Positions 1 through 34,053 of a stretch of 34,053 nucleotides of DNA are shown in pieces. Source of the stretch: a virus; IMG/VR virus record IMGVR_UViG_3300017605_000673, positions 1-34,053 of that record; one strand, 5' to 3'. The translations under genes were made by a program, and so were the position numbers. Below the pieces are notes generated by a model. It did no database searches and was not told where the DNA came from. It saw only the letters and a program-made list of their open reading frames with translations. Numbering within the stretch: the first letter of the stretch is position 1; every line of letters begins with the position of its first letter.

Positions 1-538
1 CGTTGCCCGCGACCTCGGTCACGGACGCCTGCGACTCGAAGCGGACCGTGACCGCGGTGGCGTTCCATGAGTAGGCCATCGAGGACAGATTCGTCCAGTT
101 CAGGCCGTCCGGGGACGCGTCGGCGAAGAAGGATCCGCCGGACTCGCGGAGGCGCCACCAGCGGTGTGCGTGAGGGTCGTAGGTCGGCAGGGTGATGGAG
201 GTGGTGACGCCGCCGGAGATCACGGATTGCTTGAAGACGCCGGACTCGACGCGCATGGTTGCTGCGTTGTTGGCGTCGAGCCGCACCCGCATGATCGATT
301 TGGTGCCGCCGTTGCCGTTGGCGGCGACGCCGATCTGCGCGTACACCGATGATCCGGTCGCGTCGTGCAGGGCGCCTTCGCCGAGCGTGTTGACGCCGCC
401 CGAGGCGGTGGGCACGGCGATGGCCACCACGTCATTGACCGTGTCCAGGGTGACCGCACCGGCCGTGATCGTCGTCCACACCGCGGTGTTGATCGACGCG
501 CCGGTGAAAGCGTCGGCGAGGGTCGACAGCTTCGGCAT
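1..538 (-). CDS. Putative minor tail / virion surface protein, N-terminal part (cut by window edge)
   Basis: An open frame of 179 codons starts at ATG 538 (MPKLSTLADAFTG) and runs off the left end without a stop. It lies 24 bases after the tape measure gene, where distal tail or minor tail genes usually sit. The visible part is rich in G, T, S, V and A and looks all-beta (for example SIMRVRLDANNAATMRVES, WRLRESGGSFFADASPDG). The pattern of a ligand-free strand followed by a 'W..LRESGGSFFADASPDGLNW' strand resembles LamG/concanavalin-like or DUF1349-like jelly-roll folds used in carbohydrate binding. That reading is inference. The function is unproven and the C-terminal half is not visible. 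Confidence 0.75.
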   Translation of the reverse strand, partial: MPKLSTLADAFTGASINTAVWTTITAGAVTLDTVNDVVAIAVPTASGGVNTLGEGALHDATGSSVYAQIGVAANGNGGTKSIMRVRLDANNAATMRVESGVFKQSVISGGVTTSITLPTYDPHAHRWWRLRESGGSFFADASPDGLNWTNLSSMAYSWNATAVTVRFESQASVTEVAGN

Positions 539-562
539 CAGGCCCCCTCGGCTTGCGTCCGG

Positions 563-3500
563 TCAGCCACGGCTGTTCCACGGGTTCGTCGGCCGGAAGC
601 CGCCCGGGTTGCGGCCGGCGCGCCGATCCAGCGCCGATTCGATCGTGTCGACGAGTTTCCGTTCCGCGGCGACGCTGCCCTGCACGGTCACGTACACGTT
701 GTTCACCACGGTCCCGCCGCCGCCCCTGCCGAGGCCGCCGCCGGTGATGGTGGCGCCCTGCTGTACGGCCATGGCCATGCCGCGGGCCGCGATCACGGCG
801 TGCTTGGCGCTCCGGTCGATACCGACAGCCATGCCGCGCGCGGTGTGGTCGCCGAGCCGGGCCATGACCGTCGACGGCGAGCGGATCCCCAACGCCTTCT
901 TGATGGCCTTCTGCATGGCGAGAGCGATGCGCATCATCTGCGCCTCGATGGCGCGCTCCTGCGACTGGAGGCCCTTGACGAGGCCCTGCGCGGACCTGAT
1001 GCCCGCCCCGTACATGGCGGTGGCGACAGCGGCGCCCGTCGCGTTCGCGGCGCTGGCCAGGGAGGCTTGCATCTTGTTCATGGCCTGGATCTGGCCCTGC
1101 GTGCCACCAGCCAGGGCCTGCGCGGTCGCCCCGGCCTGGTCCACACCCGCGGACGCGAGCTGCTGGATCAGATCGGACCGCAGGCCCTTCTTGCGGAGCT
1201 CCTCCAGCTCGGCGGAGAACTGCACCGCCGCCTGGACGCGCTGCTGCATCTGCACCAGCACATCATTGGCGTTCACATTGCGGTCTTGATCCGGGCTGGC
1301 GGTGATGATCGACGCGTTCTGCATGATGCCCGAGGCGACGGAATTCCGCTCGTCCACCCACGACTTCTGCAAGGACGCGAGCCTCGCCTGCGCCGCCTTC
1401 AGCTTCCCGGCCGCGCTGTCCCGCTGCCCCGCCAGCCTCACCAGGAGCTTGTCCTCGCGGGCCACGTACTGCTGCAGGCCCCTGTGAGACGACCCGAAGT
1501 CCACGTAGAGCGTGGACGCGACGCGCTTCGTCGCGGCCTTCACGCTCGCCGTCGACCCCGTCAGGCCCTGCACCAGGCCGGATATCACGTAGGCGCCCAG
1601 GCTGCGGAATCGCCTGCTCGGGCTGGCGATGCCCAGCTCGGTGCTGAACGCGGCGATGACCGCCCGGCCCATGCCGGCCGCGGCCGCCGTGACGCCGGAC
1701 TGGCCAGCGGCAAGGCCCTGCGTCAGGCCAGCCGCGACGTGCCCGCCAACGGCAGTGGCACCCTTCGCCGCGGACCCGTCCCACGAGACGGTGCCGCCCA
1801 TGATGGCCACCGTCCGCTCGGCGATACTCCGCGAGCGGGGACGCCGGTCGTGGGGAATGTACGACTCGTCGCCGCCCTCGCCCCACAGGATGTTGGATCC
1901 ACCGCGCGCCATCATCGCCGGACGCCCCATGCCGCCCGACGCCATGCGGCGTACATGGCCAGCGATCAGAGACCCGTCGGCGCTGGCATACCCCCCTCCA
2001 GGCCCGAGACGGCCGCCGCCTACGTTCCGGTTCACGGTCACGAGGTTCACCACGACGGTCTTGCCGTTCAGCAAGTCGACCTGTCGCTGCCAGCGCTGCA
2101 TCTCGGATGCGGCCTTCTCGTAAGAGAAATTCCCGACGGTGCGAGTCCACTTCGGGAACGCGTCGACCTTCTGCTTCGCCGAGGCCAGGTTCGCCTCAGC
2201 TTGGTCCTTCTTGACCGTGATCTGGATCTTCGGGTCGTTGATGTTGTCGAGGGTGTCCGCGAACTTGGTGGCGTCCGTGGTGCTCAGGTTCATCTTCTCC
2301 GCGAACCGCACCAACTGGGCGTGGCCCTCAATCAGCTTCCGGTTCGCGGCGTCCTGGCTGCCGGTCTGGGCGAGGGTCGCGACCGAGGTCGCCTCGGTTT
2401 TCGCCGCCATTCTGCTGAGCGCGTCGTAGGCTTCCCGCGCCAAGGTGGTATGCAGGTCGAGCTCGCCGTTGTCCATCTTGAGGGCGTGCTCGTGCCCCTT
2501 GACCATGGCTGCGGTGTCCGCGACGGACTGCTGGTAGGCCGAGTCCGCATCGAGCGCGGCCCTGTTGGTGTCATTGAGATCGAGGATGGCCTGCTGGAGA
2601 CCCTGCACCGACCTCTTCTGCGCGTCGAGCTTCTTCTGGACATCCTGCGCCTGTCGGCCGAACAGGCCCTGCGACTGGGCCGTCATCTTTGCTTCGAACG
2701 CGACGTCGGCGAGGGCCGACTTGTAGTCCTTCAGGTAGCTCGTCGGGACCTTCTGGCCGGCCGCGCGGATCTTGTCGAGGACCTGCGCTGCCTTGTCGGC
2801 GTCGCCAGCCTTCACCATGTCGGCGAGGGCTGACCCGAGCTCCGTGAAGTCCTTCTTCGCGCTGCTCGTCTTGGCGCCCGAGTTGGTGATGATGTCGTAG
2901 ACGGAGTCGTTGGACTTCAGCTTCTGCCCGAGGGACATGTGAAGGTTGCCGCTGTCCTTGGTGAGCTGCTGCAGGAGTTTGGACAACGATCCGCGGTCTC
3001 CGGACGCGATGCCCTTCAGTGAGGCGGCCATCTCGTCGGAGCTGATATTGGCTTTCTTGCCCTCGTCGGAGAAGTGCTTGAGGACCAGTGCCAGCCCAGC
3101 TACGGCTGCGATGGCGCCCGCCGCCTTCGCGCCGGTGCTGAGGGACGCGATCGCCGCCCGGGCCCCCGCCAGGCCACCGCCCGCGGCGACGGACGCGGCG
3201 CGCAGGGCCGTGAGGCGCGTCGTGAGATCGGTCAGCGATCCGCTGACCGACGTGATCCCCGAGTTCGTCAGCTTGATCAACCGGAACGCCGTGTACAGCT
3301 GCATCGCCCGGCCGATGAACTCCGGCGGGAGCGCGGCCACAAGCTTCGCGACGGCGTTGACGAGGGACAGCATGCCCGGGCCTGCCTGCGAGGCGCCCTT
3401 GATGATGTTGGCGGCAGCCTTGGCGATGTTCTCCAGCGCCTCCCTGACCGCCGGGCCCTGCTCTTTGGCGTACCGCATGAACGCGGACACCGGCCCGCTC

Positions 3501-4591
3501 GCGCCACCTTCAGACAGGACGCGGGTGAAGTGGATGACATCGTCCGTGGCGCGTTTGACCGTGCCGTTTGCGAAGGCCGCGAGCCGCTTCGCCAGCGCGT
3601 CGAAACCCGGGGTGGACACAGCCCCGCCCGCGATCGTGACCAGGCGGTCGAGCTGGGCGGAGGTGCCTTTCACCATGGGCGTGAGCTTGGGCAGGATCTG
3701 CTCGGCGACGGCGAAGCCGCGGGTGACCGGCTCCATGGTGAACTCCGCCAGGCCGTCGGACCATGACTTGAAGTCGTCCTTCAGGCGTAGGAAGGCCACG
3801 CTGGCCCGCTGGGTGGCCGCCGGCATGCCGTCCAGGGACTTCGCCATCGCGTCTTGAGCGGCTGCGGCCTGCTGGGAGTGGGGCCCGTACTTGGTGACGG
3901 CGTCGGTGTACTTCTTCTGGGCGTCGGCTGCGCCGCCCAGGGACGCGATCTGGGACTTCGCGGCCAGGCCGAAGGCGCCCACCGCGACAGTCGCGGCACC
4001 CACGGACGCGGCGACGCTCGTGGCGGCGGCAGCAATGGGCACCAGGGCGGGCGCGAGGGAGATCAGGGTGCTCAGGGCCCCGACGTCCGAGGCGGCGTTC
4101 CCACCGGCGGGGGTGCCGCCGCCGATGACGCGGGTGCGGATAGTGACGGTCCGGTTCTGCGACAGGCGGTTGAGACGGGTCAGGGCGCGGCGCTGCGACG
4201 CATCATCGACGGCTGGGCGGATCGACACGTCGATGCGCTTGCCGAGCTCCCTCAGGATCGTCTGGACGCGCCGCAGGGCCAGCGGGTCCATGACCGGCTT
4301 GACCTTGACCTGCACTTCACTTTCTGCGAGGCGCCGCCGGATCTCCTCCGACTGCCCGGTGGCAAGAGCGAGTTCGACCTTGACCTTCGCCGCGGGGGAC
4401 TCGACGACCCGGCGCCGGAGCTCGGCGAAAGTGCCTTCCTTGAGCTTCGCGTCGACGGTGAGGGTGACCTTCGTCTTCCCGACGTCGACAGCCCACCGGC
4501 GGATCCTGTCCTTGCTGGCCGCCAGCGTCCGTGCCAGGCCGCTGTCGTCGCCGGTGAGCTTCGCCACGACGGGCGGCAGGTAGTCAGCCAC
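563..4591 (-). CDS. Tail tape measure protein
   Basis: About 1342 residues, the longest gene in the window, as expected for the protein that sets siphovirus tail length and lines the tube. The N-terminal part is helical and charged. Hydrophobic segments lie near residues 175-210 (ALVPIAAAATSVAASVG) and 488-508 (AAGAIAAVAGLALVLKHF). The motif GEGGDESYIPHDRR near residue 900 is a form of the 'GE.G.E.iIP' motif of many tape measure proteins. Related copies LGIASPSRRFRSLGAY (about 985) and LGIRSPSTVMARLGDH (about 1233) repeat in the C-terminal third. I chose GTG 4591 (VADYLPP) because GAAGGGGG lies just upstream. ATG 4615 would add eight residues but has no clear ribosome site. No peptidase or lysozyme domain is recognised. 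Confidence 0.93.
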   Translation of the reverse strand: MADYLPPVVAKLTGDDSGLARTLAASKDRIRRWAVDVGKTKVTLTVDAKLKEGTFAELRRRVVESPAAKVKVELALATGQSEEIRRRLAESEVQVKVKPVMDPLALRRVQTILRELGKRIDVSIRPAVDDASQRRALTRLNRLSQNRTVTIRTRVIGGGTPAGGNAASDVGALSTLISLAPALVPIAAAATSVAASVGAATVAVGAFGLAAKSQIASLGGAADAQKKYTDAVTKYGPHSQQAAAAQDAMAKSLDGMPAATQRASVAFLRLKDDFKSWSDGLAEFTMEPVTRGFAVAEQILPKLTPMVKGTSAQLDRLVTIAGGAVSTPGFDALAKRLAAFANGTVKRATDDVIHFTRVLSEGGASGPVSAFMRYAKEQGPAVREALENIAKAAANIIKGASQAGPGMLSLVNAVAKLVAALPPEFIGRAMQLYTAFRLIKLTNSGITSVSGSLTDLTTRLTALRAASVAAGGGLAGARAAIASLSTGAKAAGAIAAVAGLALVLKHFSDEGKKANISSDEMAASLKGIASGDRGSLSKLLQQLTKDSGNLHMSLGQKLKSNDSVYDIITNSGAKTSSAKKDFTELGSALADMVKAGDADKAAQVLDKIRAAGQKVPTSYLKDYKSALADVAFEAKMTAQSQGLFGRQAQDVQKKLDAQKRSVQGLQQAILDLNDTNRAALDADSAYQQSVADTAAMVKGHEHALKMDNGELDLHTTLAREAYDALSRMAAKTEATSVATLAQTGSQDAANRKLIEGHAQLVRFAEKMNLSTTDATKFADTLDNINDPKIQITVKKDQAEANLASAKQKVDAFPKWTRTVGNFSYEKAASEMQRWQRQVDLLNGKTVVVNLVTVNRNVGGGRLGPGGGYASADGSLIAGHVRRMASGGMGRPAMMARGGSNILWGEGGDESYIPHDRRPRSRSIAERTVAIMGGTVSWDGSAAKGATAVGGHVAAGLTQGLAAGQSGVTAAAAGMGRAVIAAFSTELGIASPSRRFRSLGAYVISGLVQGLTGSTASVKAATKRVASTLYVDFGSSHRGLQQYVAREDKLLVRLAGQRDSAAGKLKAAQARLASLQKSWVDERNSVASGIMQNASIITASPDQDRNVNANDVLVQMQQRVQAAVQFSAELEELRKKGLRSDLIQQLASAGVDQAGATAQALAGGTQGQIQAMNKMQASLASAANATGAAVATAMYGAGIRSAQGLVKGLQSQERAIEAQMMRIALAMQKAIKKALGIRSPSTVMARLGDHTARGMAVGIDRSAKHAVIAARGMAMAVQQGATITGGGLGRGGGGTVVNNVYVTVQGSVAAERKLVDTIESALDRRAGRNPGGFRPTNPWNSRG

Positions 4592-4625
4592 GGGGTCCCC
4601 CTTCGGGTCGGGCACGGTCGGGGGG

Positions 4626-5072
4626 CTACGGCATGGCGCGGGACCACGTCTCGACGTAGAGGCGCCGCAGGTCGTTGCGGGAGTCCCGCACGGTGGGCCG
4701 CAGGTACGGCCTGGGCGGCAGCGTCACCGAGTGGCCACGGCCCGCCCGGCCGCCGAGCTCCTGGATCCGCGAGTACACCGCCGTGGGCCCGAGCTGACCC
4801 GTGAAGCCGCTCCCGGTCGACACGGGGCCCGTAGGCGTCAGGGAGCCCCGGAGGTGTCCGCTGATGCGGGCGGGCGGCTCGCCGGGCGGCGACGGGGTGG
4901 GCGTGTTCGGTGGGTGGTAGTAGCGGGACAGTCGCGAGTGCGCCCGTCGCTGCAGCAGCTTGATGCCGTCGCCCGTGGCCTTGCGGGTCGCGGAGTGCAT
5001 GCGCTGCTGGAGGGCGTCGATGGCGCTCGCCCACTCGTCGATGCCGCCCACGTCGATGCCGATGTCGGGCAC
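4626..5072 (-). CDS. HK97 gp10-like tail completion / neck protein
   Basis: 148 residues from GTG 5072 (VPDIGIDVGGID), preceded by GGAGGTGA at about 5086-5079. A longer frame opening at GTG 5252 is rejected because its first 60 residues read through another gene in an arginine-rich frame. The protein has an N-terminal helix with regularly spaced charges, and ends with TLPPRPYLRPTVRDSRNDL. That matches the 'P.RPFL.PA' signature of HK97-gp10-like proteins, which act at the head-tail joint or tail completion. Its place between the tail chaperone and the tape measure is unusual, since gp10-like genes normally precede the tail terminator and tail tube genes. Family assignment is by motif, not by search. 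Confidence 0.75.
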   Translation of the reverse strand: MPDIGIDVGGIDEWASAIDALQQRMHSATRKATGDGIKLLQRRAHSRLSRYYHPPNTPTPSPPGEPPARISGHLRGSLTPTGPVSTGSGFTGQLGPTAVYSRIQELGGRAGRGHSVTLPPRPYLRPTVRDSRNDLRRLYVETWSRAMP

Positions 5073-5077
5073 CGGTC

Positions 5078-5338
5078 TCACCTCCGTGCGGCGGCCCGGT
5101 CTGCTGCCGCCTGCGCCTGCTCGTGGAGCGTGACCTTGGCCTCGTCGACGGCTCCGGCCCAGGTGGGGAATTGCTTGATGACCCACAGGGGCTGCTCGTC
5201 GACTTGTGTCGGCGTCCAGCCGTACCGCTCGGCGAACCAGCCGTAGCGCCACGCCATGTCCTCAAGTGGCGTCGCCGGATGGTCACCGGGGATCGGGCGG
5301 CCTTCGAGGATGGCTAGGACGCGTCGGCGTCCCCAGTA
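5078..5338 (-). CDS. Tail assembly chaperone, -1 frame extension (made by programmed frameshift)
   Basis: An 86-codon frame with good codon use that has no convincing start of its own and overlaps the end of the preceding chaperone gene in the -1 frame. It is open from 5362 (an in-frame TGA is at 5365-5363) to TGA 5080-5078. Coding would begin around YWGRRRVLAILEGRPIP and continues with WRYGWFAERYGWTPTQ. Chaperone genes between tail tube and tape measure commonly make a short product and a longer -1 frameshifted one. The best slip site I see is T-TCC-CCT at 5344-5338, where tRNA-Pro on CCT could slip to CCC; it is not a perfect canonical heptamer. An independent start at ATG 5254 (MAWRYGW) is possible, but GAGG is only two bases away. 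Confidence 0.7.
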   Translation of the reverse strand, partial: YWGRRRVLAILEGRPIPGDHPATPLEDMAWRYGWFAERYGWTPTQVDEQPLWVIKQFPTWAGAVDEAKVTLHEQAQAAADRAAARR

Positions 5339-5688
5339 GGGGAAGCCGGGTCCGCCTTCGCCTCAGCGAGTACCGCCGCATCCTCAGGCTCCGGATCACC
5401 GGGGAAGAGCAGGTCCTCGGCGGGCCCCACGAGCCTCTTCAGCGCGTTGTAGTCGGGGATCTCCAGGAGTCGAAGCGCCTTCGGGTCCAGGGATGGGATC
5501 GGCAGGGGAAGACTCCAGTTGACGACCAGCACGGTGATGGTGCCGTCGGTCATTTCCCGCTGGATCTTCAGGGGGCCGGGGCCGGTGACGGCGTCCTGGA
5601 TGTCCATCTGGTCGCCGGCCCGCAGTTCGGTGGGGTCGCGGAGTTCGACCCAGGCGCCGTCGGAGGCGAGGGAGTGGCGCTGAGACAT
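5314..5688 (-). CDS. Tail assembly chaperone (short, frame 0 product)
   Basis: 124 residues, directly after the major tail protein and upstream of the tape measure gene, the conserved position of the siphovirus tail assembly chaperone (lambda gpG equivalent). It coats the tape measure protein during tube assembly and is not in the virion. The central part (MTDGTITVLVVNWSLPLPIP) and acidic tail (PGDPEPEDAAVLAEAKAD) fit the family. I start at ATG 5688 (MSQRHSL), which has AAAGG seven bases upstream; ATG 5703 (MKGTT) lacks a ribosome site. The last 49 bases overlap the -1 frame extension, so a fused product of about 203 residues is expected from a fraction of translation events. Confidence 0.82.
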   Translation of the reverse strand: MSQRHSLASDGAWVELRDPTELRAGDQMDIQDAVTGPGPLKIQREMTDGTITVLVVNWSLPLPIPSLDPKALRLLEIPDYNALKRLVGPAEDLLFPGDPEPEDAAVLAEAKADPASPTGDADAS

Positions 5689-5713
5689 GGTGGTGCCTTT
5701 CATGGAAGGGGGG

Positions 5714-5747
5714 TGCTACCCCGGGGCCCTTCCACCCCGGGGCAGCA
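5714..5747. other. Strong hairpin between major tail gene and chaperone gene
   Basis: An inverted repeat with 13-base arms (5714-5726 and 5735-5747) and an 8-base loop, paired throughout except one G-U. It starts 14 bases after the major tail protein stop and has no T tract on the minus strand. A 3' stabiliser or attenuator between a highly expressed gene and its low-copy neighbour is the likely role; this is inference. Confidence 0.7.
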
Positions 5748-5760
5748 GTCAGAGGGTGGC

Positions 5761-7011
5761 TCAGAAGGTGCCGGGGGTGATGCCGCAGGTCACGGACACC
5801 TTGATGGGGCTCATGCCGCCCGACCCGCCCGCGTTGGTCGTGTTGAAGACGGCCTCGAAGCCGTCCTGGTAACCGACTGCGGCCTTGGACGTGTCGGACG
5901 CGGCGGAGGTGAATGCGGCAACCTGCACGTCGATCTGCACGGTGATCGCGGCGGTTCCGGCGAGGCCGTTGCTGCTGATGATCTGCACCTGCGGCTGGGT
6001 GTTGTTCAGCATGTACAGCAGCGCGCTCTCGTCCGAGACGGCGCCGAAGTTGAGCTTGCCGGTCACCGACAGGCCGCCGCGCTGGATGATGTACGGGGTC
6101 CGGACGCCCGTCGCGGTGAAGATCGGCGTGAGCTCCCGGACGAGGTCGATCTCCCCGTCGGTGACGGTGTTGACGAGGGTGCCGCCGGTGGCCGGGCCGC
6201 CGATGCCGACCACCGTCCGCCATGACGCGACGGGCAGGATCGTCGTGGGGTTCGCCGTCGGCGCCGCACCGGCGGGCACGCTCGGCCAGGACGTGCCCTG
6301 CCCGTCCCAGGTGAACAACTCCGACTCGGCGTTGAACTTGAGGTTCATCTGCGACATGCAGAAGCCGGGATACTGGCGGGCGCCCACCGTCGCGGTCGGG
6401 CCGAGGGAGTGCGTCAGGGTGTGCGACGGAGGCTGCCCGCCACCGGAGTTGAGCAGCGACCACGTGTACGTGTACGGGCCCGCCGCGACCACGGGCACCA
6501 CAGCCTGCGCGGAGGCATGCCCGTAGACCAGGCCGCCCGCCGGCGACGACAGCGGGATCGTGTACGGGCCCGCCCCGGACGGGGTGCCGGTGGTGAAGAC
6601 CTCGGCAGTCGCACCGGTGCCGATCTGCACGACTGTCGCCGCGGGGATCGACGCGACCGTCGAGATCGACGATGCCCCGGCCGCGGCGGTGGCCGCCAGG
6701 GTCGTGGACCCCGACCCGGTCGGCGTGCCGGTGACGGCCAGGTCACCGAGAATGTTGCGGAGCCACCAGCCGACGGTGTCGCCGTACACGGGCCCGCCGA
6801 GGCTGATGTCGGCGGTGCCGACGCCCTGGATTTGCGCGAACGCGTCGGTGCCCATCGACCCGCGCCAGGACTGGTCCTTCAGGAACGTCGGCTTGTCAGT
6901 CGGCGAGAACGTGGTCAGGAGTTGCGTTGCAGTCATCGCCACCGGCGTGCCCTGCGCGACCTCGGGCGCGATGCCGACGAACTGCTTGGTACTGGCAAAG
7001 GTGGCGACCAT
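5761..7011 (-). CDS. Major tail protein (tail tube subunit)
   Basis: 416 residues, beta- and small-residue-rich, located between the tail terminator and the tail chaperone as the tube subunit normally is. The N-terminus (ASTKQFVGIAPEVAQGTPV) is like many actinophage tube proteins. A Gly/Ser/Thr-rich segment at about residues 90-170 (PTGSGSTTLAATAAAG, TGTPSGAGPYTIPLSSP) looks like an added surface domain. The C-terminal part returns to a tube-like pattern (ELTPIFTATGVRTPYIIQRG, GKLNFGAVSDESALLYML). The start is taken at ATG 7011 because GGAGG lies seven bases upstream. GTG 7017 overlaps the previous stop, but the ribosome site would touch it. Confidence 0.88.
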   Translation of the reverse strand: MVATFASTKQFVGIAPEVAQGTPVAMTATQLLTTFSPTDKPTFLKDQSWRGSMGTDAFAQIQGVGTADISLGGPVYGDTVGWWLRNILGDLAVTGTPTGSGSTTLAATAAAGASSISTVASIPAATVVQIGTGATAEVFTTGTPSGAGPYTIPLSSPAGGLVYGHASAQAVVPVVAAGPYTYTWSLLNSGGGQPPSHTLTHSLGPTATVGARQYPGFCMSQMNLKFNAESELFTWDGQGTSWPSVPAGAAPTANPTTILPVASWRTVVGIGGPATGGTLVNTVTDGEIDLVRELTPIFTATGVRTPYIIQRGGLSVTGKLNFGAVSDESALLYMLNNTQPQVQIISSNGLAGTAAITVQIDVQVAAFTSAASDTSKAAVGYQDGFEAVFNTTNAGGSGGMSPIKVSVTCGITPGTF

Positions 7012-7013
7012 GG

Positions 7014-7367
7014 TCACTCCTCCGAGACGGGCGGAGCGTTGTCCGCGACCTGGTTGGGCTTGCGCTTGGTGGGCTGCCAGCGGCCGTCGTCCGGGGCGCT
7101 GAACGGCCAGTCGAAGACTGTCGCCGGGGTCGGGGGCCGGCCCGGTTCGTAGTCGGTGGCCGGCGTACCCGGGTCGGCGGGGCGGGCGGTCAGCGGCACT
7201 TCGAGGTACTGGGTGGCGATCGGGCCGGTGAACTCGTAGGCCCCGGGCGGCTGGCGGCCGGCCGGAACGGCGACCGCCCCCGGCTCGACGGGCGCGGGGG
7301 CGGTTTCGGTGGCGGGCTTGGCGGCCGGAGTCGGGTCCGGCTCGGGCGGGGCAGGCTTCGCGGGCAT
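7014..7367 (-). CDS. Conserved small protein of the head-tail region, function unknown
   Basis: 117 residues from ATG 7367, with GGAG about six bases upstream. The first 40 residues are a Pro/Ala-rich linker. The rest (TGPIATQYLEVPLTARPADP, ATVFDWPFSAPDDGRWQPT) looks folded and is rich in W, P and D. It sits between the tail terminator and tail tube genes, and its stop is followed within a few bases by the tube protein start, so the two are likely translated together. I do not recognise the family. A minor structural or assembly role at the neck or tube is inferred from position only. Confidence 0.7.
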   Translation of the reverse strand: MPAKPAPPEPDPTPAAKPATETAPAPVEPGAVAVPAGRQPPGAYEFTGPIATQYLEVPLTARPADPGTPATDYEPGRPPTPATVFDWPFSAPDDGRWQPTKRKPNQVADNAPPVSEE

Positions 7368-7410
7368 GCGGAACTCCAGTCCAGCAACAGGGTGATGGTG
7401 GGCGCGGCCG

Positions 7411-7941
7411 TCAGGCTTGGACGATCTCCAGCGCGGTGAAGCTCATGAGGAAGAAACTCTTCGTCAGCCCGGCCTTGGTCTCGGGCTGGCCGTACTCGAA
7501 GTCGATCGAGCCCTGACCGCCGTCGACCGCCTCACCGGCCTCGAAGCACGCGCCACCCAAAGTGCGGTCCTGGCGCATCCACTCCACGAGGCCGTCCTGC
7601 AGGGCGTACACGTCGTCCTGCGCGTCCTCGGCGTGCGGGGTACGGGATCGCAGATAGCAGGCCAGCTCGATGTCGTAGCGGACGTTCTTCATGCCGCCGT
7701 GAGGGCCGGCCACCGTGAACCGGGCCTCCGAGCGGCGGGGAATCCACACGACGATCTGGCAGCCCGTCCGGGCGCCCGGGTCCATACCGAGGAAGTAGTC
7801 CTGGTGGTTGTCTTCCTTGGCCCACGCCCTTCGCACGACTCCGACGCCGACGACCGGCGGCGACCGGTAGGTGCGGGTGTCCGGATCGTAGGGGCCGCCG
7901 AGGTACCGACAGACACCGTCCAGGACGGATTGGCTGCTCAT
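7411..7941 (-). CDS. Tail terminator-like protein
   Basis: 176 residues (MSSQSVLDGVCRYLGG). The length, the mixed alpha/beta pattern, the position just before the tail tube gene, and the C-terminal strand 'FFLMSFTALEIVQA' fit tail terminator proteins (gpU / HK97 gp12-like), which form the ring that stops tube growth and joins the tail to the head. ATG 7941 overlaps the connector stop by four bases (ATGA), showing translational coupling. No catalytic motif is expected or seen. The assignment rests mainly on synteny and size. Confidence 0.65.
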   Translation of the reverse strand: MSSQSVLDGVCRYLGGPYDPDTRTYRSPPVVGVGVVRRAWAKEDNHQDYFLGMDPGARTGCQIVVWIPRRSEARFTVAGPHGGMKNVRYDIELACYLRSRTPHAEDAQDDVYALQDGLVEWMRQDRTLGGACFEAGEAVDGGQGSIDFEYGQPETKAGLTKSFFLMSFTALEIVQA

Positions 7942-8792
7942 ACGCGCCGCGCATACGAATTCAGGACCTGCGCCGCGTCCTTGACGAGGCCCGCACTGGT
8001 CTTGCGCGGGTCGTTCTTCCGAGTGTTCGACGCCAAGCCGGTGTCCGGGTACGAGTCCTCGGCGGTGGAGTCGGGGCGCATGAGCAGACTGATGGCGCGG
8101 TTGGCGACCGCGAGCCGCATGTCCGCAGGCATTCCCGACCACCCGCCGCCAACGTCATGCGCGAACAAGGTCGGTGAGGCCAGCGGGATAGCCGTGGGGG
8201 TTGGAGGTGACGCCGTCGGCGGGGGCGCATAGGACGGAGAAACCGTGACGACCTCCTCGACGCCCGGCTCCCACAATCGATAGGAGCTGCCTGGCAGGAT
8301 CCCCGTCGGGTCCGCAACCGTCAGGGAGGTGGCGCCAGCAATCGCAGCCGAGGACGCCGTGGTGGACACCCATCCGGCGATATACGCGAGGTCCACGTAC
8401 AGCCACGCCCCAGAGATCGTTGCGCCGGATCCGACCGGCACCAGCAGAGTTTGGACTTTCTCGACCCTCACGCTTCGCGCAGCGACCGTGGTCATGGCCG
8501 TGAACGAGGTGCCGTAAGACAGTGACTCCACGGCCAAGAACGGCGTGTCGGTCAAGGGAATGACCAGGTTGCCGTCCCGGTTGATGCGCGCCCGGGTACT
8601 CGCCATCACACGGTGTGCGGCGAGCGTCTGGTTGCACTGGTTGTCAGCCCAACTGCTTGCCTGGAGCAAGATGTTCGCCAACTCGGCCGTTTGCGCATCG
8701 GGGTCCGGGATGCCCGGACGCAGTCCGGTGAGATCCAGGTAGGTGGGCTGAGCGGCGAACTCGGCCGGGGTGATGTACGGCGTCATGGCCAC
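7938..8792 (-). CDS. Head-tail connector protein (gp6/gp15-like)
   Basis: 284 residues from GTG 8792, with GAGAGGGTGA just upstream; ATG 8786 is also possible. The N-terminus (TPAEFAAQPTYLDLTGLRPG, then ELANILLQASSWADNQCNQ) has the helical start of connector (adaptor) proteins that dock on the portal. The middle holds a beta-rich stretch with a Pro/Thr linker (APPPTASPPTPTAIP). The C-terminal helix is RLAVANRAISLLMRP. It follows the capsid-side genes and overlaps the tail terminator gene by four bases. At 284 residues it is longer than the usual 100-200, because of the beta-rich middle segment. Confidence 0.72.
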   Translation of the reverse strand: MAMTPYITPAEFAAQPTYLDLTGLRPGIPDPDAQTAELANILLQASSWADNQCNQTLAAHRVMASTRARINRDGNLVIPLTDTPFLAVESLSYGTSFTAMTTVAARSVRVEKVQTLLVPVGSGATISGAWLYVDLAYIAGWVSTTASSAAIAGATSLTVADPTGILPGSSYRLWEPGVEEVVTVSPSYAPPPTASPPTPTAIPLASPTLFAHDVGGGWSGMPADMRLAVANRAISLLMRPDSTAEDSYPDTGLASNTRKNDPRKTSAGLVKDAAQVLNSYARRV

Positions 8793-8825
8793 AGGCGGTC
8801 ACCCTCTCGATCGTCCGATCGGGAT

Positions 8826-9164
8826 CTACTCCGAGGCCGGTTTGGTCGCGGCGCGCTTGGCCGGTCGCTTGGCCGGGGGCTTGTCCTCCGGCGGCGGCAT
8901 GCTGGCGGTCTGGGCGGCCTTCATGATCTGCTCCACAGCCTCCAGCAGCGTCGCCGGATCCTTGCGACGCTCCATCTCCTCGCCGACCAGTCGGTTCTGC
9001 CGCTCGATGTCGTCCTCCCATGCGGGCTTTCCGCCGACGTGGAACCGACGAAGCCGGTCGCTGACGTCGTCGGGGAAGTCGAAGCCGCCCTGTTCGTCCG
9101 CGTCGAAGTGGCCGTACTCGGGGTCGTCGAGCGCGGTTGCGCCCGTGCGCGTGTACAGGCGCAT
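8826..9164 (-). CDS. Small head-region protein with Lys/Ala/Pro-rich tail
   Basis: 112 residues from ATG 9164, with GAGGAG upstream. A longer frame opening at 9269 runs through the capsid-gene hairpin and is rejected. The N-terminus (MRLYTRTGATALDDPEYGHF, then FDFPDDVSDRLRRFHVGG) looks like a compact domain. A helix follows (DPATLLEAVEQIMKAAQ) and then a basic low-complexity end (KPPAKRPAKRAATKPASE). It lies between the major capsid gene and the connector, where small head-completion or decoration genes occur. I do not recognise a named family. The basic tail could touch DNA or RNA; this is inference. Confidence 0.72.
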   Translation of the reverse strand: MRLYTRTGATALDDPEYGHFDADEQGGFDFPDDVSDRLRRFHVGGKPAWEDDIERQNRLVGEEMERRKDPATLLEAVEQIMKAAQTASMPPPEDKPPAKRPAKRAATKPASE

Positions 9165-9202
9165 GCCTGCTCTCCTCAGGAAGGGAAGGGTCGAGGTAGT
9201 CC

Positions 9203-9244
9203 GCGGACCCCGGAAGGAGTGAACTGGCGCCTTCCGGGGTCCGC
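9203..9244. other. Perfect 15-base-pair hairpin after the major capsid gene
   Basis: Arms at 9203-9217 and 9230-9244 are perfectly complementary, with a 12-base loop. It begins 42 bases past the capsid stop and has no T tract on the minus strand. It could protect the capsid mRNA 3' end or lower transcription into the connector genes. It is either a U-less terminator or a processing/stability element. Confidence 0.75.
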
Positions 9245-9285
9245 TGGGGTGTGGCCGATGAGCGTCCATGGAACGAAACTGCAGG

Positions 9286-10785
9286 TCAGGCCACGTTGGA
9301 GAGAGTGGCCATGGCCACGGGCGCTCGGTTGATAAATGCTCCCACTGAGCGAATTTCGAATTCGCGTCGCGGCCCGCCGCCGGCGACGCCCGCGTTGCGG
9401 TTGATGCCGTAGTCGAACTGGGCGGTGTCGCGCAGGTTGCGGTACTCCAGCACGGAGCTGATGTTGGCCTGCGGGAACGGCACCCGGTCGGTGCGGGCGA
9501 TGATCGTGCCGGGCGGCAGGGAAGTGTGGACCTCGATCGGCACGGTCACGCCGCCGGCGGGGGCGTTGACGATGTGCCCGACACGGCCGCCTGCGGTGGT
9601 GGAGATGCGGCCTGCGGGGTCGGTGTTGAGGAACGTGGTGGCGGCGTTCGCGCCGAGGACGAGGTTGGCGATCTCCTGTGCCTGCACGGCGTTGCACATG
9701 ATCGCGGTCGGGGAGCACTGGACCTGCTGCCACAGCGGCAGGAACAGGCTGGCCTCGATCTCGGTGACCGTGCCGCCGGTCAGGGTCAGGGCAGCGCCGT
9801 CGAGGGACGTCGAGATCGACGGGTTGGCGGTGCCAGTGCCGGGCTGCACCCACTGGCCCGAGCCGTTGTAGTCGCCGGCGAGAGAGGCGAGGAACCCGTC
9901 GTAGTCCTTGGCGTTCGCGGAGCCGTTGTCGGCGGCGAGGTTGATGGTGGGGACGGTGGCGGCGACGCCCTTCCACACGGTGGCCAGGTTGGGGGCGACG
10001 GTGATGGGGGGCAGCGTCCGGTTGGCGACGATGACCGACGTCATGACCACCGTGTTGACGGTGGTGGTCGTGTAGTAGTACCAGGTGGTGCCGTCGGCGG
10101 ACTGGAACCAGTCGTAGGCGACCGCACCGCGCACCGCGGCCACGGTGGCGGTGACCTTGTTGGTGGTTCCGGCTCCGGATGCGCCGCTGGCGCTGTTGCC
10201 CCGGCTGTTGCCGGAGCCGTAGTAGTAGCCGGATCCGGTGCGGGCTGCGACGCCGACGTACACGGTGGTGGTGGCGGGGATGGAGCCGCCGGTGGTGGAC
10301 TGGGTCAGGGTCGGAGCGGCCGGGCGGGCGAGCGCGAAGGACTGGGCGCCCATGAGCTTGCGGTCGTCGCCGATGAGGACCTGGTTCAGGGTCTGGAACG
10401 TGGCGACCTGGTAGGGGTCGGCGTAGCCGGTGCCCAGGTCGAAGGCGTCCTGTGTGGCGAGACCGGCGAGGCCGGTCGGCATGTACTTGGCCTGGAAGTC
10501 CTGCTCCTGGAACACGACTTCGTTGGCCGCGTAGTCGTAGCCCATGGAGGGGTCGGGCTGGGAGCTGGTGGTGTCCATGACTGCGCGCCACACGGCGTAG
10601 GGGTTGCCGTCCGTGGACTTCACGCGGGCGACGAGGTCACGGAACGGCGTGACGACCGGGACGAGAGAGACCAGTCCGGACAGGTCGTAGCTGTAGATGC
10701 CGGTGTTCTGGAGGATGCCGGCGGTCTGCGCCTTGGCGATGGCGGCCAGCGTCTCCTCGCTGACGTTTTCGAGCGGGGCGTTCAT
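9286..10785 (-). CDS. Major capsid protein (HK97 fold) with inserted Ig/Fn3-like domain
   Basis: 499 residues from ATG 10785, with AGGAGG six bases upstream. It follows protease and scaffold genes and is followed by connectors, so it is the shell subunit. The N-terminal part (NVSEETLAAIAKAQTAG, LVPVVTPFRDLVARVKS) has the N-arm and E-loop-like start of HK97-type capsid proteins. The C-terminal part (QANISSVLEYRNLRDTAQFD) is the usual end. Residues about 155-255 break this pattern: PAAPTLTQSTTGGSIPATTT through WFQSADGTTWYYYTTTTV reads like a fibronectin III or Ig-like beta sandwich, probably exposed on the capsid surface. This explains the length, as simple HK97 subunits are about 300-390 residues. 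Confidence 0.88.
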   Translation of the reverse strand: MNAPLENVSEETLAAIAKAQTAGILQNTGIYSYDLSGLVSLVPVVTPFRDLVARVKSTDGNPYAVWRAVMDTTSSQPDPSMGYDYAANEVVFQEQDFQAKYMPTGLAGLATQDAFDLGTGYADPYQVATFQTLNQVLIGDDRKLMGAQSFALARPAAPTLTQSTTGGSIPATTTVYVGVAARTGSGYYYGSGNSRGNSASGASGAGTTNKVTATVAAVRGAVAYDWFQSADGTTWYYYTTTTVNTVVMTSVIVANRTLPPITVAPNLATVWKGVAATVPTINLAADNGSANAKDYDGFLASLAGDYNGSGQWVQPGTGTANPSISTSLDGAALTLTGGTVTEIEASLFLPLWQQVQCSPTAIMCNAVQAQEIANLVLGANAATTFLNTDPAGRISTTAGGRVGHIVNAPAGGVTVPIEVHTSLPPGTIIARTDRVPFPQANISSVLEYRNLRDTAQFDYGINRNAGVAGGGPRREFEIRSVGAFINRAPVAMATLSNVA

Positions 10786-10809
10786 GTGATGCCTCCTGGG
10801 CATGCGAGA

Positions 10810-10836
10810 GCCCCGGGCGCATGGCGCTGCCGGGGC
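10810..10836. other. Hairpin between scaffold-like gene and capsid gene
   Basis: Arms GCCCCGG (10810-10816) and CCGGGGC (10830-10836), with an inner GCGC/GCGC extension around ATG. It lies in the 77-base gap upstream of the capsid start and has no T tract. It may set capsid mRNA processing or 5' stability. Confidence 0.5.
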
Positions 10837-10862
10837 CGGCTGGGTGCTGGAAGGGGCGCCGC

Positions 10863-12638
10863 TCAGGGGCGGGCGCCGCCGTTGTGGATGTTCTGGAGTT
10901 CGGCGATGGCCATCTCGTTGAGCTGGTTGTGGATGGCGTTCTGCCCGGTCGCGTCAGGGCCCTGGTACAAGCTCTTCTTGAGCTCACGCGCCTTGGCCAC
11001 GTCGGCGGACGGCGCGCCGCGGTCCTGGCCGCGCAGTTGGGGCCGCGGCGGGGGGACGGCTCCGTTGGTGAACACCTTGGGCTCGGCAGGCTGCTCTTCC
11101 AGCGCCCGGATCTGACCCTTGAGGGTTTCGACGGTCTCCGCCAGTTGAGCGATGGTCTCCGCCTGTTTGGCGATGGCCCGCTCCTGTGTGGCGCTGTGCC
11201 CGTCGGGGCTCGTGGTCGCGTCCGTGTTGCTGCTCTCGGCATCCGAGGGGGTGTTGGTAGTCGGGTTGGTGGTCTTGGCGACGTCGTCGTCGGGGGCGGT
11301 GTCGGCGGGGATGCCCACCTCGGCGGAGGGCTCCGGGGTGAGGTCGACGGTCTCGGGATCGTCGGCGACGGGGGGCATCTCGTCGGGCTCGTCGTCTTCC
11401 GGCACGGCGACCGGGACGATGTTGGCGGGGTCGACGATGCCGATGAGGTTGCCCTTGCGGTCGTACATCGCGACCTGCGGCGTCTGCTCGGCCTTGGCGA
11501 CCGGCTCATCCGCGGTCACGGTCTCGGGCGGGGTGGCGGTGTCGGCCACGGTCTCCTCCTGCTTGGCGACCGTCCGGCCGCTGTCCTCGGTGGGTTCGGG
11601 GGCGGCCGGCAAAGATGCCAGCACCTTCTGGAGCTGCTCGACGGCACCACGGATGGCAGCCTCATTCCCGCTGGACAGGACACGTCCGGCCTTCGCCACG
11701 TGGGAGAGGGCTTCGATGGTGTCCAGCGGCGCGGAGTCCCAGCCGGCGAGAGCCTTGCCGACGGCGGTCATCCGATCGGTCGCACAGTCCGCCTCGGCCT
11801 GTTCGGCGACGGCGAACGGGGCGAGGACGCCGATGGCGTAGTCGATGGCGCAACAGGCGTCATCGAGGTCCATGGCCTGGTCTGCGTCGCCGGGGTCGCC
11901 GCTGACGGCTTCGAACATCTCTCTTTCGGCGAGCATGTCGACGGCGTGCTTGGCGCGGGCGAGTAGCGAGGTCCACTTGCGGGCGGTGGCCGCGTCGATG
12001 GCCTCCCATGCCGGGGAGCCGGGATCGTTCGGGTCGCCAGGGGCGTCCACTTCCGGGGCGGCCAGCGGTACGGCCGGGTCCATGCTGTCGGTGCTGTCGT
12101 CGAGTTCCATGGTCTTTGCCACCGGGCCTTCCTTCAGGGAGCCGTCGGAGTTCCAGTTGTCGGGGATCTCACTGGCGGCGCCGAGTGTCTTCGCCCGGGT
12201 GATGACGTGCCGTCGGATTGCGTCGTGGTCGGCGCCGCCGCGGCCCACGGCGCGGATGGCGTGGGTGAGGTCTTCACGGTCGGCGATCGGGTAGCTCTGA
12301 TCCGTCATTGCCTGACCGTTGGCGGCCATGCGGCGCAGGTCGTCGGTGTCGTATTTGGCTTTGGCAACCGGGCGGGCTACGGCCGCCGAGTGGATCATCC
12401 GCATGACCGCGGCGGGGCTAGCGATCAGCGTCACCTGCTCCTCCCCCGATGGTGCAGGTTCGGGGACGGACTTGCCGATCAGGTCACGGATTTGGTCCGG
12501 GTTCATCAGGCCCTGCGCATCCCGCTTCATCAGCAGGAACCCCGGCGAACCGTTGGCGGCCCGGTCCACGAGGTCTACGCGAGGCACTTCAGCGTCGACC
12601 AGTTCCGTGAATTCGGTCTCCACGTCGAGGTCTGTCAT
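10863..12638 (-). CDS. Scaffold-like protein with DUF6582-like domain
   Basis: 591 residues between the XkdF-like protease and the major capsid gene, the expected place for a scaffold. The N-terminus (VPRVDLVDRAANGSPGFLLM) resembles prohead-protease-linked leaders. Residues about 95-165 (YDTDDLRRMAANGQAMTDQS, DREDLTHAIRAVGRGGADHD, IPDNWNSDGS) match what I recall of the DUF6582 domain of actinophages. A helical region follows, then a long acidic Pro/Asp/Thr-rich stretch (about 350-480), a heptad-like coiled coil (QERAIAKQAETIAQLAETVE) and a C-terminal helix next to the capsid gene. Acidic low complexity plus coiled coil plus terminal helix is typical of scaffolds. ATG 12638 overlaps the protease stop by four bases (ATGA). 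Confidence 0.72.
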   Translation of the reverse strand: MTDLDVETEFTELVDAEVPRVDLVDRAANGSPGFLLMKRDAQGLMNPDQIRDLIGKSVPEPAPSGEEQVTLIASPAAVMRMIHSAAVARPVAKAKYDTDDLRRMAANGQAMTDQSYPIADREDLTHAIRAVGRGGADHDAIRRHVITRAKTLGAASEIPDNWNSDGSLKEGPVAKTMELDDSTDSMDPAVPLAAPEVDAPGDPNDPGSPAWEAIDAATARKWTSLLARAKHAVDMLAEREMFEAVSGDPGDADQAMDLDDACCAIDYAIGVLAPFAVAEQAEADCATDRMTAVGKALAGWDSAPLDTIEALSHVAKAGRVLSSGNEAAIRGAVEQLQKVLASLPAAPEPTEDSGRTVAKQEETVADTATPPETVTADEPVAKAEQTPQVAMYDRKGNLIGIVDPANIVPVAVPEDDEPDEMPPVADDPETVDLTPEPSAEVGIPADTAPDDDVAKTTNPTTNTPSDAESSNTDATTSPDGHSATQERAIAKQAETIAQLAETVETLKGQIRALEEQPAEPKVFTNGAVPPPRPQLRGQDRGAPSADVAKARELKKSLYQGPDATGQNAIHNQLNEMAIAELQNIHNGGARP

Positions 12639-13018
12639 GACTCACTCCTCGGTCGGATACGTCTGGCGACGCCCTGCGGGCTGAATCCGGTGACCTTGCC
12701 GGACTTGACGAGTCGCCATGCGGTCTCGTCGCAGATTCCGCCGATGAGCCAGTCGCCGGCCTTGATGACGGTGCCGTTTCCCTGGTCCCAGTCCGGTCCC
12801 CGATAGATGTACGACTCGGTGACCGTCATATGGCCGAGAGTGTCGTCGGCGTGGAACAGTCCAACCTGTGCGCCTCCGGGCAGGAAACTCCAACACGCCT
12901 TCTCTAGTTCATCGGCTGTGAAGAAGTCCCGGCCGCCGTCCGCGCCCTTCGCAATGCGCGGGTCTCTGCCCGCCTGGTACGCGAGGCCGAGGACAAACCT
13001 CTTAGGAGCGTCGGGCAT
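12635..13018 (-). CDS. XkdF-like putative capsid maturation serine protease
   Basis: 127 residues from ATG 13018, with AAGGAGGT upstream. The order of motifs follows the XkdF-type putative phage serine protease family: a start strand (FVLGLAYQAGRDPRIAKG), a helix with FFTADELEKACWSFL, a conserved histidine in VGLFHADDTLG, then VTESYIYRG, then GDWLIGGICDETAWRLVKSG, and the hallmark ending VTGFSPQG. It would cleave scaffold and capsid during head maturation. It is small, about the size of the protease domain alone, and is coupled to the scaffold-like gene by an ATGA overlap. Only the domain pattern supports this; the catalytic serine is not assigned with confidence. Confidence 0.75.
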   Translation of the reverse strand: MPDAPKRFVLGLAYQAGRDPRIAKGADGGRDFFTADELEKACWSFLPGGAQVGLFHADDTLGHMTVTESYIYRGPDWDQGNGTVIKAGDWLIGGICDETAWRLVKSGKVTGFSPQGVARRIRPRSES

Positions 13019-13028
13019 GCTGACCTCC

Positions 13029-16000
13029 TTATGCGGGTAGCACGGCGCAGCGGCACCGGGGATGGGCGGGCGCCTGGGCGGCTCCGCTGGGGTAGACGTC
13101 ACCGATTGGCACGGGACCCGCTTCGGCGTTTCCTATGCACACCGCACACACGTTGCTTGCGGGATCCACCATCCACCGACCCATCGTCACGCCGAGTCGC
13201 TGATACCCGTCCAGGGCCCCGGCCCCCGATCCGCGCGTCACCTCGGTGATGGCAACGCCGCCAGCGCGACCCAAGTCTCCGAGAGCTTCACGCAGAGCGG
13301 CGCCAACCGTCCCCGCGGAATCCCCGCGGGTCGTTCCGTTGACGAGAATCCTGGCAAGGTGCATGAGGGTGGTGCCGACTACCCCCTGGGCGGCCGCCTG
13401 AGCGGTGCCGGCGAGGGCGGCCAGTCCGGCTTCGGCGCCAAGGCTGGCGATGATCTCCTCTGCCGCGGTGGTGTTTCCCGGGGTCCACCCCGAAAGCGGC
13501 GGCTCACCGTCGCCGGACGCACTGTCCGCCGCGGTGAGGCCGATGAGGTAACTGTCGGCATACAGTCCGGCCAAGACCCTCGTCAGCGGATTGACCATCG
13601 GAAGGGACTGTGCGACAAGCCAGGCGAGCGCGGCTGCGATCAGGGCGTCCCGCGTCACGTCCGAGTCCTGCTGGTCCCCGTCGGGGGGCGGCTGGGTTGC
13701 CGCATAGTCGTGGGCCAGTTGCTCGGACTGCGTTGCCCCCAATATCCCCGCCAGCGCCCCGGCGATCAGGGGTGTCCAATGGGCGGCGGTGTCAAGATCA
13801 AGGTGCCACCCCGGCCACTCGTCGCCCTGTCCTTTTGGGTGGACGCCGCCGGCCTTCGCCACGCGCTGCATCTTGTCGCTGACGGATTCGCCGTCGTCGT
13901 GGCCGATCGATCCATCGGCGTGCTGCCAGCCGTTGCCGTCGTCGTAGGCGACCGGGGTACCGCATGGGCACGCTGATTCGTCGCCTTCCAGTGGCTGCCC
14001 GAGTGCGGCCAGCACCGCGTCGATCGAGTCCAGTAGCTCCTGCCGCACGGCGGGGTTCCCGGCGAGCAGCGTGGGATCCCACCAGGCGATCGCTTCGACC
14101 TGATCTCCGTCTGGGTCATCCGGGTTGGTGATTTCCCGGTCGCTGTTGACGGGCACACAGGTCTCGGCGGGCACGGTCCAGACGATGCCCTGGTAGACGC
14201 CGTCCGGACTGGTCCACGTGCCGACCTTCTCCCCCGGTGGCGGGATGCAGCCGGTCTCCTCGGCCCACTCCCGCCATGCGCCCTGAAGCGGAGTCTCGTC
14301 GCCTTCAAGGTGGCCTCCGGGGAATTCCCACATGCCTGCGGCGGGATCCTCGTCGTCCAGGGCCCGCTGCAGCATCAGGACCCGGCCGGTGTCTTCGGCG
14401 CGCACCGCGAGGCCCGCGACGCCGACCTGTCCGCTGGCCTTGCGGACGGCGAGTCGACCGGAGTCGTTGAGACGGTGCCCGCTGACCGCGTCAACAGCGC
14501 GGAACTCGAAGTTGCGCCACTTCCCGTCACGCCGGCGGGCCTGCCTGAACCGGCGGAACGCCGTCAGTTCTCGCTTGATCAGGTCCTGCTGTTCGGTGGG
14601 CCGGTCCTCCGCGCCATCATCGTCGGCGAGGTCGTATCCGACGATGCCCGTCTCGGCGGTGACGCCTGCGGTCGGCGTCGCGGCGTCCTTCGTGACCGTC
14701 GGCGGTCCGTCGGGCGACTCGGCCTGCACGTGCTCCCGCAGCTGGATCTGGTAGGCGTCCTCGGCTGCAGCGGATGCTTTCGCATCGGCGGTGCCCGATG
14801 CCGGTACGACGCCCGGCGGTGGCACGAACGGCTGGTACAGGACCGGCTGGTCGTCGGCCGGCCCGAACGTCTCCGGGTCGACCTTGCCCGCGACGCCGTC
14901 GATGGCGAGGAGCGGCACAGGGCCGAGGCGGGTTGTGGAGAAGAACCGTGGGGTGGGCCTGCGCGGGTCGCTGGGCAGCCCGAGGAGTTGCTCGCGGCCC
15001 TCATCGGGGCTCGCCATGCCCGCCTCGATGTAGATCTGCCAGGCTTGGGCGAGCGCGAGGCGGTCCTCCTTCTCCTGGCCGGTGTCGAACGCGAACTCCA
15101 GCGGCAGGCCCAGGTCGTGGCGCAGGAAGTCGGTGAGGACACCCTCGACGTGGGTGATGAGCGGCAGGTCGCCGACGCGATGTTGTACGTCGGCCTGTGT
15201 CTCCCCCGACGACCGGTTCACGGACTCGGTGAACCCCATGTCGGATGGCACGACGTGGAACGCCGCGCACGTCTTCCGCATCAGGAAGAGACTGAAGGCG
15301 TCGGAGAAGTCCTTCTCATCCGACCAGCCGATGGTCGATCCGCCCGGAATCCACTTGATCTGCGACTGGATCGACTGGTCGCCGAGCATCAGCGCATCCC
15401 AGTGGCCCTGGAACGCCTCGATCTGGTCCGGGGTCCACGACTCCGGCGCGCTGGCGAACGCCCGGGGGATGTTTCCCTCGGTGAACCGTTGCAGGAAGTA
15501 CGCCTGGAACCGCAGGTCGGTGTTGGCGTTGAGGAGGATCGACTCCAGCGGGGCGTGCCCGTAAAGGGAGTTCGACCGGGGCCGAAACGGTTCGTACACC
15601 AGGTCGTTGCGGGTCAGCCAGTTCCACGGCAGCCCGTTGGCGTACTGCACATACGCCTCGGCCGGCGGCTCGGGGCTGTTCCCCCAGTAGTCCAGCAGTG
15701 GTGCCACGGTGGTGCCGTCGACGACGCGCAGGCCTATGGTGCGGCCACCGCGGTTCCGCAGCCGGTACAGGGCGCCGGCGTCGTAGGCGAGGATGTCGTA
15801 CAGGTACTTCGCGAGCCAGTTCGCGAACGGCGTCTGGCGGTCGGGCTTCTCGATGACCCGCATGCCCTGGTCGATGGCCGCGTCTGCGTCGCCGCTGAAT
15901 CCGCGGGCGGGCACGAGGGACCAGTCGAGGGCGCGGATGGAGTCGATGCGGTGCCAGATGCACATCTGGGCCACGTCGTAGGCCTCGATCATTCCGCGGA

Positions 16001-16226
16001 GCGTGTCGAAGGCGACGCGCTCGTGACTGCGGGGCCGGGCGGAGATGTTGTGGCCGGTGACGAAGTTCTGGGTGCGGGGCGTGCGGGAGTAGCCGTCGTA
16101 GGGGCCGATGGGCTCGCCTGGGCTGAAGGGCGAGGCGGGGGTCATCTGCGCGGCGGCCTCGGCGGCCTGCATGTCTGCGGGCTTCTGGCCGCCGAAGACC
16201 TTGGCGAGGCGGTCACGAACGCCCAT
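13029..16226 (-). CDS. Portal protein fused to a Nudix hydrolase domain and a MuF-like head protein
   Basis: One uninterrupted frame of 1065 codons from ATG 16226 (AAGGAGG upstream). Residues 1 to about 450 are a portal protein ([60 protein letters not shown]), the dodecameric DNA gate. A linker runs to about 590. Residues about 595-720 are a Nudix domain with an intact box at about 637-659: G-HLEGD-E, then E-x7-RE-W-A-EE-T-G, giving the metal-binding glutamates. A C-x-C..H..H stretch follows near 740-765 ([23 protein letters not shown]). Residues about 790-1065 are MuF-like, ending CAVCIGN...HPRCRC. Portal-MuF fusions are known in actinophages; the Nudix insertion is the unusual part. The stretch upstream of 16226 in this frame is antisense-like and excluded. 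Confidence 0.92.
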
Positions 16227-16240
16227 ATGGCGGGCCTCCT

Positions 16241-17875
16241 TCAGCGGTGGTGTTGCTGCCGGTAGGCCGCGTCTCGGGCGCGCTTGCGGGCGATGGCTGG
16301 GTCTTCGGGGTCGCTTGTCCTGGTCGCTTCGGGCGTCTCGGGCGCGGGCTCCTCCGGCGGCGCGGTCCGCGGGTGTGCGATCGCTTCGGCCTTGCGTCGC
16401 GCGTACTCGATCCAGGCCTGGGCGCCGCTGCCGTCGAGGAGCATTTGGGCGAGGGCCTGGCTGGTGGCGTCGACCATGTCGTCGTGGGCGGCGTTGGGGA
16501 AGCCGGCGGCTTCGTCGATGAGTTCTTCGGGGTCGAACAGGGCGATCGCCGCCTCGGGGAGGAAGACGTTTCCGGCCTGCACGACAGGGGCGACGGCGTT
16601 TGCTCGGGCGTACTTGCTCTCGGTCGGGTTGATCGCGACGATGCCGGGGACCTTCGACTTCAGGGTGTCGATGATCGCGGTGCCGTTGGCCTTGTCCTCG
16701 ACGTATTTGGCGGTTGCCTGCGGCCAGCGTGCGGCCAGCGCCTTGAATGCAGTAAGGGTGTCGGTGAAGGTGAGGCGCTTGTGGACTTGATCGAGCAGGT
16801 AGACGTTCGCGCCGCGCCGCGCCCACACCTGGCCGACGACGTAGTCGCTGCTCTTGGTGTCCTTGAACGTCATGTCCCACGACATGATCAGTTCGTCGTA
16901 CTCGTCGACCAAGTAGGCGTCGGGGACTGTCGGGTGCTGTGACCACAGGGGCGTCCCGTAGCGGCGCCACCAGGGGCGCTGCCACACGTTGCCCGCATCG
17001 GGCGACGGCCGCCCCTGATACAGAGCGTTGAAGGTGCGCGTTCCCGCCTGGATACGGATGGCTTCCCACTCGGCAGGGGTGCGCCCCCGGGCGGAGGTAA
17101 GCCATTCGCCGGGCATCCGGCCGAGCGGATCGACCTCACCTTTGGCGGGGTCGTGGTCGGCGAGCGCAGGAATGTTGACGACCCGCCACCGGTCGCCGTC
17201 CTCCGCGGCCAGGAAGCGGCCGGCCAGGTCGTCTTCGTGCCAGCGGGTGTTGATCAGGATGACCGGGGCGCCCGGCGCGAGGCGGGTGGAGCCGACGGAC
17301 TGCCACCAGCTCCACACCCGCTCGCGATAGCGGGCGGAGGCTGCCTGTTCCTTGTCGGAGAATGGGTCGTCGATGACCAGGACATCGAGCGGGCGCCCGG
17401 TGAGGCCGCCGCCGATGCCGACGCAGACGATGCCGCCGCGGTGGCCGGCGAGCTGCCAGCGGCGCGCTGATCCGTTGTCGGGGGCGATCCGCAGTCCGAT
17501 ATCGAAGGTGCCTTCATCGCCGTCGTTGGACGCGATCCAGTTCCGGACGTCCCTGCCGAAGCCCTCGGCGAGTGGCTGGGCGTAGGAGACGATGCCGATG
17601 CGTGTCTGCGGGTTTCGGGCGAGGGCCCACAGCGAACCGGTCTTGGTGACCCTCTCGCTTTTCCCTTCCTGCGGGGGTAGCGAAACGATCAGCCGTGCGC
17701 CGGGGGTGGTGTGTGCCCACATGACGGCCTGATCGACCAGACTGAGAGCCGGGGTCTGGATGGTGCCGGGCGCGACCAGGGCGGCCAGATCGCCGGGCGT
17801 CTCCCATTCCTGGGCGGCCCCGGGGTCCGCCTGCGCGTCGAGTCCGTCTCCGGCGAGCGTGAGGAAGTCGATCAC
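16241..17875 (-). CDS. terL: Terminase large subunit
   Basis: 544 residues from GTG 17875 ([11 protein letters not shown]), with AGGTGA upstream overlapping the small terminase stop. This is the ATP-driven DNA packaging motor and genome-cutting nuclease. The N-terminal ATPase shows a Walker A-like [10 protein letters not shown] near residues 62-70, preceded by RLIVSL, and Walker [10 protein letters not shown] near 160-168, with a coupling segment INTRWHEDD. The C-terminal RNase H-like nuclease shows acidic positions in [15 protein letters not shown] (about 332), YVEDKANG (about 392) and HDDMVDA (about 464). Length and order fit the Terminase_6 type. No HNH gene is next to it. Confidence 0.95.
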
Positions 17876-17879
17876 GCGG

Positions 17880-18638
17880 TCACCTCGCTTCGAAGGCCGC
17901 CTTGAGGTGGCGGGCGGCGATCCGCCGCGCTTCGGCCGCGTCCTGCCCGGTCGCACCAAGGAAGCCGATGACCGCGTTGATGGCGCCCATGACGACCTCG
18001 GCCTTGGCTTCCTCGATCTTCACAAGCCGTTCGTCGATGCCGAGGCGCGCGTAGGCGACGAGCCGGTCTCCGACTCGGCCGAGGGCACGTTCGTAGACGA
18101 CGATCTCGGAGCGGAGTTGCTCTGCTCCGCGGGCGTCGGTGTAGCGGATCTCTTCGACGTGGAGGTCTTTGACGAGGGTGGCGAGGATGTCCTTGAAGCG
18201 AATCTCTTCGCCGACGTGCTGCGCGAGGGCTGCGAGCGGGTTGTCGACGGGCTCGATGTCGAAGAGGCTGGCGAGTTGCCGCGCTTTCTTCTCGACCTTG
18301 GCTTCTGCCACGCGCCTGTCACCTGCCGCTCTGGTGGTTTTGTTGGCGCCGCCGTGCCGGTAGCAGACGGTGAGGCCGCGGATGGCCCACAGCTTGCAGG
18401 GCTTGGTGCGCTGCCCGTTCGCGTCTTTGGACTTGCCTTGGCAGCGGCGTTCGGGGGGCGGGTTGTGCGAGGGGGTGGGGTGATCCGAGCTGTGGGAGCG
18501 GCAGACGGTGAGGCCGGGGAGCGTCCACATGCTGCAGCGGTAAGGGGCGCCGGGGCGGTGGCTGGTGACCATGGCGGTGCAGCGGCGTTCGGGTGGCGGC
18601 TCGCCTGCCTTGTCTTGGGGGTGGGGGCGGCGCGCCAT
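17880..18638 (-). CDS. terS: Terminase small subunit with tandem cysteine/histidine motifs
   Basis: 252 residues, ending four bases before the large terminase, as expected for the DNA-recognition subunit. The N-terminal third holds two copies of the same metal-binding-like unit: PPPERRCTA ... RCSMWTLPGLTVCRSHS and PPPERRCQG ... PCKLWAIRGLTVCYRHGG, each C-x(n)-C-x9-C-x2-H. The remainder is helical (VEKKARQLASLFDIEPVDNP, VEEIRYTDARGAEQLRSEIV) and ends with LKAAFEAR. ATG 18638 is preferred, with GGGGGA five bases upstream; GTG 18641 is also in frame. The second unit with RHGG is common near such terminases; the tandem duplication is the noteworthy part. Confidence 0.82.
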   Translation of the reverse strand: MARRPHPQDKAGEPPPERRCTAMVTSHRPGAPYRCSMWTLPGLTVCRSHSSDHPTPSHNPPPERRCQGKSKDANGQRTKPCKLWAIRGLTVCYRHGGANKTTRAAGDRRVAEAKVEKKARQLASLFDIEPVDNPLAALAQHVGEEIRFKDILATLVKDLHVEEIRYTDARGAEQLRSEIVVYERALGRVGDRLVAYARLGIDERLVKIEEAKAEVVMGAINAVIGFLGATGQDAAEARRIAARHLKAAFEAR

Positions 18639-18653
18639 CACTTCCCCCTGCGG

Positions 18654-19031
18654 CTACCAGCCGGCGGGAGGTGCTACGGCCTCGGGCTGGGGGTCGGGTT
18701 CGGGTGCGGCTTCGGGGGTGCAGTCGCACCCGGGCAGGTGGTCCGGGTTGGGTGCGGTGCACGCGGCCCGATGGGTGAGGGCTGCGCTGTCGCGGGTAAT
18801 GGCGTGGTCGCCGCAGCCGTGGACGATACGCGTGTAGTCGGCGCAATCGGGGAGCGGCGGGAAGACCGGCGCGGGCTGCTGGGGGTCGGAGAGGAGGAGC
18901 GCCTGGTCGCGGCGGGCCTGCTCGATGGCCTGCTGCTGGGTGACCTCCGCCGGGGTGAGGCGGCGCTGCCAGTTCACGACGGCGGGTACGCCGCACAGGG
19001 TGCAGGCGGGGCCGACGGGTGCGGGCTGCAT
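18654..19031 (-). CDS. Cysteine-rich protein before the terminase genes, function unknown
   Basis: 125 residues from ATG 19031. It begins with a C-x2-C unit (CTLCGVPAVVNW), has a helical middle (TPAEVTQQQAIEQARRDQAL), further cysteines (DCADYTRIVHGCGDH, HRAACTAPNPDHLPGCDC) and a Pro/Glu-rich end. The spaced Cys and His suggest zinc binding. It lies 16 bases upstream of the small terminase, so a packaging-related or accessory role is possible. No ribosome site precedes ATG 19031. A GGGAGG sits six bases before an in-frame ATC, four or five codons upstream, so a rare ATC start is an alternative. Family not recognised. Confidence 0.65.
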   Translation of the reverse strand: MQPAPVGPACTLCGVPAVVNWQRRLTPAEVTQQQAIEQARRDQALLLSDPQQPAPVFPPLPDCADYTRIVHGCGDHAITRDSAALTHRAACTAPNPDHLPGCDCTPEAAPEPDPQPEAVAPPAGW

Positions 19032-19056
19032 GTCGGGGATGATGGCTGGCCTCCCG

Positions 19057-20322
19057 TCAGCAGGTGTAGGAGACGGGTGGTGTCCACAGGCCGCCGTCGC
19101 CCGGGGTGCCGGTGGCGGGGCCGTAGTCGAGAGGCGTGAGAATCGTGTCCGCGGAAGTTTCGTTGCGGTCGCCGGTCCAGGTGTCGATCACCTGCCAGGG
19201 CTCGCCGTCCAGGATGGATACGGTGCGGGGCTGGCCGCCGCAGGAGTTGGCGCTGATCGCGCGGCGTCCGTTGGCGGGCATCCCGAAGCCGAGGTTGGCC
19301 GGGGTGGTCCAGCCGGTGTAGAGGCTGGGGGCGGTGGCGTAGCCGGTCTGGCTGCCGGTGCAGTAGCCGCATCCGGGGTCGCTGTAGGTGAGGACGTAGG
19401 CGCCGGTGGCCTGGTCGTACCAGCCGCCGGGGCTCTCGGCGTTGGCCACGCCGGCGACCGCGCGGACGCCAGTACCGGTGCCGCCCACACCCCACTGGTT
19501 GAGCTGCTCCAAGTTGAGCTGGGTAGCGCCGGGCATCGTGCAGACGATCGCGGGGGCCTGGCCGGGTGTGCCGGAGGTGATCACGCCGAGGTCGCCGTTG
19601 CCCGCGCAGACGCCCAGGCTGGGTTTGCTGTAGGAGCCGTGGGGGGCGCCGGCGCCCGGCCCGCACGGGCCGAGCGGGCCGTTGCAGCCCATGGCGTTGT
19701 ACGCGTTCGCATGGTTGCGGGAGTAGTCGATGGGGCTGTTGAACCACAGGATGAACACGCCGTCGGCGCTGCCCCAGGTGTCCCTGCGGATCATGCGGGG
19801 GTTGAAGCAACCTTGCCCCGTGTCGCCGCACTCGTGACTCCAGGTGAGTCCGGACCACGGGTCGATGTCGCTGGGGCTGAACAACTGGGTGGGCGTCGAC
19901 CAGGGGCCGCTGAGGGTGGCCGCGGTGCTGACCCCGAACCCGCACCAGGGCGTGTTCTGCACGTACCACTGGTAGCCGCAGCCGTACATGGTGCCGTACA
20001 TCGCGTAGCGGCCGTCATCGAGCCGGGTGACCGTCGAGTCGTGCAGGTCCAGGCCGCTGATCTGGACGCCACCGCCCGTCAGCGCCTGAACGGTTCGCGG
20101 GCCGGCGGCATGGCGCGGGCGCACCGTGGCCGGGGCGGGCGGGAGGAGCGGCGGGTGCGGCCCGTCATCGTGCGGGCCGGGATGGACCGTGGCCGGGGCG
20201 AGTCGAGTGGTGCTGCTGGTGGGCGCGGCCAGGGCTACCGCGGGTGCGGCTGGCGCCCCGCCACCGAGAGCCGCCACCAGGGCGAGGGCGAGAACGGCGA
20301 GGACGGCACGCAGACGCGACAA
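19057..20322 (-). CDS. Secreted GH43-like beta-propeller glycosidase homologue
   Basis: 421 residues from TTG 20322 (AGGAG seven bases upstream). Residues 1 to about 33 form a Sec signal peptide: MSRLR, then a long hydrophobic core, ending AVALAAP. A Pro/His-rich linker follows. From about 75 on it reads as a five-bladed propeller: LDLHDSTVTRLDDGRYAMYG (the first-blade Asp of family 43), CFNPRMIRRDTWGSADGVFI, and NAESPGGWYDQATGAYVLTY, which fits the 'E-x-P....g.YyL.yS' general-acid blade. The position normally holding the middle Asp reads N-P, so activity is uncertain. Many cysteines suggest disulfides and export. A role in host wall polysaccharide, spore or mycelium surface is inferred. It is a cargo-type gene in the packaging region. 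Confidence 0.8.
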   Translation of the reverse strand: MSRLRAVLAVLALALVAALGGGAPAAPAVALAAPTSSTTRLAPATVHPGPHDDGPHPPLLPPAPATVRPRHAAGPRTVQALTGGGVQISGLDLHDSTVTRLDDGRYAMYGTMYGCGYQWYVQNTPWCGFGVSTAATLSGPWSTPTQLFSPSDIDPWSGLTWSHECGDTGQGCFNPRMIRRDTWGSADGVFILWFNSPIDYSRNHANAYNAMGCNGPLGPCGPGAGAPHGSYSKPSLGVCAGNGDLGVITSGTPGQAPAIVCTMPGATQLNLEQLNQWGVGGTGTGVRAVAGVANAESPGGWYDQATGAYVLTYSDPGCGYCTGSQTGYATAPSLYTGWTTPANLGFGMPANGRRAISANSCGGQPRTVSILDGEPWQVIDTWTGDRNETSADTILTPLDYGPATGTPGDGGLWTPPVSYTC

Positions 20323-20385
20323 CGAGGACTCCTGGCTGGTGGGGTGTGGGGGGCGCTCTGCCCCGGGGGGTAGCGCAGGAGGTTC

Positions 20386-20430
20386 CCCGCTGCCCGGCCG
20401 GGCTCCGTGGGCCGGTGGCTGGGCAGCGGG
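20386..20430. repeat. Perfect 10-base inverted repeat in the gene-free gap
   Basis: CCCGCTGCCC at 20386-20395 pairs exactly with GGGCAGCGGG at 20421-20430; smaller GGCC pairs lie inside. It sits 64 bases upstream of the secreted-protein start. No T tract follows. It may be an operator, attenuator or part of the leader RNA. Confidence 0.55.
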
Positions 20431-20440
20431 AGTGGATTAC

Positions 20441-20474
20441 CGCGCGGCCCGGCCCGTCAGGTGCGGGCCGCGCG
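20441..20474. repeat. Second perfect 10-base inverted repeat in the same gap
   Basis: CGCGCGGCCC (20441-20450) pairs with GGGCCGCGCG (20465-20474), loop 14 bases. With the neighbouring repeat it fills much of the 218-base gap 20323-20540. Apart from these two repeats I see nothing in the gap, and no convincing -10/-35 pair. Confidence 0.55.
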
Positions 20475-20540
20475 GGCAGGCGACGCTGGACGCATCAGCC
20501 TGCGGGCCCCGGCGACGTAGCGGCGGGGCGCATGGGGGGG

Positions 20541-20765
20541 TCAGGCCGCGGCGTATGTGCGGCGGGCGCGCTCGCGAGTCGCCTTCTCAGCGCGAATCAC
20601 GTCGATTGCGAGGAACAGCGGCCGGTCTCGCCAGTCGCGACTGGCCTCGACCAGAAGGCCGCGGTACTTCCAGTTGCGGACCACATTGGGCGAAACCTGG
20701 GCGGCCTCGGCCGCTTGGGCCACCGTCCACTTCGTGGCCTGCAGGTCAACATCGAGGTCGACCAT
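20541..20765 (-). CDS. Small MerR/excisionase-like helix-turn-helix protein
   Basis: 74 residues from ATG 20765, with GGGGGTGA upstream. Residues about 13-38 (WTVAQAAEAAQVSPNVVRNW, KYRGLL) are a winged-HTH of the MerR/excisionase kind that reads DNA. The rest is a basic helix (RAEKATRERARRTYAAA). It is the first gene after the strong terminator at 20798-20823, at the boundary between early and late modules. A regulator of late genes or a recombination directionality factor for the serine recombinase are both possible; nothing in the sequence decides between them. Confidence 0.75.
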   Translation of the reverse strand: MVDLDVDLQATKWTVAQAAEAAQVSPNVVRNWKYRGLLVEASRDWRDRPLFLAIDVIRAEKATRERARRTYAAA

Positions 20766-20797
20766 GGCTCTTCACCCCCGAGTTCTGGGCAAACGAA

Positions 20798-20823
20798 AAG
20801 GCCCCGCGCGGCGGCGGGGCCTT
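20798..20823 (-). terminator. Rho-independent terminator closing the early module
   Basis: Arms AAGGCCCCGC (20798-20807) and GCGGGGCCTT (20814-20823) pair perfectly over 10 bases with a 6-base loop. On the minus strand the stem is followed by TTCGTTT. It lies 56 bases past the stop of the gene ending at 20879 and 33 bases before the next start. Confidence 0.85.
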
Positions 20824-20878
20824 CCGGAAGCGTGCATGGTTCTCCGCAGGACAGGGTCACGTATGACGTGGGGTGCCG

Positions 20879-21616
20879 TCAAGCTGCGGCGATAATCGAC
20901 GCGTTCAGGGCCTTGACATACGCGTCGTACTCGGGGCGGGTCATGACGCGGCGGCAGTCCGGGTCGCGGCATTCGATGCACGGCTGGCCCCCGGCGAGGC
21001 GGAGTTCGCGGGATTCGATGAGGTAGGGGCCGTGGCAGCGGGGGCAGGGTGCGAGGCGTTTCACGTCGCGCTGTTCGTCCTGCTTGGTGAAGCGTTCCGC
21101 GGTGCGGTGCCAGGCGTTGATCTGTGCGGCGGGGTTGGCGGAGTCCCGGTCGTGGGCTTCGCGCGCGGCGGGGTGGTGGGTAAGCGCCCATTCGAGGTGG
21201 GCGTTCAGGAACGTGACGGCCCCGGTGAGCGTGGCGCCTTCGGTGCCGCGCCCGGGCCGTGTGCGGAGCTGGCGCAACTCGCGGATGTCGTCTTCCAACT
21301 CCAGGAGGCCGCCGACGATGTGGTCGGTGAGGATCCGTGAGGCCTGTCCGGGCCAGGGCGGCACGGTGACGGTGGACCGGCCGATGGTGCCGATCTTCGG
21401 GCCCCGCGAGCCGTGGGCCGCTTCGAGGTGGATCGCGGCTACCAGCTCGGGGAGGTCGCCGAGCTGCTGGCGGGCGCGGACGCTACAGGGTTCGCAGTGG
21501 ATCGGCTGGCCCCAGCGGGGGGCGAGGTCGTGCGGGGTGCCGTGCTGGGCGAGCTTCAGTTCGGCTTCACGCCAGGCGTGGTTCTCGCGGCCGGGGCAGG
21601 CGGTGGGGGTGTTCAT
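20879..21616 (-). CDS. Zinc-ribbon protein, last gene of the early module, function unknown
   Basis: 245 residues from ATG 21616, which overlaps the previous stop by four bases (ATGA). The N-terminus (CPGRENHAWREAELKLAQHG, then HCEPCSVRARQQLGDLP) carries a C..C-x2-C unit. The middle is helical (GLLELEDDIRELRQLRTRPG, FLNAHLEWALTHHP). The C-terminal part has a second zinc ribbon: CPRCHGPYLI ... QPCIECRDPDCRRV. Such two-ended zinc proteins are common in Streptomyces phages and integrative elements, but I cannot name the family. DNA or RNA binding is the plain inference. Confidence 0.75.
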   Translation of the reverse strand: MNTPTACPGRENHAWREAELKLAQHGTPHDLAPRWGQPIHCEPCSVRARQQLGDLPELVAAIHLEAAHGSRGPKIGTIGRSTVTVPPWPGQASRILTDHIVGGLLELEDDIRELRQLRTRPGRGTEGATLTGAVTFLNAHLEWALTHHPAAREAHDRDSANPAAQINAWHRTAERFTKQDEQRDVKRLAPCPRCHGPYLIESRELRLAGGQPCIECRDPDCRRVMTRPEYDAYVKALNASIIAAA

Positions 21617-22188
21617 GCGGCGACCCCATCCGTGAGCATCCTGGGCCCGGGCTCGGCGCCCATGCGCCCCCTCGCGCCGGGCCCCAGCCAGTCTTCTTTG
21701 CGCGCTCGGCTGACCCACGTGCGGATAGTTCCCTCGGGTCGTCCGAAGCGCTCGGCCAGTCGTTGAATCGCCCGTCGGTCCTTCCCTGGGCCGGTTTCTT
21801 CCAGGTAGGCGAAGGCCACCTTGCGGAGCAGATCGTCAGTCATGGCTGTGCGCCCCGACGTTTCGGGGATCGAGCTGTCGCCTTCGCTGAAAACGCCGGG
21901 CGCGGCTTCCTCGCCCAGGAATGTCTTCGTGCCGCGCCGACGGGCCTCTTCAAGGATGACGTGGGCGCGGACGGCGGTGAGCAAGTCGCCGAGCGGTGCG
22001 CTGCGGAGCAACCGGAGCGTCACTCCTGCCGGTGGGGGCGCGACGACTTCCGCTCGGGTGATGGCGAGACCGGCGGTCCCTCGGGAGACATCTCCCGTGA
22101 TCTCGTAGCCTTCGCCGGTGTAAGCGAAGTGGACGACGACGCCGTCGGTCTGCTGCTCGGGCGGGATGGGTTCGACCTTGAGTTGCAT
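21613..22188 (-). CDS. Protein with C-terminal helix-turn-helix, function unknown
   Basis: 191 residues from ATG 22188, with GGGAG upstream. Residues 1-55 form a beta-rich part (VVVHFAYTGEGYEITGDVSR). Residues about 65-85 are a helix (PLGDLLTAVRAHVILEEARR). Residues about 120-175 are an HTH: LLRKVAFAYLEETGPGKDRR, AIQRLAERFGRPEGTIRTWV, SRARKEDWLGPG. That end resembles the small HTH domains of many Streptomyces mobile-element proteins. It is coupled to the following zinc-ribbon gene by ATGA. A regulatory role in the early module is likely but inferred. Confidence 0.72.
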   Translation of the reverse strand: MQLKVEPIPPEQQTDGVVVHFAYTGEGYEITGDVSRGTAGLAITRAEVVAPPPAGVTLRLLRSAPLGDLLTAVRAHVILEEARRRGTKTFLGEEAAPGVFSEGDSSIPETSGRTAMTDDLLRKVAFAYLEETGPGKDRRAIQRLAERFGRPEGTIRTWVSRARKEDWLGPGARGRMGAEPGPRMLTDGVAA

Positions 22189-22240
22189 GACGGGCTCCCA
22201 GGTGTGCGGCTACGGCCCCAGTGTGCGGGATTCGCCCGGC

Positions 22241-22268
22241 AGTGCCCGGGGGTGTCGGCCCGGGCACT
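22241..22268. other. Perfect 10-base-pair hairpin in an intergenic gap
   Basis: AGTGCCCGGG (22241-22250) pairs with CCCGGGCACT (22259-22268), loop 8 bases. It follows the stop at 22287 by 18 bases and lies upstream of the start at 22188. No T tract on either strand, so it is either a U-less terminator or an RNA stability element. Confidence 0.6.
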
Positions 22269-22286
22269 GTGTGCGGCGTTGCCGGG

Positions 22287-22457
22287 CTATTCGTGGCCGG
22301 CCTCTCCGCCGCACCAGCAGCAGGTGTAGTGCCCGGGCTGTGCGGCGGGTGCCGTGTGTTTCCAGTCGGGGATGCCGCAGCGGGCGCAGTATCCGGAGTT
22401 CTCGGGGTTGCCGGTCGGGGGCATGTAGGCGTCGCAGACGCCGGGGTGGTCGGTCAC
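22287..22457 (-). CDS. Tiny zinc-ribbon protein (56 residues)
   Basis: Starts at GTG 22457, overlapping the recombinase stop by four bases (GTGA), with GGAG five bases upstream. The product (MTDHPGVCDAYMPPTG, YCARCGIPDWKH, HYTCCWCGGEAGHE) has two C-x2-C pairs and suitably placed histidines, consistent with one or two bound zinc ions. Proteins of this kind are frequent in actinophage early regions. The coupling to the recombinase suggests co-expression, but partner and role are unknown. Confidence 0.68.
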   Translation of the reverse strand: MTDHPGVCDAYMPPTGNPENSGYCARCGIPDWKHTAPAAQPGHYTCCWCGGEAGHE

Positions 22458-23029
22458 TTCTTCTCCAGGTAGCGGTAGATGGTGGTGCGGGCGACACCGA
22501 GTTCGTCGGCGATGACCTGGACGGTGTGCTTGCGCTTGCCGTCGTCGCCGAGTTCGTCGTACATCTGCTGGGCGAGTGCGACCTGGCGGGGTTTGAGTGC
22601 GGGCTTCCGGCCGCCGATGCGGCCTCGGGCACGTGCCGCCGCGAGCCCGTCCATGGTGTTCGCGACGATCATCTCCCGCTGTAGTTCGGCGAGGACGGAG
22701 AGCATCCCGAACATGGCCCGGCCTTCGGGTGTCGCGGTGTTGATGCCCTGCTCGATGACGTGCAACTCGATGCCGCGGTCCCGGAAGTCGACGCCGAGGT
22801 TGATGAGTTGCTGCACCGACCGGGATATGCGATCGAGGCGGGTCACGCGGAGTGTGTCGCCGGTGCGGAGTCGCAGCATGAGCGTGTCGAACTGGGGTCG
22901 TGACGCCTTGGCTCCGCTTACGTGGTCGAGGTGGATGTTGTCCCTCGGCACCTCGGCGCGGAGGAGAGCGTCGATCTGGTGGTCGGGGTTCTGGTCTGCG
23001 GTGGAGACGCGTGCGTACCCAAAGTCCAT
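22454..23029 (-). CDS. Small serine recombinase (resolvase/invertase family)
   Basis: 191 residues from ATG 23029, the size of resolvases and DNA invertases rather than of large serine integrases (450 or more). The catalytic domain is complete: GYARVSTADQNPDHQ with Ser9 as nucleophile, TLRVTRLDRISRSVQQL with the active arginines, EGRAMFGMLSVLAELQREMI leading into the long helix E. A Hin-like C-terminal HTH ends the protein (VQVIADELGVARTTIYRYLE). It could resolve genome multimers, invert a segment or act at a site in its own upstream region. An upstream frame reaching GTG 23119 is rejected for lack of a ribosome site and of family homology. A likely leaderless promoter lies directly upstream. 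Confidence 0.92.
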   Translation of the reverse strand: MDFGYARVSTADQNPDHQIDALLRAEVPRDNIHLDHVSGAKASRPQFDTLMLRLRTGDTLRVTRLDRISRSVQQLINLGVDFRDRGIELHVIEQGINTATPEGRAMFGMLSVLAELQREMIVANTMDGLAAARARGRIGGRKPALKPRQVALAQQMYDELGDDGKRKHTVQVIADELGVARTTIYRYLEKK

Positions 23030-23036
23030 GTCAAAT

Positions 23037-23065
23037 AGCTTACCCCGGTAGCCGTTTGTCGTCAT
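23037..23065 (-). promoter_or_regulatory. Probable leaderless promoter of the recombinase gene
   Basis: On the minus strand, ATGACG (23065-23060, one mismatch to TTGACG), a 17-base spacer, then TAAGCT (23042-23037, fits TANNNT). Seven bases later comes the ATG at 23029, so the transcript would begin at or next to the start codon. No Shine-Dalgarno sequence precedes this ATG at normal spacing. Confidence 0.5.
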
Positions 23066-23071
23066 AGATTC

Positions 23072-23129
23072 GCGACACGGGTTCTCGACGGTTTTGACTC
23101 GAACTTCCACGGAGGTCACCGAGTGTCGC
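23072..23129. repeat. Nested inverted repeats upstream of the recombinase
   Basis: GCGACAC (23072-23078) is repeated inverted as GTGTCGC (23123-23129). Inside, GTTCTCGAC and GACTCGAAC form a weaker dyad around a short T-rich centre (about 23080-23104). Position, size and AT content fit a crossover or res-type site for the recombinase, but an operator is equally possible. I find nothing else in the gap 23030-23196. Confidence 0.35.
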
Positions 23130-23196
23130 CAACCGATCGTTTAATGGGCAGTCACTTGCCGTCACCAGGGCCGAATTGGGCCACGGCGAGCCGCAC

Positions 23197-23415
23197 TCAC
23201 CCCCCGAACAGCCCGTCCTGCTCCACCTCGAACCGCCCGACACCGGGTGCGGTCCGCAGGCCGAGCTTCGCGGCACAGTCCTCGCCCACGCCGAGCGTGC
23301 GCGCGGTGCGCCCCACCAACGGCCTGCCACACACCCGGCAGTGGACAACACGCCGCCCCGCAGCCAACTCCTCGTCGGTCGCGAGGCCAGGCAGCGGGGC
23401 GGCGTGGTCGGTCAT
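23197..23415 (-). CDS. DUF6011-like small zinc-binding protein
   Basis: 72 residues from ATG 23415, with GGGTGAGA upstream. The pattern HCRVCGRPLVGRTARTLGVG followed by EDCAAKLGL matches the 'C.vCgrpL....a..G.G..C' signature that I associate with DUF6011 domains of phages and actinobacteria. Three or four cysteines would hold one zinc. The ATG overlaps the formal stop of the upstream frame (ATGA). No molecular role is established that I know of. Confidence 0.75.
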   Translation of the reverse strand: MTDHAAPLPGLATDEELAAGRRVVHCRVCGRPLVGRTARTLGVGEDCAAKLGLRTAPGVGRFEVEQDGLFGG

Positions 23416-24134
23416 GGGGCCAGTCTCACCCGGGCGGGGTGCGCCACATGACCCTGAGCGCCTGGTCGAGGAGGCGTTCGGCGCGGGGGTGAGTGCCTCC
23501 GGGTTGCGCCCGCGCGTTGACGAGGCCTCGCCCGGTCCGATGGGTTTCGTGGTCGATGATCCGCATGAAGGCGAGTTGCTCGGTGAGGCTGAGGCGTATG
23601 ACGGGCCGCCGATCGCCGGGACCGCCGCTCATCTCGGGCCGGGCCGGGCCCGGGCCCGGGCTCGGGCGGCCGGGCACCGGCGATGCGGCCGCGGAGGCTG
23701 CCCGCGCCCGGGTCCGGGTCGTGTTCGGCGAGGACGTCGCCGAGCATCTCGTGCAGGATCCGCGCCTCGGCGAGGGGGATCTCGACAGGCACGGGCCCGG
23801 CGTGGCCGATGGCGTGGACGTCGATCTCGATGACCGCCGTGTCTCCGGTGCCGCGGGAGGCGACCGTCTCCGCCCATGTGAAGGCGTAGGGGCTTGGCGC
23901 GGGTTCGGCCATGAACGCGTGGGCCCAGTCCTGCCGGTAGTCGCACCCGGGTTCGGGGCAGCGCCATCCCTGATCGGTGGCGGTGAGCTTCCTGTGGTCC
24001 CCGGGGTGTTCGTTGGGGCAGTTGAACGGGTGCATCCAGCCGTCCCGCTGGTACCGGTTGAGCGCGAAGACCTGCTCGTTCGTCCACGGAGCGCGGATCG
24101 GGGCGGTCCCGTTGTGGGGCTGGTCGGTGGTCAC
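23412..24134 (-). CDS. Zinc-finger protein whose 3' third appears frame-shifted
   Basis: The open frame starts at GTG 24134 (AGGAGACCCA upstream, GTGA overlap with the gene before). The first 160 residues look genuine: ALNRYQRDGWMHPFNCPNEH, RCPEPGCDYRQDWAHAFMAE (two zinc-binding pairs), then IEIDVHAIGHAGPVPVEIPL and ARILHEMLGDVLAEHDPDPG. After about residue 165 it becomes rich in R, P and H with poor third-position GC. From there another frame (23426-23677) carries the coding signal. The switch falls in a CCCGGG-repeat tract near 23640-23665. Either two genes overlap, or one protein of about 236 residues is split by an indel or ribosomal frameshift. Confidence 0.6.
   Translation of the reverse strand: MTTDQPHNGTAPIRAPWTNEQVFALNRYQRDGWMHPFNCPNEHPGDHRKLTATDQGWRCPEPGCDYRQDWAHAFMAEPAPSPYAFTWAETVASRGTGDTAVIEIDVHAIGHAGPVPVEIPLAEARILHEMLGDVLAEHDPDPGAGSLRGRIAGARPPEPGPGPGPARDERRSRRSAARHTPQPHRATRLHADHRPRNPSDRARPRQRAGATRRHSPPRRTPPRPGAQGHVAHPARVRLAP
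23426..23677 (-). CDS. Overlapping coding frame, probable second part of the zinc-finger gene
   Basis: 83 codons if begun at GTG 23677, or 68 from ATG 23632; neither start has a ribosome site. The frame shows strong G/C third positions throughout, unlike the long frame it overlaps, and a natural-looking protein (RPVIRLSLTEQLAFMRIIDH, ETHRTGRGLVNARAQPGG, RAERLLDQALRVMWRTPPG). Its stop at 23428-23426 leaves a normal 10-base gap to the next gene, with the ribosome site between them. It is in +1 relation to the upstream frame. Read as a separate small protein or as the C-terminal part of the upstream one. Confidence 0.6.
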   Translation of the reverse strand: MPGRPSPGPGPARPEMSGGPGDRRPVIRLSLTEQLAFMRIIDHETHRTGRGLVNARAQPGGTHPRAERLLDQALRVMWRTPPG

Positions 24135-24355
24135 TGGGTCTCCTGGTGGCGTTGCCGGTAGTCATCAAGGAGGTGGCGGTCGTCCAGTACGCCGAGGCCG
24201 AACCGCGCGGTGGCATCCGGGTACGCGCCCTGGCTGAACGCGGCGGACTTGCCGAGCGACACGTGCATGGCGACCTTCACGAGCTGGTCGAACGCGGCGA
24301 GCGGGATCGTGATGGTGGAAGCCGGGGCGGGCTTGTCGCGGGGCTGGTCAGTCAT
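24131..24355 (-). CDS. Small conserved protein, function unknown
   Basis: 74 residues from ATG 24355 (MTDQPRDKPAPASTI), with AAGGAGG five bases upstream. An earlier opening at 24493 is an off-frame reading of the neighbouring gene. The product has a strand (STITIPLAAFDQLVKVAMHV) and a helical end (LLDDYRQRHQETQ). It starts eight bases inside the preceding gene and ends in a GTGA overlap with the next. No family recognised. Confidence 0.65.
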   Translation of the reverse strand: MTDQPRDKPAPASTITIPLAAFDQLVKVAMHVSLGKSAAFSQGAYPDATARFGLGVLDDRHLLDDYRQRHQETQ

Positions 24356-25082
24356 GGTTGCCTCCTTCGGGCGCGGCCGCCGGGGCGGGGGTGCGGGCGC
24401 CGCGCGGAATCGCGGCCAGTTCCCGCATCCGCTCCAGCGTCTCGGGCGCCGTGCCGAACGATCGGGACCGGTTGCAGCGAGCGCAACGCCCATAGTCGTC
24501 GTGTTCCAGTACAGGCTGCTCGCACGCGCACGACCGGTGGGCGGTGTGGATGGACGAGCAGTCCGAGTGGAACAGGCCCGTCTCCCCGCGCCACCAGTGC
24601 CCGCGGCTGCGGTCCCACTGGTGGGAGACGTTGATCGGGTCGCCCTTGCGGTCGCGGCCGCCGCACCAGGCGCAGCGGGTCAGGAGGTGCCGCCGGAGCT
24701 GCTGCAGGGGCGGGAACTGGAGGCGCCAGTGGTGCACGTGGAACCGCCAACCGCGTGAGGTCCGCCAGGTGCCGTCGGGTCGCTGGACGCGGCGGCCGCA
24801 GACGCTGAGCCCGTCGCGTCCGCGGGGCTCGCGGTGCCAGACGACGATGACGGGCGGCCAGTAGTAGTCGCGCCCGGCGAGCCGCCAGAACGCGCTGTAG
24901 CTGGAGGGCTTCCACCAGGGGAAGGCGCCGTCGCGGTGCGGGGGGTCGTCGTTGCACATGGGGGTGTGGTCGTGGTGGAGGCGGATACGCCAGCGGATGG
25001 CGGGGTCGCTGGCGGCGCGCATGGGGGTGGGCTGTGGCCAGGGCCGGCGGATCTCGAACGCGACTGTGAGTGGGTCATGCAC
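24348..25082 (-). CDS. Tryptophan- and cysteine-rich protein, function unknown
   Basis: 244 residues from GTG 25082 (VHDPLTVAFEIRRPW), with AAGGAG ten bases upstream. The region further upstream in the same frame is arginine/serine-rich antisense-like sequence and is excluded. The middle is rich in W, H and R (WRFHVHHWRLQFPPL). Two zinc-type clusters are visible: CAWCGGRDRKGD and CACEQPVLEHDDYGRCARCN, with HSDC and H residues between. A DNA- or RNA-binding accessory protein is likely. No named family is recognised. Confidence 0.7.
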   Translation of the reverse strand: MHDPLTVAFEIRRPWPQPTPMRAASDPAIRWRIRLHHDHTPMCNDDPPHRDGAFPWWKPSSYSAFWRLAGRDYYWPPVIVVWHREPRGRDGLSVCGRRVQRPDGTWRTSRGWRFHVHHWRLQFPPLQQLRRHLLTRCAWCGGRDRKGDPINVSHQWDRSRGHWWRGETGLFHSDCSSIHTAHRSCACEQPVLEHDDYGRCARCNRSRSFGTAPETLERMRELAAIPRGARTPAPAAAPEGGNHD

Positions 25083-25107
25083 GGTGGGTGTGCTCCTTGG
25101 GGTTGGC

Positions 25108-25132
25108 CGGCGCCCGGGGTGACCGGGCGCCG
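25108..25132. other. Perfect 10-base-pair hairpin between two early genes
   Basis: CGGCGCCCGG (25108-25117) pairs with CCGGGCGCCG (25123-25132), loop five bases. It starts 15 bases past the stop at 25147 and ends close to the ribosome site of the next gene. No T tract. Like the other junction hairpins, it may stabilise or separate messages. Confidence 0.6.
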
Positions 25133-25146
25133 ACGGGCGGGTGGGG

Positions 25147-25671
25147 TTAGGTCGTGGTGTGGCGCGCGCAGCACCAGTCGACGGTGCGGTACGCGGCGCG
25201 GGTGACCGGGAACGCGGTCCGGCCAGCGCGCGCCGCCTGCCGGCGGTCGCAGTCGGTCGGGTTGAAGTGCTGCATGGCCTGCTCGGCGGTTGCGATCGCC
25301 CACACGCTAGTGAGGGCGACGACGAAGGAGACGATGCAGCCGCAGGGGCAGCGCTCCAGCCAGATGCAGTTGCCGATCGGGACTTGCTCACCGTCGATCT
25401 CGACGGTCAGCGCCCCGGCGGTGTCGGGCGCCGGGTTCTCCTCGGTGCCGGCAGGCGGAGCGACCGGTTCCCAGGCGGCCGCGGGGTCGGGGTCCGCCCG
25501 GAGCCAGCCGTCGCGGGCGAGCCGGACGAGGGCGTGGGCGAGGAAATTGCGGCCGACTGGCGTGGTCGCCCACGCGTCGGCGTCGTCGGCCCCGTGGGTG
25601 GCGGAGTCGAGGGCGCCGATGGGGATGCCATCGGCGGCGGGAGGAACGAACAGAGCCGGGGTCCCGGGCAT
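25147..25671 (-). CDS. Hypothetical early protein
   Basis: 174 residues from ATG 25671, with AAGGAG six bases upstream. The N-terminal half (GIPIGALDSATHGADDADAW, TTPVGRNFLAHALVRLARDG) looks like an alpha-helical domain. The C-terminal half has a strand and cysteine pattern (ERCPCGCIVSFVVALTSV, FNPTDCDRRQAAR, DWCCARH). The hydrophobic stretch SFVVALTSVWAIATA is short and next to charged residues, so a membrane segment is doubtful. I do not recognise the family. Confidence 0.65.
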   Translation of the reverse strand: MPGTPALFVPPAADGIPIGALDSATHGADDADAWATTPVGRNFLAHALVRLARDGWLRADPDPAAAWEPVAPPAGTEENPAPDTAGALTVEIDGEQVPIGNCIWLERCPCGCIVSFVVALTSVWAIATAEQAMQHFNPTDCDRRQAARAGRTAFPVTRAAYRTVDWCCARHTTT

Positions 25672-25719
25672 GTGGTGCTCCTTGGCGTTATCGGGTCGGG
25701 GTGCGGCCGGTGGGGGCGG

Positions 25720-25965
25720 TCAGGTGGGGTCCGCGACGGGTGGGAGGGCGGCGCCGGCGGGGATGAGGCGCTGGGCGATGGCGAGCGCGACGAGGTGGGT
25801 GGAGTTGGTCGCACCGAGGCGCCGGGCGGCGCGCTTGCGCATGCTCTGGACGGTGCCGTGGGTGACGTTCAGGCGCCGGGCGATCTCGGCGTAGGACATG
25901 CCGCGGGCGAGGCCGATGACGATGTGCGCCTCGATGGGGGTGAGGTGCGGCGGTTTGCTGGTCAT
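25720..25965 (-). CDS. Short LuxR/GerE-type helix-turn-helix regulator (copy 1)
   Basis: 81 residues from ATG 25965, with GGAG seven bases upstream, and an ATGA overlap with the gene before. Nearly the whole protein is a LuxR-type HTH: LTPIEAHIVIGLARGMSYAE, IARRLNVTHGTVQSMRKRAA, RRLGATNSTHLVALAIAQRL. There is no receiver or ligand domain, so it either binds DNA constitutively or pairs with another protein. It is one of two such proteins in this operon. The likely job is timing of phage gene expression or control of a host promoter; this is inference. Confidence 0.85.
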   Translation of the reverse strand: MTSKPPHLTPIEAHIVIGLARGMSYAEIARRLNVTHGTVQSMRKRAARRLGATNSTHLVALAIAQRLIPAGAALPPVADPT

Positions 25966-26189
25966 GTGTGGGCTCCGATCTGGGCGGTGGTGAGGATGAC
26001 GAGGGTGATGGTGGCGGCGACGGCTATCCACGGCCACCAGGCGGGCACCCGCGAGGCTGTGCGGGCGTCTGCGGGGCCAGGAGCGACGTCGGCGTCGCGG
26101 GGGCCGCATTCGGTTCCTGCGCCCGCCCACGCCCCCGCCAGGGCCCGCGGTGGAGCCGCGGGGGTCGTACCGGATCGGTCAGTCGCCAT
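25962..26189 (-). CDS. Small single-pass membrane protein
   Basis: 75 residues from ATG 26189; GTG 26192 is an alternative. A flexible Ala/Gly/Pro-rich N-terminus of 50 residues is followed by one membrane segment at about 51-71 (WWPWIAVAATITLVILTTAQ), with the end IGAHT. It overlaps the gene before by 11 bases and the LuxR-type gene after by four. No signal peptidase site is evident. Superinfection exclusion or a membrane-linked regulator are possible roles, but nothing in the sequence proves one. Confidence 0.65.
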   Translation of the reverse strand: MATDRSGTTPAAPPRALAGAWAGAGTECGPRDADVAPGPADARTASRVPAWWPWIAVAATITLVILTTAQIGAHT

Positions 26190-26397
26190 CACGGACCGCC
26201 CCCGGGTCGATCAGGTCGGCCGCGAGGCGCAAGCCCTGCACGACGCCCGGCGTCGTCTGGTGCAAATCGTCGGCCTCGGCGCGGATCTTCTCCGCCAGCT
26301 CCCCGGCCACCGCGGCCGCGATCGCCGCGTGCCGCTCGTCGCAGTACGCGCACTCACCGGGCGCCTGGTGAGCAACCGTCAACTCCCGGGCCCGCAT
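26179..26397 (-). CDS. Small conserved protein with CxxC-H motif, function unknown
   Basis: 72 residues from ATG 26397, whose A is also the last base of the previous stop (TGATG); GTG 26400 is an alternative. The sequence has HQAPGECAYCDERHAAIAAA, a C-x2-C followed by His, then a helix (VAGELAEKIRAEADDLHQ) and a helix with LRLAADLID. The earlier opening at 26472 is an off-frame reading of the upstream gene. Family not recognised. Confidence 0.62.
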   Translation of the reverse strand: MRARELTVAHQAPGECAYCDERHAAIAAAVAGELAEKIRAEADDLHQTTPGVVQGLRLAADLIDPGAVRDGD

Positions 26398-26780
26398 CAC
26401 CGGGTCACCCCGCCGAGGATCTGATCGGCCAGGGCGAGGACGGCGACCTCGGTGCACGCTTCGACGGAGCACCCGTCGTGGAACTCAATGCCGGCCCACG
26501 TCTCGGCCTCGGTCTCCAGCAGCCGGGCGAGCGCCTCGCCGACCCCGGGGTGCATGAGGGCGATCCACGCGGCGTTGACGCTGTTGCCCATCGGCTCGTT
26601 GACGACGTAGATCGGCGCCTGGTCCTCGTCGCCGGGCTGGTTGCGCAGGAGCCGGTCGCCGCCATCGAGGGACAGCCATGGCCCGGCGACGAGTTGGGGG
26701 TTGGCGAGCAGCGTGCGGATCTTGGCGGCGGCTTCGCGGAGTCGTGTGGCGGGGTCGGCGGGTGTCGGTTCGGGGTTCAC
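26397..26780 (-). CDS. Conserved actinophage/Streptomyces protein, function unknown
   Basis: 127 residues. I choose GTG 26780 (VNPEPTPADPATRL) because GGAGG lies five bases upstream and the start overlaps the preceding stop exactly as GTGA; ATG 26792 has no ribosome site. An N-terminal helix (ATRLREAAAKIRTLLANP) precedes GPWLSLDGGDRLL. The segment WIALMHPGVGEALARLLETE is of a type I recall from many Streptomyces and phage hypothetical proteins. A C-terminal helix (CTEVAVLALADQILGG) ends it. No function is assigned. Confidence 0.7.
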   Translation of the reverse strand: MNPEPTPADPATRLREAAAKIRTLLANPQLVAGPWLSLDGGDRLLRNQPGDEDQAPIYVVNEPMGNSVNAAWIALMHPGVGEALARLLETEAETWAGIEFHDGCSVEACTEVAVLALADQILGGVTR

Positions 26781-27127
26781 TTCGTCCTCCATGGGGTCGT
26801 GCGAGTGGCTGTACGGGCGCTGGGCGGGTTTTCGGGGCTCCGGCGACTCTCGGGTCGCACGGGGGCGGAAACGGCGCTCTGGCGGGCGCTCACGGCTCCG
26901 GGGCGGATCGGGCCGGCCAAATCCGACCGCGTGATGTGACCCGACAGCACCGCCAGAGCCACCGCGTGCGGCCGAGACCGCGCACCCAACTGGGCGTAAG
27001 CGCCCCGGATCCGGTGACGGACCACACCAACACCGACACCGAGACGGCGCGCAATCTCCCCGTCCGTCAGCCCGCGGGCCGACATCCGCAGCGCCTGCTG
27101 CTCCCAGGCGCCCAGCCGGGCACTCAC
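26777..27127 (-). CDS. Short LuxR/GerE-type helix-turn-helix regulator (copy 2)
   Basis: 116 residues from GTG 27127, overlapping the previous stop (GTGA). Residues 1-65 are a LuxR-type HTH: LGAWEQQALRMSARGLTDGE, IARRLGVGVGVVRHRIRGAY, AQLGARSRPHAVALAVLSGH. The remaining 50 residues are a Pro/Arg/Ser-rich tail with no clear fold. The domain shares the 'D/YAEIARRL.V..G.V' core with the copy at 25720-25965, so the two may be old duplicates or may form heterodimers. A role in phage transcription timing is inferred. Confidence 0.82.
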   Translation of the reverse strand: MSARLGAWEQQALRMSARGLTDGEIARRLGVGVGVVRHRIRGAYAQLGARSRPHAVALAVLSGHITRSDLAGPIRPGAVSARQSAVSAPVRPESRRSPENPPSARTATRTTPWRTK

Positions 27128-27363
27128 GACCCGTCCCGGAACAGCGGCAGGGCCGGCGGCACCGGACGCACGGGCCGGTCGGCGGCGGGCAGACGCCGCA
27201 GCGTCGCCTGCGCCAGTGCCTCCACCTGCCGCGGCGTCACCGGCAGGTCCAGCTCTTCCGCCGCGTTCATCAGCGCCTCGCGGAGCGCGTCCAGGTTCGG
27301 GTGGGCCGTCGCGCCACCCCTGGGTCGGGGTCGGACGTGGCGGGTGGTGGGGTCGGGGGTCAT
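27124..27363 (-). CDS. Small protein, function unknown
   Basis: 79 residues from ATG 27363, with AAAGGAA seven bases upstream. ATGA overlap with the nuclease gene before and GTGA overlap with the LuxR-type gene after. It has a basic, proline-rich start and then one helical domain (LDALREALMNAAEELDLPVT, PRQVEALAQATLRRLP). Frequent in Streptomyces phages by appearance. Its setting suggests it is a partner or modulator of the adjacent regulator; this is inference. Confidence 0.65.
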   Translation of the reverse strand: MTPDPTTRHVRPRPRGGATAHPNLDALREALMNAAEELDLPVTPRQVEALAQATLRRLPAADRPVRPVPPALPLFRDGS

Positions 27364-28190
27364 GCGGCGGTTCCTTTCAGGCGGCGCCCGGCAGGGCGGG
27401 TTGCAGCGGCGGTCCGGCGGTGGGTGTCGTCGTGGTGGCAGGGCACACCGGGTTCGACCCGGCATGTGGAGTCAATGAACGACAGGTCGGGGTCGCCGGG
27501 TTGATACGCGGAGGTGCCCGGCATGCGGCTCCCGCAGGCGCGGCAGCGGGCGAGGGTGCCGCCTCCGATCCATCCGCCGCGGCGGCAGTCGGGGCAGGTG
27601 GCGAACCACGCGGTGCGGCCATTGGTGGCGGACCAGTTCGGGTGGCCGTGGTGGTTCCACGCGGCGCGCTCGACAGCCCAGTAGGGCCGGTGGTCGCACT
27701 CGGGGTCGCGGTCGGCCCACGGGTCGAATCGCGTGGGCGGGTGACCGATGAGGACGAGTTCGCCGCCGGGCCACTGGCAGGTGCAGTCGCTGTCGTGGCG
27801 GCAGGCGCGCGCCTCGCCGAGCTCGATGGCCTTCTCGACGCGGGGTACCCCGGTGCCCTTGACCTCCAGCCACGCACCGATCTCGGGCAACCAGAAGTCG
27901 GGGATGTAGTTCGTGCCGGACGGCAGGGCGATCGTCTCGGGTTCGTACTGCCAGACGACGCGCCACTCGTCGAGGGTGGCGGCCCAGTCGGCTTCGAGCT
28001 TGGAGCGGAAGGTGATCCCGGCGTACCAGGACGGCCGTGCCTCGATGGTCATGTTGCCGCCGAGGGCGCCGGGCCGGCCGGGTGCGTGCTTCTGGCGGGC
28101 GATGAGCCGCCGAAAGTACGCGCCGTCTTCGGTGTCCGCGGGGAATTGTTCCAGCAGTTCGTTGATCGCTGCTTCGTTTTCTTCGGTCAT
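27360..28190 (-). CDS. PD-(D/E)XK-type nuclease with zinc ribbon
   Basis: 276 residues from ATG 28190, with AGGAGG five bases upstream. Residues about 55-120 carry the nuclease core: GITFRSKLEADWAATLDEWR, VVWQYEPETIALPSGTNYIP, then PDFWLPEIGAWLEVKG, giving the E, PD and E-x-K positions. The C-terminal part has a zinc ribbon (CPDCRRGGWIGGGTLARCRA) and further C/H pairs. The downstream position relative to helicase and loader suggests a recombination or repair enzyme (Holliday-junction or RecB-like nicking). The exact substrate is unknown. A stretch upstream of 28190 in the same frame is antisense-like. Confidence 0.78.
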   Translation of the reverse strand: MTEENEAAINELLEQFPADTEDGAYFRRLIARQKHAPGRPGALGGNMTIEARPSWYAGITFRSKLEADWAATLDEWRVVWQYEPETIALPSGTNYIPDFWLPEIGAWLEVKGTGVPRVEKAIELGEARACRHDSDCTCQWPGGELVLIGHPPTRFDPWADRDPECDHRPYWAVERAAWNHHGHPNWSATNGRTAWFATCPDCRRGGWIGGGTLARCRACGSRMPGTSAYQPGDPDLSFIDSTCRVEPGVPCHHDDTHRRTAAATRPAGRRLKGTAA

Positions 28191-28507
28191 CGCGTCCTCC
28201 TGGGTGTGCAGCCGCAGTCGCAGGTGAAGTCGCCGGGGGGTGAGCCGGCGGCGAGCCATTGGCGGTAGGCGACGACGGCGTGGGCCCATTGCTCGGGTGT
28301 GCCGACGTTCGTTGGTGTGGGGGGTCGGGTCCCGGTCGGCCACGCGCCGGGGCGCTGCCCGGGGTCGCGCTCAACGGCCGACGTGGCGGGCGCGGGCGCG
28401 GGTGCGGCGGGTGCCTGGCCGGCGGCGAGGTGCATGCGCAGGAACTCGCGGAAGTCGCCCTGCTCGCGGAGTGCCGCGATGTCCTCGACGGTCAGCTCGG
28501 TGGTCAT
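28187..28507 (-). CDS. Small protein with helical N-terminus, function unknown
   Basis: 106 residues from ATG 28507, sharing one base with the helicase stop (TGATG), and ending in an ATGA overlap with the nuclease gene. The N-terminus (LTVEDIAALREQGDFREFLR) is a clear helix pair, followed by an Ala/Pro linker. The end (WAHAVVAYRQWLAAGSPPGD, FTCDCGC) has a tryptophan-rich helix and three closely spaced cysteines. Tight coupling to the replicative helicase suggests a replication accessory role. Family not recognised. Confidence 0.7.
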   Translation of the reverse strand: MTTELTVEDIAALREQGDFREFLRMHLAAGQAPAAPAPAPATSAVERDPGQRPGAWPTGTRPPTPTNVGTPEQWAHAVVAYRQWLAAGSPPGDFTCDCGCTPRRTR

Positions 28508-29868
28508 CAGAACCCCCGGGCCATGGACCGGAGCCGGGCGTAGCGGCCCTGGAAGGCCAGCGGGATGATCCGGCCGGTCGCCCCGTTGCGGTTCTTCGCG
28601 ACGATCAGGTCGACCTCGCCGGCCCGCTCGGTGGTGTCGGAGCCATCTTCAGCGAGTGGCCGGTGCATGAGGATGATCACGTTGGAGTCCTGCTCGATCG
28701 CGGAGGAGTCCTTGAAGTCGGTGACGACGGGCTGGCGTCCGGCGGCGCCGCGGTTGAACTGGGCGAGCGCGATGACGGGGATCTCGAACTCCATCGCGAG
28801 GAGCTTGAGGCCGCGGCTGATCTCGGCGACTTCGTTGGCCCGGTTGGCGGTGGCCTTGGAGTTCTCGGGGGTCATGAGCTGGAGGTAGTCGGCGACGACC
28901 ATGGCGGGGGCTTCGCCGCGGGAGCACATCCACCGCACGCGGGCCCGGATCTTGGACAGGGTGAGGTTCGGGGAGTCGTCGAGGATGAAGTTCCGGGCGT
29001 TCTGGAGTCGGTCGGACGCGCCGATGATCTTCTGCCAGTCGGAGTCGGTGACCTGTCGGCGGATGAGGTGATCGAGTTCGACGGTTGCTTCGGCGGCGGT
29101 GAGGCGGGCCATGAGTTCGGAGCCGCCCATTTCCATGGAGGCGACGAGGACGGGCCGGCCGCGAGTGAGGGCGACGTGCCCGGCGAGGTTCAAGCCGAAC
29201 AGTGACTTGCCGCCGCCGGTCGCGGCCCCCACGGTGACGAGCTGGCCGGGCTTGAGCTCGACGGCCTCGTTGAGGTCGGGCCATGGGGTGTTGAGGGCGC
29301 GGGGGTCGGTGCCGGTCTGGAGTTCGTCGAGGAATCCGGCCCAGCGGTCGCCGACGGAGAGTTTCACTTCCAGGGCGCTGGTGCCGGTGGCGGCGGCCTG
29401 GAGTTCGGCCATGGCGTCGTCGATGATTTCGGCGGCGTCGCCTTGGGCGCCGTGGGCGCGTTGGATGGCGCGCGTGCCGGCTTCGATGACGCGGCGGAGC
29501 ATCGCCTTGCTCCGGATGATCTCGGCGTAGTGCTCGGCGTTCGCGGCGACGGGCACGGTGTTGACGAGGCCGTGCAGGTAGCTGGCGCCTCCGACGCGGG
29601 CAAGTTCGCCGGTTCCGAGGAGTTCCTCACCGATGGTGATGGGGTCGATGCGGGGGTCGCGGGAGCGGCCGTAGAGGTCGCGGATCGCGAGGTAGATCGT
29701 GGTGTGGGCGGGGCGGTAGAAGTCGCCGGAGTCGAGGGTGGCCAGGACGCGGTCGATGACCGAGGTGCTGAGCATCATCGCGCCGAGGACGGCCTGCTCG
29801 GCGTTGGTGTCGTTCGGGGGCTGCCGCTCGAAGTCGGCGTAGTCGTCGGGCGGGGTGCTGGTGGTCAT
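28507..29868 (-). CDS. dnaB: Replicative DNA helicase, DnaB family
   Basis: 453 residues from ATG 29868, four-base overlap with the loader gene. An N-terminal helical domain (NDTNAEQAVLGAMMLSTSVI, HGLVNTVPVAANAEHYAEII) is followed by the RecA-like motor with Walker A GAATGGGKSLFGLN near residue 215, the H1a-type LVASMEMGGSELMARL, Walker B MVVADYLQLM near 322 and the end motifs ALAQFNRG and DSNVIILMHRP. This is the ring helicase that unwinds DNA at the phage replication fork. Length is normal for DnaB. A preceding 41-residue Arg/Pro-rich stretch in the same frame is excluded. Confidence 0.95.
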   Translation of the reverse strand: MTTSTPPDDYADFERQPPNDTNAEQAVLGAMMLSTSVIDRVLATLDSGDFYRPAHTTIYLAIRDLYGRSRDPRIDPITIGEELLGTGELARVGGASYLHGLVNTVPVAANAEHYAEIIRSKAMLRRVIEAGTRAIQRAHGAQGDAAEIIDDAMAELQAAATGTSALEVKLSVGDRWAGFLDELQTGTDPRALNTPWPDLNEAVELKPGQLVTVGAATGGGKSLFGLNLAGHVALTRGRPVLVASMEMGGSELMARLTAAEATVELDHLIRRQVTDSDWQKIIGASDRLQNARNFILDDSPNLTLSKIRARVRWMCSRGEAPAMVVADYLQLMTPENSKATANRANEVAEISRGLKLLAMEFEIPVIALAQFNRGAAGRQPVVTDFKDSSAIEQDSNVIILMHRPLAEDGSDTTERAGEVDLIVAKNRNGATGRIIPLAFQGRYARLRSMARGF

Positions 29869-30842
29869 GCTGCGGGGTCCTTCCGGGCGGCGGGGTGGCA
29901 GTGGGGGCAGGGCACGGAGACGCGGAGGCCGTCGGGGCGTTCGGCGTCGCGGGTGCGGGTGATCTCGTCGCAGTACGGGTCGCCGCACCACGGGGGCTTG
30001 GCGGCGGCGGGCACTGGCGGCCCGCTACGGGATGGGGCGGGGTATTCGAGCCAGATCTTCAGCAGCAGGCTGGCGAACTTGATTGGGTCTCGCGGGTGCC
30101 AGCGGCTGGCTGCGATGTCCGCGAGCGCCTGGACGCCGCGGGTGTTGATGAGCTCCTGGATCGCGAGGAGTTGCCCGGTGCCGAGGTTCGCCCAACTAAC
30201 GCCGATGCCCTTGCGGTTGAGGGCGTCGACGAGGGGCTGCGTCCACTCGGGGAGGGTCACCGCTTCCGGCGCGCGTCCCTGCCTGCCTGCAGGCTTATAA
30301 GAAGGTATGGCCTGGCTAGGCGTGACGCTATCTACACCGTCACGCTGTGACACATCTCCTTGATCTGTGGTTCTTTGCGAAAAGTGGGGGTCAAACTGAA
30401 CCCCATTTGCTTCCAGTTTCGCGTCAAACTGAGCGCCGTTTGAGCCGCGTTTTTGCTGAGATTGCCGCCCGCGAGCCTTCTCGGCGGCGACAGAACGGGC
30501 CTTCGCCTGCCGGTCGGCCGCGTCGGATCGGCGCGCTTCGACCTGGGCTCGGGTGGAGTTCCTGCCGCCCTCGAAGAAGTCGTGCATGACGTAATCGCCG
30601 GCGTTGGGCTGGGGGCAGCGCGGGCAGTCATGGCCCGTCTCGTGCCAGAGTCGCGCGAGGATCAGCTTCTTGATCTGGGCGGGGGTTCCGAAGTCCTTGG
30701 CGATGATCCCGGGGACGATGCCCTCGGTGAGGTGCTGGGCGGAGTAGGCCCCGCAGCGCAGCCAAAGACCGAGCGCAGCGTTCCCGGCCCGAACGAACTT
30801 CGGGTGGGAGTACGCCGAGTCATCGATCTTGAACCAGGGCAT
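29865..30842 (-). CDS. Replication initiator / helicase loader
   Basis: 325 residues from ATG 30842. The start (MPWFKIDDSAYSHPKFVRAG, NAALGLWLRCGAYSAQHLTE, GIVPGIIAKDFG) is the winged-helix opening of the actinophage replication initiator and loader proteins. A basic linker with many Q, S and K follows, then a DnaD/DnaT-like helical end (GVSWANLGTGQLLAIQEL, DPIKFASLLLKIWLEYP), and a zinc pair-like end (PPWCGDPYCDEIT, CPHCHP). It directly precedes the helicase with an ATGA overlap, as a loader should. The middle (about 120-200) is less GC-rich than its surroundings, which is usual for a linker and may also hold an origin, as in other phages. Confidence 0.85.
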   Translation of the reverse strand: MPWFKIDDSAYSHPKFVRAGNAALGLWLRCGAYSAQHLTEGIVPGIIAKDFGTPAQIKKLILARLWHETGHDCPRCPQPNAGDYVMHDFFEGGRNSTRAQVEARRSDAADRQAKARSVAAEKARGRQSQQKRGSNGAQFDAKLEANGVQFDPHFSQRTTDQGDVSQRDGVDSVTPSQAIPSYKPAGRQGRAPEAVTLPEWTQPLVDALNRKGIGVSWANLGTGQLLAIQELINTRGVQALADIAASRWHPRDPIKFASLLLKIWLEYPAPSRSGPPVPAAAKPPWCGDPYCDEITRTRDAERPDGLRVSVPCPHCHPAARKDPAA

Positions 30843-30900
30843 CGGGTCTTCTTTCGAGGTAGCTGTTCGGGGGCTCGTCAGGGCGATCGCGGCTACGTCG

Positions 30901-31476
30901 TCATCGGCTGGCCTTGACGTTCAGGTAGGGCTTATGCAGCCGGAGAAGCCGGTCTTCAAGGCGGTAGGCGTGGTCGCGGTCGTCGCAGGGGTGCGCTTGC
31001 CAGCGGACGAAGTCCTTGGTCCTGCCGTGGCTGGCCATGCGGGCGCGGAACTTTTCGGTGCTGCCGACGTAGCAGGGCTGGTTGTTGCGGTCGAAGAGCA
31101 CGTAGACGACCGCAGTGCCAGGCATGGGACTAGCCGCACCGTCGGCTATGGGGTACTCGCCGACCCAACTTCCTTCGGGTCCGTTGGGCAGTCGGCGCTT
31201 GAGCTGGATGACTTGCTTCCAGCGGATGTCGACGTGTTCGTCCCACAGGAGCATCCGTCCAGGCATTCCGGTCTGCTTGACGCCGTCGAAGGCGGCGCAC
31301 AGTTGGGCGTCGGTGATCTCACCGGCCCGGTGCGCTGATCCGATCCGGTGGATGACTTGAGCGAGTGCTTCTCGGGACGCCGCTGCGAGCCTGGCTTCCT
31401 TTGCCCGGAGGAGCTGAATGTGCTGGAGGGTTGAAGACACAGATGTGGCCAGGTGTTCGGGGAGCCCCTGAATCAT
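30901..31476 (-). CDS. GIY-YIG nuclease, first gene of the early operon
   Basis: 191 residues from ATG 31476. An N-terminal helical region (STLQHIQLLRAKEARLAAAS, EITDAQLCAAFDGVKQTG) precedes the GIY-YIG domain at about 115-190: TAVVYVLFDRNNQPCYVGST, RARMASHGRTKDFVRWQ, AYRLEDRLLRLHKPYLNV. All core parts are present: the two Tyr strands, the Arg after YVGS, the His, the Glu of the LED helix and the Asn of LNV. GIY-YIG enzymes cut DNA or RNA with a metal. Homing, repair, packaging cut or defence are all possible. The frame upstream of 31476 is antisense to the Phd gene and excluded. No ribosome site; a TATGAT box ends six bases before ATG, so translation is probably leaderless. Confidence 0.8.
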   Translation of the reverse strand: MIQGLPEHLATSVSSTLQHIQLLRAKEARLAAASREALAQVIHRIGSAHRAGEITDAQLCAAFDGVKQTGMPGRMLLWDEHVDIRWKQVIQLKRRLPNGPEGSWVGEYPIADGAASPMPGTAVVYVLFDRNNQPCYVGSTEKFRARMASHGRTKDFVRWQAHPCDDRDHAYRLEDRLLRLHKPYLNVKASR

Positions 31477-31482
31477 GTTCCC

Positions 31483-31530
31483 ATCATAGCGCTCATGTAC
31501 GTGGAGTACATCAAGGTTGTGGAGTACACT
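31483..31530. promoter_or_regulatory. Divergent leaderless promoters and dyad operator
   Basis: On the minus strand TATGAT (31488-31483) ends six bases before ATG 31476. On the plus strand TACACT (31525-31530) ends six bases before ATG 31537. Between them lies the dyad ATGTAC-gtgga-GTACAT (31495-31511) and a direct repeat GTGGAGTACA (31501-31510 and 31519-31528). Neither side has a good -35 hexamer. The layout suggests that one protein bound at the dyad and repeats, probably the Phd-type product, acts on both genes. Confidence 0.65.
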
Positions 31531-31536
31531 GCCGCC

Positions 31537-31752
31537 ATGACAGCGCCGAAGATTGAGCACCAGGAGCGGATCGCCGACGTGCGCAACTCGCTCGCAGACG
31601 CGATCAACCAGGCCCGCTACCGCGATGAGTCGACGGTGCTGACGAGCCGCGGCAAACGCGTGGCGGCGCTCGTCTCGATGGACTTCTACGAGCGCGCACT
31701 GGCCGCGCTGGGCGAGACTCGCGTGCTTGCACCCAAGCCACCCCCTGACTGA
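31537..31752 (+). CDS. Phd/YefM-type antitoxin-like protein, the only plus-strand gene
   Basis: 71 residues from ATG 31537. The sequence ADVRNSLADAINQARYRDES, TVLTSRGKRVAALVSMDFYE has the Phd/YefM fold signature: an R-N-L-A helix, then a strand with 'V.LT.RGk.vAaLVs'. These proteins bind operator dyads and, in toxin-antitoxin pairs, also hold a toxin with their C-terminal tail. The C-terminal tail here is short (ETRVLAPKPPPD) and no toxin gene follows: the next plus-strand element is a terminator. It may be a lone autorepressor that also controls the GIY-YIG gene, a countermeasure to a host toxin, or the antitoxin of the divergent nuclease. Upstream ATGs at 31453 and 31495 are in frame but cross the promoter region. 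Confidence 0.85.
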   Translation: MTAPKIEHQERIADVRNSLADAINQARYRDESTVLTSRGKRVAALVSMDFYERALAALGETRVLAPKPPPD

Positions 31753-31779
31753 CCTCATCCCTCTCCTCTTCTCGTCCTG

Positions 31780-31800
31780 GCCCCGTTTCGGCGGGGCTTT
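31780..31800 (+). terminator. Terminator after the Phd-type gene
   Basis: GCCCCG (31780-31785) pairs with CGGGGC (31792-31797), loop six bases, followed by TTT on the plus strand, 28 bases past the Phd stop. On the minus strand no T tract follows, so it works mainly for the plus-strand message. The right arm is part of a 24-base sequence repeated exactly at 32043-32066. Confidence 0.65.
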
Positions 31801-31814
31801 GTCGTGTGCGGGTT
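31791..31814. repeat. 24-base exact direct repeat, copy A
   Basis: Identical base for base to 32043-32066. Copy A covers the right arm of the hairpin at 31780-31797 and ends at the stop of the minus-strand gene 31814-31999. Seen directly in the sequence. Confidence 0.9.
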
Positions 31815-31999
31815 CAGCGGTATGCGGGGATGCCGGGGCTCGGCGGGAGTGGTGGTAGCCCGGCGAGGGTGCGCGGGTCGTGTGCTGGGCACCGGTAGCC
31901 GTGGATGTAGCGGCGGGTGCCCTCCGTGACGCGGCAGTACCCGGCCCCGGCGCCCACCCGGTGCGAGCACGAACCGTCCGGCGGCTTGGTGTCGGCCAT
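31814..31999 (-). CDS. Small Cys/His protein (61 residues)
   Basis: Starts at ATG 31999, with AGGAGG nine bases upstream. The product (MADTKPPDGSCSHRVGAGAG, YCRVTEGTRRYIHGYRCPAH) has C-x-H, C and C-x2-H elements that would hold one zinc, and a proline-rich end (PPLPPSPGIPAYR). Small zinc proteins of this pattern occur widely in Streptomyces phages and plasmids. It lies between the two copies of the 24-base repeat. No function is known to me. Confidence 0.65.
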   Translation of the reverse strand: MADTKPPDGSCSHRVGAGAGYCRVTEGTRRYIHGYRCPAHDPRTLAGLPPLPPSPGIPAYR

Positions 32000-32025
32000 C
32001 CCTCGTTCCCTCCTGTCTGTGTGCC

Positions 32026-32066
32026 AGCCCCGGACGGTGCGTGCGGGGCTTTGTCGTGTGCGGGTT
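32026..32066. repeat. Hairpin carrying copy B of the 24-base repeat
   Basis: AGCCCCG (32026-32032) pairs with CGGGGCT (32044-32050), followed by TT on the plus strand; the exact 24-base copy B is 32043-32066 and overlaps the end of the minus-strand gene 32065-32361. No plus-strand gene precedes this hairpin, so it may be a second, fail-safe terminator for read-through from the Phd gene. Confidence 0.65.
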
Positions 32067-32361
32067 AGGCGCCACTGCGGGCGGCCGGTATGCGGTCGAC
32101 GACGGCCACGCAGTTCGCGGGGACGCCGTTGCGGACCGCGAGGTCGACCAGCTCCTGGGCGCGTTCCGGGCTGTGGGCGTGGAGGTAGACGGTGCCGCCG
32201 ACAAGGGACGGGCTCACCGTGGTGAGCATTCCGGCGCGGTGGAACCACGCGGTCTCCCCGGCCAGCCACACCGAGCCGCGGCCGGTGGCGGTGACCTTCG
32301 CCTCGTCGATGCGGGCGTAGGCGCACACGCCGGGCCGGCCAGGACGGTGGGGGGCGGTCAC
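32065..32361 (-). CDS. Small protein after the methyltransferase, function unknown
   Basis: 98 residues from GTG 32361 (VTAPHRPGRPGVCAY), overlapping the methyltransferase stop (GTGA), with GGAGG upstream. It looks like a compact alpha/beta fold: AYARIDEAKVTATGRGSVWL, AGETAWFHRAGMLTTVSP, AHSPERAQELVDLAVRNG, ANCVAVVDRI. The codon pattern and hydrophobic spacing are normal. Tight coupling suggests a partner of the methyltransferase. A longer frame to 32520 is off-frame sequence of that gene. Confidence 0.66.
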   Translation of the reverse strand: MTAPHRPGRPGVCAYARIDEAKVTATGRGSVWLAGETAWFHRAGMLTTVSPSLVGGTVYLHAHSPERAQELVDLAVRNGVPANCVAVVDRIPAARSGA

Positions 32362-33110
32362 GACGCCTCCAACGTGAGCTGGGAAAGACGGCGGGCTGCG
32401 GCTTCGCAGTACGCCTCGGAGACCTCCACTCCAACCGCGCGCCGACCGGACTGGCGGGCGGCATCGAGCGTGCTGCCGGAGCCCGCGAACGGGTCGACCA
32501 CCAGACCGCCGGGCGGGCATGCGTACCCGATGAGCGGCCGCAAAATTTCAGTCGGCTTCTCGGTTGGATGGATGGCGCGGCCCTTCATGGACTTCGCCGG
32601 GATGACGGATCGCATCAGTCGGGTGCCGTCGCGAGGCGACTGCTGGCCCGCGTTGATCGCCCGCATGTGGGGGGCCTGTCCGGCGACTCGGGGACCGCGG
32701 GTGCGGAGGTCGTCCGGGTCCGCGGAGGCAATGCGCGGCACGTCGCGGTGCTGCTCGCGCCAGTTGCCGCGGTACCAGTGGAGGGCGAACTCGTGTACTC
32801 GCTTGAAGCGGTCGGCGGTGAACCCGCTGCCGTTGTGCTTCTCCCACACCACGTCCTGGCTGAGTTTCCAGTCGGTGAACTCGCCGCGCCGGTCGAGGAA
32901 CATGCGCATCGACCCGAAGCACCACATCGATGAGGCGACCGACGCCGCGAGGGCTGGCCAACCGTCGGGCCACCGGTCCCACGCCAGGGACGTTTCCGAG
33001 TACGGGGGATCGGCCAGAACGAGGTCGGCGTGCAGTCCGAGTGCGGGCAGGAGCTCGCGCATGTCGCCGAGGTAGAGCTGGACGTCGTCGTCGGCGTAGT
33101 AGGGGATCAA
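32358..33110 (-). CDS. Orphan DNA methyltransferase (N6-adenine / N4-cytosine type)
   Basis: 250 residues from TTG 33110, with AAGGAGG upstream. Motif IV DPPYSETSLAWDRW lies at about residue 30 and the AdoMet-binding motif I VVDPFAGSGSTLDAA at about 204, preceded by the usual AIHPTEKPTEILRPLIGYAC. The order IV then I is the beta-type arrangement. It would transfer a methyl group from S-adenosylmethionine to a base, with DPPY favouring adenine. No restriction enzyme gene is next to it, so protection from host restriction or regulation by methylation is likely. The frame upstream of the TTG is Arg/Pro/His-rich and is excluded. Confidence 0.9.
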   Translation of the reverse strand: MIPYYADDDVQLYLGDMRELLPALGLHADLVLADPPYSETSLAWDRWPDGWPALAASVASSMWCFGSMRMFLDRRGEFTDWKLSQDVVWEKHNGSGFTADRFKRVHEFALHWYRGNWREQHRDVPRIASADPDDLRTRGPRVAGQAPHMRAINAGQQSPRDGTRLMRSVIPAKSMKGRAIHPTEKPTEILRPLIGYACPPGGLVVDPFAGSGSTLDAARQSGRRAVGVEVSEAYCEAAARRLSQLTLEAS

Positions 33111-33151
33111 CGAGTCCTCCTTCCGGGGGTGGATGCGGTGCGGGGCTGCGG

Positions 33152-33176
33152 GCCCGGGGTCGTGGCGGCCCCGGGC
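33152..33176. other. Hairpin between ParB-like and methyltransferase genes
   Basis: GCCCGGGG (33152-33159) pairs with CCCCGGGC (33169-33176), loop nine bases, in the 83-base gap 33111-33193. No T tract on either strand. Same type as the other junction hairpins in the window. Confidence 0.55.
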
Positions 33177-33193
33177 GCGGGCGGGGCGGCTGG

Positions 33194-34018
33194 TTAGTGG
33201 GTGACCTGCGGCATGTGGTCTTCGCCGCGGACCCGGAGCATCCGCATCTCCGCGCCAGCGGCCCACGCGTTCCAGGCCCGGGCGATCAGCGCGTACGCCA
33301 TGGGGTGCTGACTGATCAGGGCCCGGCGTTCAGCGGCGAACCGGTTGCGTAGGTGCAGGCGCGGGTCGGTGCCGGTGAGGTTTTCGCCGTGGGCCAGGCC
33401 GTCCAGCCACATCGGGATCCGGTCGGCGTGCGGGGTGCGGGACGCCTGCGCGAGGACCGCGAGGTGCGGCGCGGCGAGGATCTGCCCCTTGGTCCGGCAG
33501 TGGGCGGCCGACGCGGCGAACGTGCCCAGCTCCGGCCAGGATTCGATGACGCGGAGGACTTCCGCACCGCTGGCATCGGCCGCGTACACCCCGCCGCGGA
33601 GCCGGCCCGTGGTGATGGTGCCGTCGATCGCGCCGAGGAACCGTGCGGCGGAGGACATGACCTTCGCGTGGGGGTGCTGGACGAGCTGGCTGACGGCCCG
33701 CTTGTGGCCGGTGTCGAGGACGTCGAACGTGTCGGGGTCGCAGCCGACCCGGATGTCCAGCACCACGGGCTTCCCGGTCTTGGCGATGGCGCCGAGGCGG
33801 TGCTGGCCATCGAGGAGGAACCCGTCCCAGTCGAACGCGATGCCCTGGTGGGTGGTCTTCCACAGGCCGGCGCGCATCTCAGCGGCGTACTTGGCCTCGA
33901 TGGCGGTGCTGTAGCGGCGGTTGCGTTGAAGGTTGCGGTGTTCGAGCCAGGACTTGGCCATGCCGGGGGTGATGGTGATGGTCCCGTCGGTGGCGGGGAT
34001 GGGGTGCAGGTCGGTCAC
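33194..34018 (-). CDS. ParB/sulfiredoxin-like protein of actinophages
   Basis: 274 residues from GTG 34018, with GGAG upstream. The N-terminal part reads TITPGMAKSWLEHRNLQRNR, YAAEMRAGLWKTTHQG, then IAFDWDGFLLDGQHRLGAIA with the ParB-like 'lLDGqHRL.A' box (about residues 65-78), then FDVLDTGHKRAVSQLV. The C-terminal half is helical (MLRVRGEDHMPQ at the end). Proteins with this box in phages are annotated as ParB-like nuclease-domain proteins; some related folds bind nucleotides or DNA. Partition, DNA binding or a small-molecule enzyme are all possible; nothing here decides. Confidence 0.75.
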   Translation of the reverse strand: MTDLHPIPATDGTITITPGMAKSWLEHRNLQRNRRYSTAIEAKYAAEMRAGLWKTTHQGIAFDWDGFLLDGQHRLGAIAKTGKPVVLDIRVGCDPDTFDVLDTGHKRAVSQLVQHPHAKVMSSAARFLGAIDGTITTGRLRGGVYAADASGAEVLRVIESWPELGTFAASAAHCRTKGQILAAPHLAVLAQASRTPHADRIPMWLDGLAHGENLTGTDPRLHLRNRFAAERRALISQHPMAYALIARAWNAWAAGAEMRMLRVRGEDHMPQVTH

Positions 34019-34053
34019 GGGGTGGCTCCGGTTCTCCGGCGGCAGTTGGGGGC
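34015..34053 (-). CDS. Possible C-terminal end of an upstream gene
   Basis: Twelve codons ending in TGA (34017-34015), which overlaps the ParB-like GTG start as GTGA, the same coupling used by most neighbours. The residues (CRRRTGATP) say nothing about function. The call rests on the overlap pattern only, and the gene lies outside the window. Confidence 0.3.
   Translation of the reverse strand, partial: APNCRRRTGATP

What the first reader, a model, noticed from the sequence alone, without database searches (positions are those of the whole stretch)
13029..16226. Portal protein with an intact Nudix hydrolase domain between portal and MuF parts
One unbroken frame encodes a portal (about 1-450), a Nudix domain with all consensus catalytic residues (box at about 637-659), a C-x-C..H..H stretch and a MuF domain. 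The first and last parts are virion proteins, so the enzyme would sit at the portal vertex, about 12 copies per particle, and could enter the cell with DNA, as MuF-type proteins and some MuF toxins do. Targets such as ADP-ribose, NAD-derived signals, (p)ppGpp or nucleotide alarm signals of host defence are possible. Domains are seen; placement is family knowledge; target and delivery are inference.
Basis: partly seen in the sequence, partly recalled or inferred. Interest (0 to 1): 0.8.

Follow-up and report, generated by a model that had tools for sequence, protein, structure and literature searches.

The report
Swappable enzyme slot in phage portal
A virus of Streptomyces-like soil bacteria has built an intact nucleotide-cleaving enzyme into the protein ring through which its DNA passes, and related viruses have repeatedly swapped that enzyme for a different nucleotide-cleaving one at the same place, which suggests the virus particle carries enzymes against the chemical alarm signals of bacterial defence.

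Summary
One minus-strand gene (16226 to 13029, 1065 aa) encodes a portal, an intact Nudix hydrolase, a C-x-C..H..H stretch and a MuF domain, between terminase and a maturation protease. The Nudix fold is predicted with confidence; the catalytic-motif residues G, E, R, E, E, E are identical in 95 of 95 distinct relatives.

The fusion itself is a new member of a known kind.

What I add: the place after the portal is an exchangeable slot. In one portal lineage it holds Nudix, a 2H phosphodiesterase, both, or nothing. On a portal tree the 2H rows need at least ten changes, and close portals differ cleanly in the cassette. The window's own Nudix was exchanged too (88% identical to one whose portal is 73% identical; its closest portals, 83%, carry Nudix 57-61% identical).

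Exchange between two unrelated nucleotide hydrolases favours counter-defence over housekeeping. Injection and substrate are untested. The ADP-ribose-specific proline is absent; a Tyr typical of dinucleoside-polyphosphate hydrolases is invariant.

The parts
13029..16226 (-). portal-Nudix-MuF fusion gene, 1065 aa, ATG 16226, RBS AAGGAGG, stop 13031-13029
14991..15971 (-). portal domain, residues 86-412 (family conservation extends over about 1-430)
   Evidence: Pfam Phage_portal 8e-18; PHROG portal 2.8e-62; alignment of 21 portals
14427..14666 (-). conserved linker, residues 521-600 ([18 protein letters not shown] ... HRLN..GR..VRK), the upstream border of the exchangeable slot, kept whatever enzyme follows
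   Evidence: segment mapping over relatives
13992..14429 (-). Nudix hydrolase domain, residues 600-745
   Evidence: Pfam NUDIX 8.7e-16; 95-sequence alignment; AlphaFold2 and PDB matches
14247..14315 (-). Nudix box, residues 638-660, with G638 E644 R652 E653 E656 E657
   Evidence: identical in 95 of 95 distinct domains
14193..14195 (-). Tyr678, 18 residues after the Nudix box, in the substrate-side X-loop region
   Evidence: invariant 95/95; meaning of a Tyr here from PMC5389931 and PMC6856373
13899..13970 (-). possible zinc ribbon C-x-C..H..H, residues 753-776; sits after either enzyme in relatives, and inside a Nudix loop in L053
13035..13358 (-). MuF-type C-terminal domain, residues 957-1064, with CxxC and HPxCRC
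   Evidence: phrog_4728 3.4e-9 and phrog_115 2.7e-8; Pfam only 0.12
16241..17875 (-). terminase large subunit, directly upstream
   Evidence: phrog_38 3.5e-108; start read from sequence
12635..13018 (-). XkdF-like phage serine protease (Peptidase_S78_2), directly downstream; possible processor of the fusion
   Evidence: Pfam PF14550 4.6e-13; phrog_3017 head maturation protease

Best explanation
The gene makes a portal subunit that carries, C-terminal to the portal, a payload slot filled with an active Nudix hydrolase, followed by a MuF domain. About twelve copies (standard portal number, family knowledge) would sit at the portal vertex, probably on the capsid-inner side. During infection the enzyme acts in the host cell, released by proteolysis or ejected with the DNA, or still tethered, and hydrolyses a nucleotide carrying a pyrophosphate bond that the host uses as an alarm or defence signal. 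Phages of this lineage exchange the enzyme by recombination (Nudix, 2H phosphodiesterase, both, or none) to match the signals of their hosts. Shown: gene, predicted fold, invariant active site, purifying selection, virion gene context, repeated exchange in one slot. Inferred: catalysis, position inside the particle, entry into the cell, substrate, counter-defence.
For: Intact, invariant active site in 95 of 95 distinct domains; dN/dS roughly 0.1-0.45 in Nudix, as in portal. Same slot holds a 2H phosphodiesterase with invariant HxT..HxT in 10 of 10, fold matching LigT/CPDase, viral 2'-5' phosphodiesterases, poxvirus cGAMP PDE and Acb1. Portal tree of 110 rows: the 2H label needs at least 10 changes forced by well supported branches. 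Close pairs with high DNA identity on both flanks and unrelated cassettes: L107/L110 83% and 71%, L124/L104 85% and 81%, L132/L123 80% and 81%. Tandem Nudix+2H and 2H+Nudix in the same slot. The window's own Nudix is incongruent with its portal: L012 88% Nudix, 73% portal; L007 61% Nudix, 83% portal. The same Nudix subfamily is also fused to a head maturation protease (L066, Streptomyces phage Gilgamesh gp52) and placed after MuF (L064, Pseudanabaena phage Pam4), in head genes. Published proposal of the same role for such fusions: PMC9503650, PMC5512222.
Against: No proteomics, no cleavage site, no delivery evidence and no activity data. A late-expressed portal is also abundant in the producing cell, so the enzyme could act there. 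Nearest characterised relatives by sequence and fold are general MutT/RppH-type enzymes, which fits housekeeping chemistry too. Neither the conserved ADP-ribose nor the NADH motif is present, so those substrates are not favoured by sequence.
Confidence: 0.55

Rival explanations
1. The enzyme works late in the producing cell: soluble portal precursor hydrolyses damaged or signalling nucleotides (MutT, RppH or Ap4A type housecleaning) before assembly, and its presence in virions is incidental.
For: Best family matches are MutT-type below cut-off; structural neighbours include BdRppH, MutT2 and Ap4A hydrolases; Tyr678 invariant; late genes are made in bulk (family knowledge).
Against: Housecleaning does not predict repeated replacement by a 2H phosphodiesterase or absence in close relatives, nor that no small free-standing form of this subfamily turned up among the loci fetched (weak, since searches kept best hits only).
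Confidence: 0.22
2. The domain acts, delivered by the virion, on host molecules rather than signals, for example removing RNA 5' caps or triphosphates to shift host gene expression.
For: Fold neighbours include RppH and Dcp2; viral Nudix decapping enzymes are known (quoted in PMC9503650).
Against: Does not explain exchange with a 2H phosphodiesterase, unless that also acts on RNA ends; RppH NCBIfam scores are far below cut-off.
Confidence: 0.15
3. The domain is mainly structural or regulatory: Nudix and 2H folds serve as spacers or nucleotide sensors between portal and MuF, for example during packaging.
For: The domain sits in a structural protein; Nudix folds without catalysis exist (PMC5389931).
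Against: All six catalytic-motif residues invariant in 95 of 95, HxT motifs invariant in the 2H version, and the slot can be empty (L042, L122).
Confidence: 0.08

Closest known systems
Nudix (NudE-type) domains fused to Portal, MuF or head serine peptidase, 2022 survey of viral NAD-ADPr systems (PMC9503650)
   Same: Same kind of fusion, same proposed role (packaged, injected, counters nucleotide signals).
   Different: No description of exchange at one slot in one portal lineage was found there (terms for swapping searched in the main text). Its fusions are called T4 NudE-like; this domain's best PHROG is phrog_1198 while T4 NudE is phrog_1185, and the two align over 64 residues at 34%.
2H phosphoesterase domains fused to MuF or Portal; polyvalent proteins (PMC5512222)
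   Same: The alternative cassette found here is of that kind; same counter-signalling proposal.
   Different: Here both enzymes alternate in the same lineage, shown by tree and DNA flanks.
Arthrobacter phages Sonali and Mufasa8, portal and MuF-like fusion proteins
   Same: Isolated phages with the same architecture (about 39-41% identity to the query); one record is annotated as MutT/NUDIX hydrolase.
   Different: Distant branch of the portal tree; no work on the Nudix part found.
MuF polymorphic toxins and VIP2-MuF fusions (PMC12226406, PMC7302621)
   Same: Enzyme attached to a MuF head protein, variable between relatives.
   Different: The variable toxin there is C-terminal and may have an immunity protein; here the enzyme is mostly internal, between portal and MuF, and is a signal-type hydrolase.
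Anti-CBASS nuclease Acb1
   Same: 2H fold, weak Pfam match of the 2H cassette (best 4e-4).
   Different: Acb1 is a free protein (own knowledge); the likeness concerns the alternative cassette, not the window's Nudix.

Membership tests
Phage portal protein (Pfam PF04860) | profile match over the core and position next to terminase large subunit | tested here: met
   8e-18, over cut-off; terminase upstream
Nudix hydrolase | Gx5Ex7REUxEExGU box and Nudix fold | tested here: met
Nudix hydrolase | hydrolysis of a nucleoside diphosphate-X substrate | not testable with these tools
   needs an assay
ADP-ribose diphosphatase subfamily | conserved Pro 16 residues after the Nudix box | tested here: not met
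   residue 676 is Gly in 92 of 95; rule from PMC6856373
NADH diphosphatase subfamily | SQPWPFPxS after the box | tested here: not met
   absent in alignment
Dinucleoside polyphosphate hydrolases | conserved Tyr in the X-loop about 17-18 residues after the box | tested here: inconclusive
   Tyr678 invariant 95/95 at +18, but one residue does not prove the substrate
T4 NudE clade | membership in the NudE sequence family (phrog_1185) | tested here: inconclusive
   query's best Nudix PHROG is phrog_1198 (2.3e-16) with phrog_1185 second (1.2e-8); T4 NudE hits phrog_1185 at 4.7e-74
MuF (Phage_Mu_F) | profile match above cut-off | tested here: inconclusive
   Pfam 0.12, below cut-off; PHROG head morphogenesis 3e-9 and minor head protein 3e-8
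Polyvalent proteins / virion-delivered effectors | effector domain fused to a virion structural protein | tested here: met
Polyvalent proteins / virion-delivered effectors | presence in the particle and entry into the host cell | not testable with these tools
   needs mass spectrometry and a delivery assay

The most novel reading that the evidence does not exclude
The portal of these phages is an exchangeable payload dock: the site after the portal domain accepts different enzymes that destroy host nucleotide alarm signals, swapped by recombination at conserved borders, so that every particle arrives with ready-made counter-defence enzymes matched to the host; the Nudix version destroys a signal not yet known as a phage-defence messenger, perhaps of dinucleoside polyphosphate type.
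Probability: 0.3. Interest if true: 0.78.

Novelty: new variant of a known kind. Interest (0 to 1): 0.52.

Why it matters
Portal- and MuF-fused Nudix and 2H domains were predicted years ago to be injected counter-defence enzymes, without a clean evolutionary test. A slot that alternates between two unrelated nucleotide hydrolases in closely related portals gives natural matched pairs: nearly the same virion head with different enzymes. That makes substrate, delivery and defence target directly testable, and points to a place in a virion where different enzymes are tolerated.

Tried and rejected
Pseudo-enzyme or relict: rejected, active site invariant in 95 of 95. Artefactual fusion of two genes: rejected, no stop and no good internal start; about fifty relatives keep the same unbroken order, though about 22 complete ORFs carry portal and Nudix without a detected MuF, and in several of these MuF follows as a separate ORF. 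ADP-ribose or NADH specificity from motifs: not supported. Rfam intron as cause of the split Nudix in L099, L101, L130, L030 and L036: no match at gathering threshold; the inserts in L099, L101 and L130 look unrelated to each other and the second half restarts with its own ATG. Paper searches found no description of the slot exchange, but only open-licence papers are held.

Full report
1. The gene. The finding's coordinates hold a single open frame on the minus strand, 16226 to 13029, 1065 codons plus stop, with AAGGAGG before the ATG. Upstream lies the terminase large subunit (phrog_38, 3.5e-108), downstream an XkdF-like serine protease of the head maturation type (PF14550, 4.6e-13; phrog_3017). 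Portal 86-412, Nudix 604-721 and a MuF-type end 957-1064 are found by profiles; MuF is weak in Pfam (0.12) and clear in PHROGs (3.4e-9). The record is a 34 kb virus contig. Six relatives of the portal lie in genome contigs of Streptomyces, Kitasatospora and a Catenulispora MAG, so the host is probably of that kind (inference).

2. The enzyme domain. AlphaFold2 with 23 relatives gives a Nudix fold (mean pLDDT 83); hundreds of solved Nudix chains match (VIA-align best Z 15.0, M. smegmatis RenU, then BdRppH, Dcp2 and Ap4A hydrolases among others). Of 95 distinct related domains all keep G638, E644, R652, E653, E656 and E657; W671, Y678 and G680 are invariant too. dN/dS between close relatives is about 0.1-0.45, like the portal's. 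This is an enzyme under selection, not a relict. Substrate: published motifs lie in a loop about 17 residues after the box (PMC5389931). The ADP-ribose proline at +16 (PMC6856373) is Gly here in 92 of 95; the NADH motif is absent; a tyrosine, the mark of dinucleoside polyphosphate hydrolases, is invariant at +18. This is a lead, not an assignment. NCBIfam matches are MutT-like and far below cut-off. T4 NudE, which the literature takes as the type of such fusions, has another best PHROG and is only distantly similar.

3. The slot. Mapping the query's segments onto relatives showed a conserved linker (residues 521-600) after the portal, then a variable stretch, then MuF or the end of the frame. 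The stretch holds the Nudix in most. In L040, L103, L107, L112, L116, L124, L126, L132, L133 and L135 it holds instead a 2H phosphodiesterase (PF13563 in 10 of 10, best 2e-9; HxT..HxT invariant), whose predicted structure (pLDDT 91) matches CPDase and LigT, and more weakly viral 2'-5' phosphodiesterases, poxvirus cGAMP phosphodiesterase and Acb1. In L042 and L122 it is empty. L055, L058 and L060 have an extra domain (VADGHHR motif, weak DUF1015 match) before the Nudix. L106, L161, L280 and L284 have Nudix then 2H; L241 and L256 2H then Nudix; others have 2H after MuF. These counts come from searches seeded with portal, Nudix and 2H and are not frequencies.

4. Exchange. On a tree of 110 portals, built without the slot, the 2H rows are scattered among Nudix rows; well supported branches force at least ten changes of the 2H label (short search, SH-aLRT support only). 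Paired DNA comparisons show conserved flanks around unrelated cassettes: L107 against L110, 83% up to 6763/6787 and 71% from 7270/7253; L124 against L104, 85% and 81%; L132 against L123, 80% and 81%. The window itself shows the same history inside one cassette type: most of its nearest portals (80-83% identical) carry a Nudix only 57-63% identical to its own (L023, 82% in both, is the exception), while its best Nudix match, L012 at 88%, has a portal of 73%; identity along the protein changes near the domain borders.

5. Wider context. The same Nudix subfamily is also joined to a head maturation protease (L066; Streptomyces phage Gilgamesh gp52, directly before the major capsid protein) and placed after MuF (L064; Pseudanabaena phage Pam4). 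Where MuF is a separate reading frame, as in L029, L034, L035, L037-L039, L043-L045 and L048, the Nudix stays with the portal. So the domain follows head proteins in nearly all the contexts seen; L063 is one exception, a long protein without other recognised domain.

6. What it most likely does. An active-looking enzyme kept with portal or other head proteins, and interchangeable with another nucleotide phosphoester hydrolase, fits a particle-borne enzyme that destroys host nucleotide signals. This is the published proposal for both fusion types (PMC9503650; PMC5512222). The exchange is what counter-defence predicts and what housecleaning or a structural role does not. Not shown: catalysis, presence in the particle, side of the portal, release, entry, substrate, defence target. 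The main rival is action in the producing cell.

7. Known or new. Portal-MuF fusions in actinophages are known (PMC7302621; Sonali and Mufasa8 records). Portal or MuF fusions to Nudix and to 2H are known. I found no report of the two alternating in one slot of one portal lineage, within open-licence papers only. I therefore rate the gene a new member and the slot a new variant of a known kind.

Noticed in passing
L054, L149, L161, L164, L165 (two), L188, L127, L030: The portal-MuF gene of this lineage looks like an intein hot spot: in-frame inserts of about 340-410 aa, most with Hint, intein-splicing or LAGLIDADG matches (the one in L161 without a Pfam match), at several different sites, twice in one gene.
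   Followed up: partly
L099 about 6830-7370, L101 about 6860-7230, L130 about 7040-7820: The Nudix is split into two frames at the loop before DPAAG..PGGHLE by inserts that look unrelated to each other; the second half has its own Shine-Dalgarno-like stretch and ATG. No Rfam match. L053 carries the C-x-C..H..H stretch in this same loop.
   Followed up: partly
L055, L058, L060 (between linker and Nudix): An extra domain with a VADGHHR motif, weakly like DUF1015, resembling a ParB/sulfiredoxin-type domain by eye.
   Followed up: no
L053 residues 660-690, L116 residues 775-827, window 13899-13970: The CPCG..W.HADGS..HD stretch moves independently of the enzyme: after Nudix, after 2H, or inside the Nudix.
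   Followed up: no
L073:8112-8936: C-terminal extension after MuF with a weak PI3/PI4-kinase match (2e-4), possibly another effector.
   Followed up: no
L126 residues about 780-1030: A long stretch of odd composition between 2H and MuF, possibly an inserted gene read on the wrong strand.
   Followed up: no
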